From the NCBI GenBank assembly GCA_958295715.1, contig OY282371.1:1659697-1723696 (forward strand): a stretch of 64,000 bases of DNA, in the 5' to 3' direction. Every line of letters starts with the position of its first letter. The first letter of the stretch is position 1. The notes under the pieces were generated by a model. That model worked only from the letters and a program-made list of their open reading frames with translations, did not search any database and was not told the DNA's origin. The translations under genes were made by a program, and so were the position numbers. Below are positions 1 through 64,000 of this stretch, in pieces. Source of the DNA: an uncultured Dehalococcoidia bacterium (lineage in GTDB: Bacteria > Chloroflexota > Dehalococcoidia > Lucifugimonadales > GCA-2712585).

Positions 1-2385
1 GAGGATGAGATGTGGGTGGAGTTGGAGTTTAGGGCCAGGAACAGGGACTATAAGGTGGTGAGACGCCACCGCCGAGGGGGGCTGCGAGCCCGCCGCGGGG
101 CCAGTGGGCTGGAGCTTCAGATACGCGGCGGCGACGGATTTCTCCCCATCACCGGCAACACAATGACGGAGACCAAGGCCATGATTGAGGATATCCTCGG
201 CATGGACTACAACACCTTCATCAACAGCGCCTTCCTCATTCAGGGGCGCGCCGACGAGTTCACCAACAAGACCCCATCGGAACGCAAAGAGGTTCTGGGG
301 AAGATCATCGGCCTTGGACGCTACGCCGCCCTCCAGGAGCGCAGCCGACGCAAGGCTCAGGAGCGGGAGCGGAGCGGGAACGACGTTGAAGCCGCCTTCC
401 AATACCTGCGCGAGGAGATAGCCCGAGAGCCGGGGCTAAGGCAGGAGTTGCAGGAAGCGGACAAGTCCCTTGACGCCGTTATCGAAAGCCTAAGCGTCAA
501 GAGTCGCGAGGCCGAGGATCTGCGGGAGCAGGTCCAGTCCCTGGAGCTAAAGACCCATGAGAGCCGGGACATCCAAGCCAGGCTGCCGGGCGTGCGATCG
601 GATATAGACAGATACCGGAGGGAGGCCCTGGCGAAGGCGTCCCTGGTTGACGAGTGCCTCAGCCTCGTTGACCGGCGTTTGGCCATTGAGGAGGGGTCTC
701 GCAGGTACGAGGAGGCCCGCCGGGAGAATGAGGGCCTGAACCGCGCCCGCGCTCAGTACGACGAGTTGAAGGGAAAGGAAACTTCCCTCCTGCGCGTCAT
801 CGACCGGGCCAAGGCCCAGGTTGACGAGCGGACGCGTACCCTTAAACGCCGGTTGGAATCGGACCTAGCGCCCAAGTCCCAAAGGGCGCCAGGGCTGGAA
901 GGTCAGCTGGCGGAGGAACGCCGGGCCGCGGCCTCCCTGTCCCAGGAGGAGGAGTCCCTGAGCCGGGAGAGGGCGCAATTGGAGGGGCTGGCCGCCCGCG
1001 AGGGTGAACTGGCAGCCGTCCTAGCTCCTCTCAAGGTGGAGGGCGAGGAGTTGAAGAAGAAGCTGGAACTGCTGGGGGTGTCCCGCCAAGAGGCCCGGTG
1101 CCCCCTGTGCGGCTCCTCACTGGGAGAGGAGGGATGCGAAAGGCTGTCGGAGAGCTACGACCTTCAGATTAAGGAGAAGCGCCAACAGTACGTCAGCAAC
1201 CAGGCGGCCTTGAAGGACGCCAAGGCCCAACGGGAAAGCCTGGCCGCCAAGGTGTCGGGAGGGGAGAAGGCCCTGCGTCGAAGGCAACAGGCGACCCAGG
1301 GCCGGACGGCCAGGTTGGAGCGGGACCTGGAAGAGTCCCACAAAGCCGCGGAGGAGGCGCAAAGGGTCAAGGCCGACCTCGCCAAGCTGGAGGGGCAGGC
1401 GGCCGGCTCCCAGTTCGCCGCCGAGGAGCAGTCCGCCCTTAAAGAGGTCGTGGCGCGGATGGAAAGGCTGGGATACTCGCCGGAGCGTCACCGGGAACTC
1501 GGCGCCGAGCTTCACGCGCTCCAGGCCTACCAGGTAAAGCGCCAACAGCTAGAGGCCGCCATACAAAGACTTCCTCAAGAGAAATCAGCCCTGGCGGAGG
1601 CCAAGAAGATGGAGGGCCGCCGGGGGGAGGAGTTGGCCGCCATGGAGGAACGGCTGGCCCTGCTGAAGTCCGAGATAGGCGGCCTGCCAGCCCTGAAAAG
1701 CCGGTTGGAGGCGGCCCAGAGGGAGCAGGGCCGCTTGGAGGCCGACCGCCAGAGGCTGTTGGTGCGCCGCGGCGGGCTGCAAGAGGGCCTCCAGCGCATT
1801 GAGGGCCACCGGCGGGAGATGACCCGGAGGACCAGGGAGCTAAAGGCCCTGAGGGAGGAGCAGGCCATCTTCGAGGAGCTCCGGGAGGCCTTCGGACGCC
1901 AAGGGGTCCAGGCCCTTCTTATAGAGATACTGCTGCCCCAGATTGAGGAGAGGGCCAACAACCTCCTAGGCCGGATGACCGACGACCGGATGACGGTGAA
2001 GCTGGAGACCCAGCGAGAACTCATCAGCCGGCGGGGCGAGTACAGGGAGACCCTGGATATCGAGATAAGCGACGAACTCGGCTCCCGCAGCTACGAGATG
2101 TTCAGCGGGGGCGAGGCCTTCCGCGTCAACCTCGCCCTGCGGATAGCCCTCTCCCAGGCGCTGGCCGACCGCAGCGGCGCGCCGCTTCCGACCCTGTTCA
2201 TAGACGAAGGCTTCGGGACTCAGGACGCGGCCGGCCAAGAACGGGTCCTCGACGTCATCCAGGCCATACGCGACGACTTCAAGCAGATACTGGTGATAAC
2301 CCACCTGGAGCAGATGAAAGAGGCCTTCCCCGTTCGCATCGAGGTGGAGAAGCTGGATGGCGCCTCAACCTGCTGGATAAGCTAG
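1..2385 (+). CDS. sbcC: SbcC/Rad50-like DNA repair ATPase (5' truncated by window)
   Basis: This is the C-terminal part of an SMC-like ATPase, the partner of the SbcD/Mre11 nuclease in processing DNA ends. The reading frame is open from base 1, so the Walker A region lies outside the window. Visible are long Lys/Glu/Arg-rich coiled coils on both sides of a zinc-hook CPLCG motif near base 1100, then the ABC signature FSGGEAFRVNLALR near base 2100 and the Walker B/D-loop LFIDEGFGTQD near 2200. The order coil, hook, coil, signature and Walker B is diagnostic of Rad50/SbcC. The gene converges on the CoA-transferase operon with an 18 nt gap. Family assignment is secure; the sbcC versus rad50 name is a convention. 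Confidence 0.93.
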   Translation, partial: EDEMWVELEFRARNRDYKVVRRHRRGGLRARRGASGLELQIRGGDGFLPITGNTMTETKAMIEDILGMDYNTFINSAFLIQGRADEFTNKTPSERKEVLGKIIGLGRYAALQERSRRKAQERERSGNDVEAAFQYLREEIAREPGLRQELQEADKSLDAVIESLSVKSREAEDLREQVQSLELKTHESRDIQARLPGVRSDIDRYRREALAKASLVDECLSLVDRRLAIEEGSRRYEEARRENEGLNRARAQYDELKGKETSLLRVIDRAKAQVDERTRTLKRRLESDLAPKSQRAPGLEGQLAEERRAAASLSQEEESLSRERAQLEGLAAREGELAAVLAPLKVEGEELKKKLELLGVSRQEARCPLCGSSLGEEGCERLSESYDLQIKEKRQQYVSNQAALKDAKAQRESLAAKVSGGEKALRRRQQATQGRTARLERDLEESHKAAEEAQRVKADLAKLEGQAAGSQFAAEEQSALKEVVARMERLGYSPERHRELGAELHALQAYQVKRQQLEAAIQRLPQEKSALAEAKKMEGRRGEELAAMEERLALLKSEIGGLPALKSRLEAAQREQGRLEADRQRLLVRRGGLQEGLQRIEGHRREMTRRTRELKALREEQAIFEELREAFGRQGVQALLIEILLPQIEERANNLLGRMTDDRMTVKLETQRELISRRGEYRETLDIEISDELGSRSYEMFSGGEAFRVNLALRIALSQALADRSGAPLPTLFIDEGFGTQDAAGQERVLDVIQAIRDDFKQILVITHLEQMKEAFPVRIEVEKLDGASTCWIS

Positions 2386-2403
2386 CGCGGCGAGGCCAGT
2401 CCC

Positions 2404-3075
2404 CTAAAGCTCCATCTCCTTCAGGTCCGGGGCAAGGGCCAACGGCGGCCCCGTGAGGGCCTGCACCTCCTGGGCCGTCCAGTCAGGGGCCGTTTCCCTC
2501 AGAACCAGCCCCCCCGGCGCCACCTCAATAACCGCCAAGTCGGTCACCACCAGGCTAACGCAGCGGCGGCCCGTCAGGGGGAACGCGCAGTCCCTAACCA
2601 GCTTGGGGCGATCATTCCTGTCGGTGTGCTCCATGGCCACGACGACCCGCTTGGCCCCCACCGCCAGGTCCATGGCCCCGCCGATGTTCCCCACGCCGCG
2701 GTGGGGCAGCATCCAGTTGGCCAGGTCTCCCCGCTCCGACACCTGAAGGGCGCCCAAAACCGTTACGTCCACGTGGCCGCCCCGAATCATGGCGAAGGCC
2801 TCATCCGACCCAAAGAAGGACATGCCGGGAACCCACTGGAGGAACTGGCCACCGGCGTTTATCAGGTCGTAGTCCCTCTCGCCCTCCTCGGCCAAGGGGC
2901 CGTAGTTCAAGACCCCGCTCTCGCTGTGGTACACCACGGAACTGCCGGCGGGCAGGTAGTTGGATACCAGGGTGGGAATGCCGATGCCCAGATTCACCAC
3001 GGCGCCGTCGGGAAGCTCCTTGGCCACCCTCATGGCGATAACGTCACGGCTCATCCGCTCCTTAGCCACGCCCAT
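2404..3075 (-). CDS. 3-oxoacid CoA-transferase, subunit B (second copy)
   Basis: Family I CoA-transferase beta subunit of about 223 aa. It moves CoA between an acyl-CoA and a free (3-oxo)acid through a glutamyl-CoA thioester. The catalytic Glu lies in HSESGVLNYGP, and the glycine-rich VNLGIGIPTLV segment typical of B subunits is near the N terminus. It is the last gene of a leftward operon, and its start lies inside the end of the fused B-A gene. ATG at 3075 is preferred; an in-frame TTG at 3084 and GTG at 3069 are alternatives. The acid substrate cannot be read from sequence (acetoacetate, succinate, glutaconate and others are possible). Confidence 0.88.
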   Translation of the reverse strand: MGVAKERMSRDVIAMRVAKELPDGAVVNLGIGIPTLVSNYLPAGSSVVYHSESGVLNYGPLAEEGERDYDLINAGGQFLQWVPGMSFFGSDEAFAMIRGGHVDVTVLGALQVSERGDLANWMLPHRGVGNIGGAMDLAVGAKRVVVAMEHTDRNDRPKLVRDCAFPLTGRRCVSLVVTDLAVIEVAPGGLVLRETAPDWTAQEVQALTGPPLALAPDLKEMEL

Positions 3076-4480
3076 TATCCTCAATGGGCTTGATTGGCTG
3101 GAAGGGGGAGAAGACCGCGGGCCGCTGGACGACGCGCCGCACGTGGATGCCCGGCGTCACGATGGCCTCGGGGTCCAGGACGCCCGGCTCCACTATCTCG
3201 TCCACCTCGGCGATGGTCACGGCGGCGGCGGCGGCCATGACAAGGTTGAAGTTCCGCGAGGTTCCGCGATAGACCAGGTTGCCCAGGGTGTCGGCTTTGT
3301 GGGCGCGGACAAAGGCGAAGTCCCCCCGGATGGCCTCTTCCAGGAGATGCTGGCGGCCGTTGAACTCCCTGACCTCCTTCCCCTCGGCGACCACGGTGCC
3401 CACGCCGGTGGGGGTGTAGAAGGCGGCCACGCCGCTGCCACCGGCCCGGAGCCGCTCCGCCAAGGTGCCCTGGGACACAACCTCCAACTCCACCTCGCCC
3501 CTCCGGTAGGCCCGCTCAAAGGCCGAGGGGCGGGAAGGCGAGGGGGATACGGGAAAGGTGGCGATGGCCTTGCGAATCTGGCCCCTCTCCACCAGGATGC
3601 TGTGGTCTACGGCCTGGAGGTCCGGCGAGGGCGGCGTCCCAAAGCCGGAGACCCTAGCGATGCCCACGGTGTTGCTCACCACCGTCAGGCCCTTGGCCCC
3701 CTGGTCGCGGAGGGCCAGCATGAGATAGTGGGGCATGCCCCCCAGGCCTCCAAAGCCGTCCATGAGCATGACGGCGCCATCGGGAACGTCGGCCACGGCC
3801 TCCGCCGCGCTGGGGTAGACCTTATTGACGGGCGGATGCTGAGGGAGGGTGAAGTCCATCTCCTTCAGGCCGTCGGAAACCCGAAGCGGCGCGCCAGTGA
3901 GGCCGCGAACGGACTCCACGGACCACCCCGGCGCGACCTCCTTGAGGAGCAGCCCATCCCCCGTGACCTCCATGACGGCCAGGTCCGTGACGATGAGGTC
4001 CACCCGCCCCGCGGCGGTCAACGGGTAGGAGCACTCCTTCAGAACCTTGGGAGCGCCGCCGTTGGTGTGCTCCGTTATCACGATGAGCCGCTTGGCGCCG
4101 GCGGCCATGTCCAAGGCCCCGCCGGGGCTGCCAATGCCCTTTTCAGGCGTCATCCAGTTGGCCAAGTCCCCCTTTTCCGACACCTGAAGGGCGCCGAGAA
4201 CGGCCACGTCCAGCCGCCCGCTTCGAACCATGGCGAAGGCGTCGGTGTGGCTCACGACCGCGCCGCCCGGCGGGAGGGTGACGTGTTCGCCCCGCGCGTT
4301 GATGAGGTCCAAGTCCTCCTCGCCCTCCGCGGCGTGAGGGCCGTAGCCAAGGATGCCGTTTTCCGAGTGGAAGATAACGCCGGCGTCCGGCGGCGTGTAG
4401 TTGGCGACGAGGGTGGGAAGGCCGATGCCAAGGTTCACCACCTGGCCCCGCCGCAGCTCCGCGGCCACCCGCAAGGCCAT
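3062..4480 (-). CDS. CoA-transferase, fused subunit B-subunit A protein
   Basis: A 472 aa fusion. Residues 1 to about 205 are a complete beta subunit with the catalytic-Glu motif HSENGILGYGP. Residues from about 220 are a complete alpha subunit (NKVYPSAAEAVADVPDGAV start, SNTVG, AAAAVTIAEVDEIV). The beta part ends in GLKEMD, close to the natural LKEMEL terminus of the next gene. A linker of about nine residues then leads into an alpha domain with no initiator Met. The order is B then A, opposite to the A-B order of eukaryotic SCOT, so the last subunit of one pair has fused to the first subunit of the next. Both halves look intact. The start may lie slightly upstream, since LTRDL precedes the first ATG in frame. 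Confidence 0.85.
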   Translation of the reverse strand: MALRVAAELRRGQVVNLGIGLPTLVANYTPPDAGVIFHSENGILGYGPHAAEGEEDLDLINARGEHVTLPPGGAVVSHTDAFAMVRSGRLDVAVLGALQVSEKGDLANWMTPEKGIGSPGGALDMAAGAKRLIVITEHTNGGAPKVLKECSYPLTAAGRVDLIVTDLAVMEVTGDGLLLKEVAPGWSVESVRGLTGAPLRVSDGLKEMDFTLPQHPPVNKVYPSAAEAVADVPDGAVMLMDGFGGLGGMPHYLMLALRDQGAKGLTVVSNTVGIARVSGFGTPPSPDLQAVDHSILVERGQIRKAIATFPVSPSPSRPSAFERAYRRGEVELEVVSQGTLAERLRAGGSGVAAFYTPTGVGTVVAEGKEVREFNGRQHLLEEAIRGDFAFVRAHKADTLGNLVYRGTSRNFNLVMAAAAAVTIAEVDEIVEPGVLDPEAIVTPGIHVRRVVQRPAVFSPFQPIKPIEDNGRG

Positions 4481-4506
4481 CAGGTCTCTCGTGAGCCTCC
4501 CGGGCG

Positions 4507-5190
4507 TCAGGACGGCTCCTCCAAGACCAGGCGGTCCACGTAGACGCCGGGGGTGACCACCCGCTCCGGGTCTATCCCGCCGGCCGCGACCACCTCCCTG
4601 ACCTCCGCGACGGTGACGGCAGCAGCGGCGGCCATGGCGGGGTTGTAGTTTCGCTGGGTGAGCCGGTAGGTGAGGTTGCCCAGATGGTCGCCGCGGTGGG
4701 CGCCTATAAGCGCGAAGTCAGCCCTGAGGGGCGGCGCTAAAACATGCTCCACGCCGTTTAAGGTCCGCTTCTCCAGCCCGGCGTCAAGGGGATGGCCGTA
4801 GACGTTGGGCACGAAAACCCCGCCCAGACCCGCCGCGGCGGCCCTCATCCTTTCCGCGAGGATTCCCTGGGGCATAACCTCTACTTGAAGGACGCCGGCG
4901 CGCCATAGGTCAAGGGCCGGGACCTCCTGGGCGGGCCTGCCTATGAAGGTGGTTATGAGCTTGCTCACCTGGCCGTTCTCCACCAGCCGCGCCACGTTGT
5001 ACTCGTCAGCCCGTGGCTCAAAGCAGGTGTTGGATATGCAGGTCAGGCCCCGGGCGCCCTGGCTCAGCAGCCCTTTAATGAGACCTTGGGGCAGTCCCGG
5101 CGTCCCGAAGCCCCCCAGCATGACCACGGCTCCGTCGGGAACGTCGGCCACGGCGCTGGCAGCTGAGGGGTAGATTTTGCCCTGGGCCAT
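4507..5190 (-). CDS. 3-oxoacid CoA-transferase, subunit A (first copy)
   Basis: Alpha subunit of a family I CoA-transferase, 227 aa. It carries the CoA-binding VVMLGGFGTPGLPQGLI stretch near the N terminus, an ISNTC segment, and the C-terminal AAAAVTVAEVREVV then VVTPGVYVDRLV typical of ScoA/AtoD/PcaI-like subunits. It is the promoter-proximal gene of the leftward operon, with 26 nt before the fused B-A gene. It most likely pairs with the B domain of that fusion. The exact acid substrate is unknown. Confidence 0.88.
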   Translation of the reverse strand: MAQGKIYPSAASAVADVPDGAVVMLGGFGTPGLPQGLIKGLLSQGARGLTCISNTCFEPRADEYNVARLVENGQVSKLITTFIGRPAQEVPALDLWRAGVLQVEVMPQGILAERMRAAAAGLGGVFVPNVYGHPLDAGLEKRTLNGVEHVLAPPLRADFALIGAHRGDHLGNLTYRLTQRNYNPAMAAAAAVTVAEVREVVAAGGIDPERVVTPGVYVDRLVLEEPS

Positions 5191-5916
5191 GAATCGACTC
5201 CCTGGCGTTGGCTAAGGGACATTCTACCAGCGCCGCCCGCCCGTCGTCATGCCCCCTCCCCCGTCCGTTATTGCCACCGCCCTCTCTCGGCGCTCCCTGC
5301 CGTTCCATCCGTCATTCCCGCGCAGGCGGGAATCCATCTTTCTTACCACCGTTGGGACAGGGCAACGGCGCCACAACGCTACGCCTCCCTCCCATCCGTC
5401 ATTCCCGTGAAAACGGGAATCCAGGAAGCCTTCATCCCAAGAGCAACGTTTCGCAAAACAAAGTGGCGTTCCCGCCCTCCCCGTGGAACCACACCGCCCC
5501 GCCCCTCAAGTGAAGGTGAGGGTGACGGCGGCGGGTATCTCACCGATGATGAATCGGCAGGCGGGGGATGGATTCCCGCCTGCGCGGGAATGACGGACAC
5601 CTAACACACAGAACCAACGCTCTTCAAAACTTTAAGGGGCGCACGCGCCCTTCCCGCCTGCGCGGGGATGGCGGATGGGAGACGGGTTGCCATTCCCGCC
5701 GCCTCTGTAGGACGCCCCCCAAGGCGACGCCATCACAGCTACAACGGCGGGCAAAGCTGGGTTTCGGAGGGCCGGTTCTGCATTGTGGACTTCCTGGATT
5801 CCCGTTTTCACGGGAATGACGGAAGGGAGAGAATGGGAATGACGGATAAGAAGGAACGGGAACAGGAGAGGTAAGCGGGAGCAGTGGGGAGAGCATTGGC
5901 GGGCAAGGGGGATAAG
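5191..5916. repeat. Repeat-rich intergenic region with palindromic hairpins
   Basis: No convincing gene. It holds hairpins with arms ATTCCCG(C/T) and (G/A)CGGGAAT around a 4 nt loop at 5314-5333, 5401-5420, 5572-5591 and 5798-5817, plus a degenerate copy near 5657. A GGGAATGACGG half-site recurs about 23 nt after the last hairpin. The short open frames here encode the VIPAQAGIH or MKTGIQ peptides typical of translated repeats and should not be annotated as proteins. Any operon promoter for the CoA-transferase genes would lie near 5200-5300; I see no clear one. Confidence 0.85.
5396..5597 (-). mobile_element. MITE-like composite palindrome element, type A copy 1
   Basis: About 200 bp bounded by two hairpin repeats (5401-5420 and 5572-5591). 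The reverse complement matches the segment at 43966-44163 along its whole length by eye. Both have a terminal hairpin, then CCATCCC, CTGCCGATTCATCA, ACCCGCCG, CGTCAC, GGGGCGG, GGGAACGCC, GGGATGAAGG and TTCCTGG, then the second hairpin. It has no coding capacity and would need a transposase in trans. Naming it a MITE is an inference from size, paired palindromic ends and recurrence. Confidence 0.6.
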
Positions 5917-5948
5917 AAGGAGGGGCGGGCTAGCGCCCGCCCCTCCTT
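5917..5948 (-). terminator. Strong hairpin downstream of groEL
   Basis: A perfect 14 bp GC-rich stem (AAGGAGGGGCGGGC and its complement) with a TAGC loop lies 35 nt after the groEL stop. The stem is far stronger than the background. No long T-run follows on the minus strand, so an intrinsic terminator or mRNA 3'-end stabiliser is the best reading but not certain. Confidence 0.6.
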
Positions 5949-5982
5949 AAGGGTTTCCAACGGCCTGACGGAGTCTAGGGGT

Positions 5983-7656
<1,674 letters not shown>

Positions 7657-7664
7657 CTACGATG

Positions 7665-7958
7665 CTACTTGGACACTTTCGCCAGGACGTCGCTCTCCCT
7701 GAGTATCAGGTACTCCTCGCCGGCGTCCTTGTACTCCGTGCCCGCGTACTTGGAGTAGATGATGCGGTCGCCCGCGGCCAACTCCATGGGCATGCGGTTG
7801 CCGTCGTCGTTCAGGCGGCCCGGCCCCACTGCGATGACTTCGCCCTCCTGGGGCTTCTCCTTGGCCGTGTCGGGAAGGATTATTCCTGAAGCAGTCGTCT
7901 GCTCCTCGTCACTGGGCTTAACTATCAACCTTTCTCCCAAAGGCGTGAACTTGACCAA
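7665..7958 (-). CDS. groES: Co-chaperonin GroES
   Basis: A 97 aa co-chaperonin that caps the GroEL ring. The family core is complete: [17 protein letters not shown], the mobile-loop region [16 protein letters not shown], and [15 protein letters not shown]. The start is a TTG at 7958 after a near-perfect GGAGGAAACG ribosome site. It is the first gene of the operon. Upstream are a consensus-like promoter (8057-8085) and a CIRCE-type inverted repeat (8019-8045), implying heat-shock control by HrcA. Confidence 0.97.
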
Positions 7959-8018
7959 CGTTTCCTCCTTACAATGTGGTTATTTTTGTGCGCCGTATCG
8001 TAGGGGACTTCCCCAAAT

Positions 8019-8045
8019 TTAGCAGTCTTGGCGTTAGACTGCTAA
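8019..8045 (-). promoter_or_regulatory. CIRCE-type operator (HrcA site) for groES-groEL
   Basis: A perfect inverted repeat TTAGCAGTC-N9-GACTGCTAA. The known consensus is TTAGCACTC-N9-GAGTGCTAA; here one position is changed in both arms (C to G on the left, G to C on the right), so the palindrome is kept. It sits just downstream of the -10 box, where HrcA binding would block transcription start or escape. Confidence 0.92.
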
Positions 8046-8056
8046 GATCAATCGGT

Positions 8057-8085
8057 ATGATAAACTAAGTTTCCAAGGCTGTCAA
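8057..8085 (-). promoter_or_regulatory. Sigma-70-type promoter of groES-groEL
   Basis: On the minus strand, TTGACA (8080-8085) is followed after exactly 17 nt by TATCAT (8057-8062). The predicted transcription start, near 8050, falls at the edge of the CIRCE repeat. This is one of the best promoter matches in the window. Confidence 0.85.
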
Positions 8086-8141
8086 CAGTCGTCCTGCGGC
8101 GGCGTTGGGCGGCCTGCCGAAGTCCCTCTGAGGCGCATCCC

Positions 8142-8921
8142 GTGGCTGAAAAACCGGTAACCCTGAGTCAACGGAACGGCATAGCCGTCATACGGCTGCG
8201 AGAGGCCGGCGGCCACGGCCGGCTGAGTCCCGACGCCGCCTGGGAGCTTGGCAGGACGTGCGAAAGGCTGAACTGGGACGCGTCGGCCCGGGTGGTTATC
8301 CTGACTGGATGCGCCGGCGCATTCCGCTTCGACTTAGAGGGGGAGGAACCCTCCGCCGGCGCGCCGCTGCCCCGCTCCAACAAAGAGGCGTGTGGCGGCA
8401 GGGCGGCATCAGCCGTGGCGGGACTGAAGGCCCCGTCCATCGCCGCCATCAACGGCGACGCCCTGGACCAGGGGTTGGAGTTGGCCCTGGCCTGCGACCT
8501 GCGCGTGGCGGCTGAGGGGGCGCGGCTCGGCTTCACTGGCGTATCTAAGGGGGCCATGCCATGGGACGGCGGCTCCCAAAGGCTTCCCAGAATCGTGGGC
8601 CCCGCCCGCGCCTTGGACATGCTCCTTACGGGACGCCTCCTCCCGGCGGGAGAGGCCCACGCCATAGGGCTGGTGAACCGGGTGGCGGCACCGGATGACC
8701 TGCAACAGGCCGTCCAAAGGCTGGCGGAGGAGATAGCCGCCGGCGCGCCCATCGCTTCCCGGTTCGTCAAGGAGGCCGTCTACAAGGGGCTGGACATGAG
8801 CTTGGACCAGGGGTTGAACCTGGAGGCCGACCTGAGCTTCCTGCTTCAGACCACCGGCGACCGGCGCGAGGGCGTCCGGGCCTTCCTGGAAAACCGCAAG
8901 CCGCGGTTCGTGGGGGAGTAG
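8142..8921 (+). CDS. Crotonase-family protein (enoyl-CoA hydratase/isomerase-like)
   Basis: A 259 aa crotonase-fold protein. The oxyanion-hole and CoA regions are recognisable (AAINGDALDQGLELALACD and LLTGRLLPAGEAHAIGLV). The first acid (Glu144 in rat crotonase) is kept in GLELA. The second (Glu164) aligns to Gly in LGFTGVSKGAMPWDGG, so ordinary water addition by the two-Glu mechanism is doubtful. Isomerase, hydrolase or dienoyl-CoA-type chemistry is possible. GTG start. It opens a three-gene operon with the next crotonase gene (zero spacing) and an acyl-CoA synthetase. Confidence 0.85.
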   Translation: MAEKPVTLSQRNGIAVIRLREAGGHGRLSPDAAWELGRTCERLNWDASARVVILTGCAGAFRFDLEGEEPSAGAPLPRSNKEACGGRAASAVAGLKAPSIAAINGDALDQGLELALACDLRVAAEGARLGFTGVSKGAMPWDGGSQRLPRIVGPARALDMLLTGRLLPAGEAHAIGLVNRVAAPDDLQQAVQRLAEEIAAGAPIASRFVKEAVYKGLDMSLDQGLNLEADLSFLLQTTGDRREGVRAFLENRKPRFVGE

Positions 8922-9692
8922 GTGCCCGCCTTCAAGACCATAGAGTACGACAAGAAGGGCGGGATAGCCCACGTCCGGCTGGACCGTCCCAGTGTCCACA
9001 ACGCCTACGACACGGCCATGCGGGACGACGTCTTTCAGGCTATGGAGGCCGCCAGGGACGACGGGGAGGTTAGGGTGGTGGTCATCTCCGGCAAGGGCAG
9101 GAGCTTTTGCGCCGGCGCCGACCTGACGGAGTTCGGCTCCGCCCCGTCGGTGACGGCCGCCAGGGAGGCCCGGTGGGGCAGGGACGTTTGGGGCCTGTTC
9201 CTGAGCATGGACAAGCCCCTCTTGGCCGCCGTTCACGGCCACTGCGTCGGGTCGGGGCTGGAGATGGCCATGCTGTGCGACCTCCGCGTCGCCGCCGGAA
9301 ACGCCCTATTCGCCATGCCAGAGGCGAGGCTTGGCCTCATGCCCGCCGCCGGGGGTTCCCAAACCCTCCCGCGGAGCCTCGGCGCGTCTAAGGGACTCGA
9401 CCTGCTTCTCACGGGCCGCCGCGTCGACGCGACGGAGGCCCTGGCCTTGGGACTCGTGAGCCGCGTGGTCCCGGAGTCGCGGCTGTCGGCTGAGGCCGAG
9501 AGCCTGGCCGAGTCCCTCGCCGCCCTCGACCCGCCAGCCGTCGCCGCCGTGAAGAAGGCCATGCGCCACGGCTCCGGGATGTCCTTGGCCCAAGGGTTGA
9601 CGCTGGAAGCGCGCCTGTCCCTGAGGCTGGCGGCTGAGCAGGGCCGCGCCCCATCCACCCCATCCCATCAGATCGAGGGACGGTTCCCATGA
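8922..9692 (+). CDS. Enoyl-CoA hydratase/isomerase family protein
   Basis: A 256 aa crotonase with both acid positions retained: SGLEMAMLCD for the first and FAMPEARLGLMPAAGG for the second. This is consistent with reversible hydration of 2-enoyl-CoA in fatty-acid or aromatic-acid breakdown. The FCAGADLTEF oxyanion-hole loop and LLTGRRVDATEALALGLV are family hallmarks. A GTG start directly abuts the preceding stop, and the end overlaps the next gene by 4 nt (ATGA), so the three genes are likely co-translated. Confidence 0.9.
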   Translation: MPAFKTIEYDKKGGIAHVRLDRPSVHNAYDTAMRDDVFQAMEAARDDGEVRVVVISGKGRSFCAGADLTEFGSAPSVTAAREARWGRDVWGLFLSMDKPLLAAVHGHCVGSGLEMAMLCDLRVAAGNALFAMPEARLGLMPAAGGSQTLPRSLGASKGLDLLLTGRRVDATEALALGLVSRVVPESRLSAEAESLAESLAALDPPAVAAVKKAMRHGSGMSLAQGLTLEARLSLRLAAEQGRAPSTPSHQIEGRFP

Positions 9693-11266
9693 ACACCTGC
9701 GAGTACCTGAACATCGCCAACGCTATCGCGCCCCACAGGACAAGCGTCGTTTTCGAAGGCCGACGCCTGACCTTCCAACACCTGAAGGAGCGCGTCAACC
9801 GCCTGGCCAACGCCCTGTGGGGCCTGGGGGTGAAGCCCGGCGACCGGGTGGCCTTCTTCAACGTGAACACCCCGGAGCTTATCGAGTCCTACCTGGCCTC
9901 GGCCCAGCTAGACGCCATATTCGTGCCCCTCAACTACCGGGTCCGGGCGCAGGAGGCCGCGGAGATGCTGCGAGTCTGCCAGCCGGCCGTCCTGATGACG
10001 GGCAGCCGGTACTTGGAACTGGCGCGCTCAGCCCTGAGGGAGGCCCCGGCCTCCGCGCGCCTGGTAGCCTTGGAGGAGCGGGCCGGGGATGGCTGTCTCT
10101 TCTACGACGACCTCCTGGCGTCGGCGTCCCCCGAGGAGGAGCGGTTTCCCGCCGCCGGCTCGGATGACGCCACCCTTCTCCTGTTCACCTCCGGGACCAC
10201 GGGAACGCCCAAGGCCGTCACCCTAAACCACGACAGTTTCAGTTCCTACATGCTGTCAAGCGTCCCGCCGGCGGACCCCGACGTTGAGGAGCGCAACCTC
10301 CTATCGGTTCCCATGTTCCACGTGGCGGGAATGCAGGGCGCCCTCGCCGCCATCTACGGCGGGCGCACCCTGTTGCTGGCCCGCCAGTTCGAGGCCCGGG
10401 AGTGGATGGAGTTGGCCCAAGGGGAGCGGGCCGACAGGGCCGGGATGGTTCCAACCATGCTCAAGCAGGTGATAGACCACCCGCGGTTTGAGGAGTACGA
10501 CCTGTCCAGCCTGAAGGTTATCGCTTACGGCGCGGCCCCCATGCCCTTGGCGGTTATCAAGAGGGCCATCGCCCTGTTTCCCAAGGTGAAGTTCATCAAC
10601 GCCTTCGGCCAGACGGAGACCGGCTCCACCATCACCATGCTTCCCCCGGAAGACCACGCGCTGGAAGGCCCCCAGGAGGAAATCGACAGGAAGCTGCGTC
10701 GCCTTGCGTCGGTGGGAAGGCCCCTGGAAGACGTGGAGGTGGCCATATTTGATGAGGAGGGCGGGCAGGCCCCCACGGGGGCGGTTGGCGAGGTGGCCGC
10801 CCGTGGGCCGCGGCTTATGAGCGGCTACTGGGGGAACGAGGCCGCCACCAGGGACGCCTTCAGCCGGGGCTGGCTCTACACCGGCGACCGGGGCTATGTG
10901 GACGAGGACGGCTACCTGTACTTGACGGGGCGTTCTAAGGATTTCATCAAGCGGGGCGGCGAGATGATTTCGCCTCAGGAGGTGGAGGAGACCCTCGCCG
11001 CCCATCCTGGCGTCGCCGAGGCCGCCGTGATAGGCGCGCCGGACCTGTCTTGGGGCGAACGGGTGCGGGCCATCGTGGCGCCGCGTCCGGGCAGCTCCGT
11101 AACCGCCCAGGAGCTTATCGACCACTGCCACAAGCGGCTGGCCAGCTTCAAGCGGCCTGAGTCGGTGGTCTTCGTGGATGAACTGCCCAAAAACCACTTG
11201 GGAAAGGTCCTGAAGCGAGTCCTCCGCGAACGGCACGGCCATCCCATAGAGGGGCCTGAGGCCTAG
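9689..11266 (+). CDS. Acyl-CoA synthetase (AMP-forming), ANL superfamily
   Basis: A 525 aa ligase activating a carboxylic acid to its acyl-CoA through an acyl-adenylate. The P-loop LLFTSGTTGTPKAVTL, the FGQTETGS motif, the hinge YTGDRGYVDEDGYLYLTGRSKD and the C-terminal catalytic Lys in PKNHLGKVLKR are all present. With the two crotonases upstream it could form an activation and beta-oxidation unit. Chain length and substrate are not evident. Confidence 0.93.
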   Translation: MNTCEYLNIANAIAPHRTSVVFEGRRLTFQHLKERVNRLANALWGLGVKPGDRVAFFNVNTPELIESYLASAQLDAIFVPLNYRVRAQEAAEMLRVCQPAVLMTGSRYLELARSALREAPASARLVALEERAGDGCLFYDDLLASASPEEERFPAAGSDDATLLLFTSGTTGTPKAVTLNHDSFSSYMLSSVPPADPDVEERNLLSVPMFHVAGMQGALAAIYGGRTLLLARQFEAREWMELAQGERADRAGMVPTMLKQVIDHPRFEEYDLSSLKVIAYGAAPMPLAVIKRAIALFPKVKFINAFGQTETGSTITMLPPEDHALEGPQEEIDRKLRRLASVGRPLEDVEVAIFDEEGGQAPTGAVGEVAARGPRLMSGYWGNEAATRDAFSRGWLYTGDRGYVDEDGYLYLTGRSKDFIKRGGEMISPQEVEETLAAHPGVAEAAVIGAPDLSWGERVRAIVAPRPGSSVTAQELIDHCHKRLASFKRPESVVFVDELPKNHLGKVLKRVLRERHGHPIEGPEA

Positions 11267-11273
11267 AGAGTCG

Positions 11274-11302
11274 TTGACAGCCACACAGTCCAAAGATAAA
11301 AT
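11274..11302 (+). promoter_or_regulatory. Sigma-70-type promoter
   Basis: TTGACA (11274-11279), a 17 nt spacer, then TAAAAT (11297-11302), just after the acyl-CoA synthetase stop. It points at the P-loop kinase gene, with a predicted start near 11309 and a leader of about 50 nt. Confidence 0.75.
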
Positions 11303-11357
11303 CTCTGACTGCATCCACTGGGAATCGCTAAGGAATTAAGGGGAGACGCTGCATCCG

Positions 11358-12032
11358 TTGTCCAGCCCGAAACGGCCCCGCGCCGGAAGCCCCGGCGCAG
11401 TCCCGGTCCCCCAGGGCGAACCACCACCCGCCAGTTCACTGGTAATACTGCTGGCCGGCGTGCCGGGCGTAGGCAAGACAACGGTGGGCAACGCGCTGCT
11501 GGGCGAACTGGGCCTGACCCACCACATAAGCACCGGGTTCCTGCGCGCGGCCATCGACGGGTACGTGTCGCCCAGCCAGGGGGAGCTTCTGCGGCGGCAC
11601 GCCTTCGACGCCTACGAGCTTCTTGACGGGGCCAACCTCCCTCACGAGGAGCGGATACTGCGCGGGGCCATCGCCCAAACGGAGTTGCTGAAGCCGGTCG
11701 TCACGGCCTGCGTCGCCCGGGCGCGGCGGGAGGGCATCGGCCTCGTGATGGAGGGCAGCCACTTCATACCGGGCGTCATCGACCCCGCGGAGCTTGGCGC
11801 CGACCTGCTGTGCGTCTTGGACGTTCCTGATCGCCAGGAACTCCGGCGGCGGGCCCAGAGCGACAACCATCTAAAGAGGCGTCTCTCCGCGTGGGACCTG
11901 GAGCGGATGGGGATGCTTCAGGACCAGCTGCTGGCCATGGCCCGGCGCCACAACCGGCCCGTCATCGTGAACAAGCGCCTGGCCGACGCGGTGGGAGGGG
12001 TCAAGGCCTTGGCGGGGGAACTAGCCGCCTAA
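11358..12032 (+). CDS. P-loop kinase, 2-phosphoglycerate-kinase-like
   Basis: A 224 aa nucleoside-triphosphate-binding protein with Walker A GVPGVGKTTVG, the switch-like HHISTGFLRAAIDGY, and EGSHFIPGVIDP followed by LLCVLDV. This pattern resembles the kinase domain of 2-phosphoglycerate kinases and related small P-loop kinases. The TTG start at 11358 is tentative; AAGGGGAG lies 12-19 nt upstream. Its own promoter suggests it is monocistronic. The phosphorylated substrate is not established. Confidence 0.65.
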   Translation: MSSPKRPRAGSPGAVPVPQGEPPPASSLVILLAGVPGVGKTTVGNALLGELGLTHHISTGFLRAAIDGYVSPSQGELLRRHAFDAYELLDGANLPHEERILRGAIAQTELLKPVVTACVARARREGIGLVMEGSHFIPGVIDPAELGADLLCVLDVPDRQELRRRAQSDNHLKRRLSAWDLERMGMLQDQLLAMARRHNRPVIVNKRLADAVGGVKALAGELAA

Positions 12033-12060
12033 CCGCCGAGATGTAGCGACCGTTCGCGCT
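12033..12060 (+). repeat. Left copy of 28-nt direct repeat flanking the defence island
   Basis: CCGCCGAGATGTAGCGACCG followed by TTCGCGCT. The same orientation recurs at 23416-23443 with 26 of 28 bases identical. The two copies lie just outside the lower-GC gene block, so they may be its boundaries (attachment site or target duplication). Confidence 0.7.
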
Positions 12061-12501
12061 CCAAGGGGCCTCAGCCAAGCGGTTATGATAGCTTCCCTTA
12101 TCGGCGCAATCGCCGCCGCTCCAAAGGACGTCAACCGCTGGGCAGAGAGGCGGGGCCGGCAACTAGCGCGAGGGCGCTATGGCAGAGAGACGGGTTAGCG
12201 TTCATCTCGTGGAACAGCACGACCTAGGAATGAACTGTTCCACGAGATAGTGGAAGTTCAGAATGGTCGTCTCGTCCGGCAGAGATGCCGGCAGCCTCAC
12301 CCCTACTAACCGCCTCACCGGCCAGCCTGGTATAGCAGTTCTTTCGTGCCGGGGCGCCAGGAGGATTGAGGCAGCAACGGGGTTTTCCTGCTAAGCGTCC
12401 ACACCGCTTTAAGGGCACAGTCCCTGATCGTGTTAAACATAGTTGGCGATATGCTTGGTATAGGTTCGATAGGGTCGCAGAATTCGTTGATGAATGTCAT
12501 A
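12061..12501. other. Intergenic region downstream of the defence operon
   Basis: About 440 nt with no supported gene. It holds a perfect 14 bp inverted repeat (12204-12248), two copies of a GGCAGAGAG(G/A)CGGG word near 12144 and 12181, and a shift from GC-rich to more AT-rich sequence towards 12400. It looks like the left junction of an inserted segment. Confidence 0.5.
12204..12248. repeat. Perfect 14-bp inverted repeat with 17-nt loop
   Basis: Arms ATCTCGTGGAACAG (12204-12217) and CTGTTCCACGAGAT (12235-12248). The stem is about half GC and no T-run follows, so a protein-binding site or a recombination element is as likely as a terminator. Confidence 0.7.
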
Positions 12502-15500
12502 CTAAGACCTTCCAAGTGATTGGTATGACCACACGGGACGCCGTAGCAAGTTGAACGTATCCAGTGTTTGAGCGCCCCCTTCGTCGCGGCAACTCGTTAA
12601 CGCTTCCGCTAACAATCCCACCGGGTTTGTCCAATCCCATAAGGGATGGACTACCAGCGCCTGCCTGTTGCCTACTTCCAGCCCAGGCAGGTCTCCGAAA
12701 TCACGCGGTGTTGCCTGGAAAGACTTGCAAAACGAATCCCGGAGCTTAGCGGCATACTCGCGCCATCCTTCCAAATCAGGAACAGAGAACGTCCCACCTA
12801 CCCCAAAGTCAAAGCTGCCGACTTGCAGACATCTGATGAATGAGACCCCAAGCCGCCAGTCAAGCAACCCGTGATAAGCCATGTTCCGGTAGTTCCTGAG
12901 ACAGTTGTAACATGACGCATCACAAGCTGCCCGGTGCTCTTGGCCCAAGACTGACCCGATAAAGCTGTCGGACCGGGGATTGGAGCTTGTTGCTGACGCC
13001 AGCAAGCTTTCCCAATTATCACTTATCCAATTAGTGAATCCTGCCCCGTTGGCCAAGTGGTCGCTAATGATAATTTCACCCACCTCTGCCCCGTCTCCTA
13101 ACTTCACTCGCCTCACGTTGCTGATGTCAAGCTCGTCAGGATCAATGTCGAGTTCTTCGGCGGCAATCGCTTTGAGGATGAACGCAGCCGAATAGTAGGC
13201 GGCCTTAATTCCCACTGCTCCCACCGGATCTAGCCAGAGGCCTGGAAGAACTGACTCTGGTCTGATGCGCAACACGTCCGTCGATTTAGGCGCAACAATT
13301 GCAATGGATTCAGGTTCAGCGACTCCTATGAAGTTGAGTTTGTCAGCCTTCTGAAATCGCTGGTCTATCCACTGATTTTCCAACTTTCGACCCTTGCTTC
13401 CGTGTTGTGCCGTGCCAATCGCCCCTTCAAACAGACGCCCTTGCCTGTCGTTCACCCGGTACACTCTGCCCGATTTGGAAAAAGCGATTGCGCTGTTAGT
13501 TCCGGACACTGGCCGGCAATGAGCTGGGTCTGACTCGGCGACAGTGGAGACCCCGGTAGGCAGAAACTCGACATCCTCGGCAGCGTCACTTCCAGGACCA
13601 AGGCTGGCGCGGAAAGCCAACGGAACTGCGAACTGGAATGTGCGGAACGCTGGGTCATTATCCTTTCCACAACGGCACTCGGGACAGTAATCGTCTTCCG
13701 GCTTGCTATCATGCGTAGCAGTGTAGTGACACTGCCCACAGCGAGACATCCATCTCCGAGAGGGCAAAGGATCGTTCTCACTCGGATGCCACCCGTTGTT
13801 CCGGTATAACAGAGGCGCCGTGAACCCGATGGCCCGGTAGATACGCTTATCCTTGGTTCTCTGGGAGCCAGGAGCGAATTCGGTAACGGCCAAGTCAAGA
13901 TCCCGGTCGGTAGTGAGGGCGTTCCTGCCCCGTAAACCTTGATAAAACAGCCGGACACGAGACGGCATCCCGTACATCGGAAGAATCGCGTATTCTGCCA
14001 TCCTTTCTGCCAGGCCATCACTCGTGATTTCGGAATTCGCGCACGCTTCCTCAATTTTGGTGAACAAGTCTTCTCTCGCATAATTTACGAGTTCACCTGC
14101 TGATATACTTCCAGCTAGGCCCGTACACAAGGCAGCTGCGATGTCAGCGACGTCCGTGGCAGACTCGAGCCACTCTCGAACCGCGTCTCTCCGGCTTTGT
14201 TCTCTGGTCCAATTAGACACTAGTCCGAACTCACCGTGACTATCAGGCGGTCGCGGGCTTTCCCGCCAGTGGACCCCCGCGGCTTGGAAAGCCCGGCGCA
14301 GGCATTCCTTTGCCATCAGCCTCTGCGCAATTTCCATGCGTCCGGTGGATAGGAACGGCACTGGCGCAGGGTCGCCCGTGATTCGCGCGGGGTGGTGGTA
14401 GTAAAATTCGTCATGGCTCCGGCCCCGGCAGATGGTGAGCACAGTCGCGAAAGGTTGTCCCCGGCGGCCGGCCCGTCCCGACCGCTGCTGGTAGTTGAAG
14501 CGCATTGGCGGCATATTCCCCTGGACGACACTCTGGAGACTGCCAATGTCAACGCCCACCTCCATCGTTGTGGTGACGCTGAGCATATCTATCGCATCTA
14601 CTTCTCGCACGAGTGGACGGTGAGGATTGTTTTCAAGGTCCACAGTGATGTCGCGGAACAGTCTTTGCCGCTCTGCCTGGTTATCTGTTTGGGCAGTAAG
14701 CTCCTCCACATGAAGGCGTACCGGCTGCCGTCGTTCTGCCGCCTCTTTCGCGTAGTAGTTCTGTGAGTGCAACTCCTCACAGGTTGCGTTTGGATTGCCC
14801 GGCAATGGGTCTTGGCAGAACTGGCTCGTACAAATTCCCGGGTTGTACAAGTGCGGACGACGGCATCCCGTGCAACGCCACACCGGGTCAGAGCCGATTG
14901 CGACACGGACCATCAAGCCCCTAGGATCGATTTTGAAATACGAGTGGCCCCCGGTAACGCATATGGCTTCACGCACCGTTTCAAGCAAAGTGGTTTCACT
15001 GACGCCGTGAAAGCGAGCGCATTTTTTAACAAAATTGCGAATGCCGGCTCGCGCAGAATCCCAGTCTAACCAGTGATGAATGGTATAAGCGTCCTGGCCC
15101 TCCCGTGGGTAGCGATAATAGTCCCCTAGCATCCTAAGAGCGCCGTTGAGAATGCTAACTAAAACACCGCGAGATAATCCGCAACTGCCCGCCAAGCGCA
15201 TGACTGCATTGTCCGGAATGTTCAACATCGCATAACCAAGACCAGATGATTCGAAACCGAAATACAGCCTTGAGAATAGCTCAGAGCTAATTTCGCTAGT
15301 TACCTTGGCGCGCAACTTCTCGCGTCCTATCTTGCCTGATGGTGAAAGGTTAGGGTTCCAGCCAGACCCAGGACTATCAAAATCGAACAGCGTTGTCCAT
15401 TTTCGCTGAGCGCCATCATATTCGAATTCTTGGAACTGGACATCTTGGCCAGCCGGGTTAACGCCCAACTTCTTCAATCTTTGGATTAGCGTCCCAGTTC

Positions 15501-18258
15501 CTCCCCCAGTGTCTTCAAAGAGGAGACGCAGGGGAACAGCGCGACTGGCGCCACGCTCTGCGACTTTGGAGAATTTCGACTTGGCATTTGCAATAGGTTC
15601 TTCCAGAGCTCGACGGGCTGCCTCCGATAGACTGGCAAGCGTTTTCTCGTCGATCTCTTCCATCTTTTCATCTTCTAACAATTTGAGATAGGCAGATGGA
15701 AGATCCGGTTGCGACTTGGCCAGTTCCAAAGCATCAGGTGACGCCGGGCATCCAGTAGCTTGCAGGTCTGCTAGCAAAGCCGGTTCTGCTATCGCGAATT
15801 TCCTTAACTCATCGTACATGGCCTCTCGCACGAGGTCGGAATAGTGTGACCTTTCAATCCCATTCGCGAGTTCTGCCGCGCTTTGCCGGCTATCTGAGAA
15901 AACGACTAGTTTCTTAGCATCTTCAGGCAGGAAATAGAACATTTCCTTGGAGAGTATCTGGGTGATTTTCCCAAAGCCGGTGCGGAATCCGCGCACCGGC
16001 GACTTGCGATACTTGCGGAATTTGTAATCAGCCGCGCACAACGGGCAGGTGGCAGGCAGCGCTCCGCTTTCACTTCCAGACAATGGGTCGACTTCAAATG
16101 CGTAACCCCAGATAGGGCTCTTGTGGTTAAGTTTCACCTGCCCCGTAGTAGGGTCAAGGCTAGCCGCCTTCCACCGAGCTGTCACTGTGCCACCACTGGG
16201 GACTGGCTGTTTCCACCGACATGAGTCAGGGTTCAACTCCGCTGCTCCGGATGGCCAGAATATCGCGAAGTCGTTGTACGTTCTCCTATCAACGAAGCGG
16301 GCAGGTTGCCGGTCTGGTATGCCCTCGATGTCAGCATCAGTGATTAGAAGTTCCCAGCCTTCGCCGTCCTCAAGTTCAAACCTACTGCCACCAAACATAG
16401 TGGTTCCACAGACTTCACAGTAGAGCAGGTCTAGCACCCGGTGTGGTCCGTCCGGGTTATCACACAAAATGGGCGCATTTTGAAACAGTTTGCCTGTGGT
16501 CCTCCCTCCCGCCATCTCAGCAGGGTCGCACCCGCATCCCGGTTGAGTGCAGGCCCAAAGCCCCTCGATATTCTTGAAGAACCAATGTAGTCTGAACGAG
16601 GGCAATCGTCCCGTCGACCCGCACAGCTCCCGTGCAATCAGAAGGCCGCGGGTGGCGGCGTGCGCCACGGTCTCGTCACAGCCGGGGCCAAACAAACGAC
16701 GGCTGAATTCGCTCAGACTGGTCGCCCTGGTTACCCCGCCTTGTGAACAGGCCGCAAGCATACGAGCTCCGACTTGCAAACTTTCCGATTCTAGAACGTC
16801 CTCCAGACTACAGGTGTCCTCGTCCGGGAATTTGCCGGTTGAACGCAGCAATTCTGCCTTTATTGCGTTTGCGTCCGGCTCGGGGTCTGCTGTCTTTGAC
16901 AATTCTGCTATAGCGACAAACGGCTCTATGGGAAGCGTTCTTGATGTGTCAGAGCTTGGAATATCCACTCGGCGGCCTGGAATAATCTGTGAACTCGTCC
17001 ATTCAGAGCCAAAAAACTCGGAAAGGAACCGCAGGCTCTTGGGGTCGTCTGGCTCCAACGACGCGCTGGAACCCATAATTCTCAGTTTTGGACTATCCGG
17101 AGTTAACCCCAGCCGGAGCAGCAACAGCTTCAGAAGGTACGCCACTTCGGTTCCTGCCGTGCCTCTATGGAGATGCAACTCGTCAATGATTAGGTGGAAA
17201 ACGCTACCGTCTTTTTCCAGCCATTGCTTCGTTTTTTCAAAGATGCCCCTATCCGCGTCTCGCATTAGCATGACGCTGAGCATACTAAAGTTAGTGATGA
17301 GGATGTCTGGGGGAGCGTCTTGCATATCCCACCGGCAGCGCATTTCTGCGCCGTCCAAGCTCGGGAAGAAGTGGCGGGCTTCCTTTTTCCCCGTATCGAG
17401 GGCGTGTTTGTGGGCTGCAGCAGCGGCGCCTTCCGCTTCTTTCAAAAGCTTTACCAGCCTGTCAATCCTCGGGCGGTCCGGTTGTTGTACGCCTTTGGTG
17501 TCCGGTGAAAACTCGTGACCAGCCACCGGCGTGTCTCCGTTATAGCGTCCGAAGTAGAACCGGTTTCCATCGCGGTTCTGGTCAAACCAGTCCCGGGCCT
17601 CTGGCGAGTCTAAGGCGAATCGTAAACGACTTAGCTGATCTTCGACCAGAGCATTCATTGGGTATACAATCAAACCTCGAACTGCGGCGTCACGGTTCTC
17701 GTTGCCACGCTGTGGAACTCGTAGGCTTCTCCCAGCTTTTTTCCTCCGAGGCCAGCGCTGGTTTCGCCAGTCCTCGTTACGCCACCAGTCGTCTTGGTAG
17801 TCCAGCTTTGGTCCCGGCGCGCCCCAGCCACTGGATTCCTGAACGAGGTAAGCAAAGAGCGGTAGCAAGAACGCTTCAGTCTTCCCCGAGCCAGTTCCGG
17901 CGGTGACGACAGCGCTTGTGCCAGAAAGCGCCCGTTGCAGCATTTCGACTTGGTGCGCGTAGAGGTCCACGTTGAGGTCAAAGTTCCTGACTAGTCCACA
18001 GGAAGCGAGACCCTGGAAGGCTGCAATTTCTCCAGGGTTGAGTCCCGGCAATTCTGCCGGGGTCAGATCCCAGACTGTTTTTCCCGATGTCTGGTACCGG
18101 GGGATTGGCTCTATCCACGGCTCTTGAGAAATCGCGCCGGGTTGCCTTAGCAAACGCTCACGCTCCGCCTCAAGCCCGGGGTATTGGGTCCCGAATGCAG
18201 TTTTTACATAGTCAATGTAGCTATTCCGGACCTTATCAAAGGCATTTATGAAGTCCAT
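12502..18258 (-). CDS. druE: Giant DEAD/DEAH-box helicase with DUF1998-type C terminus (DruE-like)
   Basis: A 1,918 aa superfamily 2 helicase. Motif I GTGSGKT is at residues 121-127, motif II DELH at 359-362, motif III SSASLEPDD follows, and VVFSDSRQSAAEL, TTTMEVGVDIGSL and QRSGRAGRRGQ form the second RecA domain. Several CxxC pairs (CEVCG, CPLC, CTGC, CGQC, CPEC) suggest zinc ribbons. CDASCYNCLRNY at 1779-1790 is the cysteine signature of DUF1998. The length and fused architecture fit Druantia DruE, whereas DISARM splits these parts into DrmA and DrmB. It is the last gene of the leftward operon, 5 nt after the 326 aa gene. Lower GC than the flanks. Confidence 0.8.
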   Translation of the reverse strand: MDFINAFDKVRNSYIDYVKTAFGTQYPGLEAERERLLRQPGAISQEPWIEPIPRYQTSGKTVWDLTPAELPGLNPGEIAAFQGLASCGLVRNFDLNVDLYAHQVEMLQRALSGTSAVVTAGTGSGKTEAFLLPLFAYLVQESSGWGAPGPKLDYQDDWWRNEDWRNQRWPRRKKAGRSLRVPQRGNENRDAAVRGLIVYPMNALVEDQLSRLRFALDSPEARDWFDQNRDGNRFYFGRYNGDTPVAGHEFSPDTKGVQQPDRPRIDRLVKLLKEAEGAAAAAHKHALDTGKKEARHFFPSLDGAEMRCRWDMQDAPPDILITNFSMLSVMLMRDADRGIFEKTKQWLEKDGSVFHLIIDELHLHRGTAGTEVAYLLKLLLLRLGLTPDSPKLRIMGSSASLEPDDPKSLRFLSEFFGSEWTSSQIIPGRRVDIPSSDTSRTLPIEPFVAIAELSKTADPEPDANAIKAELLRSTGKFPDEDTCSLEDVLESESLQVGARMLAACSQGGVTRATSLSEFSRRLFGPGCDETVAHAATRGLLIARELCGSTGRLPSFRLHWFFKNIEGLWACTQPGCGCDPAEMAGGRTTGKLFQNAPILCDNPDGPHRVLDLLYCEVCGTTMFGGSRFELEDGEGWELLITDADIEGIPDRQPARFVDRRTYNDFAIFWPSGAAELNPDSCRWKQPVPSGGTVTARWKAASLDPTTGQVKLNHKSPIWGYAFEVDPLSGSESGALPATCPLCAADYKFRKYRKSPVRGFRTGFGKITQILSKEMFYFLPEDAKKLVVFSDSRQSAAELANGIERSHYSDLVREAMYDELRKFAIAEPALLADLQATGCPASPDALELAKSQPDLPSAYLKLLEDEKMEEIDEKTLASLSEAARRALEEPIANAKSKFSKVAERGASRAVPLRLLFEDTGGGTGTLIQRLKKLGVNPAGQDVQFQEFEYDGAQRKWTTLFDFDSPGSGWNPNLSPSGKIGREKLRAKVTSEISSELFSRLYFGFESSGLGYAMLNIPDNAVMRLAGSCGLSRGVLVSILNGALRMLGDYYRYPREGQDAYTIHHWLDWDSARAGIRNFVKKCARFHGVSETTLLETVREAICVTGGHSYFKIDPRGLMVRVAIGSDPVWRCTGCRRPHLYNPGICTSQFCQDPLPGNPNATCEELHSQNYYAKEAAERRQPVRLHVEELTAQTDNQAERQRLFRDITVDLENNPHRPLVREVDAIDMLSVTTTMEVGVDIGSLQSVVQGNMPPMRFNYQQRSGRAGRRGQPFATVLTICRGRSHDEFYYHHPARITGDPAPVPFLSTGRMEIAQRLMAKECLRRAFQAAGVHWRESPRPPDSHGEFGLVSNWTREQSRRDAVREWLESATDVADIAAALCTGLAGSISAGELVNYAREDLFTKIEEACANSEITSDGLAERMAEYAILPMYGMPSRVRLFYQGLRGRNALTTDRDLDLAVTEFAPGSQRTKDKRIYRAIGFTAPLLYRNNGWHPSENDPLPSRRWMSRCGQCHYTATHDSKPEDDYCPECRCGKDNDPAFRTFQFAVPLAFRASLGPGSDAAEDVEFLPTGVSTVAESDPAHCRPVSGTNSAIAFSKSGRVYRVNDRQGRLFEGAIGTAQHGSKGRKLENQWIDQRFQKADKLNFIGVAEPESIAIVAPKSTDVLRIRPESVLPGLWLDPVGAVGIKAAYYSAAFILKAIAAEELDIDPDELDISNVRRVKLGDGAEVGEIIISDHLANGAGFTNWISDNWESLLASATSSNPRSDSFIGSVLGQEHRAACDASCYNCLRNYRNMAYHGLLDWRLGVSFIRCLQVGSFDFGVGGTFSVPDLEGWREYAAKLRDSFCKSFQATPRDFGDLPGLEVGNRQALVVHPLWDWTNPVGLLAEALTSCRDEGGAQTLDTFNLLRRPVWSYQSLGRS

Positions 18259-18263
18259 CGTCT

Positions 18264-19244
18264 TTACCTTCTTTCGATGGGTTGTTGCCTGAGCTTAGTC
18301 GCAACCGCATTAAAGACACTGGGCGGCGCTTCATCAAATATGTAGAAGCTTTGCATCCCATAAGATGGCTCTCGTTTTGACAGTGTTGGGGAATGTCCGC
18401 TGCACAGGCCCAAGGCCCTTGCAAACAAAGCAGGCAGAGGAGCTCCATACGGCACGTAAGCGCGCCTGGTGGCCAAGTCATATCTCAAGACCCGGCAAAG
18501 CGAGAAGGCAAGTATAGAGTATCGTCCCCAGTCAAGTTCGACTTCTGCCCACTCATCGTTTCGCCATAGCCGGTAGCGCCATATTGACTTCACCGGATCC
18601 TGGTATCTGCTTAGTCGTACTTGTGAAGATGTCTCCCCGGCTGGCAAGAACCTCAACTTGGTCGTATCAAAATCCTCCCTGCGCCAGTTCAGTTCCGGTT
18701 GCTTTAACCACACCAATTTTCGCAGGTATTCCTGGAGCGATGCAGCCACTCGCGCCAGGGACCGGGCCGGCGGGACATCGATATAGCGGAGATTTACATT
18801 AGCTGCAACAGTGTGGATTAGAGAGGGATTTTCAGCGCGAAGCTCTACACGAGCCGGTAGATAAGGACTAGAGCCATTTTGAAACCCCAAGATAATATCT
18901 GCGCCCGCCGCGGTTGCCGCCCTTTCCAGTCTCTGAATTGTGCCTGGTGACCTTGCTCCGCACAAGACCGCCCTAGCAGGCCCTCTCCCGGGAAGCGCGG
19001 CGAGTAGCGGGGGAGCAACGACGACCTGGATGTCACCTTGGTTGAAATGCAAGTCGATATGACCGAGACAGCTCAATGCGCGGAGGACCTGCCACCGGAC
19101 ATCGGCGGCTGGCTCGCCTGCTTCCCACTGCCTCTCCATGACGTTTCTCTGATGAACTTCCCCAAACAACCGCTTAAAACGAGGCCAAGTCACTTTACGC
19201 TCAGAAGAGAGCGCGAACAGTAGGATGTCGCCATTGTCATACAT
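18264..19244 (-). CDS. Uncharacterised Druantia-associated protein (candidate DruG)
   Basis: A 326 aa protein without a motif I recognise. It is mixed alpha/beta in appearance, with a short hydrophobic VVVAPPLLAALPG stretch but no membrane segment or signal peptide. It overlaps the end of the 692 aa gene by 8 nt and lies 5 nt before the helicase gene, so the three are very probably co-translated. By position, between a larger unknown and druE, it would correspond to DruG in the published type II order (druM, druF, druG, druE). That is a placement by synteny only. Confidence 0.6.
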   Translation of the reverse strand: MYDNGDILLFALSSERKVTWPRFKRLFGEVHQRNVMERQWEAGEPAADVRWQVLRALSCLGHIDLHFNQGDIQVVVAPPLLAALPGRGPARAVLCGARSPGTIQRLERAATAAGADIILGFQNGSSPYLPARVELRAENPSLIHTVAANVNLRYIDVPPARSLARVAASLQEYLRKLVWLKQPELNWRREDFDTTKLRFLPAGETSSQVRLSRYQDPVKSIWRYRLWRNDEWAEVELDWGRYSILAFSLCRVLRYDLATRRAYVPYGAPLPALFARALGLCSGHSPTLSKREPSYGMQSFYIFDEAPPSVFNAVATKLRQQPIERR

Positions 19245-21315
19245 CGCGGGCTACCGCTTGAATCTGGCGCCAGCGCGCGCGTTCGCTTGCATGTACCGGG
19301 GGCAAGACTCGCTTGCGCCAGCGCCAAATAACTTTCTTCCAGTCTTTCATGTTCCGGCGAGTGAGAGAATCCGGCGTGCCAGGCAATGTCGCCCCCAGCA
19401 TCTCACCCACGAACACCGCTTCCCACTTCTTAGGTCCGCGCTTTTTAATCGCCCATGTGGGAGTCCAGTCGTTAGGAAACGGCCCCGCTGGCCAGTCAAC
19501 AATTTGTCCAGGGAGCTGGCCAACCAAAAAGCCTTTCAGCCTGCCTATTTCGTACTCCAAATCCTGGAACACCTCCGCGGCTGACATTACAAATTCGAGG
19601 CTTTGACCGCTTATATATGCTCCGGCTACAGACGTTTTGTCGCTGGCAGGCCCGGCGGTGGCTCCGAAGGAATCTACGAGCGCCTCAGGCTCCCCCGTGG
19701 GTAGGCTAAAGTCGCCTGTTAAGAACAACGACTGTCGCTTCTGTGACTGGCCGGAACGCGCCTCTATAGTAATCCGAGATCCATTTGGAAGGTTGTCCGG
19801 AAGGGTAAAAACATCCCCGGTCGCAGGGGATGATAGCAGCTCCCCATTGCAACACATCTCCGTACCTGGCTTGCCGCCGGTAAGTTGTATCGACGGAGGG
19901 GCAAAGTCGAAAAAGGTATTGCCTTTGCCGGTGCGGATTCCGCCCACCAATCTAAGACGAAGCTCCGAGGGGAAGGATAGTGTAGGAAATTCGTCTCGTA
20001 CTGCCTCGTCGCTAATGGCTTCCTCGACGCTAGCCAGTCGCCATGATTTGGGTATCCCTCGAGCTATGTCTAGGTCCTGGAAATTCCGGCATTGCGTAGT
20101 GGCCCATCGTTGCAGACGTGGCCAAGCGGCTTCCGGATAGCACAGATAGAAATCTTGGCCTTGGGGAAGAGTGGGTGTGTCGACGAGGCCGTGAATACCT
20201 TCCGGCCTACCGCTGGTGAATACTCTGACCGGGTACCCCTTAAGCCTTAACTGGTACTTAGGCGCAATAGAATACATTGTTACGTCATTACGCCAGTCGA
20301 GCAGGGCCGCGTCCAAAATCTTTCCAGACTCTCCAGAAATGGATCTTTTGACGGGCAACGACCACCCATTGACGTCCTCCTTCGCTTGAAGCCCTTCATC
20401 CGGTTTAAGCCCAGTCAGTGTAAGCCCCGCTTCAGGGAACTCTTTTAGCTTGCACCTAATGGATGATTCGACAATTCCCGCAACCCGGTCAATCTCCATG
20501 CAAACTCGTAGTCCGCCGAAAGTTTCTGCCGGTTGACTACGGCTTGGGTCTAATTCTGGTATCGTCCCATCCCATGCCTCCAGTTCGTTGGTAGCAGCGT
20601 CAATCAATGGCCCGTAAAGTTCATCATTAGGGTTCTCCGCGACCTGGATGGTCTTAGGTCTCAGCTGTTGTCCTGGAGTGGCGCTGCGTAATGCCTTAGC
20701 GATTTCACCAGCCGGGTGGCTCGATGAAGGGAATAATCCTGCGTTATAGAAAACGCGCGGTAACGCCTGGCGTTCCGTCTCTACCAATATCGCTTGTGAA
20801 AGCGGGTAGCCAACGTGGATATAGCCACCGATGGAACGTGATTCGAAAATACCTAGTTCATCCCGTTTGTCGACGCGCGCCCAGTTTTCCAAATCATCCC
20901 AGAGTTCCCACATGCTATCAAACCTCGGGACTTGACCTCTCCTGCCCTCGTACCCTAATCGCTTCCACAATCTGGGATAATAGGCGTGAGACGCGAATTC
21001 ACCTTCGGCGCTGCTGGCCAACACAAAAAAGCACAGATACCCTATGTAGGGAGGGAATTCAAGCGTCTTTCTCCTCCAGCGCCGAAACTCCCGGTACGCC
21101 CGTTCACATATGCGTTCTCCGTTAAAGTTGGAGTTTTGGGGATATCCAGCTACTGAGGATTTGAAAGGTGGAGACTCTGGCAAAGTCTGTCTTATCTCAC
21201 TGATGAGGTCTTTATTCACGTACAAGTAAACGTCGCGGTGAGCCATGTCCTTGTTAAAAAACTTGCGAGCGAGCGCGTCATTCCACATCTTGTATTCATT
21301 AACGGTCGTTCTCAT
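19237..21315 (-). CDS. Uncharacterised Druantia-associated protein (candidate DruF)
   Basis: A 692 aa protein with no enzymatic motif I recognise. The N terminus is rich in aromatic and basic residues; the C-terminal third is beta-rich and ends with Trp/Arg-rich KDWKKVIWRWRKR. The open frame extends further upstream, but ATG at 21315 overlaps the glycosylase stop as ATGA, a typical coupling, so that start is preferred. By position it would be DruF of a type II Druantia locus. Function is unknown. Confidence 0.62.
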   Translation of the reverse strand: MRTTVNEYKMWNDALARKFFNKDMAHRDVYLYVNKDLISEIRQTLPESPPFKSSVAGYPQNSNFNGERICERAYREFRRWRRKTLEFPPYIGYLCFFVLASSAEGEFASHAYYPRLWKRLGYEGRRGQVPRFDSMWELWDDLENWARVDKRDELGIFESRSIGGYIHVGYPLSQAILVETERQALPRVFYNAGLFPSSSHPAGEIAKALRSATPGQQLRPKTIQVAENPNDELYGPLIDAATNELEAWDGTIPELDPSRSQPAETFGGLRVCMEIDRVAGIVESSIRCKLKEFPEAGLTLTGLKPDEGLQAKEDVNGWSLPVKRSISGESGKILDAALLDWRNDVTMYSIAPKYQLRLKGYPVRVFTSGRPEGIHGLVDTPTLPQGQDFYLCYPEAAWPRLQRWATTQCRNFQDLDIARGIPKSWRLASVEEAISDEAVRDEFPTLSFPSELRLRLVGGIRTGKGNTFFDFAPPSIQLTGGKPGTEMCCNGELLSSPATGDVFTLPDNLPNGSRITIEARSGQSQKRQSLFLTGDFSLPTGEPEALVDSFGATAGPASDKTSVAGAYISGQSLEFVMSAAEVFQDLEYEIGRLKGFLVGQLPGQIVDWPAGPFPNDWTPTWAIKKRGPKKWEAVFVGEMLGATLPGTPDSLTRRNMKDWKKVIWRWRKRVLPPVHASERARWRQIQAVARDV

Positions 21316-22025
21316 GATAAACGCCGGTCTCCATCCCTGGTTGCCCAATGCCGGACATAAGCGCACTCCCCAGCCAACGGGCATTCGTCGCACCTGGGAG
21401 TGCGTGGCTTGCAGATAAGAGCTGTGAAGTCAAGCATTCCATAGTTATGCTCTCTGAAACAATCCAACGGCAACAATGACCATGCAATACTCCAGATTGA
21501 CTTAGCACGCCGGATATCAGTGGGAGCCTTGATGCCTGCTAGCCTTGACACAACACGCACTACGCTAAGGTCCACTACCGGTACACGCAGTCCGAAAGCA
21601 AAGCAGGCAACTGCATGGGCAGTGTATATCCCAACGAATGGAAATTTAATCAAGTCCTCAGGTCGTGATGGAAGACCACCAGCTCCGGTTATCGATGAAG
21701 CAAGGTCGATGAGCGCCTTAGTCCTCTGGTTCCCAAACCCTAAAACAGCAATCATGTCAAAGAGTTCGTCTGCATTGGCGGCAGCTAGCTCGTCTGCATC
21801 GCGGTACCGGCTCACTAGAGACGGCCATACTTTGGCCACCTTGCCGGCCTGCGTCTGCTTGAGCAATATCTCCGCTACTAGGATCCCGAATGGGCTGACA
21901 TTTTCGTCTCGCCAAGGGAATGGACGCCCGTGTGAGGTGTATAACTGGACGAAGAAGTCGTCTGTTATATCCAACCCCGGTGGCTTGCGAATCGGCGCCC
22001 TCTTCTGTTTGGTCATGCGGCTCAC
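21312..22025 (-). CDS. HhH-GPD DNA glycosylase, probable G/T mismatch (MIG-type) thymine glycosylase
   Basis: A 237 aa EndoIII/MutY superfamily protein. The helix-hairpin-helix segment is FPFVGIYTAHAVACFAFG and the catalytic Asp is D152 in VPVVDLSVVR. The 4Fe-4S cluster cysteines C205, C212, C215 and C221 have the exact C-x6-C-x2-C-x5-C spacing. The EndoIII catalytic Lys position is Tyr134 (MutY has Ser there). Tyr is the residue I recall in the archaeal plasmid thymine glycosylase Mig.MthI, which repairs T:G mismatches from deaminated 5-methylcytosine beside its methylase. Here it lies 27 nt after a cytosine-5 methylase, which fits that role. GTG at 22025 or ATG at 22016. Confidence 0.82.
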   Translation of the reverse strand: MSRMTKQKRAPIRKPPGLDITDDFFVQLYTSHGRPFPWRDENVSPFGILVAEILLKQTQAGKVAKVWPSLVSRYRDADELAAANADELFDMIAVLGFGNQRTKALIDLASSITGAGGLPSRPEDLIKFPFVGIYTAHAVACFAFGLRVPVVDLSVVRVVSRLAGIKAPTDIRRAKSIWSIAWSLLPLDCFREHNYGMLDFTALICKPRTPRCDECPLAGECAYVRHWATRDGDRRLS

Positions 22026-22052
22026 CGTGAAATCGTCTCGCTCACGACTATG

Positions 22053-23120
22053 CTACGTATCCGAACAACCATATCCTAAGGCCTCTGCTATAGCGCTTGC
22101 GACCGCCTCAGCAAGCGGCGGTGGCACGGCGTCAGAAATCAACCGGACTTGCTCTGTGAATGTGCCCTCCAGTTGGTATGAATGCGTGAAGCCTTGGAGC
22201 AACATGGCTTCGTAAATAGACAGACGCCGGTGACAGTCAGGATGAACGTGTACTTCATTATGCCCGTAAGCGACAGTGTAGCTTGGGGCATCCCATGATA
22301 GCACCTTGAAACTCAAACCTTTGCTGTTGCCTACCGATAGGCTGCCGTCAGTAAACTTCGGAGACCGGGGAACCATCGAGAGGTGGTTGGGATGATGCGG
22401 AATGTTTCTGCGCTCAAGCCCTCTCGCACAAAACGCTGGTTCCGGAAGACCCATGATAGCTTTCTCTATAGGAGGGGGCGGTTGGCAATCTCCTTCAACC
22501 AGTAGAAGCTTAGTATCGGGATGGCGGTCTCTGTTAACTCCAACCGCAATAAGTCTCCTTCGATGTTGTGGAACCCCGAACGTCCCAGCGTCCAATATAT
22601 CGCTCATCACTTCGAACCCGGATTCCCCGACTAATCTCTTGAACTCGTTGAAAACCGGCTTGTGTTTGTTGTGAATGATACCGGGCACATTTTCGATTAC
22701 GAAGAAATCAATGGCATAACGCGTGGCGAACGCATCAATGATTCCTGCGTAATTTTCGAGCAATTTGCGTCTAGGGTCCCTCTCTGATTGATGGACGTTA
22801 GACGAAGAAAAAGCTTGGCATGGGGGTCCTCCGATTATCCCAACCGGTTCCAGTCCGCCGGCATTTTCTTCCCATAAGTCTAGGATGGTCGCCGGGTCTA
22901 CTGTAGACAGGTCAACCGGTATGACTTTGGCGTTAGGGTGATTGCGCTTATAAGTTGCTATGGCGGCGCGGTTAATATCGAGCGCTAGGACTGGGTGGAA
23001 TCCCGCCCTTTTGAAGCCATAGTCAAGGCCTCCCGCACCGGCGAACAGGCTCAATACAGGCCAGGCGTCGTCCGGTCTGGGAGATTCAGCAGGCTGTATT
23101 GGCCATATGGGATTGCCCAA
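22053..23120 (-). CDS. druM: DNA (cytosine-5) methyltransferase (DruM-like)
   Basis: A 355 aa C5 methyltransferase. AdoMet motif I FAGAGG is at residues 26-31, catalytic motif IV GGPPCQ (nucleophile C101) at 97-102, motif VI ENV at 143-145, motif VIII QHRRR at 185-189, and motif X near the C terminus. The start is a TTG at 23120, five bases after AAGGAG. It is the first gene of a five-gene leftward operon. In Druantia type II and class 2 DISARM such an enzyme would mark host DNA as self. The recognition sequence cannot be predicted from the target-recognition region. Confidence 0.93.
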   Translation of the reverse strand: MGNPIWPIQPAESPRPDDAWPVLSLFAGAGGLDYGFKRAGFHPVLALDINRAAIATYKRNHPNAKVIPVDLSTVDPATILDLWEENAGGLEPVGIIGGPPCQAFSSSNVHQSERDPRRKLLENYAGIIDAFATRYAIDFFVIENVPGIIHNKHKPVFNEFKRLVGESGFEVMSDILDAGTFGVPQHRRRLIAVGVNRDRHPDTKLLLVEGDCQPPPPIEKAIMGLPEPAFCARGLERRNIPHHPNHLSMVPRSPKFTDGSLSVGNSKGLSFKVLSWDAPSYTVAYGHNEVHVHPDCHRRLSIYEAMLLQGFTHSYQLEGTFTEQVRLISDAVPPPLAEAVASAIAEALGYGCSDT

Positions 23121-23415
23121 AGGTTCTCCTTACGTTATCTAGACGCTGGCTATGGGCATGGCGCAGGTTTGATTTTTAGGTAGGCAGCTTGGCGCTTCCA
23201 GCGCAAGTTGTCAACGCCTGGTAGTGGGTATCGTGCACAGCCTCCTGATTGAGTTGGTTTGCCAGTTCCAACGCTCTGCCATGCAGATCCGGTCTTGTGC
23301 AATACAACTCCTAAAGGACGTCAGGGCTGCATGAGGTTGGCCACAACCTCCACCGTCCCTGTTCCATGCTGAGCACCCACTCGAACACGGCTTCGTTGGC
23401 GGCATCCGCTGCGCC
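23121..23415. other. Intergenic region upstream of the methyltransferase
   Basis: About 300 nt with no supported gene. It should hold the operon promoter. A TTGACA occurs on the minus strand (23211-23216), but no matching -10 box is found at 16-18 nt. Intermediate GC content suggests this is still part of the inserted segment. Confidence 0.45.
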
Positions 23416-23443
23416 CCGCCGGGATGTAGCGTCCGTTCGCGCT
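23416..23443 (+). repeat. Right copy of 28-nt direct repeat flanking the defence island
   Basis: Same orientation as 12033-12060, with two differences (A/G at position 7 and A/T at position 16). It lies between the island and the next cellular gene, about 11.4 kb from its partner. Confidence 0.7.
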
Positions 23444-23470
23444 TCTGCCCGGTTACGCCCTAGAGCCGCC

Positions 23471-25507
23471 TCACTCCGCATCCACGCTTTCGGCGAGGAG
23501 CTCCAGGAGGTCTTTGGCCCGCTTCTCCGGGGCCATGCCCTTGGCCTCGATGCCTTCCTCCATCATCTGGAGGCAGAAGGGGCAGGACACCCCCACCGCG
23601 TCGGCCCCCGTCTCGAGGAAGTGGCCGGTGCGGACGTGGTTGATGCGGGGGCCGCGGCTCTCCTCCATCCAAATATGCCCGCCGCCGGCGCCGCAGCAGA
23701 AGCCCCGCTCGCGGTTCCAAGGCTCCATCTCCACCAGCGTCAGGCCCGGAATGGCGGCGGCGACGCGGCGAGGCTCGTCGTAGACGCCGTTATGCCGTCC
23801 CAGGAAGCAGGAGTCGTGGTAGGCCAGCCGGGTATTGACGGCCTTCACGGGCCGCAGCCGCCCCTCCTTTATTAGGCGGTCGACCATTTGGCTGTAGTGG
23901 AGGGTCCGGAAGTTTCCCCCCAACTGGGGATACTCGTTGCGAATGGTGTTGAAGCAGTGGGGGCAGGTGGCGACGACGTTTCGCACGTTGTACCCGTTCA
24001 GGGTCTCAATGTTCTGGCGGGCCATCGTCTGGTACAGATACTCGTTGCCCATGCGCCGCGCCGGGTCGCCGGTGCACCGCTCCTCCTCGCCCAGAATGGC
24101 GAAGTCCACGCCCGCTCTTTGGAGGACCCTGGCCATGGAGCGGGCGATGCGTTGGCTCTTGGGCTCCAGGGCCGAGGCGCATCCGACCCAAAAGAGCCAT
24201 TCGGCGTCGGGGCGCTCGGCCAGGGTCTTAACGCCCAGACCCTCGGCCCAACTGACGCGGGAAAACTGGCTGCCCCGCCACGGGTGGCCCCGCTGCTCCA
24301 TGCTGATGAGGGCGTCCATGGCGGGGGCGGGAATCCTGGCCTCCTCGAGGGCCAAATGCCGGCGCATACTCATAATGGTGGGCACGTGTTCCACCTGCAC
24401 GGGGCACTCCTCCATGCAGGCCCCGCAGGACACGCAGTCCCATATGGCCTCCTCGGAAACCACGCCGCCGATGAGGGGCTTGGAGCCGGGGGGAACCTCA
24501 CCCTTGCCGCCGCGCCCGCCCACCTCAATGAGATGGTCCTTGATGTCCTCCACCACGTGCATGGGGGAGAGGACCTTGCCCGTGAGGTTGGCCGGGCATA
24601 CGTCGGTGCACCGACCGCACACGGCGCAGGCGTAGCCGTCGAGAAGCTCCTTCCAGGTGAACTGCTCCACGGCCCCCGCGCCAAAGACCTCCGCCTTCTC
24701 AAAGTCTATGGCCTCCATGACGCCCGACGGCTTGAGGGAGTGGAAGAAGGTGTTGAAGGGGGCGGCCATCATGTGCATGTGCTTGGAGAAGGGTATGTAG
24801 ATGGCGAACCCAAGTATCAGCAGCAGGTGAATCCACCAGAAGAGGCCGTGGAGGAGGTTGGAAGCGTCCACCCCCAGGCCAAGCCCGGAGAGCCACCGGC
24901 CCAGGGCGCCGCCCGCGATGACGGAGGTCTCCGGCCCCAGCCCGCCCTTGGCCACGTAGAAGGCCTCGGTTAGGAGGGTGGAAAGCATCAGGCCGCCTAT
25001 CAGCGAGACGATGACCACGGCGTCGATGCTGCGCGTGAGGTCAAAGCTCAGACGCCGCGGCTTGGCGACCCATCGACGAACAAGCGCCCACGCCAGGGCG
25101 GCGAGTATCGCCACGGCCGCCGCGTCTAGGTAGATGGCGTAGGCCCGCGCCCCCGTGGTCGTGAGCAGCGTCTCCGAGAAGGGGGGCCAGGCCGAGTCCC
25201 CAAAGATGAAGATGACGTAGCTTAGCAGGAAGGAGAGGAAGCCGAAGAAGATGACGACGTGCCCAATGCCGGCCTTGTCGCGGAGGGACACCCTCTGGAG
25301 CACCTTCCGTTGGCCCAGCGAGACGGCTAGGAAGTTGGCCAGGCGGCGCCAGGGCTGGTCGAAGCGGTTCTCCGGCCTGCCCAGGAGCACAAGCCTCACC
25401 ACCCTGCGGTAGAAGAGTCCGCCGGAGACGGCAAGGGTCAGTATGAGGGCGGCGTACACGCCAACCCAGTGGGGCGCGGCCCCGAATACGCTGTCGGGAG
25501 GGACCAT
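23471..25507 (-). CDS. Membrane-bound Fe-S oxidoreductase (HdrD/GlpC-like with NarI-type membrane domain)
   Basis: A 678 aa protein. The N-terminal half has about five membrane helices with His residues that could ligate haem b (GHVVIFFGF, HLLLILGF). Two 4Fe-4S motifs follow (CAVCGRCTDVCP and CVSCGACMEECP), then two CCG domains (CPHC near residue 530 and GFCCGAGGG near 620) as in heterodisulfide reductase HdrB/D. Such proteins usually pass electrons between a soluble donor, often ETF from acyl-CoA dehydrogenases, and quinone. ATG at 25507 with AGGAG six bases upstream is chosen over farther upstream starts, because the extra segment lacks homologous features. Confidence 0.85.
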   Translation of the reverse strand: MVPPDSVFGAAPHWVGVYAALILTLAVSGGLFYRRVVRLVLLGRPENRFDQPWRRLANFLAVSLGQRKVLQRVSLRDKAGIGHVVIFFGFLSFLLSYVIFIFGDSAWPPFSETLLTTTGARAYAIYLDAAAVAILAALAWALVRRWVAKPRRLSFDLTRSIDAVVIVSLIGGLMLSTLLTEAFYVAKGGLGPETSVIAGGALGRWLSGLGLGVDASNLLHGLFWWIHLLLILGFAIYIPFSKHMHMMAAPFNTFFHSLKPSGVMEAIDFEKAEVFGAGAVEQFTWKELLDGYACAVCGRCTDVCPANLTGKVLSPMHVVEDIKDHLIEVGGRGGKGEVPPGSKPLIGGVVSEEAIWDCVSCGACMEECPVQVEHVPTIMSMRRHLALEEARIPAPAMDALISMEQRGHPWRGSQFSRVSWAEGLGVKTLAERPDAEWLFWVGCASALEPKSQRIARSMARVLQRAGVDFAILGEEERCTGDPARRMGNEYLYQTMARQNIETLNGYNVRNVVATCPHCFNTIRNEYPQLGGNFRTLHYSQMVDRLIKEGRLRPVKAVNTRLAYHDSCFLGRHNGVYDEPRRVAAAIPGLTLVEMEPWNRERGFCCGAGGGHIWMEESRGPRINHVRTGHFLETGADAVGVSCPFCLQMMEEGIEAKGMAPEKRAKDLLELLAESVDAE

Positions 25508-25691
25508 GGTCGCTCCTAGTTCGAGTTGAATGGAGGCGGGTTCTGTGCCGGGTTCCGCAAGTTTAGCATCATCGCCCCTAACGCGCCAAAGGCGAGGGGC
25601 CATCGTCTTGACAGCGCCCATGGCCTTTGCTAGGATTTCGTGCATCGTGTAACGATGTATCCCGCGGAGCGCCCCGGTTGACGAGACGCCC

Positions 25692-26786
25692 ATGACCAGA
25701 GCAACCCAAGTCTCGCAGATGACGGAGGCCCGGCCTCGACTGCCCGAATCGCTGACACGCTACGGCGAACGGGTACAGGCCGAGTTTGGTTCCGCTTTGC
25801 CCAACGGCCCCCCCAACGGGTCAATGGAACTGGCGGGTCCCTTCCGATACCATCTGGGCTGGGCCGACCGCCAGGGCAACCACCTGGAAAGGCCCACGGA
25901 GCAGGGGAAGGGGCTTAGGCCATCCCTCTGCCTCTTCGCCTGCCAGGCCCTTGAAGGCAACTGGGTCATGGCCACGCCCGCCGCCGTGTCCCTGGAGTTG
26001 ATTCACAACTTCTCCCTGGTCCACGACGACATACAGGATGGCGACGAGGAACGGCGCCACAGGCCCACGGTGTGGCGGCTGTGGGGGGAGCCGAAGGCCC
26101 TGCTGGTGGGCGACGCCATGCACGCCATCGCCTACCAAGCGGCCTCCCGGCTGGCGCGGCGCGGCGTCCCGGAGGCCAAGGCCCTGCGATGCTCCCGGCT
26201 GTTGGTGGAAAGCTGCCTGGCCATGATAAAGGGGCAGGTCCAAGACCTGCGGCACGAAGACGACTTGGACGCGGGCCTTGAGAGCTACCTTGAGATGATA
26301 CGCTTGAAGACGGGCGCGTTGATACAATGCGCCCTGGAGATAGGCGCCCTACTGGCCACCGACGACGCCGGGCGCGTGGCCGCCTTCGCGCGGTTCGGCC
26401 ACCACCTGGGCCGGGTGTTCCAGATTAGGGACGACGTGCTGGGCATCTGGGGCAACGAGGCGCGCACCGGAAAGGCGGGGAAGGGGTCGGGCAACGACAT
26501 ACGCCGCCGGAAGAAGTCCCTGCCCATCGTGCTGGCCTTTGAGACGGCCGGCGGCAGGCGCCGAGGCCAACTGGCGTCCATATATCGGAAGGAGTCCCTC
26601 AACCGGGAAGACGTGGACCGGGTCATGGAACTGCTGGACGTCTTGGAGACCCGGCGGCGCGCCCAGGAGTTGATAGAGGCGGAGGCCGTCCTGGCCCTGA
26701 AGTCCCTGGAAGCGGCGCGCCTGTCGGCGTGGGCCCGGGGCGAGGCGGATAGCCTGGTAGAGTTCCTAGTCACCAGAGAGCATTAG
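25692..26786 (+). CDS. Polyprenyl (farnesyl/geranylgeranyl) diphosphate synthase
   Basis: A 364 aa trans-isoprenyl diphosphate synthase with both aspartate-rich metal sites: HDDIQDGDE with RRHRPT after it, and IRDDVLGIWG. It condenses IPP with allylic diphosphates. As the first gene before hpnH-hpnG-hpnA-shc and hpnCDE, it probably supplies farnesyl diphosphate for squalene. Product length cannot be fixed without modelling the residues before the first DDxxD. HpnH follows after 11 nt. Confidence 0.9.
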   Translation: MTRATQVSQMTEARPRLPESLTRYGERVQAEFGSALPNGPPNGSMELAGPFRYHLGWADRQGNHLERPTEQGKGLRPSLCLFACQALEGNWVMATPAAVSLELIHNFSLVHDDIQDGDEERRHRPTVWRLWGEPKALLVGDAMHAIAYQAASRLARRGVPEAKALRCSRLLVESCLAMIKGQVQDLRHEDDLDAGLESYLEMIRLKTGALIQCALEIGALLATDDAGRVAAFARFGHHLGRVFQIRDDVLGIWGNEARTGKAGKGSGNDIRRRKKSLPIVLAFETAGGRRRGQLASIYRKESLNREDVDRVMELLDVLETRRRAQELIEAEAVLALKSLEAARLSAWARGEADSLVEFLVTREH

Positions 26787-26797
26787 AAAGAGGACAC

Positions 26798-27886
26798 GTG
26801 GCAACTACAACAAGAGAAGCCCCAAGTCAGAAGGACGCAGCCCGGGTGAAGCCGGCTCAAAGGCCTATGGAGCTTTCCATACGGCTGGCCAAGTACATGC
26901 TCATGCAGAAGCTGAAGGGCAGGAAGCGGTTCCCCATGGTCACCATGCTGGAGCCGCTGGAGATGTGCAACCTCTCCTGCGTGGGCTGCGGCCGCATCCG
27001 CGAGTACAAGTCGGTGATGAGCAAGATGATGCCGGTGGAGGAGGCCCTGGCCGCCGTGGAGGAGTCGGGCGCGCCCATAGTCTCCATAGCCGGCGGCGAG
27101 CCGACCATTCACCCCCAGATAGCCGACATCATCAACGAGTTGGTGCGCCGCAAGTACTTCGTCTACTGCTGCTCCAACGGCCTACTGATGGAGCGCGTCA
27201 TGCAGAAGGTCAAGCCCTCCAAGTACTTCTGCTGGGTCGTCCACATGGACGGGTTGGAGGAGAAGCACGACGAGTCGGTGGACCGGCAGGGCGTCTACAA
27301 GAAGGCCAAGGCCGCCATCCAGAAGGCCCTGGACACCGGCTATCGCGTGTGCACCAACACTACTATATTCCGGGGCAGCGACGTGGAGGACCTCCGCGAA
27401 CTCTTCCGGACCATGACGGAGATGGGCGTCGAAGGCTGCATGGTGTCCCCCGGATTCGACTACGAAGCCGTCAGCGATAGGGAGCAGTTCCTCCTGAGAT
27501 CCGAGTCGGAGGAGGTCTTCAAGAAGATCCTCGACCCCAAACGGTCCGAGGGCATCCGGTTCTACAACAACCCCCTCTACCTGAACTTCCTCAGAGGGGA
27601 GCGGGAATACCAGTGCACCGCCTGGTCAAATCCCACCTACACCGTCATGGGCTGGCGTATGCCCTGCTACCCCCTGGCCGACGAGCACGTGGGCAAGGTT
27701 AGCGAGGTGATGAAGGGCGAGGTGTGGGAGCGGTACGGCGTGGGAAAGGACCCCCGGTGCGCCAACTGCATGATGCACTGCGGCTTCGAGTCGGCCACCA
27801 TATTCGGGGCCATCACCAGCCCCAAGGACTGGATAACCCTCATCAAGTCCGGCGCCATCAGCAAGAGCGGGATAACCGCGAGTTAG
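26798..27886 (+). CDS. hpnH: Adenosyl-hopene synthase HpnH (radical SAM)
   Basis: A 362 aa radical SAM enzyme that adds the 5'-deoxyadenosyl group to diploptene, the first step of extended (C35) hopanoids. The CxxxCxxC cluster motif is C57, C61 and C64 (MCNLSCVGC), followed by the SIAGGEPTIH AdoMet-binding segment. A C-terminal Cys-rich CANCMMHCGFES resembles a SPASM-like auxiliary site. GTG start. The whole-gene pattern and its placement beside hpnG, hpnA and shc support the name. Confidence 0.93.
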   Translation: MATTTREAPSQKDAARVKPAQRPMELSIRLAKYMLMQKLKGRKRFPMVTMLEPLEMCNLSCVGCGRIREYKSVMSKMMPVEEALAAVEESGAPIVSIAGGEPTIHPQIADIINELVRRKYFVYCCSNGLLMERVMQKVKPSKYFCWVVHMDGLEEKHDESVDRQGVYKKAKAAIQKALDTGYRVCTNTTIFRGSDVEDLRELFRTMTEMGVEGCMVSPGFDYEAVSDREQFLLRSESEEVFKKILDPKRSEGIRFYNNPLYLNFLRGEREYQCTAWSNPTYTVMGWRMPCYPLADEHVGKVSEVMKGEVWERYGVGKDPRCANCMMHCGFESATIFGAITSPKDWITLIKSGAISKSGITAS

Positions 27887-27898
27887 CCGGAGAGAGCC

Positions 27899-28615
27899 TT
27901 GATAGCTATCATCGCGGCAATGAAAGACGAGGTGGCCCAGCTTGGGGGCCTCAGCCGCCGCTCCAAGGGGCGGGTCAGCATAACCGTGACGGGGGTGGGC
28001 AAGGATAAGGTGGTGGCCGCCGCCGCCGACCTGTTCCGCCAAGGGAAGCGGCCGGCCTTGGCCCTGTCCCTGGGGTTCTCCGGCGCCCTGTCCGACGACC
28101 TGAACACCGGCGACCTCGTCCTGGCGAGGAACCTGCGCCTGTTAGACAGCGACTCCGCCCTGCGGGTCGACAACCGGTGCTTCCAACTGGCGGAGGAGGC
28201 CATCCACCTCAACGCCCTGCCCTACGTGCGCCGGGACACCCTCACCGTGCCCAACGTGGTCCGCACCCAGTCGGAACGGGAGCGGCTGGCCCAGGCCTAC
28301 AACGCCCAGGCCGTGAACATGGAGGACTATTGGATAGGCGACGCCGCCGCCAAGGCCGGGGTTCCCTTCATATCCGTCAGGTCGGTCTTGGATATGACCC
28401 ACCAGGAGCTGCCGCCCTATGTCGAGGAGATGATGTGGCAGAGAGAACAGAGGCACGGCTTCAGGGTCATCGTCGGCTCCCTGGCCCGGCCCGGCAGGAT
28501 TCCAACCCTGCTGTCCCTGGCCGACAGGGCCAAGCGGGCGCGGAGGAGCCTGGGCCGATTCACTCGCAGCTTTGTGGAGATTGCCGCAAGAGGAGGTGTG
28601 TTAAACCCAGCATAG
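27899..28615 (+). CDS. hpnG: Adenosylhopane nucleosidase/phosphorylase HpnG
   Basis: A 238 aa nucleoside-phosphorylase-fold protein with LSLGFSGAL and the catalytic-region VNMEDYWIGDAAAKAGVPF, then SVRSVLDMT. HpnG removes adenine from adenosylhopane to give ribosylhopane, just after the HpnH step. The TTG start at 27899 follows GGAG. It sits 12 nt after hpnH and 13 nt before hpnA. Confidence 0.87.
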   Translation: MIAIIAAMKDEVAQLGGLSRRSKGRVSITVTGVGKDKVVAAAADLFRQGKRPALALSLGFSGALSDDLNTGDLVLARNLRLLDSDSALRVDNRCFQLAEEAIHLNALPYVRRDTLTVPNVVRTQSERERLAQAYNAQAVNMEDYWIGDAAAKAGVPFISVRSVLDMTHQELPPYVEEMMWQREQRHGFRVIVGSLARPGRIPTLLSLADRAKRARRSLGRFTRSFVEIAARGGVLNPA

Positions 28616-28628
28616 AGATTAACGAAAC

Positions 28629-29606
28629 ATGAAGGTTCTGGTCACGGGAGCCACGGGATTCATCGGGGGGAACCTGGCGAGGGCCCTCAAGGCTAGGGGC
28701 TACAGCGTTAGGGCGATGGTGAGAGACCAAAGCGACGCCGCGGCCCTGGAGGGCTTGGGGATAGAAGAAGCGCCGGGGGACCTGCGAGACCGCGAGTCGG
28801 TGGCCCGCGCCCTCAAGGGGTGCGACGCCCTGTTCCACTGCGCCGCCGTGTACGCCTTCTGGACGCCGGACCCGCGGGAGGTGTACCGGGTCAACGCGGA
28901 GGCCGTCCGGACGGTCTTTGAGGAGGCCCTGAAGGCGGGGGTCAAGAAGGCGGTGCACACCAGCACCGTTTCCACCATCGGAATCCCCAAGAGCGGGCTG
29001 GGGACGGAGGAAACGGCGGTCTCGCCCAAGGACCTGGTGGGCCACTACAAGCGGTCCAAGTACCGGGGCGAGCAGGAGGCCATGGGGGCCGCGGCCAAGG
29101 GCCTGCCGGTGGTGGTGGTGAATCCCACCGCCCCCGTGGGACCCTGGGACGTGAAGCCCACCCCCACGGGAGGCATAGTCCTAGACTTCCTCAGAGGCAG
29201 GATACCCGCCTATATCAACACAGGCATGAATTTGGTGGACGTGGAGGACGTGGCCATGGGACACATCCTGGCCCTCGAGAAGGGCCGGCCCGGCCAGAGA
29301 TACATCCTGGGTAATCGGAACATGACGCTGAAGGAGATTTTCAAAACCCTGGAGGGAATAACGGGAAGGAAGGCGCCTCGGCTGAGGGCGCCGCTGAATA
29401 TGCTGATAGCCCTGGCAATGATAGACCATCTAATCGAAGGGAAACTCCTGAGGAGGAGGCCTCGAATGCCCCTGGAGGGACTGCGAGTAGCCCGCAAGCC
29501 CATGTACGTGAGCAGCGCCAAGGCCGTTCGCGAGTTGGGACTGCCTCAGAACCCGGTGGAGGCCGCCCTTGAGAAGGCGGTCAACTGGTTTCGGGGGCGC
29601 GGGTAA
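28629..29606 (+). CDS. hpnA: Hopanoid-associated NAD-dependent sugar epimerase HpnA
   Basis: A 325 aa extended short-chain dehydrogenase. It has a Rossmann GATGFIGG near the N terminus, the conserved FHCAAVYAFW, active-site Ser/Thr (STVST) and YKRSK as the Tyr/Lys pair. HpnA is linked to polar side-chain formation on hopanoids, although its exact reaction is not settled. Its position between hpnG and shc fits the family well. Confidence 0.9.
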   Translation: MKVLVTGATGFIGGNLARALKARGYSVRAMVRDQSDAAALEGLGIEEAPGDLRDRESVARALKGCDALFHCAAVYAFWTPDPREVYRVNAEAVRTVFEEALKAGVKKAVHTSTVSTIGIPKSGLGTEETAVSPKDLVGHYKRSKYRGEQEAMGAAAKGLPVVVVNPTAPVGPWDVKPTPTGGIVLDFLRGRIPAYINTGMNLVDVEDVAMGHILALEKGRPGQRYILGNRNMTLKEIFKTLEGITGRKAPRLRAPLNMLIALAMIDHLIEGKLLRRRPRMPLEGLRVARKPMYVSSAKAVRELGLPQNPVEAALEKAVNWFRGRG

Positions 29607-29628
29607 CGGAGCGAGTGGATAAGCGTTT

Positions 29629-31641
29629 ATGGTAGGAATAGCGTACAAGATAGACGAACGGCTCAAGGGCCGGGTGGACAAGGCCATCCGCAAGGCCCAG
29701 GGCTACATGCTCAGCATCCAGCGCGAGGAGGGCTACTGGTGGGGGGAGTTGGAATCCAACCCCACCATGGAGGCCGAATACCTCATGCTCACCCACTTCC
29801 TCGAGGTGGAGGACAAGGAGCGGTGGCGCAAGATAGTCAACCACGTCAGGGGCCGCCAGTTGGATGACGGCTCCTGGGCCCAGTACTACGGCGCGCCGGG
29901 CAACCTCAGCACCTCCGTTGAGTGCTACATGGCCCTGAAGCTGGCGGGAGAGCCGCCGGACTCCGACCACATGACCAGGGCCAGGGAGTTCATCCTGTCC
30001 AAAGGCGGGGTTCCCGCGACCCGCGTCTTCACCAGGATATGGCTGGCCCTCCTGGGGCAGTACGACTGGAAGAAGCTCCCCGCCATACCCCCGGAGGTCA
30101 TGTTCCTGCCCACCTGGTTCCCCTTCAACATCTATGAGTTCTCAAGCTGGGCGAGGGCGACCATCGTGCCCATGAGCGTCATCCTGACGGAGAAGCCGGC
30201 GCGGCCCGTCCCCGAATGGGCGGCCATCGACGAGTTGTACCCGTCAGAGCCGCAGAAGGCGTCCCCAACGCGCCGCCTCGCGCCGCCCGTTCCTAGCTGG
30301 CGCGGCTTCTTCTCCAGCGCCGACTGGTGCCTGCGCCTCTACGAAAAGGCCCCCCTCAAGCCCGGGCGCTCCTGGGCCAAGCAGCTGGCCGCCCATTGGA
30401 TACTCTCCCACCAGGAAGCCGACGGCTCCTGGGGCGGCATCCAACCGCCCTGGGTCTACTCCCTCATATGCCTAAAGCAGTTGGGCTATCCCCTGGACCA
30501 CCCGGCCATGAAGATGGGGCTTCAGGGGTTCGAGAGCTTCGCCATAGAGGAGGAGGACACCTGGCGGGTGCAGGCCTGCGTCTCCCCCGTGTGGGACACC
30601 TGCCTGGCCCTCATCGCCATGCTGGAGTCCGGGGCGGCTCCCGACGACCCCGCCATGCAGACGGCGGCGCGCTGGCTCGTGGACAAGCAGATACTCCGCG
30701 GCGGCGACTGGCAGGTGAAGGCCCCCGACACGCCCCCGGGCGGCTGGGCCTTCGAGTTCGCCAACAACAACTACCCGGACATTGACGACGTGGCGGAAGC
30801 CCTAATCGGCCTGTCCATGTCCTCACTGCCCGACGGCGAGGACCAGGGCCGCAAGGAGGCCATCGACAGGGGCGTCGCCTGGCTCCTGGGCGTCCAGAGC
30901 AGGAACGGCGGCTGGGCGGGCTTCGACAAGGACAACGACAAGGACTACATGAGCAAGATACCCTTCGCCGACTTTGGCGAGTCCCTGGACCCCCCCAGCG
31001 TGGACGTGACCGCCCACGTGGTGGAGGCCCTGGGCAAGCTGGGCTACGACCGGAGCTTTGAACCCGTGGAGCGGGCCTATAACTACATCCGTGAGGAGCA
31101 GGAGGAGGACGGGCCCTGGTTCGGACGGTGGGGCGTCAACTACATCTACGGGGCCGGCGCGGCCCTCCCCGCCCTTGAAGCCATCGGCGAGGACATGAGC
31201 CAACCCTACGTCAGAAAGGCCGTCGACTGGCTCATCGCCCACCAGAACGGCGATGGCGGCTGGGGCGAAAGCTGCGGCTCCTACGTCGACCCGTCCCTGC
31301 GGGGCGTCGGCCCCAGCGCCGCCTCTCAAACGGCCTGGGCCCTCCTGGCCCTGATAGCCGCCGGCGAGGGCGGCAACGAAGCAACCCTCCGCGGCGTCGA
31401 GTACCTGGAGTCCACCCAAAAGGAGGACGGCTCCTGGGACGAGCCTTACTTCACGGGCACCGGGTTCCCCGGCTACGGGACGGGACGCAGGCTGAAGGAC
31501 ATGCCCAGTCCGGGCGACCCGGAGGGCCAGGACTTGGACATGAGCGCAGGATTTATGATCAACTACCACCTTTATAGGAATTACTGGCCCTTGACAGCCC
31601 TGGGAAGATTCAAAAGGAACGTTGAAAGTGGGGGATTATGA
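29629..31641 (+). CDS. shc: Squalene-hopene cyclase
   Basis: A 670 aa class II triterpene cyclase converting squalene to hopene/diplopterol at the membrane. The protonating DxDD motif is DIDD at about residues 384-387. Multiple QW repeats are visible (QREEGYWWGEL, QEADGSWGG, QSRNGGWAG, QNGDGGWGE, QKEDGSWDE). Length is normal. It overlaps the next gene by 4 nt (ATGA), so the YjbQ-like protein is translationally coupled. Confidence 0.97.
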   Translation: MVGIAYKIDERLKGRVDKAIRKAQGYMLSIQREEGYWWGELESNPTMEAEYLMLTHFLEVEDKERWRKIVNHVRGRQLDDGSWAQYYGAPGNLSTSVECYMALKLAGEPPDSDHMTRAREFILSKGGVPATRVFTRIWLALLGQYDWKKLPAIPPEVMFLPTWFPFNIYEFSSWARATIVPMSVILTEKPARPVPEWAAIDELYPSEPQKASPTRRLAPPVPSWRGFFSSADWCLRLYEKAPLKPGRSWAKQLAAHWILSHQEADGSWGGIQPPWVYSLICLKQLGYPLDHPAMKMGLQGFESFAIEEEDTWRVQACVSPVWDTCLALIAMLESGAAPDDPAMQTAARWLVDKQILRGGDWQVKAPDTPPGGWAFEFANNNYPDIDDVAEALIGLSMSSLPDGEDQGRKEAIDRGVAWLLGVQSRNGGWAGFDKDNDKDYMSKIPFADFGESLDPPSVDVTAHVVEALGKLGYDRSFEPVERAYNYIREEQEEDGPWFGRWGVNYIYGAGAALPALEAIGEDMSQPYVRKAVDWLIAHQNGDGGWGESCGSYVDPSLRGVGPSAASQTAWALLALIAAGEGGNEATLRGVEYLESTQKEDGSWDEPYFTGTGFPGYGTGRRLKDMPSPGDPEGQDLDMSAGFMINYHLYRNYWPLTALGRFKRNVESGGL

Positions 31642-32144
31642 GGAAGTTGGAAGTTAAGCCCGCAGCGGACATCAAGGAGATATCGGCGACTGAGGAGCGG
31701 ATGAAGTGCCGCGTATTCAGCCTGCGCATTGAGACCCAGGACGCCCCGGAGTTTATCGACATCACCGAGCGGGTCAGGCAGTGCGTGGCCGAGTCCAGGG
31801 TTAGGAACGGCAGCGTAACCGTCTTCTCGCGCCACACTACGGCGGCCATCAAGATAAACGAGAACGAGCCGCTGCTCCTACAGGACATGCAGAGGTTCCT
31901 AGAGCGGATATCCCCCCGCAACGGCCACTACATGCACAACGACTTCACCATCCGCACCGTCAACATGACCGAGGACGAGTGCCCCAACGGTCACGCCCAC
32001 TGCCAGCAGCTGCTGTTGAGCACGAGCGAGTGCGTGCCCATCATCGACGGCGCCATACAGATGGGGCGCTGGCAGAGCGTCTTCGTCATAGAGTTGGACC
32101 GGCCGCGGCCCCGGGAGATACTGGTGCAGGTCATGGGAGGGTAG
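31638..32144 (+). CDS. YjbQ/UPF0047 family protein
   Basis: A 168 aa single-domain protein of the UPF0047 (secondary thiamine-phosphate synthase) family. It has SRHTTAAIKINENEPLL, the His-rich NGHYMHNDF and NGHAHCQQLLLSTSE, and GRWQSVFVIELDRPR. The conserved His and Glu residues probably bind a metal. It is embedded in the hopanoid operon (ATGA overlap with shc, 7 nt before hpnC), so a role in that pathway is conceivable. No such role is known to me. Confidence 0.85.
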   Translation: MRKLEVKPAADIKEISATEERMKCRVFSLRIETQDAPEFIDITERVRQCVAESRVRNGSVTVFSRHTTAAIKINENEPLLLQDMQRFLERISPRNGHYMHNDFTIRTVNMTEDECPNGHAHCQQLLLSTSECVPIIDGAIQMGRWQSVFVIELDRPRPREILVQVMGG

Positions 32145-32151
32145 GAACCCC

Positions 32152-33045
32152 TTGACCTCCCTCCTCACCCCCCGCGCCAGGGTCTGGAGCCGCGAGGAGG
32201 CCTTTGACTACTGCCGCCGCCTTGCCAAGACCCACTACGAGAACTTCACCGTCGGCTCCCTCCTGCTGCCCAAGGACAAGCGCCAACACGTCTCCAACCT
32301 CTACGCCTACGCCCGCTCCGTGGACGACCTGGGGGATGAGGCCCAGGGCAACCGCCACCGGCTTCTGGCAGAGTGGCGGGAGGAGCTTGACCTCTGCTAC
32401 GAAGGGACGCCCACCCACCCGGTCATGGTGGCCCTGCGAGAGACCATCCACGACTACGACATCCCCAAAGAACCCTTTTTGAAGCTCATCACCGCCAACC
32501 GCATGGACCAGGAGGTGAGCCGGTATCCCTCCTTTCAAGACCTGCTCCACTACTGCGACCACTCGGCGAACCCCTGCGGCCGTCTATTCCTCTACGTCTT
32601 CAACTACCGCGACGAGGAGCGGCAGCGCCTGGCCGACCACACCTGCACGGCCCTCCAGCTGGCCAACTTCTGGCAGGACGTGACCCGGGACTGGGCCATG
32701 GGCCGCGTCTACCTGCCCCTGGAGGACATGGCGTCCTACGGCTATTCGGAGGAGGAACTCGGCCAAGGCGTCTTCAATCCAGCCTTCCGCCGCCTCATGG
32801 CCTTCCAGGTCGACAGGACGCGGGAGATGTTCCGGCACGGCGTGGAGCTGGTGGGCCGGGTGAAGGGCGCCGCCCGGCTGGATATCGCCCTCTTCAGCCG
32901 GGGCGGGCTGGCCGTGCTGGACGCCATCGAGAGGCAGGACTACAACGTCTTGGCGCGGCGGCCCCGCCTTTCGCGGCTCAGCAAGGGCCGGCTGCTGTTA
33001 TCCACGTGGGTTGAGACGCTCATGGGAAGGACCCCCCGCGTCTAG
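32152..33045 (+). CDS. hpnC: Squalene synthase HpnC (hydroxysqualene-forming)
   Basis: A 297 aa squalene/phytoene-synthase fold. Aspartate-rich sites are SVDDLGDEA and NFWQDVTRDWAMGRVYLP. In three-step bacterial squalene synthesis HpnC converts presqualene diphosphate to hydroxysqualene, with HpnD acting before it and HpnE after. TTG start. The two paralogues hpnC and hpnD lie in series. The C versus D assignment rests on gene order and motif wording. Confidence 0.88.
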   Translation: MTSLLTPRARVWSREEAFDYCRRLAKTHYENFTVGSLLLPKDKRQHVSNLYAYARSVDDLGDEAQGNRHRLLAEWREELDLCYEGTPTHPVMVALRETIHDYDIPKEPFLKLITANRMDQEVSRYPSFQDLLHYCDHSANPCGRLFLYVFNYRDEERQRLADHTCTALQLANFWQDVTRDWAMGRVYLPLEDMASYGYSEEELGQGVFNPAFRRLMAFQVDRTREMFRHGVELVGRVKGAARLDIALFSRGGLAVLDAIERQDYNVLARRPRLSRLSKGRLLLSTWVETLMGRTPRV

Positions 33046-33084
33046 CCCGGCCTTAAACAAACGGAGGGGGTTTAGGAGCGCGGA

Positions 33085-33960
33085 ATGCTCCCGTTGAAAG
33101 ACGCTTACGAAGAGTGCAGGCTCACCACCAAGAGAGAGGCCAAGAACTTCTTCTACGCCTTCCTGACCCTGCCCCCGGAGAAGAGGAGGGCCATCTACGT
33201 GGCCTACGCCTTCTGCCGCCACTGCGACGACGCCGTCGACGGCAGCGCGTCGCCCCAAGGCAAGGCCGAGGCCCTGCGCGGCATCAGGAGCCGGCTGGAG
33301 GCCGCCTACCAAGGCCGGCCCCAAGGGGCCATGTTCACCGCCTTGGCCCACTCCGTCAGGACCTACCGGGCGCCCCAACAGCACTTTGAGGACGTTATAA
33401 GCGGCGTGGAGATGGACTTGACCAAGGACCGCTACGAGACCTTTGAGGAGCTTCGCCTGTACTGCTACCGCGTCGCGTCGGCGGTGGGGCTTATATGCCT
33501 GGAGATCTTCGGGTACAAGAACCCGGAGGCCCGGCGGCGCGCCATCGACCTGGGTCTGGCCATGCAGTTGACCAACATCCTGCGGGACGTTGAGGAGGAC
33601 CTGGAGCGCGACCGGATATACCTTCCTCAACAGGAGATGCGGCAGTGGGGCTACTCGGAAGCGGACCTGCGCGGCCGGGTCCGCAACGACGCCCAAAGGG
33701 GCCTCATGGCCTTTCAGGTGGAACGCGCCCGGGCGCTGTTTCGCAGCGGGGCAAAGCTCATGCCCTACCTCTCCACCCGCTCAAGGGCCTGCCCCGCCGT
33801 GCTGGCCCAACTGTACCTGCGGGTGTTGGACCGCATCGAGAGAAGCGGCTACAACGTGTTTGATGGTAGAATCAGCCTCAGCGGCAGGGAAAAGCTGCTG
33901 GTTATGGCGACAACATGGCTAAAGAGCTTCCTACCCCACGGTCAACCGGACACAGCGTAG
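33085..33960 (+). CDS. hpnD: Presqualene diphosphate synthase HpnD
   Basis: A 291 aa paralogue of HpnC that joins two farnesyl diphosphates to presqualene diphosphate. DDAVD is at residues 48-52, and NILRDVEEDLERDRIYLP is the second metal site. ATG at 33085 has AGGAG upstream. Its 3' end overlaps hpnE by 46 nt, an unusually long overlap that implies tight co-expression. Confidence 0.9.
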   Translation: MLPLKDAYEECRLTTKREAKNFFYAFLTLPPEKRRAIYVAYAFCRHCDDAVDGSASPQGKAEALRGIRSRLEAAYQGRPQGAMFTALAHSVRTYRAPQQHFEDVISGVEMDLTKDRYETFEELRLYCYRVASAVGLICLEIFGYKNPEARRRAIDLGLAMQLTNILRDVEEDLERDRIYLPQQEMRQWGYSEADLRGRVRNDAQRGLMAFQVERARALFRSGAKLMPYLSTRSRACPAVLAQLYLRVLDRIERSGYNVFDGRISLSGREKLLVMATTWLKSFLPHGQPDTA

Positions 33961-35291
33961 TAGTCCTGGGAGGGGGCCTTGCGGGGATGGCCGCCGCCTG
34001 CCGCCTGCTGGACGCCGGCAGCCAAGTGACCCTAGTCGAAAAGCGGCCTTACCTCGGCGGCCGCGCCTTCTCCTTCACCGACCCCGCGACGGGGCAGGAG
34101 GTGGACAACGGCCAGCACATCTTCTTGGGATGCTGCGTCTACTACATCGACTTCCTCAAGCGGCTGGGAGCCTTCGAGCAGGCCCGCCTCCAGCCCAAAA
34201 TGCGGGCGCCGGTCCTGAGTCCCAGCCGTGGGGCCGGGCTGCTGTCCGCCGCGCCGCTGCCCAAGCCCTTGCACCTGCTGCCCTCATTCCTGTCATACAG
34301 GCTCCTGGGCTTCAAAGACAAGGCCCTGGCCCTTTACGCCCTCGTCAAAATCGCCCTGACCGACCGGACCCGTCCCGCCCTGGCCCAGGAGAGCTTTGGC
34401 GGCTGGCTCCGCCGGCATCGCCAGACCCGCCGTTCAATTGACAACTTCTGGAACCTCATCGTGAAGCCCTGCGTGAACGACGACGTGGATGACGTCACGG
34501 CGGCCATGGCCATCATGGTGTTTCAGGAGGGACTCCTCAGGACCCGCGGCGGCTCGCGCATCGGCTACGCGCGGGTGGGGCTTTCGAAGCTCATGGGCGA
34601 TGCCGCCCAGGAGTACATAGAGGCCCGCCAAGGGCGCATCCTGGGCGGCAGGACGGCGGTGTCCCTCCAGTCGGACGGGCGGCGGATAAGCGGGGCCCTG
34701 CTGTCCGACGGAAGCGCCGTGCGGGGAGACGCCTACGTGAGCGCCCTCCCCTGGAACGAGCTGGCGTCCATCCTGGGGCCGGAGTTGGAAGGACAGCCCT
34801 TCTTCCAGCCCATGAAGGGTTTGAAGGCGGCCCCCATCGTCAACGTGCATCTGTGGTACGACAGGCAGGTAATGGACGAGGAGTTCATCGCCCTCGTGGA
34901 CTCGCCCCTCCAGTGGGTCTTCAACAAGACCGCCATTTTGGGGCGGGACGACTCCGGGGAGCAGTGGGTGACCATATCTCTAAGCGCCGCCTTTGAATAC
35001 GTCGACAAGCCCAAGAAGGCCCTGGAGGATAGCTTCGTGGCGGCCATGGCCGAGGCGTTCCCGCGAGCAAGGGACGCCAAGGTGAAACGGGTCCTGGTGG
35101 TCAAGCAGAACCGGGCCACCTTTCGCTGTGTGGCCGGGTCCGAGAGGCTGCGCCCCACGGCGAAAACGCCCGTCGAAAACCTGTTCCTGGCCGGCGATTG
35201 GACGGACACCGGCTGGCCCTCCACCATGGAGGGGGCCGTGAGGAGCGGCGACGCCGCGGCGGAGGCCGTGGCCGGGAGTTTCCCCCCGTGA
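33915..35291 (+). CDS. hpnE: Hydroxysqualene dehydroxylase HpnE
   Basis: A 458 aa FAD-dependent amine-oxidase-fold protein that reduces hydroxysqualene to squalene. The dinucleotide motif VVLGGGLAGMAAACRLL is followed by EKRPYLGGRAFSF. The C terminus has the FAD-binding LFLAGDWTDTGWPSTMEGAV. It completes a full squalene-to-hopene gene set in one operon. The end overlaps the next gene as GTGA. Confidence 0.93.
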   Translation: MAKELPTPRSTGHSVVVLGGGLAGMAAACRLLDAGSQVTLVEKRPYLGGRAFSFTDPATGQEVDNGQHIFLGCCVYYIDFLKRLGAFEQARLQPKMRAPVLSPSRGAGLLSAAPLPKPLHLLPSFLSYRLLGFKDKALALYALVKIALTDRTRPALAQESFGGWLRRHRQTRRSIDNFWNLIVKPCVNDDVDDVTAAMAIMVFQEGLLRTRGGSRIGYARVGLSKLMGDAAQEYIEARQGRILGGRTAVSLQSDGRRISGALLSDGSAVRGDAYVSALPWNELASILGPELEGQPFFQPMKGLKAAPIVNVHLWYDRQVMDEEFIALVDSPLQWVFNKTAILGRDDSGEQWVTISLSAAFEYVDKPKKALEDSFVAAMAEAFPRARDAKVKRVLVVKQNRATFRCVAGSERLRPTAKTPVENLFLAGDWTDTGWPSTMEGAVRSGDAAAEAVAGSFPP

Positions 35292-36286
35292 AGGCCCTGG
35301 TCCTCGCCCCCTTCTCCCCCGCCGCCCTCCGGTCGCTGGCGCGGCTGATGCCCGTCGCCTACGAAAGCTGGACACGAACCAAACGGCTCTACGACCCGGA
35401 GGAGTTGGGACGGCGGATGGGGGAGGAGGGCGTGACGGCCCTCATCGTTGAAGCCGACTTCATCTTTGAGGAGGTCTTCGACCAGGCCAAGGACCTGATG
35501 TTCCTCGGGGTCTGCCGCGCCGACCTGGGCCACGTGGACCTGGAGGCGGCCACCCGCCACGGCGTCCCCGTGTCGCACACGCCGGGCCGCAACGCCCAGG
35601 CCGTGGCGGAACTGACCGTCGGCCTCATGCTCTCCCTGGCCCGCCGGATTCCCGCCCTGAACGGTTATGTAAAGCAGGGTCGCTGGGAAGACCCTGTGGA
35701 CGGCTACGTGAACCACAGGGGGGTTGAGTTGAAGGGCAGCGTCCTGGGCCTCGTCGGGCTGGGGGCCGTGGGCCGCGCCGTGGCCACCCTGGCGGCCGGT
35801 TTCGGCATGACCGTCATCGCCTACGACCCCTACGCCGGGAAGCCGGGACAGCGGCGCGGCGGCGCCACGCTCACAACCCTGGAACGGGTCCTCAAAGAGT
35901 CCGCGTTCCTCTCTCTCCACGCCCCCTCCACGCCTGAGACGGCGGGGCTTATCGGCGAAAGGGAGTTGGGAGTCATGGGCCGGGGGACATATCTGGTCAA
36001 CACCGCGTCCCACGACCTGGTGGACGAGGCGGCCTTGGTGAAGGCCCTCGCCGCGGGGCATCTGAGCGGGGCGGCCTTAGACGTCCACGAGACCCATCCC
36101 ATCTCGCCCGCCAGCCCCCTGCTGAAGCTGGAAAACGTCCTGCTCACGCCCCACGTCGGCGGGGCCACCGAGGAAACGGTCCAACGGCACTCGGCCATGA
36201 TTCTCGAAGACCTCGAGCGATGTCTCCGGGGTGAAAGGCCCCTCCGGCTGGCCAACCCCCGGGTGTGGGACGGACTTGAGGGCTAA
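35288..36286 (+). CDS. D-isomer-specific 2-hydroxyacid dehydrogenase
   Basis: A 332 aa NAD-dependent dehydrogenase (phosphoglycerate dehydrogenase-like). It has the nucleotide-binding GLVGLGAVGRAVA, then DPYAG, the catalytic Arg region LVNTASHDLVDE (the usual Arg of NTARG-type motifs is His here), Glu in HETHP and His in LLTPHVGGATEE. GTG at 35288 overlaps the hpnE stop. Upstream in-frame sequence lies inside hpnE and is not used. It leads a dehydrogenase-kinase-aldolase group. The substituted Arg position is worth noting. Confidence 0.85.
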   Translation: MKALVLAPFSPAALRSLARLMPVAYESWTRTKRLYDPEELGRRMGEEGVTALIVEADFIFEEVFDQAKDLMFLGVCRADLGHVDLEAATRHGVPVSHTPGRNAQAVAELTVGLMLSLARRIPALNGYVKQGRWEDPVDGYVNHRGVELKGSVLGLVGLGAVGRAVATLAAGFGMTVIAYDPYAGKPGQRRGGATLTTLERVLKESAFLSLHAPSTPETAGLIGERELGVMGRGTYLVNTASHDLVDEAALVKALAAGHLSGAALDVHETHPISPASPLLKLENVLLTPHVGGATEETVQRHSAMILEDLERCLRGERPLRLANPRVWDGLEG

Positions 36287-37772
36287 GCTGTTGGTCCTAG
36301 ACGTGGGGACCAGCGCGGTCCACTGCATGATTACCGACGGGCTGGGCAACCCCATCGCATCCGCCGACGGCCCCATACGCTACTTCAGGCCCGAGGGCAC
36401 CTCGGAGCTAACCCTGGAGTTCCACCCCCAAGAGCTTCTGAACGCCGCCGGCCTGCTGGCCGCCAGGTGTCTGAAGCAGGCCGGCGCGCGGGCGGGGGAA
36501 GTCAAGGCCGTAAGCGTCGCCAGCCAGCGCCACGGGGTCGTGTTCCTAGACCGGAAAGGCGAGGAGTTGCTGGTCAGCCCCAACGTGGACACGCGGGCGG
36601 CCTTTGAAGGCGCGGCCATCGACGAGGAGCTAGGCCCGGACATCTACCGCAGGGCCGGGCAGAGCCGGGGGTTGCTGCTGGCCCCCAGCCGCCTCCGTTG
36701 GCTGGAGAACAACCGCCCAGACTCGTTTCAACGGCTGGACTCCATCCTGACCGTCGGCGGGTGGCTCGCCTACCAGCTCACCGGCCAACGGGCCTGCGAG
36801 CCGTCCCTGGCCGCCGGCGTCGGCCTCCTGAACGTGAACGAGGGCGGGCGGGACGGCCCCCTCTTGGAGAAGCTAGGCGTCCCGGAATCCCTGCTGCCGC
36901 CCCTGTCAACGGCCGGGGAAATCGTGGGAACGTTGACCCCCGATCTCGCCGCCGGCTGGGGACTTGACCCCGGCGTCCCGGTGACCCTGGCGGGGGCCGA
37001 CACCCAGTGCGGCCTCCTGGGAATGGGCCTCGGCAGACCCGGCGACACTGGCGTGGTGGCCGGCTGGAGTTGCGCCATGCAGATGGTCACCCCGCGGCCG
37101 TGCTATGATGACGCGAGCCGGGCCTGGGTCAGCCCCATTCCTCTGAGGGCGGCCTGGGTGTCCGAGGCCAACCTGGGCGACGCGGGCAACGCCCACCGGT
37201 GGCTAACGGAGGGGTTCTTGCATCGAGACTCTGCCACAGAGGAGCGCGACGCCGGGGCCGCCGCGGTTCCCCCCGGCAGCGACGGCGTTATCTCCTATCT
37301 GGGAACGGCTCCAACCGCCGCTGCCGAGGCCGGGTTGAGGAGGGGCGGCATCCTGTTTCCCACCCCCCTCCAGTACCAGACGCCCACCCCCGCGCGGACG
37401 CTGAGGGCCTTCTGGGAGAGCCTAGCCTACGCCCTCAAGTCCAACCTCGCCGCCATAGAGCGGGCGGCGGGAAGGAACGCGGAGGCCCTGTGCCTGGGCG
37501 GGGGCATGTCCCGGAGCCGGCTGCTGGCGAAGATAACCGCCAGCGTCCTCAACCGGGAGGCGCGGCGCAGCCTCATCCCCCAGGCGTCGGCCCGGGGCGC
37601 GGCCCTGGCCGCAGGCGTGGCGGCAGGCCTCCTCGACGGCAGCCAACCCCTAACCCCTATGTGGGAAGGCGTGGAGCCGGACCCAGCCGAGGCCCTGGAA
37701 TACCGGGAGCTTTATCACCAATGGAAGGGCCTGTACCACAGGCTTCAGGAGGGTGACAGTGACCTCTACTAG
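36276..37772 (+). CDS. FGGY-family carbohydrate kinase
   Basis: A 498 aa sugar kinase (xylulokinase/fuculokinase/glycerol kinase class) with an N-terminal phosphate loop LVLDVGTSAVHC, the ATP-site segment CLGGGMSRSRLLAKITASVL, and a SQRHGVVFLD segment. The TTG start at 36276 overlaps the previous gene by 11 nt. The following gene is a class II aldolase, so a ketose could be phosphorylated here and cleaved by the next enzyme, as in fucose or rhamnose catabolism. The sugar is unknown. Confidence 0.88.
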   Translation: MRAKLLVLDVGTSAVHCMITDGLGNPIASADGPIRYFRPEGTSELTLEFHPQELLNAAGLLAARCLKQAGARAGEVKAVSVASQRHGVVFLDRKGEELLVSPNVDTRAAFEGAAIDEELGPDIYRRAGQSRGLLLAPSRLRWLENNRPDSFQRLDSILTVGGWLAYQLTGQRACEPSLAAGVGLLNVNEGGRDGPLLEKLGVPESLLPPLSTAGEIVGTLTPDLAAGWGLDPGVPVTLAGADTQCGLLGMGLGRPGDTGVVAGWSCAMQMVTPRPCYDDASRAWVSPIPLRAAWVSEANLGDAGNAHRWLTEGFLHRDSATEERDAGAAAVPPGSDGVISYLGTAPTAAAEAGLRRGGILFPTPLQYQTPTPARTLRAFWESLAYALKSNLAAIERAAGRNAEALCLGGGMSRSRLLAKITASVLNREARRSLIPQASARGAALAAGVAAGLLDGSQPLTPMWEGVEPDPAEALEYRELYHQWKGLYHRLQEGDSDLY

Positions 37773-38445
37773 ATGGCAAGGGGAGCGCGCGCGGCTCCAG
37801 CGAGTCTGCGTCCGTCTGGTCCGGGCGGGCCTCGTGACGGGCTCAAGCGGCAACGTCAGTATGCGCCTCAGACACGGCGGCGGAGACCTGGTCCTGATAA
37901 CGCCCAGGGGCGCCGACCTCGAGGAGCTTGCGCCCAGCCAACTCGCCATCATCGACATGGAGGGCGAACCCGTGGAGGAGGAGCTTCCCCCCTCGTCGGA
38001 GTCGGCCCTGCACCTGGCCGTGTATCTAGGCCGGCCCGACGTGGGGGCCGTCGTCCACACCCACCCCGTCTTCTCCTCCGTGGCGGCCGTGGCCGGGAGG
38101 GAGATACCTCCCCTCCTCGACGAGGTGATAATAAAGATAGGCGGGGGCGTGCGGGTGGCTGAGCACGCCTTCCCCGGGACAGAGGAGTTGGCCGCAAATG
38201 CCCTTCATGCCCTCGGCGACCGGATGGCGGCCCTTTTGCGCAACCACGGGCTGCTGACCGTGGGCAAATCCCCCGAAACGGCCCTTGAGAACAGCCTTTT
38301 GGTAGAACGTCTGGCACAGGTTTTCCTGTATACTAGCCTCACCGGAGGGGCCAACCCGCTGCCAGCGGAGGCGGCCAGCGTGGAGAAGGAGTTGTACATG
38401 ATGCAAAGAGCGGCAGAGCGCGAAACCGGAGACCCGGAGGTATAG
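37759..38445 (+). CDS. Class II aldolase/adducin family protein (fuculose-phosphate aldolase-like)
   Basis: A 228 aa zinc-dependent aldolase-fold protein. It has the SSGNVSMRL phosphate loop, the SSESALHLAVY catalytic-acid region, the metal-binding HTHP, and LRNHGLLTVG with the third His. GTG at 37759, five bases after AGGAGGG, is preferred; an in-frame GTG at 37753 is also possible. It overlaps the kinase gene and probably acts on that kinase's product. Confidence 0.87.
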   Translation: MTSTRWQGERARLQRVCVRLVRAGLVTGSSGNVSMRLRHGGGDLVLITPRGADLEELAPSQLAIIDMEGEPVEEELPPSSESALHLAVYLGRPDVGAVVHTHPVFSSVAAVAGREIPPLLDEVIIKIGGGVRVAEHAFPGTEELAANALHALGDRMAALLRNHGLLTVGKSPETALENSLLVERLAQVFLYTSLTGGANPLPAEAASVEKELYMMQRAAERETGDPEV

Positions 38446-38817
38446 ATGGTATCGGTGCCTAAGTTCATCCTCCGGAGGCTCTACGTCAAGGGCAGCCTGA
38501 CCAACACTGAGGAGGGCATGGAGTTCCAGTTGATGAACAAGCTGGGCTCCGGCTACGCCCGGCGCCTCCTGCCCCTGACCGTGGACGGCGAGGACGTGTC
38601 CCCGGAGCGGTGCGAATTCAACGTCGACGGCGCGGTGGTGTCCTTTGACTCCGTAACCAAGGAGAACCCCTTCACCATGGCCCTGAACAAGGCCACCACC
38701 GTAAGGGCCAGAGGCGTGACCCTAACCGACGGGCCCCACAACATCGGCATGGGCTTCGAGGTGGCCGGGTTGGGCGTCCTGAAGTTCGACTTCACCGACA
38801 CCGCCACAGGTGGTTAG
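38446..38817 (+). CDS. Conserved small protein of unknown function
   Basis: A 123 aa, mostly beta-strand-like soluble protein with no signal peptide or membrane helix and no domain I recognise. The ATG starts immediately after the aldolase stop, and its end overlaps the epimerase start by 8 nt, so it belongs to the same operon. Phrases such as GHNIGMGFEV-like and LGVLKFDFTDT suggest a compact lipocalin or beta-barrel-like fold, but this is only an impression. Confidence 0.6.
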   Translation: MVSVPKFILRRLYVKGSLTNTEEGMEFQLMNKLGSGYARRLLPLTVDGEDVSPERCEFNVDGAVVSFDSVTKENPFTMALNKATTVRARGVTLTDGPHNIGMGFEVAGLGVLKFDFTDTATGG

Positions 38818-39775
38818 CCCCGCCGCCGGCTCCGTCGTGGCCGTAACCGGCTCATCCGGGTATATCGGCTCACACCTCCTCCAGAAGCTAGAGGAGAAAT
38901 CGTCCCTGGCCAGGCTCATCGCCGTGGACGTGCGGCCTCCATCCATGCCCATTCACAACGTTGACTCCCACCGCCTCGACCTCACCAAGCCGCTGAACGG
39001 GCTGTTTCAAGGCCCGCCCATAGACACGGTGGTGCACCTGGCCTTCAACCTGCGAGAGGGCCGGACGCCGCGGGAGGCTCAAACCATTCAGACCAACAAC
39101 CTGTTGGGGCTGGAGAACCTGCTGCGCGGCTGCCGGATGGGCAAGGTGAAGAACTTCGTCTACCTGAGCAGCCACACAGTCTACGGGGCCCACGCCGACA
39201 ACCCGGTTCCCATTACCGAGGAAGCGCCCTTCAGGCCGCTCATGGGATTCCAGTACTCCGTCACCAAGGCCATGAGCGAGGAGATGCTGCGGCGGTTCGC
39301 CGAGGAGAACCCCCAGGTGGGCGTCACCATATTGCGGTGCTGCATGGTCTTGGGGCTTGGCGGCGTGAACCACGTGGCGAGGGCCCTGCAAAAACCCCTC
39401 CTAATCAAGATAGCCGGCTGCGACCCGCCCCTACAGTTCATCCACGTTAGGGACCTGGTGCAAGTCCTCAGCCTCTTCAGCGTTGAACCCACGCCGGGGG
39501 TCTTCAACGTGGCGGGGGATGGGGTGGTGCGATACAGCCGCATGGCCAAAATCATGGGGCAGCGGGCGCTGTCTCTGCCGCGCCTGGCCGCATACCCCCT
39601 GGTGCATTTGACCTGGAAGCTGCGGCTGCAAAGGGAGGCCGCCGCCTCGGGTCTGGACTTCATACGGCACCCGATAATCATGGCCACGGGCAGGGTGAAG
39701 CAGGCGACGGGATACCGGTTCCGCTACACCTCCGAGGAGGCCGTCAGCTCCTTTGCGGCGTTAGAAGAGTCCTAA
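38810..39775 (+). CDS. NAD-dependent epimerase/dehydratase family protein
   Basis: A 321 aa extended SDR with Rossmann GSSGYIGSHLL, acidic VDVRPP after strand 2, YLSSHTVYG, and the catalytic YSVTK. It resembles UDP-sugar 4-epimerases and hopanoid/steroid-associated SDRs. GTG start. It is the last gene of the long rightward run that begins with the prenyl synthase; a repeat-filled gap follows. Its substrate is not evident. Confidence 0.87.
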   Translation: MVSPAAGSVVAVTGSSGYIGSHLLQKLEEKSSLARLIAVDVRPPSMPIHNVDSHRLDLTKPLNGLFQGPPIDTVVHLAFNLREGRTPREAQTIQTNNLLGLENLLRGCRMGKVKNFVYLSSHTVYGAHADNPVPITEEAPFRPLMGFQYSVTKAMSEEMLRRFAEENPQVGVTILRCCMVLGLGGVNHVARALQKPLLIKIAGCDPPLQFIHVRDLVQVLSLFSVEPTPGVFNVAGDGVVRYSRMAKIMGQRALSLPRLAAYPLVHLTWKLRLQREAAASGLDFIRHPIIMATGRVKQATGYRFRYTSEEAVSSFAALEES

Positions 39776-40260
39776 CGCGCGGCCGGTGGATGGCGGGAGG
39801 CCCTGCCTCTCAGTCATTCCCGTGAAAACGGGAATCCAGGAACCCTTCATCCCAAGACCAACGTCCCACAAAACAAAAGTGGGCACACGTGCCCTTCCCG
39901 CGCAGGCGGGAATCCATCCCCCTCTTGATACCCCGCCAGCCGCTAACCGGCATCCAACCACGGCGCCGGTCAGTCATTCCCGCCCCTCCTGTCCGTCATT
40001 CCCGTGAAAACGGGAGTCCAGGAAGGCCCCAACCCAGAACCACGAATGTGTCGCTCTCATGCCCCTGCCCTGCTCCACCGACCCGGAGTGCTGTGAGAGG
40101 GGACGATGGCGTTAGAAGGAAATCGGGAAGATGGATTCCCGCCTGCGCGGGAATGACGGATAGGAGGGATGGATTCCCGCCTGCGCGGGAATGACGAGAA
40201 AGGGAGACAGGAATGACGGATGGGGGAGGCCGGCAGGAAGGGCCGATGTAGAGACAGGAG
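39776..40260. repeat. Repeat-rich intergenic region with palindromic hairpins
   Basis: Hairpins lie at 39816-39835 (GAAA-loop form), about 39895-39914 (degenerate left arm), 39998-40017 (one mismatch), 40135-40154 and 40173-40192. Half-sites recur at 39976 and 40210, 22 nt from the neighbouring hairpins. The segment 39813-39915 resembles 55567-55670 (hairpin, ATCC(C/T), CCAACG, CAAAA, GTGGGC, CGTGCCC or CGCGCCC, hairpin). No genes are supported. Confidence 0.8.
39993..40160 (+). mobile_element. MITE-like composite palindrome element, type B copy 1
   Basis: About 168 bp between two hairpins. It matches 51526-51704 in the same orientation by eye: CCAGGAAGGCCCCA, AATGTGTCGCTCTCA(T/C)GCCCC, CCCGGAG, GGACGATGGCG, TAGA and ATGGATTCCCGCCTGCGC occur in both, in the same order. 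Non-coding. Confidence 0.6.
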
Positions 40261-40295
40261 GGCCGGGATGCGGGCACAGGCCGGGCCGCAGCCCT

Positions 40296-40324
40296 TTGAC
40301 ACCCCTTGACCGCCGTAGCATACT
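40296..40324 (+). promoter_or_regulatory. Probable promoter of the amidase gene
   Basis: TTGACA (40296-40301), a 17 nt spacer and CATACT (40319-40324), 64 nt before the amidase ATG. Good -35 box and spacing, weaker -10 box. Confidence 0.6.
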
Positions 40325-40387
40325 AGCAAAACGCCCCGCGCCAACCAGCGCCCGCCAAGCCTCGACCGTCCGAGAAAGGACAAGAAG

Positions 40388-41815
40388 ATGATAGACAACG
40401 ACCTGGCCTTCGCCTCAGCGTCCGACCTAATCAAGCTCGTCGCAGACAAAAAGGTCTCCCCGGTGGAGTTGACCGACCTGTTCTTCCGCCGCATCGACAG
40501 TCTGGACTCGCAGCTGAACTCCTTCCTGCTCCTCACCCACGACATCGCGGCCAAAGCGGCCAAGGAGGCCGAGGCCGCCGTGATGCGGGGCGACCGGCTA
40601 GGCCCCCTCCACGGCCTGCCCATCTCCATCAAAGACACCCAAATGACCAAGGGCGTGGTGACCACCACCGGCTCCCTGGTGTTCAAGGACAGGACGCCGG
40701 AGCGGGACGCCGCCGTGGTGGAGCGGGTGAAGGCGGCCGGGGGCATAATGTTGGGCAAGACCAACACCTCGGAGTTCGCCCTGGTGGGCATGTGCGATAA
40801 CCGGCTGGGCGACAGCGGCCGCAACCCGTGGAACACCGGCTACACGCCGGGCGGCTCCAGCGGCGGGGCCGGGGCGGCCACCGCAGCCTACCTGTGCCCC
40901 ATGGCCACCGGCGGCGACGGCGGCGGCTCCATCCGCATACCCGCGAGCCTCTGCGGCATCTACGGCATCAAACCCACCCAAGGCCGGGTGTCGGGATACA
41001 CCGGGGTCGACGGCCCGCCCATGCCCAATCTTTTCGGACAGCAGGGACCCATGAGCCGCACGGTCCGCGACTCGGCCCTCCTCCTCCAGGTCCTGGCCGG
41101 CCACGACCCAAGGGACCCCATCTCCCTGCGGGAACCTGTCCCCGACTTCCTGGCCGCCGTGGATAGGGACGTGAGGGGACTCCGCGTAGCCTGGAGCCCC
41201 GACTACGGGTTCGCCGCCGTGGAACCCGAGGTCTTGGACGTGACCGGAAAGGCCGCCAAGGTCTTCGAAGAGTTGGGATGCCACGTTGAGCAGTCGGACC
41301 TGGTCATGGACTCGCCATACAACGCCTTCGGCCCCATCTACGAGTCCAGCGGCTTCTTCTCCAACGGCCAGTTCCTAGAGAGCCACGGCCAGCAGATGAC
41401 CCACTACGCCCGGGAGTTCCTGGCCATGGGCGGGAGGGTCACCGCCATGGACTACGCCCGGGCCTTGGGCCACAGGGACCGCCTCATCGCCCAGATGGAC
41501 GCCCTGTTCGAGAAGCACGACCTCCTCCTATCTCCCACCCTGGCCCTGCCCGGCGTCCCCGTGGGCCAATTCCCCGAAGAGATAGCCGGCAGACCCGCCT
41601 ATCCCCACAAGTACTTCAGCTTCCACCCCTTCACCTACCCCATAAACGTCACGGGAAACGCCGCCGCCAGCGTCCCGGCGGGCCTCTCATCCAACGGGCT
41701 GCCCATTGGACTGCACATAGTCGGGAGAAGGGGGGACGAGGAAACGGTGATAGCCGCATCCGCCGCCTTCGAGCGGGCCAGGCCGTGGATACAGCGCCGC
41801 CCGCCGGTGGTCTGA
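40388..41815 (+). CDS. Amidase (amidase-signature family)
   Basis: A 475 aa Ser-cisSer-Lys hydrolase. Lys82 is in SIKDTQ, the Gly/Ser-rich GGSSGGAGAATAAY begins near residue 155, and nucleophile Ser181 is in GGGSIRIP. All three catalytic positions are present. AAAGGA precedes the ATG. It stands alone, with its own promoter. It could cleave amides, aryl acylamides or Asn/Gln-tRNA intermediates (GatA); without gatB or gatC nearby a catabolic amidase is more likely. Confidence 0.9.
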   Translation: MIDNDLAFASASDLIKLVADKKVSPVELTDLFFRRIDSLDSQLNSFLLLTHDIAAKAAKEAEAAVMRGDRLGPLHGLPISIKDTQMTKGVVTTTGSLVFKDRTPERDAAVVERVKAAGGIMLGKTNTSEFALVGMCDNRLGDSGRNPWNTGYTPGGSSGGAGAATAAYLCPMATGGDGGGSIRIPASLCGIYGIKPTQGRVSGYTGVDGPPMPNLFGQQGPMSRTVRDSALLLQVLAGHDPRDPISLREPVPDFLAAVDRDVRGLRVAWSPDYGFAAVEPEVLDVTGKAAKVFEELGCHVEQSDLVMDSPYNAFGPIYESSGFFSNGQFLESHGQQMTHYAREFLAMGGRVTAMDYARALGHRDRLIAQMDALFEKHDLLLSPTLALPGVPVGQFPEEIAGRPAYPHKYFSFHPFTYPINVTGNAAASVPAGLSSNGLPIGLHIVGRRGDEETVIAASAAFERARPWIQRRPPVV

Positions 41816-41885
41816 GGAACGGGAACGCGCGGCCAATCGCTGCCGTTCACTGCTCCGGAGCCTTACAAACTGCCGTATGGACAGG

Positions 41886-42539
41886 CTACTTAGATGACTT
41901 TCTAAACGCCTTGACCCGCTCCGGAAGCGTGAAGGCATAGGTGAGAAACATCTCTGTGAAATTTCTCAACTGTGTGGCGCTGTCGTTATCATATCTTTGC
42001 TCCTCATGAGCCGCACGATTGCCACCGATCCGGATTGCGTCTGCCCATTCCTGCATAGCTTCCGTAATTTTGCGCGTTTCACCCAATATACGGATCCGCT
42101 CAAACAAGGTTTTTCCCTTGGCCTCATCCTTCATTATCTCGTCCGTAGCTCTTTCTAGAGCGCGCCGGAACATTATGCCTGCGCTATTGTAATTCCCATG
42201 TTTTAGGCCATCTGCCCCTTCCCTAAACTCTTCATCTACTCTCGGAGGCAAGAATTCAGGCACATTTAACCCTTCTGGCTTGGGGTGCATTTCACCTATA
42301 CTAAATCCCTCTTTCCTTGGGTCGCCAGCACAATCACTCGGCTTGTGGCCATTGTCCTGAGCAACCAGTTTAACGACCACTCCTTCTCTGCAACTGCGAC
42401 AGGTGAAGAATGTGTTCCAGCTTATGAACAACTTTCCCTCATCAATGAACTCAAACCTTTCATTCACAGACTCCCCATTAAAGTCAAAGGTCATGCGCTG
42501 AGACTTGCAGTGAGGGCAATCTAAGGTTATTACAACCAT
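41886..42539 (-). CDS. DUF4145-type protein with N-terminal zinc ribbon
   Basis: About 217 aa. The N terminus has two CxxC pairs (CPHC and CRSC) forming a likely zinc ribbon. The C-terminal half has the DUF4145 pattern: HGNYNSAGIMFRRALERA, then IRIGGNRAAHE. ATG at 42539 is preferred because MVVITLDCPHC matches typical starts; an in-frame start lies 12 nt upstream. Base composition is visibly more AT-rich than the neighbours, suggesting recent acquisition. DUF4145 proteins occur beside restriction and other defence genes, but this one has no such partner here. Confidence 0.78.
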   Translation of the reverse strand: MVVITLDCPHCKSQRMTFDFNGESVNERFEFIDEGKLFISWNTFFTCRSCREGVVVKLVAQDNGHKPSDCAGDPRKEGFSIGEMHPKPEGLNVPEFLPPRVDEEFREGADGLKHGNYNSAGIMFRRALERATDEIMKDEAKGKTLFERIRILGETRKITEAMQEWADAIRIGGNRAAHEEQRYDNDSATQLRNFTEMFLTYAFTLPERVKAFRKSSK

Positions 42540-42630
42540 GGCTAACCTCAATCAAAGTGGAAGAAGACTACAACTTGCGGTATAGTACGCACTGTATGAA
42601 CACGATTATATACTAAAAAAGGAACAACCG

Positions 42631-43788
42631 ATGAAACGCGGACTAAGGGTTATAGACGGTGACGGCCACCTCCAAGAGCCGATGGACATGTGGACCAACT
42701 ACATGCCCCAGGAGTTCAAGCATCGCGCGCCCAACGTTATCGGGCACACGGGCAAGATAATCCACAGGTACGGCCCATGCGAGGTCTACCCGGAGGGGAA
42801 GGTCATCGCGTCAAGCGACGACACCTTCAGCCACATGGAGGAGCGGTACGGCGACGCCTACAGGTCCTGGTGGGGTATGCCGGAACGTCTCAGGGACATG
42901 GACCAGGAGGGCGTTGACGTGGCCATCGGCTTCCCCACCAACTGCCAACTCCTCGGCTCCAACGTGTGGGCCAAGGACCCCGACCTCCATGCCGCCATGA
43001 TAACCGCCTACAACAACTGGGCCGTCGACTACTGCAAGGACTCCGGCGGGCGGGTGAAGGCCATCGCCCACGCCACCTCCAGGTCCGTGGAAACCGGCGT
43101 GCAGGAGATATACCGCATGGCCGCCACGTCGGAGGTCGTGGGGATATTCCACCCCTCTATGGAGGTGGAGACCTCGTGGGGCGACGACGCCTACGAACCC
43201 ATCTGGCAGACCCTTGAGGAGACGGGAACGCCCGTATGCTGGCACGGCAGCGCTTCCCACCCCCTGGCCCGCTCCTTCGACCCCATACGGCACAAGTACG
43301 GGCCGCTGAGCCACGCCCTCATGCACCCCATGGGCGCAATGCTGGCCCTTGGCGGCATGGTGTACGGCGGCGTCTTGGAGCGGCGCCCCAACCTGAAGGC
43401 GGGATTCTACGAGTCCAACGCCGGGTGGCTCCCCTTCTGGCTCCACCGCCTAGACGACCACACCGACGGGCGGCAGGGCGTTTTCCTCAAGGCCAAGAAG
43501 AAGGAGGACGCCTTGGACAGTGGGAAGGGCATATCCATGCTGCCCAGCGAGTACTTCCGCCGCCAGTGCTTCATCGCCTGCGACGCCGACGAAGGCGCCC
43601 TGGCGCAGGTCGTCGAATACCTGGACGGGGATAACATCATCTTCAACACCGACTACCCCCACCCCGACGCCCCCTTCCCCGGAGCCGTGGACGCCTTTAT
43701 GGACCAGCCCATATCCGAGGGCCACAAGCGAAAGATCCTGTGGGACAACTCGGTGAAGCTCTACGGCGATAAGGTGTCTGTAGGCTAG
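42631..43788 (+). CDS. Amidohydrolase-2 family metal-dependent hydrolase
   Basis: A 385 aa TIM-barrel enzyme of the ACMS decarboxylase-like amidohydrolase family. The N-terminal metal motif is DGDGHLQEP (one metal-ligand His visible), with CWHGSASH and FNTDYPHPDAPFPG as later His/Asp ligands. Members decarboxylate or hydrolyse aromatic and heterocyclic acids. AAAGGA lies upstream of ATG. It is divergent from the DUF4145 gene and separated by about 90 AT-rich bases that should hold both promoters. Confidence 0.85.
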   Translation: MKRGLRVIDGDGHLQEPMDMWTNYMPQEFKHRAPNVIGHTGKIIHRYGPCEVYPEGKVIASSDDTFSHMEERYGDAYRSWWGMPERLRDMDQEGVDVAIGFPTNCQLLGSNVWAKDPDLHAAMITAYNNWAVDYCKDSGGRVKAIAHATSRSVETGVQEIYRMAATSEVVGIFHPSMEVETSWGDDAYEPIWQTLEETGTPVCWHGSASHPLARSFDPIRHKYGPLSHALMHPMGAMLALGGMVYGGVLERRPNLKAGFYESNAGWLPFWLHRLDDHTDGRQGVFLKAKKKEDALDSGKGISMLPSEYFRRQCFIACDADEGALAQVVEYLDGDNIIFNTDYPHPDAPFPGAVDAFMDQPISEGHKRKILWDNSVKLYGDKVSVG

Positions 43789-44300
43789 GCGCCCGCCCGC
43801 CGGCCGGGAATCTAGGGAGGCGGCGCGGAGCCGGCCGTCACGCCCGCCACCCTCTCATCCGTCATTCCCGCGAAGGCGGGAATCTAGGGGCGGGGCGCGT
43901 CGCAGAGCCGACCCCTTTAGGCCGTGGCGCGTCTCACTGCCATCCGTCATTCCCGCCCTCTTCTCCCGTCATTCCCGCGAAGGCGGGAATCCATCCCAAT
44001 GCTGCCGATTCATCACCGGCTAGACACCCGCCGACGGCCGTCACTCTCCCTTGACGAAGGGGCGGCCTGGTTGCGCGGGGAGAGCCGGGAACGCCCCTTT
44101 TTTTGTGGCGCGCTGGTCGCGGGATGAAGGGTTCCTGGATTCCCGCCTGCGCGGGAATGACGGAAAGGGGGACGCGGGAATGACGGAAGGGGGGGCGGGG
44201 GAATAGCGGACGGGTAGGGGGAGTGAAGGCGTATGGGGAGGCCGGGGTGACGAGAGATCCGGGCCGGGAAACTGTCCGTATTAGCCCTCGCGTGCGCTTG
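43789..44300. repeat. Repeat-rich intergenic region with palindromic hairpins
   Basis: Hairpins lie at 43864-43883, 43971-43990 and 44139-44158. Half-sites recur upstream at 43949 (22 nt before the second hairpin) and downstream at 44177 and 44200 (23 nt steps). No gene is supported. Confidence 0.8.
43966..44163 (+). mobile_element. MITE-like composite palindrome element, type A copy 2
   Basis: Second copy of the element seen in reverse orientation at 5396-5597. It is bounded by hairpins 43971-43990 and 44139-44158, and the interior order of shared words is the same. The two copies differ at perhaps a third of interior bases, so the insertions are not recent relative to each other. Confidence 0.6.
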
Positions 44301-44357
44301 CCGTAGACCAGTGGACATGTGCTACCGTTGAAGCACATTATGATGGAGGTGGGCGAG

Positions 44358-45734
44358 ATGCGCGTATTCACAAGGTTATGGATAACGACGCTTCTGGCCG
44401 CTCTCCTCATATCGACGGCGGCCTTGGCCTGCGGGACCGAGTCGTCGACTCCCTCGGCGCCGGCGCGGCCCGCGGCCACTGCCACGGCGACGCCCGCGCC
44501 CACCGCCACGCCTACGCCGACTGCCACTCCTACGCCATCGCCAACGCCGGCCCCCACTTCCACACCGGCGCCAACATCCCCGGCCATGGACCCCTTGGCC
44601 ATCCTGTCGGACGCGGCGGCGGCCTGGGACCAGGTGGATTCCTACCACTTCGACATGTCCGCAGTGGTCACCGCCACCCAGGGAGGCAGGGACACGGAGT
44701 TCACCGTCAACTACATGGGCGACTTCCAGGCGCCGGACCGGGCGCAGGGAGAGTCCAGCGTGGGCATTGCGGGGTTGGCTCTCACGAGTGAATTCGTGCA
44801 GATAGGCTCCACAATCTACATAACGGACCCGATAACGGGCCAATGGATGATGGGCGAGCCCGGCGCCACGCCCTTCGATTCGCCGGCGGATATTTTCCCC
44901 TTTGACATTGACGCCGCCTCAGATGCGGACGTGCAGTTCGAGGGTCAGGAGGAGTACGAGGGGGTACAGACCTACCACCTATCGGGTTCCATTCCGCCTG
45001 AAGCCGTATCGGCCGGAGCCCCGGCTCTGCGCCGTAGTGGTGACGGTCCTTTCGCGGGTTCAACTTCGCCCGGCGCCGTATCGGCCGGCGCATCCGCTTC
45101 GGGAGACGGCGGGGAGCCGTGGCAGGTGGACGTGTGGATAGGCGTTGAGGACTCTCTGCCCCGCGGTGTGATGATAACCGGCGAGACATCCTTTGAGGGT
45201 GACACGCCGGGGACCTTCCAACAGGTTCCCATGACCTCTACGACAAAGTTTTCGAACTTCGGCGTCGACGTTGACATCGAGGCGCCAAGCGTCGCCATGA
45301 CCGGCCCATCCGGCGCAAGCGCCCACTGCCCGGCCTACCTAGAAATGACGGCCTCCGGCGGGGACGACTCCGCCACGGCGTTGGTGGCGTCCTACACCTG
45401 CCCCGACTCAAGCATGAACGGAACGGGCGTGGGCATCGACACGGCGCCCACCCTGTCCTATGAGGCCGGAGAGACGCTGACGCTCAGCTTCTCCGCCGGC
45501 GTGGCGCCGTCGGAAGTGGAGATGCGCCTCTACAACGCGGAGGACGTCACGGGCGCGGTGTCAACGTGGCCGGAAGACGACGGCGGGGCAACCACCATTG
45601 AGTCCCTGTCCATGGGCGGCGCGGAAGTGTCCCACTCCTTCTTCTGGGGGCCGGGCGAGTACGCGCTGGTGGCGCGGGCCTCGTGGCAGGAGTTCGTGGA
45701 GGCCTTCTACGTCCTCAACTTGCGGTTTGAGTAG
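44358..45734 (+). CDS. LppX/LprAFG-like lipoprotein
   Basis: About 458 aa. An N-terminal signal ends in a lipobox (AALAC), so the protein is probably lipid-anchored outside the membrane. A Thr/Pro/Ala linker of about 40 residues (PTATPTPTATPTPSPTP) follows. The next domain (AAAAWDQVDSYHF, GLALTSEFVQIGSTIYI) resembles LppX/LprG lipid-binding lipoproteins. The C-terminal 150 residues look like a separate beta-sandwich. ATG at 44358 with GGAGG upstream is chosen over ATG 44319. An in-frame near-duplication (EAVSAGAPA and GAVSAGASA, 24 codons apart) interrupts the domain. Confidence 0.75.
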   Translation: MRVFTRLWITTLLAALLISTAALACGTESSTPSAPARPAATATATPAPTATPTPTATPTPSPTPAPTSTPAPTSPAMDPLAILSDAAAAWDQVDSYHFDMSAVVTATQGGRDTEFTVNYMGDFQAPDRAQGESSVGIAGLALTSEFVQIGSTIYITDPITGQWMMGEPGATPFDSPADIFPFDIDAASDADVQFEGQEEYEGVQTYHLSGSIPPEAVSAGAPALRRSGDGPFAGSTSPGAVSAGASASGDGGEPWQVDVWIGVEDSLPRGVMITGETSFEGDTPGTFQQVPMTSTTKFSNFGVDVDIEAPSVAMTGPSGASAHCPAYLEMTASGGDDSATALVASYTCPDSSMNGTGVGIDTAPTLSYEAGETLTLSFSAGVAPSEVEMRLYNAEDVTGAVSTWPEDDGGATTIESLSMGGAEVSHSFFWGPGEYALVARASWQEFVEAFYVLNLRFE

Positions 45735-45751
45735 GGCCGGATAGCCGCTCT

Positions 45752-46774
45752 CTAGTCGCGAGCAGGGGCGTCTTGGATGAAGGACCTTCCCGCCAGGAAG
45801 TTCCGCGCCAGGAACACGACGCCGCCCACGATAATGACGCTGACGTAGCTAATGGCCCGGTCCAGGATGGCCACGGACCCGGCGGCGCTGCGGACCAGGG
45901 ACCGCGCGAGGAGCTCGGCGACGCCAAACTCGGCAAAGCCCAGACCGCCCAGGGGCAGAAGGCTGAGAACGGCGTTGGCCAGGCTGGCGAAGATGACCAG
46001 GGGCAGGCTCAGGGAGAAGCCCAAGGCTTGGGCGACCAGGTAGAGACGCGCCGCCTCTGCGAGCCACGCCAAGACCCCGAAAATGACCACCATGACCAGC
46101 AGGGAAATGTTGGCAAAACTGCCCAAGGCCCCGCCGTGAAACCTCTCGTAGGCCATGGCCAGAGGGACGGGCAGGAAGCGCGCCACCTTGTTTTTGAGAA
46201 ACCGCATGAAAAGCAGCCCCAAGACGATGGCCGCGGGCAAAAGGGAGGCCAGGGCCAGGAAGGCCCAGGGGGCGCCCGAACCGAGGGCCAGGAGCCCCAG
46301 GGCGGCGGCCATCAGCAAGGCGAACATGGTGAACACGTCCACCGTGCGCTCGGCCAACAGCGTCCCGACGGTCTGCGGGAGGCTCTGACCCCTTTCGCTG
46401 CTGTAGAGATAGGCGCGGTACAGGTCGCCCACGTGGAAGGCGGTGACGGAGTTCACGAACAGGGCAACCATGATTAGCCCCCCGCAGTAGGACAAGCTTG
46501 GAGGCGGTCCCGCGCCGCCCTCAGCGTTTTTCAGGAGGATACGCCAACGGGCCGCCCGGAAGGCGATGGCCGCGTAGTGCATGAGAAAGGCCAGGGCCAG
46601 GAGCCAGGGGTTGGCATCCTTCAGGTGGGTCCATATCTCCCCGGGACTGAGGTCGAACCGCACCGCCACAAAGTAGAGCAGGGCCGCGGCGACTACCAGG
46701 AAGAAGAGAAAGGGAAGAGATAGGAACCGGCCGCCGGGGGAGAACCGGAACTTAAACCCTTGGTTGGATTGCAA
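45752..46774 (-). CDS. UPF0104/AglD-like integral membrane protein (flippase-like)
   Basis: A 340 aa protein with about eight hydrophobic segments (LPFLFFLVVAAALLYFVAV, FALLMAAALGLLALG, LLVMVVIFGVLAWLAEA and others). The pattern matches the lysylphosphatidylglycerol synthetase/flippase TM family, including HYAAIAFRAARWRILL and SLLPLGGLGFAEFGVAELL. Members move or modify membrane lipids or glycolipids. It converges on the lipoprotein gene with a 17 nt gap. Confidence 0.82.
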   Translation of the reverse strand: MQSNQGFKFRFSPGGRFLSLPFLFFLVVAAALLYFVAVRFDLSPGEIWTHLKDANPWLLALAFLMHYAAIAFRAARWRILLKNAEGGAGPPPSLSYCGGLIMVALFVNSVTAFHVGDLYRAYLYSSERGQSLPQTVGTLLAERTVDVFTMFALLMAAALGLLALGSGAPWAFLALASLLPAAIVLGLLFMRFLKNKVARFLPVPLAMAYERFHGGALGSFANISLLVMVVIFGVLAWLAEAARLYLVAQALGFSLSLPLVIFASLANAVLSLLPLGGLGFAEFGVAELLARSLVRSAAGSVAILDRAISYVSVIIVGGVVFLARNFLAGRSFIQDAPARD

Positions 46775-46867
46775 GGCTGACGCTCATTGATCCTTGATTC
46801 CCGTGGGACTGCGAGGGGAGATTATATTACCCCATGAGCGGACAAACAAACGCTGCCGGCATCCGGA

Positions 46868-47581
46868 CTAGAGGGGCCGCTTCTTGGGAATCCCCGGACG
46901 CCTGGGATACCTCGCAGGAACGGCGCCAACCCGCTTTACCACCAAGAGGACCCGTCCATCCCGCAGCCCGTCCAGGTCCACGCAGCGCCGCGCCACCAAC
47001 TCACCCCCCATGACGGACATGGCCGCGCGGGCTTCCTCAACCTCCCTTGCCAGGTCGCCCTTCTTGTGGGCAATCAACACCCCTCCCGGGCGGCAGAAGG
47101 GCAGGGCAAGCTCCACCAGGACCCGCAGGGGGGCAAGGCCGCGGGCCACGACCGCGTCATAGGCCCCGCGATGGGCGGGGTCGTGGGCCAGGGTCTCGGC
47201 GCGGACGTGGTACGTATCCACGCCCCGGAGGGCCAGGGTCTCCGTGACGTGTCTGAGAAAGGCCGCCTTCTTGCCCACCGACTCCACCAAGTCCACCCGC
47301 AGGCGTGGGAAGACCATCTTCAGAGGCAGGCCGGGAAACCCGGCGCCGGCGCCCAGGTCCACCAGCCGCCCGCCGTTCGGCGCCTCCTCCGGCAGGGCCG
47401 CGGCCGCCGTTAGGGAGTCGAGGAAGTGGAGCGTCTGGACCCGCTCGTAGTCGACGATGCGGGTGAGGTTGACGCGGCGGTTCCAAGCGGCCAACTCCTC
47501 GTAGTACCGGTGGAAGGCCGCAAGCAGGGGCGGCCCGCAGCTGAGGCCAAGCCGGGCCAAGCCCTTCTCAAGGGTGGGCAT
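46868..47581 (-). CDS. rsmG: 16S rRNA (guanine-527-N7)-methyltransferase RsmG
   Basis: A 237 aa AdoMet-dependent enzyme methylating G527 of 16S rRNA. LVDLGAGAGFPGLPLKM is motif I, DLVESVGKKAAFLRHV follows, and VVARGLAPL and IAHKKG are later family motifs. The N terminus has the typical AWNRRVNLTRI. ATG at 47581 gives a normal N terminus; an in-frame GTG lies 12 nt upstream. No ribosome site is obvious for either. Confidence 0.93.
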   Translation of the reverse strand: MPTLEKGLARLGLSCGPPLLAAFHRYYEELAAWNRRVNLTRIVDYERVQTLHFLDSLTAAAALPEEAPNGGRLVDLGAGAGFPGLPLKMVFPRLRVDLVESVGKKAAFLRHVTETLALRGVDTYHVRAETLAHDPAHRGAYDAVVARGLAPLRVLVELALPFCRPGGVLIAHKKGDLAREVEEARAAMSVMGGELVARRCVDLDGLRDGRVLLVVKRVGAVPARYPRRPGIPKKRPL

Positions 47582-47650
47582 GGAGAGAGACACCCGGTGA
47601 GTATACCACCCCGGCCTCTAGGGGAAGGAGTGGAGCAGAGCCGCGCTCAT

Positions 47651-47680
47651 TTGACACTCCATCGCCAACCACCCTAAAAT
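47651..47680 (+). promoter_or_regulatory. Sigma-70-type promoter of the AsnC-domain gene
   Basis: TTGACA (47651-47656), an 18 nt spacer and TAAAAT (47675-47680). The predicted transcription start is near 47687, about 74 nt before the coding start. Confidence 0.7.
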
Positions 47681-47760
47681 TGGGGCTGCTCGTCGCACGG
47701 GGCCTTCGCCCAACCGCGCCGACGGCCACAGACGCTAAATAACGCATGGAGGGGTCTGCC

Positions 47761-47997
47761 GTGAAAACTAAAGCCTTTATCCTCATAGAGACGGCGGTGG
47801 GCAGAACTCGAGAGGTGGCCCAGTCCCTTTCAAAAGTGGAGGGGATGCAGTCGGTGGACGTGGTCACCGGACCCTATGACATCATCGCCCTGCTGGAGGC
47901 CGTGGACATAACCTCCATAGGCGACCTGGTCACCGAGCACGTCCACGTCACCGGCGTGGTGCGAACCGTCACCTGCATATCGGTGGGCAGCGGGTAG
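47761..47997 (+). CDS. Stand-alone Lrp/AsnC ligand-binding (RAM) domain protein
   Basis: 78 aa, about half of a full Lrp/AsnC regulator. The DNA-binding helix-turn-helix half is absent. The beta-alpha-beta RAM fold is clear: AFILIETAVGRTREVA, VVTGPYDIIALLEA and VVRTVTCISV. GTG at 47761, a few bases after GGAGGGG, is preferred over ATG 47746, which overlaps that ribosome site. Such small proteins may bind amino acids and modulate other regulators. Confidence 0.85.
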   Translation: MKTKAFILIETAVGRTREVAQSLSKVEGMQSVDVVTGPYDIIALLEAVDITSIGDLVTEHVHVTGVVRTVTCISVGSG

Positions 47998-48173
47998 AGC
48001 GGCGCCGGGCCTCGCGGGCGGCCTTCCCCCTTTAGTTTGGAACGCCTGTCAGCCGCCGCCAACCTGAGCGTCAGGGCTTCCGGGTTCCCGCTTCCACGGG
48101 AAAAGGGCGCGGCGATGACCGGCGGGCGGCGGGCCTTATGATTACGCTAGGGTCTCGTTAGGAGGCGCGGCCT

Positions 48174-49334
48174 ATGGACTTCCGCTTCTCTCAGGATGAG
48201 GAGCAGTTTCGCCAAGACCTGCTGGCCTTCCTAGGCGCGGAGTTGCCGCCTGGGTGGGAGGGGTTGGGGGATGATTGGAACCTGACCCTGGCCACGCGGC
48301 GCAAGCTGGCCGAACGGGGCTGGCTCACCATGCACTGGCCCAAGGAGTACGGCGGGCAGGAGGCGTCACCCCTCCTGAGCCTCATCTTCAACGAGGAGAT
48401 GTCCTACCACCGGGCGCCGGGCCGTGACCCCTTTGGCGCGCGGATGCTTGGCCCCACCCTTATGATCTACGGCTCCGAGGAGCAGAAGCGCAGGTTCCTG
48501 CCCCCCGTGGCCCGGGGCGAGGCCCAGTGGTGCCAGGGCTACAGCGAACCCCAAGCCGGCTCCGACCTGGCGTCCCTCAGCGTCCGCGCCCAAGACCGGG
48601 GCGACCACTTCCTGGTGAACGGCAGCAAGATCTGGACGTCCTTGGCCCACCGCGCCGACTGGATGATGCTCCTCGCCCGCACCGACCCGGAGGCCCCCAA
48701 GCATCGCGGCATCAGCTTCCTGCTGGTGGACATGCGCTCGCCGGGCGTCGAGACGCGCCCCATAATCAACATGGCCGGCTCCCACGAGTTCAACGAGGTG
48801 TTCTTTGACGACGTTGAGGTTCCCAAGGTTAACCTAGTCGGCGAGAGGGACCGGGGCTGGTACGTGGCGGTCACCCTCTTGGACTTCGAGCGCTCCGGCA
48901 TCGACCACGCCGCCGCCAGCCGCCGCCTCTTGGACGACCTCTCCGCCTTCCTGCGGGACGACGAAAGCGCGGCCCTTATCGGCGGGGCGCGGCGGTGGAT
49001 GTGGGACCTCTTGGCGGAGCGGTACGTTGAAGCGGAGGTGGCGCGCCTTATCGCCTACAGGGTGGCCTGGATGCAGACCGGCGGCCTGGCGCCCAACAAG
49101 GAGGCCTCCATAAGCAAGGTCTTCGGCACCGAAACCTTCCAACGGGTGGCCGACACCGGCCTCAAGATCCTGGGGCCCTTAGGCCAGTTGACCGGGGATG
49201 ACCCACGCGCGCCCCTCCACGGCCGGTTCCAAGAGGCCTGGCGTCACAGCTTCGCCAACACCATCGCCGCGGGCACCTCCGAGGTGCAGCGCAACATCAT
49301 CGCGGGCCGGGGGCTGGGCCTCCCGCGAGGGTAG
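48174..49334 (+). CDS. Acyl-CoA dehydrogenase (active subunit of a pair)
   Basis: A 386 aa FAD flavoprotein introducing a 2,3-double bond into an acyl-CoA. Substrate and flavin segments WCQGYSEPQAGSDLASL and INGSKIWT-like VNGSKIWTSLA are present, and the C terminus keeps the flavin-binding GTSEVQRNIIAGRGLGLPR. An AGGAGG site precedes ATG. The next gene is a second, divergent acyl-CoA dehydrogenase, suggesting an alpha2-beta2 heteromer like those of bacterial steroid side-chain breakdown. Confidence 0.92.
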   Translation: MDFRFSQDEEQFRQDLLAFLGAELPPGWEGLGDDWNLTLATRRKLAERGWLTMHWPKEYGGQEASPLLSLIFNEEMSYHRAPGRDPFGARMLGPTLMIYGSEEQKRRFLPPVARGEAQWCQGYSEPQAGSDLASLSVRAQDRGDHFLVNGSKIWTSLAHRADWMMLLARTDPEAPKHRGISFLLVDMRSPGVETRPIINMAGSHEFNEVFFDDVEVPKVNLVGERDRGWYVAVTLLDFERSGIDHAAASRRLLDDLSAFLRDDESAALIGGARRWMWDLLAERYVEAEVARLIAYRVAWMQTGGLAPNKEASISKVFGTETFQRVADTGLKILGPLGQLTGDDPRAPLHGRFQEAWRHSFANTIAAGTSEVQRNIIAGRGLGLPRG

Positions 49335-49357
49335 GCGGCCCAAGGCGTTACGACGGC

Positions 49358-50503
49358 ATGAATCTCGACTTAAGCGAAACCCAGCAGATGCTGAAGGCAG
49401 GCGCCCGGGAGCTGCTGGCCAGGGAGTGTCCCTACGACCTTGTTAGGGAGACGGAGGGAGACCCCGCCGGCTTCTCCCGCCCCCTGTGGCGCCAGATGTC
49501 GGCCCTCGGCTGGCCGGGGCTGGCTGTCCCGGAGCGGTACGGCGGGGCCGGGGGCAGCTTCATGGACCTGGCCGTTCTGCTGGAGGAAACCGGCCGCGCC
49601 CTGGCCCCGGCTCCCCTCTTCTCCACCGCAGTCCTGGGCGCCCTGACCCTCCTGGACGCTGCCTCGGACCCAATGAAGGATGACCTGCTGCCCCGAATCG
49701 CCGCCGGCCAAGCCCTGGCGACCCTGGCCGTCGTGGAGCCGGGGGGCGGCTGGGAACCGCAGGACGTTAAGCTGCAAGCCCGCCGCGACGGGGAGCGGTT
49801 CGTCATCAACGGCGTAAAGCTCTTCGTCCCCAACGCCCACGCGTCGGACTTCATCATAACCGCCGTCCGCACCGCCCAAGACGCCGGCCCGGAGGAGGGC
49901 GTCACCCTGCTCCTCGTGCCCGGCGCGGCCGAGGGCCTCACCCCGGTTCCTCATAGAAATCTGGCCTCCGACGGCCAGTGCGAGGTGACCTTCGACGGCG
50001 TCAGCGCGCCCCTTTCCGCCGTGGTGGGACGGGTGGACGAAGGCGGCCCGGTCCTGCGGAGGACCCTCCAACGGGCCGCGGCGGCCAAGGCCGTCGAGAT
50101 GGTGGGAAGCGCCGAGGCCGTCCTGGATATGACGGTGGACTACCTGAAACAGCGGGTGCAGTTTGGAAGGCCCGTGGGCGCATTTCAAGCCGTACAGCAC
50201 CACTGCGCCAACATGTCCATCGACTTGGAGGGCAGCCGGCTCGCGGCGTACCAGGCCGTCTGGAAGCTGTCCCAGGGGCAGGAGGCGGCGAGGGAGGCGT
50301 CCACGGCCAAGGCGTGGGTCAGCGACGCCTGCCTTCGCATCTGCTCCCTGGCCCACCAGTGCCACGGGGCCGTCGGCTTCACCCAGGAGCACAACCTTCA
50401 GTTGCACACCCGCCGGGCCAGGTCTCAGGAGCAGGCTTACGGCGACGCGGGGTTCCATCGCAGGCTCTTGGCCCGAGGCCTCGCGGCATCACAAACACCC
50501 TGA
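49358..50503 (+). CDS. Acyl-CoA dehydrogenase-like protein (partner subunit)
   Basis: A 381 aa acyl-CoA dehydrogenase fold, 23 nt after the previous gene. It has the N-terminal SETQQMLKAGARELL, GWPGLAVPERYGGAGGSF and QFGRPVGAFQAVQHHCANM. The C terminus, CHGAVGFTQEHNLQLHTRR, lacks the TSEVQ-type flavin motif of its neighbour. Complementary motif loss in paired genes is the hallmark of heteromeric acyl-CoA dehydrogenases. Electrons would go to ETF, perhaps to the membrane Fe-S protein at 23-25 kb. Confidence 0.9.
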   Translation: MNLDLSETQQMLKAGARELLARECPYDLVRETEGDPAGFSRPLWRQMSALGWPGLAVPERYGGAGGSFMDLAVLLEETGRALAPAPLFSTAVLGALTLLDAASDPMKDDLLPRIAAGQALATLAVVEPGGGWEPQDVKLQARRDGERFVINGVKLFVPNAHASDFIITAVRTAQDAGPEEGVTLLLVPGAAEGLTPVPHRNLASDGQCEVTFDGVSAPLSAVVGRVDEGGPVLRRTLQRAAAAKAVEMVGSAEAVLDMTVDYLKQRVQFGRPVGAFQAVQHHCANMSIDLEGSRLAAYQAVWKLSQGQEAAREASTAKAWVSDACLRICSLAHQCHGAVGFTQEHNLQLHTRRARSQEQAYGDAGFHRRLLARGLAASQTP

Positions 50504-50516
50504 AAAGGAGAACCGC

Positions 50517-50864
50517 ATGAGCGCAAAGGACTGCATATTTTGCGGGATGTCCGCCGGCGCCGTGGACACCGACTTCCTCTATCTCGACCACCAGCTTATG
50601 GTAATCAGGGACATCAACCCCCAGGCCCCCGTCCACCTGCTGATTATCCCGCGAAGGCACGTGGTCAGCCTGGCCTACGCCGCCGGCAGGACTTCAGCCA
50701 TTTTGGGGCAGGTCTTCGTGGTGGCCGAGGAGATGGCCCGGCGCGAGGGCGTCACCCTCAGCGGCTACCGCCTGGTAGTGAACCAGGGCCCCGATTCCGG
50801 CCAGGCCATAGAGCACCTTCACGCGCATCTGTTGGGCGGCCAGACCCTTGGCCCCCTGGGGTAA
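50517..50864 (+). CDS. HIT-family nucleotide hydrolase (HinT-like)
   Basis: 115 aa. CIFCGMSAG is the N-terminal zinc/Cys motif, INPQAPVHLLIIPRRH the core, and IEHLHAHLLGG the histidine triad with the catalytic His. HinT-type proteins hydrolyse adenosine phosphoramidates and aminoacyl-adenylates; others act on dinucleoside polyphosphates. ATG at 50517 follows AAGGAG. The end overlaps the next (HD-domain) gene by 17 nt. Confidence 0.93.
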   Translation: MSAKDCIFCGMSAGAVDTDFLYLDHQLMVIRDINPQAPVHLLIIPRRHVVSLAYAAGRTSAILGQVFVVAEEMARREGVTLSGYRLVVNQGPDSGQAIEHLHAHLLGGQTLGPLG

Positions 50865-51459
50865 CAGACGCGGCGGAGGGCCTCACAGCATCCAAGACAC
50901 CGTCCGGCGGTGGGCGGCGGGGCTGCCCCAGGGCCTCAGAGACCACCTGCGCAGGGTGGAGGATATCGCCCAGGAGTTGGCCGTCGCCCACCGCCTTGAT
51001 GAGGAACGCGCGCGGCTCTGCGCCCAGGCCCACGACCTATGCCGCGCCATGCCGGGCGGCAGGCTTTTGGAGGAGGCCGGGCGGCTGGATATCCCGGTCA
51101 ACCCCGTGGAGGCGCGCGCGCCCATACTCCTTCACGGCCCGGTGGCCGCCGAGTTGCTGCGACGGGAGGGGCTGGACGACCGGGACGTTTACCTCGGCGT
51201 CTACCATCACAGTACGGCCTGCCCCGGACTGCCGCCCATCGCCAAGGCGGTTTTCCTGGCCGACAAGCTGGACCCGCGAAAAGCGAGCCGGTATCCCTAC
51301 TCCGCCGAGTTGAAGGCTACCGCCATGGGAAGCCTCGACGCGGCCCTCCTGGAGTTTCTCACCCGCGAGATAGGGGTCTTCCTGACGCGGGGGCAGCTGG
51401 TCCACCCGGCATCCATCGAGGCGCGCAACGAGTTGCTGCTGCGTGGCGCCGGCCCGTGA
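50848..51459 (+). CDS. HD-domain hydrolase, YqeK/Ap4A hydrolase-like
   Basis: About 203 aa. An HD-superfamily core is visible: DHLRRVEDIAQEL, AQAHDLCRAM (the HD pair), ILLHGPVAAELL and YHHSTACPGLPPIAKAVFLADKLDPRK. The last block closely resembles YqeK, which splits Ap4A symmetrically. The start is uncertain; TTG at 50848 lies inside the HIT gene. Together with the HIT protein this suggests a small nucleotide-damage or alarmone-clearing unit. Confidence 0.8.
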   Translation: MAPWGNRRGGGPHSIQDTVRRWAAGLPQGLRDHLRRVEDIAQELAVAHRLDEERARLCAQAHDLCRAMPGGRLLEEAGRLDIPVNPVEARAPILLHGPVAAELLRREGLDDRDVYLGVYHHSTACPGLPPIAKAVFLADKLDPRKASRYPYSAELKATAMGSLDAALLEFLTREIGVFLTRGQLVHPASIEARNELLLRGAGP

Positions 51460-51805
51460 ACCCGCGCGCCGCCACACGCTGGCCGCCATGCGCCCGGTCT
51501 TCTCGTCATTCCCGCTTCCCCCCCTCCGTCATTCCCGCGTAGGCGGGAATCCAGGAAGGCCCCATAACAAAACGGCCAATGTGTCGCTCTCACGCCCCCG
51601 GCCCAACCTGCCATCCCAACCCGGAGATCTGCCACAAGGAGGACGATGGCGCTAGACGAGAATTGGGAAAAAAGATGGATTCCCGCCTGCGCGGGAATGA
51701 CGGACGGGTGGAACGGGAATGCCGGAGGGAATAGGGCGGCATTGACGGGGGAACAGGGCGGGAGTGACTGTGGAGGACTGGGAGAGAAGGGTGCGCTTCA
51801 AGGGT
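51460..51805. repeat. Repeat-rich intergenic region with type B element
   Basis: Hairpins lie at 51531-51550 and 51679-51698, with a half-site at 51508 (23 nt before the first). The rest up to the tRNA is GC-rich filler with GGGAATGCCGG- and GGGAGTGACTG-like degraded half-sites. No gene. Confidence 0.75.
51526..51704 (+). mobile_element. MITE-like composite palindrome element, type B copy 2
   Basis: Same-orientation relative of 39993-40160, 179 bp here against 168 bp there. Ends are hairpins; the interior shares AATGTGTCGCTCTCA, GGACGATGGCG and other words in order. It lies immediately upstream of a tRNA pair. Confidence 0.6.
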
Positions 51806-51882
51806 TGGTGGCGCATACGGGGTTCGAACCCGTGATCTCCGCCTTGAGAGGGCGGTGTCCTAGTCCACTAGACGAATGCGCC
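51806..51882 (-). tRNA. tRNA-Glu (anticodon CTC)
   Basis: The minus strand gives a full cloverleaf: acceptor GGCGCAT pairing with ATGCGCC, D arm GTCTAGTGGACTAGGAC, anticodon stem CCGCC/GGCGG around CTCTCAA with anticodon CTC, and TPsiC arm CGGGTTCGAACCCCG. The 3' CCA is encoded in the DNA. Confidence 0.96.
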
Positions 51883-51961
51883 CCTGCGTGTGACAGAGCT
51901 ATTCTACCACGTTTCGGGGAGATTTCGGAAATGTTTTGCCATGAGCGGGATTTGGCTGTAG

Positions 51962-51967
51962 TATAAT
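51962..51967 (+). promoter_or_regulatory. Consensus -10 box upstream of tRNA-Gln
   Basis: A perfect TATAAT lies 19 nt before the mature tRNA-Gln 5' end. No good -35 box is found at 16-18 nt; TTGCCA occurs at a 20 nt spacing. The 104 nt between the two divergent tRNAs must hold both promoters. Confidence 0.5.
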
Positions 51968-51986
51968 TTGGTGGATTCATCGTAAG

Positions 51987-52060
51987 TGCCGAGTGGTGTA
52001 GTGGTAGCACACGTGACTCTGGATCACGTAACCCTGGTTCGAATCCAGGCTCGGCAGCCA
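51987..52060 (+). tRNA. tRNA-Gln (anticodon CTG)
   Basis: A 74 nt cloverleaf: acceptor TGCCGAG pairing with CTCGGCA, anticodon arm CGTGA/TCACG around CTCTGGA with anticodon CTG, TPsiC arm CCTGGTTCGAATCCAGG, discriminator G and encoded CCA. It is divergent from tRNA-Glu. Confidence 0.96.
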
Positions 52061-52429
52061 AGGGCTTTTCAGCGCTCCGGCAACGCCTCCCACCATTCCG
52101 ACCACTCCCACCCCGCCCCTTCTCCCTTCCCTTCTCGTCATTCCCCCCCTCCCGTCATTCCCGCACTCTCTATCGTCATTCCCGCGCAAGCGGGAATCCA
52201 TCCCCTCTCTAATCATATGAAGGGACCGCCCAACCTTTCCAGGTAACAACGGGAGGAGGGAGCGGCGCCCCACAGCCTCCGGCGTTGGCTCTGCGATGCG
52301 GCCTTCCTGGATTCCCGCCTGCGCGGGAATGACGGGAGGGGGGAACGGGAATGACGGGAGGGGCGGGCAGGTAATGCCGGATGGGAGAGAGGCGGGTCAT
52401 GGCGGGGTGCGATGGCCCGGCGAAACGCG
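52061..52429. repeat. Repeat-rich intergenic region with palindromic hairpins
   Basis: Hairpins lie at 52178-52197 (GCAA loop) and 52311-52330. Half-sites precede the first (52140, 52157) and follow the second (52348, 52371; steps of 22-23 nt). The words GGCTCTGCGATGCGGCCTTC just before the second hairpin recur before the hairpin at 55965. No gene. Confidence 0.78.
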
Positions 52430-53545
52430 TCAGGCGGCGGGCTGGAACCGGGCCGGGGAGAAGGCGTCCACGGGGAGGCGGCTCCGTCCTTCCAAGACCA
52501 GGTCCGCGGCCGCTCGCCCCATAGATGGGCTTAGGACTATCCCCTTGCGGCCGGCGCCGGTGGCCAGATAAACGCCGTCCCAGCCGGCCACGCCGCCGAT
52601 AATAGGCAGGCCGTCGGGGGCAACGGGACGGAGGCAGGCCGTCTGACGGGCCACCGTCCCCTCCGCCACCGGCGGGAAGAAGGCGGCCACGCTCCGCAGT
52701 ATAGCGGCCCTGGCCTCCTCCGTGGGCCGGTCGTCGAACCCGACACGCTCCTCCGTGGTTCCTATCCAAACCAGGCCGTCGGCCTTGGCCCCGGCGTAGT
52801 TGGAGGCGTAGTTAAGGGAGCAGGCCGGCGGCGGCCCCGGGATGTCCATACGCAGAATCTGGCCCTTGAGGGGGGAGATGGGCACCGGTACGCCCAGCCA
52901 CGACGACGCGTCGCCGGCCCAAGGCCCCAGGGCCAGCACAACGGAGCCGGCCTCTAGGGAGCCGTCGGAGGTCTGGACCGAAAGGTTGGAACCGGACCGC
53001 TTCAGCCCCGTGACGCGGGCTTGACGGACGTCGGCCCCCAGGCGCCGCGCGGCCTCGGCCAAGGCCCTGGTATAGAGGTCCGCGTCCAAGAGCCACGCCC
53101 CCTCTATGAGCAGACCCTTCCAGACGGACGGGGATATCCTCGGCTCCAGGGCCATGACGTCTGAGCCGTCCAGCCAACGAGACGATACGCCATCCACCTT
53201 CTGACAGTAGTCGGCTATGACTTCCAACCCCCTGGCGTCCTCCTCGGAAAAGGCCAGGTTAAGGGAGTCCTGCGGGCGGGCGTGGTAGTCGACGCCGGTG
53301 GCCTCCTTCAACTCCGCGGCCAGGTCCCGGTGGGCGTAGAAGCCCTGGAGGGATAGCTCCTCCAAAGGCCCCGGGATGCCCGCGCCGGAGAGGGGGCTGA
53401 GCAGTCCCATGGCGTACCCCGACGCGGCGGAGGCCACGGCGTCCTTTTCCAACAGCGTCACCCTCGCGCCGTCCTTGGCCAAGAAGTAGGCCGCGGCGCA
53501 TCCCACCGCGCCCCCACCAATTACAATCACGTCGCCGGTATCCAT
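52430..53545 (-). CDS. FAD-dependent amine/amino-acid oxidoreductase (DAO family)
   Basis: A 371 aa glycine/D-amino-acid oxidase-like flavoprotein. The N-terminal dinucleotide motif VIVIGGGAVGCAAAYFLAKDG is followed by EKDAVASAASGYAMGLLSP. The C terminus has LRPVAPDGLPIIGGV and the FAD-binding YLATGAGRKGIVLSPSMG. ATG at 53545 is chosen because it directly precedes the Rossmann strand, although the frame is open further upstream. It is divergent from an aminotransferase gene, so both may serve amino-acid turnover. The substrate is not known. Confidence 0.87.
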   Translation of the reverse strand: MDTGDVIVIGGGAVGCAAAYFLAKDGARVTLLEKDAVASAASGYAMGLLSPLSGAGIPGPLEELSLQGFYAHRDLAAELKEATGVDYHARPQDSLNLAFSEEDARGLEVIADYCQKVDGVSSRWLDGSDVMALEPRISPSVWKGLLIEGAWLLDADLYTRALAEAARRLGADVRQARVTGLKRSGSNLSVQTSDGSLEAGSVVLALGPWAGDASSWLGVPVPISPLKGQILRMDIPGPPPACSLNYASNYAGAKADGLVWIGTTEERVGFDDRPTEEARAAILRSVAAFFPPVAEGTVARQTACLRPVAPDGLPIIGGVAGWDGVYLATGAGRKGIVLSPSMGRAAADLVLEGRSRLPVDAFSPARFQPAA

Positions 53546-53609
53546 GGCAAACCGCCTCGTTTCCGTTTCCACCCATATTACCACCTTTGGGAACCACATA
53601 GCCCGGTCG

Positions 53610-53638
53610 TTGCGCTTGCCCGCCGTGTCTGATACAAA
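53610..53638 (+). promoter_or_regulatory. Probable promoter of the aminotransferase gene
   Basis: TTGCGC (53610-53615), a 17 nt spacer, then TACAAA (53633-53638). The -10 box abuts the in-frame ATG at 53638, so translation should start at the next ATG (53668), which has GAGGGG upstream. Confidence 0.55.
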
Positions 53639-53667
53639 TGGGGCTGATTTCAAACGCGAGGGGCCTG

Positions 53668-54846
53668 ATGCGCACAGCAAGCCGGATGAACAACATTGGC
53701 ACCGAGTCCGCCTTTGAGGCCCTGGCCAGGGCGCGGGCGTTGGAGGCCCAGGGGCGAGACGTGGTTCACCTGGAGATTGGCGAGCCGGACTTCGACACCC
53801 CGACTCACATCGTGGAGGCCGCCGTGAAGGCCCTGCGGGACGGCCACACCCACTACGGCCCCACGGCCGGATTGCCGGAACTGCGGGAGGCCATCGCCGC
53901 CGACGTGAGCCGCACAAGGGGCGTCGCCGCAGCCCCGGGGCAGGTGGTGGTGACGCCCGGCGGCAAGCCCATCATCTTCTTCACCATCCTGGCCCTGGCC
54001 CAGCCGGACGACGAGGTCTTGTGCCCCAATCCCAGCTTCCCCATCTACGAGTCGATGATAAACTTCTGCGGCGCCAAGGCCGTGCCGGTGCGCCTGCTTG
54101 AGGAGGAGGGGTATCACCTGGACCTGGAGGACTTGGCGGGGAAGCTGTCGGAGCGCGTCAAGCTGGTCATCCTGAACTCACCCCACAACCCGGCGGGCTG
54201 CATTATGAGCCGGGGCGAACTGGAGACCCTGGCCGGCCTGCTGCGGGAACGCGAAGACGTTATGGTCCTGTCGGACGAGATCTACAAGGATATCATCTAC
54301 GGCGGGGGACACCACAGCATCGCCGCGGAGCCGGGGATGCTCGACCGCACGATACTACTGGACGGGTTCTCCAAGTCCTACGCCATGACGGGCTGGCGCC
54401 TGGGCTACGGCGTCTTCCCCCGGTGGATGGTCCCCCACGTGGAGAAGCTGGCGGCCAACAGCGTGTCCTGCTCGGCGTCCTTCACCCAGCGGGCCGCCCT
54501 CGCCGCCTTGGAAGGCCCCCAGAAGCCGGTGCGCGAGATGGTTGAGGAGTTCCGGCGGCGCCGCGACCTCATCGTGGAGGGGCTGCGGGCCATTCCAGGG
54601 GTGCGCTGCCCGGAGCCGGAAGGCGCCTTCTACGCGTTTCCCAACATCAGGGACACGGGTCTATCCAGCGCGGAGTTCGAGGAGGGCGCGTTGCAGGAGG
54701 CCGGGGTGTCACTGCTGGCGGGCGACGCCTTCGGGCGGCACGGCGAGGGGTTCATACGCCTGTCCTACGCCAACTCCCAGGAGAACATCGCCAAGGCCCT
54801 GGACCGGCTGAACGCCTTCGTGTCCGCCCGCGCCCCGGGCCGGTAG
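53668..54846 (+). CDS. Class I/II PLP-dependent aminotransferase (AspC-like)
   Basis: 392 aa. PLP Lys lies in DGFSKSYAMTGWRLGYG. Substrate and cofactor segments include EIGEPDFDTPTHI, HYGPTAGLPELREAI, NSPHNPAGCIM and LSDEIYKDIIYGG. The C-terminal Arg region FIRLSYANSQENI is present. This is the aspartate/aromatic aminotransferase Ib-type pattern. The amino-acid specificity cannot be fixed from sequence. Confidence 0.92.
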   Translation: MRTASRMNNIGTESAFEALARARALEAQGRDVVHLEIGEPDFDTPTHIVEAAVKALRDGHTHYGPTAGLPELREAIAADVSRTRGVAAAPGQVVVTPGGKPIIFFTILALAQPDDEVLCPNPSFPIYESMINFCGAKAVPVRLLEEEGYHLDLEDLAGKLSERVKLVILNSPHNPAGCIMSRGELETLAGLLREREDVMVLSDEIYKDIIYGGGHHSIAAEPGMLDRTILLDGFSKSYAMTGWRLGYGVFPRWMVPHVEKLAANSVSCSASFTQRAALAALEGPQKPVREMVEEFRRRRDLIVEGLRAIPGVRCPEPEGAFYAFPNIRDTGLSSAEFEEGALQEAGVSLLAGDAFGRHGEGFIRLSYANSQENIAKALDRLNAFVSARAPGR

Positions 54847-54876
54847 GGAGGAGAGGGCGGGCGGCGGGTAGCGACC

Positions 54877-55194
54877 TCAGACGGCGGCAGGTTCCCTGGT
54901 CTTTGATTCCTGAAAGGACATCTCAAATCCTAAGGCCCTCGCCAACCTGATTACAGTCCCGAACCCGGGCTTGGGGCCATCAAGAGCCCTATACAACCCA
55001 TCACGGCTGATTCCGGCGGCCCTTGCCCACTGGGCCTTGGGCGTCTTGCGGGCGCGGGCTATGGCGTGCAGGGCCTTGACCACCAGGCGCCCGTTGCCGT
55101 CATCCTGCTCCAGGCAGGCCTCCAGCAGGAGCAGGGCCTCGTTGTCATCTCCAACGTAATCGGCCATGTCGAACACCGTGTCCGTGGACTTCAT
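54877..55194 (-). CDS. HigA-type antitoxin (HTH, addiction module antidote)
   Basis: About 105 aa. A short acidic N terminus (FDMADYVGDDNEALLLLEACLEQD) precedes an XRE-like helix-turn-helix (AQWARAAGISRDGLYRALDG). This is the layout of antidotes that pair with RelE/HigB-like toxins. ATG at 55194 overlaps the toxin stop as ATGA; a longer upstream frame lies inside the toxin gene and is rejected. It would neutralise the toxin and repress the promoter at 55491-55519. Confidence 0.87.
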   Translation of the reverse strand: MKSTDTVFDMADYVGDDNEALLLLEACLEQDDGNGRLVVKALHAIARARKTPKAQWARAAGISRDGLYRALDGPKPGFGTVIRLARALGFEMSFQESKTREPAAV

Positions 55195-55484
55195 AGCATC
55201 CCCCTTTCTCTCGCCATGAGACGCGCCCTTCTGATATCTCGCTGCTGGCTCTCCTTGACACCGCCCCAAAGGAAAACCGCCGCCTCGCCTTCACGGATGA
55301 AATACAGGCGATAGCCCGGCCCATGGTGAAGGCGCAGTTCGTGAACTCCACCGCCGACAGAATGGGAGTCCCCCAGGTTGCCCTCCTCCACCCTGCCCAA
55401 CCGGGCCTTGACGTGGGCCGCAGCCCGCCGATCCCTCAATCCCGTCAACCACTGGCGGAACTCAGCGTTTAGAACTACCTGCAC
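55191..55484 (-). CDS. RelE/ParE-superfamily toxin (HigB-like)
   Basis: A 97 aa basic toxin of the phage-derived Gp49-like/HigB group. It has the family's LRDRRAAAHVKARLGRVEEGNLG, ELRLHHGPGYRLYFIREG and FLWGGVKESQQRDIRRA. Members cleave ribosome-bound mRNA. Toxin-first order is typical of HigBA. The GTG start lies only six bases after a -10 box, so the message is probably leaderless. Confidence 0.88.
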   Translation of the reverse strand: MQVVLNAEFRQWLTGLRDRRAAAHVKARLGRVEEGNLGDSHSVGGGVHELRLHHGPGYRLYFIREGEAAVFLWGGVKESQQRDIRRARLMARERGML

Positions 55485-55490
55485 AGGTAT

Positions 55491-55519
55491 ATTGTAGACA
55501 ATGCCCTACACTATATCAA
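55491..55519 (-). promoter_or_regulatory. Promoter and putative operator of the toxin-antitoxin operon
   Basis: On the minus strand, TTGATA (55514-55519), a 17 nt spacer and TACAAT (55491-55496). An inverted repeat TGTAG-N8-CTACA (55493-55510) overlaps the -10 box and spacer and is a good candidate operator for the antitoxin. The predicted transcription start falls at the GTG start codon. Confidence 0.72.
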
Positions 55520-56077
55520 GGGCTTTCAGGCGTCCCACGAAACAGCCAAGGCGCCCCTCCCTTTTCGTCATTCCCGCGCAGGCGGGAATCCATCCCTCTA
55601 TCCTAAAAGCAACGCCCTCCAAAACTAAGTGGGCGCACGCGCCCTTCCCACCTGCGCGGGAATGACGGAACAGAGAGGACGCGAATCCATCCCTGCATCC
55701 CAAAACCAACGCTCCTCAAAACAAAGTGGACATCGCTTCACCCTCCCCATCTGACCAGCCGGAAAGATGGATTCCCGCCTGCGCGGGAATGACGGAACAG
55801 AGAGGACGCAAATCCATCCCCGCATCCCAGAACCAGCGCCCTTCAAAACTACGTGGGCGCGCGCGCCCTTCCCGCCTGCGCGGGAATGACGGAAAGGGAT
55901 AAGCGCGGCAGGCGTGAGACGCGCCACGGCCACCGGCGTCGGCTCTGCGATGCGGCCTTCCTGGATTCCCGTTTTCACGGGAATGACGGAGGGAGTGAGG
56001 CGGGAATGACGGAGGGAGGGTGGCGGTGTCCGCCGCGCCCCGGGGCGGTAGGGAGGAGAGGGCGGGGGAGTTGCCCC
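55520..56077. repeat. Repeat-rich intergenic region with palindromic hairpins
   Basis: Hairpins lie at 55570-55589, about 55646-55665 (one arm altered), 55771-55790, 55869-55888 and 55965-55984, with a half-site at 56003 (23 nt on). Two direct units around 55592-55670 and 55696-55892 share ATCCATCCC, CAACGC, CAAAACTA(A/C)GTGGGCGC and CGCGCCCTTCCC. No gene. It forms the left edge of the phage-like module. Confidence 0.8.
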
Positions 56078-56551
56078 CTAGCTCCCGGACAGGCCGCTCA
56101 GTATCTTCTCCCGGGGCGAGAGGGCCGACGGGTCCGGGGGTGTGCGGGGCGGGGCGCCGGCCGGCGTCCGCTCCTGGGCCAACTCCGCCTCCACCCGCTC
56201 CCGTATCTGCCGCGCCAACTCCTTGGCCCCGGCGAAGGAGTCGTCCACCTCCTGAATCGTGGCGCCTTGGACCAGGGACTCCGGCGTCTCCGGGGCCGAG
56301 GCCAGAAGCGCGCCGCGATACCTGGACACCGCTTCGGCCAGGGATTCCTGTGCGCCGGCGAGGGAACTCCCCCGCTCGCGGCTCTGGGACTCCTCCTGCT
56401 GAAGCCGGGCCTCCAGGCTGGCGACCTGTTGCTGCAACCGGGCGAGTTCCGCTTCCCTCCCCTCATCCGCCTTCACCTCCGGCGCGGGGGTCCCGCCCTC
56501 CGGCGCCTCCTGCCCCTGTTCGGGTTCCAACACGGTCTGTTCCTGTTCCAT
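56078..56551 (-). CDS. Phage scaffold-like coiled-coil protein
   Basis: A 157 aa very acidic protein. A Glu/Pro-rich N terminus is followed by a coiled coil (REAELARLQQQVASLEARLQQE) and a basic/Pro C terminus. Size, composition and place directly after a portal gene match phage capsid scaffolding proteins. A perfect AAGGAGG ribosome site lies before ATG 56551. No major capsid gene follows, which is unusual. Confidence 0.65.
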   Translation of the reverse strand: MEQEQTVLEPEQGQEAPEGGTPAPEVKADEGREAELARLQQQVASLEARLQQEESQSRERGSSLAGAQESLAEAVSRYRGALLASAPETPESLVQGATIQEVDDSFAGAKELARQIRERVEAELAQERTPAGAPPRTPPDPSALSPREKILSGLSGS

Positions 56552-56635
56552 AACGCCTCCTTAAAGGGTTGATTTTGATAACCGGGCCCACATGCGGCCC
56601 CTTCACTCGCTCCCCCGGCAGGGTCACGCGAGGGT

Positions 56636-57958
56636 CTACCCCGAGGCCGGGGCGCCCGGCTCCGACGCCTCTTGGCGTATGACCAGCTTCTCCCCCTGGG
56701 GGTCGGACACGCCCAGCCGCTCCATGGCGCGTCGCCGGCTGTGAAGCCCCGCCTCCACCAACGCCCGCTCCTGCTGCACCAGCCGCGAGCGGTCTTGGGG
56801 CAGCAGCGGCTCCCACTGCACCCGCACCCACAGCGGCCCAAACTCCATGCCCCCGCGCCGCTCCAACAGCCGCAGGGCCATCTCCGCGCGGCGGCGGTAG
56901 ACCCACCCGCGTATCAACCGCTTGCGGTGGACTCGTTGGAGGAGGGGGTGCATCTCCATCTCAAGGGCCACGCCGGAGAGCCGCTGTGGGTTGCTTCCAA
57001 AACTGACCCGAGGAGCTTCGGACAGGTCGTGGAGGGCCTTGTAGACCAGCTCAATGAAGTCGGTGTGGAGCTTCACGCCGCCGCCTTGGAGCAGGTCAAG
57101 CAGGTAGGCCCGCGCCTGCTCCGGCAGCTCCCACACGGCCCCCGGCTCAACGGCGATGTCCCGCGCCTCCTCCACACCCTCCAGCACCGCGATGGGGTTC
57201 CCGGAAAGCTCCAGGATGGCGGATAGCTGGGACAGGGCGCGGTTCAGTTCGCGGGCGGGCTCCATGAGAACGGGAACGTCGGAGGTCCCCCAGAACTTCT
57301 TGGGGTCTCTGAGGTTGGGGAATATGACGAAGGGTATGAACCCGTAGGGATTGGGGCGCTCCTCCACCAGACGGTCGCCAACCCAAAGTTGGAACCGGGC
57401 CTCGGTCCAGCCCTCCACCACGGTCACGGATCCCTGGCTGTCCTTGGCGGCCACGTTGTAGAGGGACTGGGCGTCCTCGGCGGCGACGCGGTAGCTGCTG
57501 GCCACGCGCCACACGCTGGAGGGGTCGTCGGGAATCCACCAGGCGTGAATGCCCTGGGCGTCCGGCGACGTGACCCGCACCCGCCGGGCCGATGGGTCCC
57601 AGAACACCTTGTAGCAGCCGTCGCCCAGGACCGCGGCGTCCAACTCCGTGGCCAGGTCCAACTCCTCCAAGCGGTTCTCCTCGTACACGCGCCGCAAGAC
57701 GGCCTCGGCCTCCCGCGCCCGCTCCATGCCGCCCTGGCCCGGGTCCACCGGCTCGACGGCGATGTTGGAGCCGGACAGCAGGTAGGAAGTCACCTTCTCC
57801 AGCAGGACCCTAACGTAGTTGAAGGTGAGGCGTCGTTCGCCCCGGCGCGGCCTGCCGGACCACTGGCGGCCGGTGAAGAAGTCCAGGTTTTCGCGGTAGG
57901 CGCGGAGCCTTTCCCGGTCCCTACGCGCCACCTGCTGGGGCAGACTCAGTTTCTCCAT
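56636..57958 (-). CDS. Phage portal protein (SPP1/Gp6-like)
   Basis: About 440 aa. Recognisable portal features: YRENLDFFTGRQWSG at the N terminus, RLTFNYVRVLLEKVTSYLLSG, VFWDPSARRVRVTSPDAQGIHAWWIPDD, and the long helical C-terminal part ending in VRVQWEPLLPQDRSRLVQQ. It would form the dodecameric DNA channel at one capsid vertex. ATG at 57958 gives the natural N terminus; the frame runs further upstream inside the previous gene. Confidence 0.87.
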   Translation of the reverse strand: MEKLSLPQQVARRDRERLRAYRENLDFFTGRQWSGRPRRGERRLTFNYVRVLLEKVTSYLLSGSNIAVEPVDPGQGGMERAREAEAVLRRVYEENRLEELDLATELDAAVLGDGCYKVFWDPSARRVRVTSPDAQGIHAWWIPDDPSSVWRVASSYRVAAEDAQSLYNVAAKDSQGSVTVVEGWTEARFQLWVGDRLVEERPNPYGFIPFVIFPNLRDPKKFWGTSDVPVLMEPARELNRALSQLSAILELSGNPIAVLEGVEEARDIAVEPGAVWELPEQARAYLLDLLQGGGVKLHTDFIELVYKALHDLSEAPRVSFGSNPQRLSGVALEMEMHPLLQRVHRKRLIRGWVYRRRAEMALRLLERRGGMEFGPLWVRVQWEPLLPQDRSRLVQQERALVEAGLHSRRRAMERLGVSDPQGEKLVIRQEASEPGAPASG

Positions 57959-58232
57959 GGGAAGCCCTCCTGAGAATTCTAAATACGGTGCGCTGGCTGA
58001 GGGAGAAGCGGTGGGCCAGTTCGACCGGCGACAGGCTCTCCCGCCGCTTGGTGTCCACCACCAGGCGGTCCCGCGCCCGGCGGCGCTCCTTGAGGTACTC
58101 GCGGGGGTCGTCGTACTTGCAGCGCGGCAGGGGGCAGTTGAGGCAGGACGGGGATATCTCGCATCCAACGTCCCGGTAGTAGAACTCCTCCGGCCTAACG
58201 TCCCTCAACGGCTCGCCTCTGCGCCTGCTCAT
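57921..58232 (-). CDS. Small Cys-rich protein with C-terminal helix-turn-helix
   Basis: 103 aa. Four Cys in CEISPSCLNCPLPRCKYD suggest a zinc knuckle or ribbon. The C-terminal half (SPVELAHRFSLSQRTVFRILRRA) is a clear homeodomain-like HTH. It overlaps the portal start by 38 nt and heads the portal operon. In phage context it could be a small terminase-type DNA binder or a regulator; its distance from the large terminase gene makes either uncertain. Confidence 0.65.
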   Translation of the reverse strand: MSRRRGEPLRDVRPEEFYYRDVGCEISPSCLNCPLPRCKYDDPREYLKERRRARDRLVVDTKRRESLSPVELAHRFSLSQRTVFRILRRASHGETESAPAGGA

Positions 58233-58280
58233 CTCGCCAAAATCCTCCTCATAACTCCAATCAACCCACTACCGGAGGCA

Positions 58281-58309
58281 AATATAGAACTTATGTTTGC
58301 TAATGGCAA
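58281..58309 (-). promoter_or_regulatory. Promoter of the HTH-portal-scaffold operon
   Basis: On the minus strand, TTGCCA (58304-58309), a 17 nt spacer and TATATT (58281-58286). It is divergent from the crotonase promoter 44 nt away. Confidence 0.6.
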
Positions 58310-58329
58310 GGGCGCAATGGCAGGCCCCT

Positions 58330-58358
58330 TTGATTTGGCCGCAACCCTGGGGCATAAT
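58330..58358 (+). promoter_or_regulatory. Promoter of the crotonase gene
   Basis: TTGATT (58330-58335), a 17 nt spacer and CATAAT (58353-58358), followed by AGGAGGT (58371-58377) and ATG at 58383. Confidence 0.65.
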
Positions 58359-58382
58359 AGGGGAACGAACAGGAGGTCATTC

Positions 58383-59162
58383 ATGCCCTCGGAGGCCGTA
58401 AAATACCGGCGGGATGGGCGCGTCGCCTACATAACCCTCAACCGCCCTCAGGTCCTTAACGCCGTCAACAAGGCTTTGGAGGAGGGACTGGCCCAGGCCC
58501 TTCAACGGTTCGACCTGGACGACGAGGCCTGGGTGGCCATCCTTCACGGCGCCGGGCGGGCCTTCTGCGCCGGGGCCGACGTGAGGGAGCGGTTCCACGA
58601 CCCCGGCCCCGGCGAGCGGGACGCGGACTGGGGCGCGGGCATGAACCCGGAGGGGTTCCTGGGCCGGTGCGTCAACTGGAAGCCCGTCATAGCCGCCGTC
58701 CACGGCCACTGCCTGGCCTACGGCATGGTAATCGCCGCCGAGTGCGACCTGATAGCCGCCTCAGTGGAGACCCGCTTCGGCCTGACGGAGACGCTGCGCG
58801 GGTTCCCCGGCGGCGCGGCCTGGGCCAAGGTTGAGACCTTCATGCCCTCCAAGGTGGCCACCGAAATGCTGCTGACGGGCCAGCCCATATACGCGTCGAA
58901 GCTCCACCAACTGGGCTTCATCAACCGCCTGGTTCCCGAGGGCGGGCACATGGCGGGCGCGGAGGAGCTGGCCGCCGCCGTCCTCAAGGCCGCGCCTCTG
59001 GCCGTCCGCGCCGGCGTGCGAGTCACCCGGTGGCCCTGGGTCCGGCGCGCCGCCGAGGCCGACTACTACCAGGCGGCCCTCCGCCTCCACCGGACCGAGG
59101 ACTTCAAGGAGTCGGCCCGGGCCTTCCTGGAGAGGCGGGACCCCACGTTCAAGGGACGGTAG
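58383..59162 (+). CDS. Crotonase-family protein lying within the phage-like region
   Basis: A 259 aa crotonase. FCAGADVRERF supplies the oxyanion-hole segment. The first acid position (usually Glu in GxxxE) is replaced in YGMVIAAECD, where the aligned residue is Val. The second is retained in FGLTETLRGFPGG. One-acid crotonases include isomerases and CoA-dependent hydrolases, so hydratase activity is uncertain. ATG 58383 with AGGAGGT is the clear start. It is cellular in character and opposite in direction to the phage genes around it. Confidence 0.85.
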   Translation: MPSEAVKYRRDGRVAYITLNRPQVLNAVNKALEEGLAQALQRFDLDDEAWVAILHGAGRAFCAGADVRERFHDPGPGERDADWGAGMNPEGFLGRCVNWKPVIAAVHGHCLAYGMVIAAECDLIAASVETRFGLTETLRGFPGGAAWAKVETFMPSKVATEMLLTGQPIYASKLHQLGFINRLVPEGGHMAGAEELAAAVLKAAPLAVRAGVRVTRWPWVRRAAEADYYQAALRLHRTEDFKESARAFLERRDPTFKGR

Positions 59163-59187
59163 CCAGAAACCGGAGCGGGGCGCTGCA

Positions 59188-60174
59188 ATGCCGGCAAATC
59201 TGACACCCCAATACAAGGAAGCTGAGCAGCGATACCGGCAGGCCAGGGGTCTGCCAGCCAAGATTGCGGCCCTTCAGGAGATGATGGCCGTCATCCCCAA
59301 GCACAAGGGCACCGACCACCTGCGCGCCGACCTCCGCGCCCGCATGTCCAGGCACCTGGAGGAGGTTGAGAAGCCCCGGGCCACCAGCGGCGGGCCTCAG
59401 CCCTTCAGCATCCGGAAAGAGGGCGCCGGGCAGGTCCTCATCGTCGGCCTGCCCAACTCCGGCAAGTCCGAGCTCCTCCAGGCCCTCACCCGCGCCCCCG
59501 CCAAGGTGGGTGACTACCCCTTCACCACCCAAACGCCCATGGTGGGGATGCTTCCCTACGAAAACGTGCTGTTTCAACTGGTGGACACACCCGCCCTCAA
59601 CGACAGGGACGTGCAGACCCGCCTCTTCGGACTGCTGCGGAACACCGACCTGCTGATGGTTACCGTGGACCTTTCCGTAGACCCGTTGGAAGAGATGCAG
59701 GCCATCATCCAACTCCTGGACGAGTGGGGCTACTCCCTGCTGGAGAACGACGAGGCCATAGACGCGGAGGGGTCCCGCGTTCAGAAGCTGGCCCTGCTGG
59801 TGGCCAACAAGTCCGACGAGGACGCCTCCGGGAAGGGGTGGGAGGCCATGCGGCGGCGGTACGGCCGCAGGTTCACCCTGCTGCGGGTCTCGTGCATGGA
59901 CGGCTCAGGGCTGGAAGGGGTCGGCGCCGAGGTGTTCAAAAGCCTGAACCGGGTGCGGGTCTACACCAAGAGCCCCAGCGGCCGGCCCGACTACAACGCG
60001 CCCATCGTCATGACCCTCGGCAGCACCACGGCGGACGCCGCCGAGCGGCTGCACAAGGAGTGGCGGGAAAAGCTGCGGTACGCCCTGCTCTGGGGGTCCG
60101 CCAAGTTCGACGGCCAGCGGGTGGGCCGCGACTACGTCCTCGCCGACGGCGACGTCATAGAACTCCACGGGTAG
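59188..60174 (+). CDS. OBG/DRG-type GTPase with C-terminal TGS domain
   Basis: A 328 aa translation-factor-class GTPase. N-terminal helices are followed by G1 GLPNSGKS, the G2 region YPFTTQTPMVGM, G3 VDTPAL, G4 NKSD, and a C-terminal TGS domain (TKSPSGRPDYNAPIVMTLGSTTADAA, ending DYVLADGDVIELHG). This layout is closer to DRG-like than to bacterial Obg or YchF proteins. It probably works on the ribosome or in stress signalling. It lies 25 nt after the crotonase gene. Confidence 0.87.
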   Translation: MPANLTPQYKEAEQRYRQARGLPAKIAALQEMMAVIPKHKGTDHLRADLRARMSRHLEEVEKPRATSGGPQPFSIRKEGAGQVLIVGLPNSGKSELLQALTRAPAKVGDYPFTTQTPMVGMLPYENVLFQLVDTPALNDRDVQTRLFGLLRNTDLLMVTVDLSVDPLEEMQAIIQLLDEWGYSLLENDEAIDAEGSRVQKLALLVANKSDEDASGKGWEAMRRRYGRRFTLLRVSCMDGSGLEGVGAEVFKSLNRVRVYTKSPSGRPDYNAPIVMTLGSTTADAAERLHKEWREKLRYALLWGSAKFDGQRVGRDYVLADGDVIELHG

Positions 60175-60252
60175 GACGGCTCAACGGCCCCCTTGCCGAT
60201 GCCTGTGCTAACGCTCTACGTCCCCCCAAACCGCCCTAAAGAGGCCGCGCAA

Positions 60253-60957
60253 CTAAAAGTCAATCAGCAAAGACAACTGCCTGGATTCCCACTCCTCAAT
60301 AAGTCGGAATTGGGCGTCTCGTTCTTCCTCAGATACTCTCCTCGCGCCCTTTTCCGTGACAACCCAAGCATGGAACGGTCCACTTACGCCATACATCTCT
60401 ACGCTCACGCACGTTCGCAATATCCTTAGAGCCACCCAAAGGGCCTTCCTTTCGTCTAGCGTTGCCAGCTTACGTTCACCCAGGGTTCTCCAAATGGAAT
60501 ATGCGGTTTTAGCGCCACTGCCCACGGCGTGAAACCAGTCGTGTGTATCGGTGTCCCCGTTTAGTTCATACTCAATTATGTGAGGAGCGCCTTCGCTCCA
60601 ACACGCGACAAGTCCCAGTAGGCCAATTTCCCAAATGCTGTTTGATAAGACTTCTCTATTGCTCCTCTTAATCTGATCATAAACAGGCTGAAGGCAGTCA
60701 TCCATGCTATTACGTAGGCGGGCAATCTTCGCCACTTGCGTGGCGTGATTAAATCTGGAACGCAGAGCCTCTCGAGCTACTTTGGCTCTTCCGAGACTGC
60801 CGCTAAAACCCACAACCAGCGGCAGATTGTTGATGGGTTCTAATTTCTCAACCCGCCAGCGAACCAAGCTTGTGGTATCTGAGACTTGAGAGTCCGCGGC
60901 AATAACGACGCCCGTAGCAAACTTGAGGGCTATGATTACAGTCTCAGATTGGGCCAT
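60253..60957 (-). CDS. Proteasome-beta/HslV-like Ntn-hydrolase
   Basis: A 234 aa protein with a five-residue leader before TVIIALKFATGVVIAADS. Counting from Thr6 as Thr1, Asp falls at 17 (D22) and Lys at 33 (K38), the exact catalytic positions of proteasome beta subunits, followed by VVGFSGSLGRAK in place of the usual Gly-rich strand. It is not a canonical HslV (no HslU nearby, sequence and length differ) nor an actinobacterial PrcB (no PrcA). The downstream half is unlike known subunits. It forms a two-gene unit with the gene 5 nt upstream. It is AT-richer than the flanks, suggesting transfer. Confidence 0.75.
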   Translation of the reverse strand: MAQSETVIIALKFATGVVIAADSQVSDTTSLVRWRVEKLEPINNLPLVVGFSGSLGRAKVAREALRSRFNHATQVAKIARLRNSMDDCLQPVYDQIKRSNREVLSNSIWEIGLLGLVACWSEGAPHIIEYELNGDTDTHDWFHAVGSGAKTAYSIWRTLGERKLATLDERKALWVALRILRTCVSVEMYGVSGPFHAWVVTEKGARRVSEEERDAQFRLIEEWESRQLSLLIDF

Positions 60958-60962
60958 TCAGG

Positions 60963-61385
60963 TTAGCCCCTAAAAAAGCTTTTCGTAGCAAACTCAGGGT
61001 ACTCTGCATAAACGTCTCTTAGGAGGTCTCCAAAGGTTCTACTGGTGACATATGCGTACTTATCATCAAGTTCAGCCAGCCGACTTTGAAATTGGGCGTC
61101 GGCGTTATTTCTTAACCCTCTTACCACTTCTTTGCCCTTATCCGTTAAGCGATAAGAGTTCCATCCTATCCCTCTGGGGACAGTTTCTATGAGACCCTCA
61201 GACTTTATAGAGCCAAGATCGTCGTATATTTCAAAACTGCAAGGCCCCCAACTGTACGGCACAAACTCATACAACTCCTGGCCCGGGGCTTCCGACTCCT
61301 TGGCGAACTTGAAGAGCAGTTTCTGAAGTTGTATGGGTTCTATACCTTCGCCGATAGAGAGCAAGAGCCAGCGATCTTTCTCCAT
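60963..61385 (-). CDS. Winged-helix-like protein (YwgA/Panacea-like)
   Basis: About 140 aa. The pattern PIQLQKLLFKFAKE, FVPYSWGPCSFEIYDDLGSI, SYRLTDKGKEVV and DVYAEYPEFATKSFF resembles YwgA-type and Panacea (DUF4065) proteins, which have a winged-helix-like core. Panacea proteins occur as antitoxins in several toxin-antitoxin families. ATG at 61385 with GGAGGGGG is chosen over an upstream TTG. It is the first gene of the pair with the Ntn-hydrolase. Confidence 0.6.
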   Translation of the reverse strand: MEKDRWLLLSIGEGIEPIQLQKLLFKFAKESEAPGQELYEFVPYSWGPCSFEIYDDLGSIKSEGLIETVPRGIGWNSYRLTDKGKEVVRGLRNNADAQFQSRLAELDDKYAYVTSRTFGDLLRDVYAEYPEFATKSFFRG

Positions 61386-61519
61386 ATCCCCCTCCAATCT
61401 CCTGATTCATCCGGTCAGTTTTGAGAAAAGCGGCAACTATAAATTTATTTTCACACACGCATAGGATTTAAGCAAAAAGCCATCCCAACCCCCTGGTTCA
61501 ATTTTCATGCTACCCCCCG

Positions 61520-62920
61520 TCAGGCCAGGGCGGGGACGGCCTCCCGCGCCCGGCCACGGGCCACCCTGGGCAGGTACTTGCCGGCCTCCACCAGCAAGGC
61601 CAGGCTGCTCAAGAAGTCGTCGTGGCCCCGCGACGCCTCCACGTAGAAGTTCATCGTGCGGTTGGCCCGGTGCTGGACCTTGGCCGCCGTCACCTGCCCC
61701 CAGAACTCGGCCCACTCCGGCGAGCCGTCCCTGGCGTACACCTTCAACCGCCCCGAGTTCACCGCCGCCAGCAGGTCGTAACCCAGCCGCGACTTGCTCT
61801 GAGCGGTGAAGCGGATGGACGTTACGGAGCCCGCGCCCAAGGCCTTGGACAGGAAGCTAGCCGCTCCCTCGCCCATGCCCGTGGCGTCCACCGCCACGCG
61901 TCGGCACCGCCACACGTTCTTGAGCAGGTCTATCAGCCGGGGGTAAAGCTGGTGATGGGGGACGCCCCGCCACGAGTAGTGCTCCACCACCCGGATGGCC
62001 GGGTCCCGCTGGACCGGGCTGCACCCGGAGAAGTCCAACTCCCCAATGGTCAGGGACGTCGAGTCCTGCCGCCGGCCGGGGCCGCCCTCCGGGTTCCCGT
62101 CGTCGGGCAGTCCCCCGGCGATGTCCAGACCCGCGGCGTAGATGCCCCCCGGCGACGGGGCGCGCTGCCGGAGGTGACGCCCTTGAAGCTGGCTCCGCTG
62201 CCCCGCCGAGAACAGGCCCCCTCGCCCCGACAGAGGCAGCAGCAGATACTGGGTGCGGAACAGGGGATGGTCCTCGCCCAGCCGCTCCCTCTCGGCCTCC
62301 ACGTACTCGCGGTAGGGCGGGCTGTGCTGGGCCACCTGGTCCCACGGAACGGAGAAGCCCCGCTTAACGCCGTCCCGCCGTTCCAGTTCCAGGTTGGCGT
62401 CCCGCGCCTCATCCAAAAGCGTGTGCCCGTCCCACGGGGTCCCGTACAGTACCGTGGTGACGTTGGTGGAGGCCCCCATGGGGCGGAACTCCTTGTAATA
62501 CTTCTGGGGTTGAATGGACTGGGCCTCGTCCATCTCCATGAGCAGGTGGGCCGTGTTGCCCACCACGTTGGCCTGCGGCTCCGCGCTCAGGAAGATCTGG
62601 CGCGCCCTGCCGAGGACCATCACGTGGCCGGCCTCCATGCGCCAGAAGCCGGAGTACCCGGCGTCGTCCAGGCGCGCTTTCAGGCGGTCGACGCTTATGA
62701 GGGCCTGAGGCATGAAGGTGGGCGCGGCCTTTATCAGGTTTCCACCCCGCGCGATGGACATGGTGAGCAGAAGGGTGGCGATTTGGGCGGAAAGCTCGTT
62801 CTTCCCGCCCTGACGCGCTATCTCAACGGTGAAGGTCTCACCCTTGCGATGGACGACGCTATCCATAATCGCCCTTCCAATCTCCAACTGGTACGGCCTC
62901 AGGGGCTGCAAACGTCCCAT
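61520..62920 (-). CDS. Phage terminase large subunit
   Basis: A 466 aa DNA-packaging motor. Walker A-like VEIARQGGKNE is near residues 33-42, Walker B HLLMEMDEAQ follows, and GTPWDG is a coupling motif. The RNase H-like nuclease shows AGLDIAG, VAVDATGMGEG and GHDDFLSSLAL, so all three acidic positions are present and the gene looks intact. ATG at 62920 has an AGGAGG site upstream. The packaging operon continues to the right. Confidence 0.9.
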   Translation of the reverse strand: MGRLQPLRPYQLEIGRAIMDSVVHRKGETFTVEIARQGGKNELSAQIATLLLTMSIARGGNLIKAAPTFMPQALISVDRLKARLDDAGYSGFWRMEAGHVMVLGRARQIFLSAEPQANVVGNTAHLLMEMDEAQSIQPQKYYKEFRPMGASTNVTTVLYGTPWDGHTLLDEARDANLELERRDGVKRGFSVPWDQVAQHSPPYREYVEAERERLGEDHPLFRTQYLLLPLSGRGGLFSAGQRSQLQGRHLRQRAPSPGGIYAAGLDIAGGLPDDGNPEGGPGRRQDSTSLTIGELDFSGCSPVQRDPAIRVVEHYSWRGVPHHQLYPRLIDLLKNVWRCRRVAVDATGMGEGAASFLSKALGAGSVTSIRFTAQSKSRLGYDLLAAVNSGRLKVYARDGSPEWAEFWGQVTAAKVQHRANRTMNFYVEASRGHDDFLSSLALLVEAGKYLPRVARGRAREAVPALA

Positions 62921-62934
62921 CCCAGGCCTCCTTT

Positions 62935-63153
62935 CTACGCCAGTAGCCGTATGACCAGGTCGGTTATCACGGCCCCCAGGATTATGAGAAGCAGCGCGTT
63001 GACGCGGCCCTTCACCTCGTCAAACTGCTTTTGGAGATGCTCTATGCGAAGGTCCAGCAGGGCCTCCGGGGCAGGTGGCGGCTGGGGCGGCCGCCAAAGC
63101 TTCTTGCTCCCGACGACCCGGCGCAGGGCCTTGCCAAGCTCCGTGGTCTTCAC
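62935..63153 (-). CDS. Small phage membrane protein (haemolysin XhlA/holin-like)
   Basis: 72 aa. A basic/Pro-rich N terminus precedes a short amphipathic helix (IEHLQKQFDEVKGRVN) and one C-terminal membrane helix (ALLLIILGAVITDLVIRLLA). This resembles phage XhlA-type proteins, which help lysis or anchor other factors. It overlaps the previous gene by 4 nt and lies 14 nt before the terminase gene. Confidence 0.65.
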   Translation of the reverse strand: MKTTELGKALRRVVGSKKLWRPPQPPPAPEALLDLRIEHLQKQFDEVKGRVNALLLIILGAVITDLVIRLLA

Positions 63154-63467
63154 TGGGCGGCGCTCCCAATCTCCAACTCCCTGCCCAACCCGTTGAGGAC
63201 GCCCACTATGTTGTCGTACAGGTCATCCTTGGCCTTGGGCGACAGCTTGTAGCGGAAGGCCACGGCCTTGATGAGCAGGTCAATCCCCTTGTAGAGGAGG
63301 CCCAGGTTGTCGGGCTGCTCCTCCACAAGCTCCCGCAGCTTCATGCGCAGTAGGGCTATCTCCTCGTCGATGCCCTCCAACCCCCGCGCCTCGGAGAGCC
63401 TGACCCGGCCCGCCTTGGAGAGGACGTCGGCGTAGAACTCCCGGGCGGCCGGCTTGGTCTTAGCCAC
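63150..63467 (-). CDS. Small phage protein, possible small-terminase-like
   Basis: About 105 aa, highly charged and mostly helical (EFYADVLSKAGRVRLSEARG, EEIALLRMKLRELVEEQ, AKDDLYDNIVGVLNGLGREL). The GTG start at 63467 overlaps the preceding small gene by 8 nt. Its size, helical make-up and place ahead of the large terminase suit a small terminase subunit, but no diagnostic motif is visible. Confidence 0.55.
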   Translation of the reverse strand: MAKTKPAAREFYADVLSKAGRVRLSEARGLEGIDEEIALLRMKLRELVEEQPDNLGLLYKGIDLLIKAVAFRYKLSPKAKDDLYDNIVGVLNGLGRELEIGSAAQ

Positions 63468-63609
63468 CGGCTTCACCCTCCAGGGCCTCAAGCAACCCGG
63501 GCAAGGCGTCCTCCGGCACGGTGAGGGCCGACCGGAGCATCCCCAACAGGAGATACAGCGACGCCAATTCCCACTGCTCCTCAGCTATGGCCGCTTCCAA
63601 ACTTATCAT
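63460..63609 (-). CDS. Very small phage-operon protein (49 aa)
   Basis: A short frame from ATG 63609 to TAA 63460, reading MISLEAAIAEEQWELASLYL at its start and ending LLEALEGEAGG. It fills the gap between its neighbours, starting 1 nt after the upstream stop and overlapping the next gene by 8 nt. It is acidic and helical. Function unknown; the packing makes it likely to be real. Confidence 0.55.
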   Translation of the reverse strand: MISLEAAIAEEQWELASLYLLLGMLRSALTVPEDALPGLLEALEGEAGG

Positions 63610-63610
63610 C

Positions 63611-63982
63611 CTAAGCGCCACTCCTCCCGGCGGCGGGGCCGCCCTTCTTCAGTCTCGCCATCACAAAGCTCAAGACCAGCAGGGACGCCGCAAGGGGAAG
63701 CAGGCCCACGAAGAACCGCAGCTTTGCGCTCTCCAGCATCTCCCCCGCCCCGCTCCCGGTGATGGAGGGCAGGAGGCCCAGAAAGAGGCTCTGGAGCATG
63801 AAGGCCAGGCTGATTACCGCCAGGGTGAAGGCCCCCAGGCGGCGGCGCCTCTGCCGCGCGGCGTAGATGAGAAACCGCGCCGCGTTGAAGCCGCCGGCCA
63901 ATGCCGTCAACCAACTCTGAAGGACGAGGGCCCACTCCCAACCACCTATCAACGGCTGCCTCCATCTCCGACCACCTGTCAT
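63611..63982 (-). CDS. Small membrane protein of the phage-like operon
   Basis: At least 123 aa with about three hydrophobic helices (ALVLQSWLTALAGGF, FTLAVISLAFMLQSLFLGLL, FFVGLLPLAASLLVLSFVMA) and a basic C terminus. ATG at 63982 has no clear ribosome site, and the frame stays open to the window edge, so the true start may lie outside. Function unknown; holin-like or a host-envelope protein are both possible. Confidence 0.5.
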   Translation of the reverse strand: MTGGRRWRQPLIGGWEWALVLQSWLTALAGGFNAARFLIYAARQRRRRLGAFTLAVISLAFMLQSLFLGLLPSITGSGAGEMLESAKLRFFVGLLPLAASLLVLSFVMARLKKGGPAAGRSGA

Positions 63983-64000
63983 GGAAAGACTGCCGCCAAT

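Follow-up and report, generated by a model that had tools for sequence, protein, structure and literature searches.

A Druantia type IV operon led by a cytosine methylase and a probable T:G-mismatch thymine glycosylase in an uncultured Dehalococcoidia bacterium

Examination of a 64,000-nucleotide stretch of the genome of an uncultured Dehalococcoidia bacterium (hereafter the window) reveals an island in which five open reading frames, verified by an ORF check of the window, constitute a single tight minus-strand operon (12502-23120). The island comprises the following features:

12033..12060, plus strand: left copy of a 28-nt direct repeat that brackets the island
12502..18258, minus strand: druE, SF2 helicase of 1,918 aa (assigned by PADLOC, Pfam and motifs)
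18264..19244, minus strand: druL, 326 aa (assigned by PADLOC DruL4)
19237..21315, minus strand: druF, 692 aa, ATG start (assigned by PADLOC DruF4)
21312..22025, minus strand: mig-like gene for a predicted HhH-GPD T:G mismatch thymine glycosylase of 237 aa, GTG start (assigned by 1kea, Mig.Mth of pFV1 and the active site)
22053..23120, minus strand: C5-cytosine methylase (DruM2-like), 355 aa, TTG start (assigned by Pfam, PADLOC and motifs)
23416..23443, plus strand: right copy of the 28-nt direct repeat that brackets the island

Read 5' to 3', the operon runs methylase, glycosylase, druF, druL and druE, with junctions of +27, -4 (overlap), -8 (overlap) and +5 nt, and the TTG start of the methylase has a good ribosome-binding site, AAGGAG, five bases upstream (23126-23131). 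The five-gene, single-strand arrangement proposed in the initial annotation is thereby upheld, as is the lower-GC block that it described: GC content is 51-58% within the island versus 62-70% in the immediate flanks. The two copies of the direct repeat are identical at 26 of 28 positions and are the sole copies in the 2.4-Mb genome. Outside them lie a kinase gene (11358) and a gene for an iron-sulfur, heterodisulfide-reductase-like protein (23471), both named by eye, which are about 0.6-0.8 kb apart in one genome of the same genus and one of the same family; in the stretches of those two genomes that were examined, the methylase and DruE were both absent. No integrase was seen inside the island. 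On these comparative grounds the island is a horizontal insertion between the two flanking genes. Two further low-GC spots occur in the window, one encoding a proteasome-like 234-aa ORF, a 144-aa ORF and a terminase-like 466-aa ORF, named by eye (60253-62920), and the other a 221-aa ORF (41886-42551).

The domains first assigned to the methylase, the glycosylase and the helicase were recovered with Pfam as a C5-methylase (DNA_methylase, 3.5e-50), HhH-GPD (2.9e-14) and DEAD (5e-12), respectively. DruE is recognized with an E-value of 0 by PADLOC, whose models DruE2 and DruE4 give 1800 and 1752 bits, respectively, and displays a Walker A motif GTGSGKT (121), DELH (359), QRSGRAGR (1258) and a C4 zinc motif at 1779. 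Its earlier description as a DUF1998 helicase is retained for the helicase part, given the additional Helicase_C match (1e-5), and weakened for the DUF1998 zinc domain, MZB, which scores 0.0012, below the Pfam cut-off. For types I and II, Bell et al. report that DruE ends in a predicted inactivated Vsr-like domain at its C-terminus (PMC12458937). A DISARM or Dpd identity was rejected, the PADLOC matches of DruE to DrmA, DpdJ and DpdF being merely short helicase-domain matches.

The two remaining proteins had been left unnamed, with DruF and DruG as the expected identities. The first expectation held and the second did not: the 692-aa protein belongs to the DruF family, where DruF4 (9.9e-157) is ahead of DruF2 (2.1e-141), and the 326-aa protein matches DruL4 across nearly its full length (1.1e-61), with no match to DruG among the five operon proteins using the PADLOC models. 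In the PADLOC paper, type IV Druantia is defined by DruE and DruF, with DruL replacing DruM and DruG, and it is found in 11 phyla, type II being restricted to Proteobacteria (PMC8565338). The window operon combines DruE, DruF and DruL, and their order is identical to that of type IV; it lacks DruG as type IV does, yet includes a DruM2-like methylase and a T:G glycosylase, whereas published type IV is without DruM. A DruE alignment was used to scan about 85,000 genomes, each of one species, and yielded 34 loci; a C5-methylase lies nearby in 18 of the 35 type IV-like loci that these form with the window. Hence, the no-DruM clause of PADLOC appears to describe the set from which it was first drawn up and not to exclude methylase-bearing loci strictly. 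The gene set in the window amounts to type IV plus a methylase. The initial annotation was correct in recognizing that the locus is of the Druantia family and that its operon includes a C5-methylase and a base-repair glycosylase, but had taken it for a type II system (druM, druF, druG, druE) that gained the repair enzyme and thereby a new component or the rank of a new subtype. The window does share with type II the helicase family, the DruF family and a C5-methylase heading the operon, the methylase matches DruM2 models, and DruE2 scores slightly above DruE4; nevertheless, with DruL in the place expected for DruG, DruF4 as the best match of the 692-aa protein, and an extra glycosylase, we regard this type II reading as very unlikely. 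Judged on the genes it contains, the core belongs to Druantia type IV and not to type II.

Structure prediction with AlphaFold2 gave a confident model for DruL (pLDDT 91), for which Foldseek returned nothing significant from the PDB. The N-terminal ~100 residues of DruL are similar to winged-helix domains with Z ~7, a value that is common by chance and not distinctive. The model of DruF is of moderate confidence (pLDDT 78) and recovered solely low-TM matches to beta-sandwich proteins. DruF and DruL are joined in one protein of ~1,000-1,160 aa in three loci (L015, 6928-9954; L036, 6832-9954; L012, 7752-11237), and the C-terminal part of the long PADLOC DruF2 models matches the window DruL (1.7e-9). 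In light of these fusions and the DruF2 match, DruL looks like a stand-alone form of the C-terminal part of a long DruF. A distinct arrangement is seen in an Acidobacteriaceae locus (L019, 3170-6476), where genes for a coiled-coil protein, an Hsp70-like protein (6.5e-37) and an unassigned 190-aa protein are situated between druF and druL.

The best solved relative of the glycosylase is the G-T mismatch enzyme of Methanothermobacter (1kea), at 128 bits versus 83 for MutY and 67 for Nth, and the annotated mig product of plasmid pFV1 is 33% identical to it over nearly the full length. Tyr134 and Asp152 align with Tyr126 and Asp144, the catalytic residues of Mig, and four cysteines (Cys205, 212, 215 and 221) constitute an iron-sulfur motif. 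Identity as MutY or Nth was rejected on the lower scores and because the genome's own Nth-like protein has a lysine at the first catalytic column (that of Mig Tyr126). By these sequence criteria the glycosylase belongs with the T:G-mismatch thymine glycosylases typified by Mig.Mth (hereafter MIG), an iron-sulfur enzyme (PMC9266487), and would be expected to share their catalytic activity. It also resembles Mig.Mth in adjoining a C5-methylase and differs in its setting, as mig on pFV1 accompanies the restriction-modification genes of MthTI (NgoPII-type), and Druantia is absent there. Given that the gene sits inside a defence operon, and that restriction glycosylases are known as a class (PMC10273834), one could envisage an effector directed against phages, which would remove modified or mismatched bases from their DNA in the manner of a base-excision restriction enzyme. 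This is highly improbable for a member of a T:G mismatch family that is fused to or adjoins a methylase with or without Druantia, and in whose place the repair enzyme Vsr stands elsewhere, as detailed below.

Addition of 12 plasmid loci to the 35 (34 scanned plus the window) gave 47 Druantia-like loci, which are related by descent and several of which are cut by contig ends. Among these, a T:G repair enzyme is present in 19 of the 25 methylase-bearing loci (16 Vsr, 3 MIG) versus none of the 22 that are methylase-free, and no locus has both MIG and Vsr. The pattern is seen in both samples: in the first, 13 of the 18 methylase-bearing loci have a repair enzyme (10 Vsr, 3 MIG) versus 0 of 17 without a methylase, and in the plasmid loci 6 of 7 versus 0 of 5. 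For the 35 loci, Fisher's test gives p = 7e-6, or 0.0016 once near relatives were roughly collapsed by hand; a tree-aware pair test, which is underpowered, is not significant (median p 0.25) and includes zero contradicting pairs. Two of the five methylase-bearing loci of the first sample without a repair enzyme are at contig ends, and in L028 Vsr is encoded 10.6 kb from its methylase. The best reading of this alternation is that MIG does the job usually done in such loci by Vsr, whose proposed role is likewise the repair of T:G arising from deaminated m5C and which is encoded beside or near the C5-methylase in the majority of Druantia-like loci that have one, notwithstanding its unrelated fold and chemistry (it is an endonuclease, not a glycosylase). 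In the window's own genome the other C5-methylase has a Vsr gene ~0.7 kb away (L159, 6803-7225 and 7912-8919; G000:C1, ~161.8-163.9 kb), so that within a single cell one methylase would be served by Vsr and the other by MIG. An unusual C5-methylase was observed in a Druantia-like locus of a Nostoc plasmid (L163, 3800-5950); it spans 716 aa and has a weak DDE-transposase-like N-terminal match (1.5e-5, below the Pfam cut-off). The literature searched, which included few subscription papers, made no connection between Druantia and either MIG or a Vsr gene standing alone.

The connection between MIG and the methylase extends beyond the window. In two DruE loci, from an Acidobacteriaceae genome (L019, 619 aa) and from Moorella (L029, 593 aa), the two are fused into one protein with the methylase part first, matching the gene order of the window. 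The glycosylase is thus no accident confined to this genome. A genome survey of MIG at E 1e-29 was too loose, in that it also caught long MutY-like proteins, and the strongest matches alone were examined. MIG lies next to a C5-methylase in 11 of 12 additional loci: all four plasmid relatives are within 2 kb of one, as are seven of eight others, the eighth, L063, spanning 3.6 kb only. MIG was found in one locus among viral contigs; relatives of the window methylase at E 1e-40 were absent from the plasmids and phages searched. In a phylogenetic tree of the methylases, those of the window, L029, L019 and L144, a locus from the phylum of Moorella, form one clade with that of the Vsr-bearing L013 as sister. 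On the DruE tree, the window protein pairs with that of L013 and the three MIG loci are ungrouped. The clustering of the MIG loci by their methylases, but not by their DruE proteins, ties the glycosylase to the methylase and not to the core; together with the fusions and the linkage, it marks the enzyme as a companion of the methylase and not as a Druantia component. The earlier proposal of a new Druantia component is accordingly borne out as to recurrence and weakened as to affiliation, because the glycosylase tracks the methylase, occurs without Druantia, and is substituted by Vsr in most methylase-bearing loci.

L144 is of particular relevance to the origin of the pair. It encodes a methylase (55% identical to that of the window) and MIG (49%) in the same order, and then, as third gene, a restriction enzyme of the NgoMIV family (4e-101), with no Druantia gene within the 20 kb examined. 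A broken NgoMIV gene (36% identity over 284 residues, with several stops) is also present in Moorella L029, between the methylase-MIG fusion and druE. Searching the window with the L144 NgoMIV protein (tblastn) detected no such remnant, Pfam detected no nuclease domain among the five operon proteins, and the window thus has no endonuclease gene adjoining the methylase of the kind that defines an NgoMIV-type restriction-modification system. The fusions, the plasmid linkage, L144 and Moorella together indicate that methylase and MIG form a portable pair that is also used in restriction-modification loci, and suggest an ordinary restriction-modification system as the source from which it was borrowed. 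The NgoMIV link further raises the possibility that the target of the window methylase, which carries the PPCQ (99) and ENV (143) motifs and is matched by PADLOC DruM2 (3.9e-72), resembles GCCGGC. The target-recognition region aligns without large gaps; however, this target stays a guess, because conservation there drops to 45-46%, from 53-54% in the catalytic part, and the window methylase shares only ~25% identity with other NgoMIV-linked methylases. There is no clear depletion of GCCGGC in the island or its flanks.

We therefore weighed whether the methylase and MIG might be a mere left-over of restriction-modification stranded before a type IV operon, with no role in Druantia and with MIG still repairing m5C deamination. 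L144 is just such a restriction-modification operon, Moorella L029 has the decayed NgoMIV gene between methylase-MIG and druE, the MIG loci fall at separate places in the DruE tree, and many type IV loci have no methylase. On the other hand, the MIG and druF genes of the window share 4 nt on the same strand and no remnant of a restriction gene is present, and a C5-methylase near 25 of 47 loci, a count that covers Druantia-like loci only, is much for an accident; we consider such a left-over possible but rather unlikely. The reading that we favour, with a probability of roughly three in four, is an inserted Druantia type IV system (DruF-DruL-DruE) led by a methylase-MIG cassette in which MIG repairs the deamination of m5C. 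The methylase would place m5C at a short site on host DNA, the deamination of which leaves T opposite G; MIG would excise this T from the T:G pair, and base-excision repair would restore C. Vsr limits C-to-T mutation in this way for Dcm in E. coli. The glycosylase thus probably fixes mutations caused by the methylation that its partner introduces, limiting C-to-T changes at methylated sites, and DruE, DruF and DruL would provide the defence proper, presumably against phages. In Caulobacter, a Vsr-like protein imposes a cost on cells that lose a solitary cytosine methylase (PMC12907096), and by analogy a repair gene may confer a second benefit by stabilizing the methylase.

Methylation may act as a self signal for DruE, DruF and DruL, an idea favoured by the presence in L144 of a restriction enzyme where the window has Druantia genes. 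More speculatively, methylase-bearing Druantia of types II and IV might be modification-sensing restriction systems, in which DruF-DruL-DruE replaced the restriction enzyme behind methylase and MIG, the methylase supplies the self-mark, and T:G repair by Vsr or MIG is the price; we put this forward as a tentative proposal that is less likely to be right than wrong. The many type IV loci that do without a methylase show that the core cannot depend on methylation.

The description of type IV as lacking DruM fails for many of its relatives, and MIG emerges as an enzyme that naturally takes the place of Vsr in defence loci. The comparison of L144 and Moorella leads to a testable hypothesis, namely that the methylase is a self-mark once needed by a restriction enzyme. 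Finally, the fact that the methylase is accompanied by an enzyme for T:G repair implies that such loci would genuinely methylate the genome of their host.
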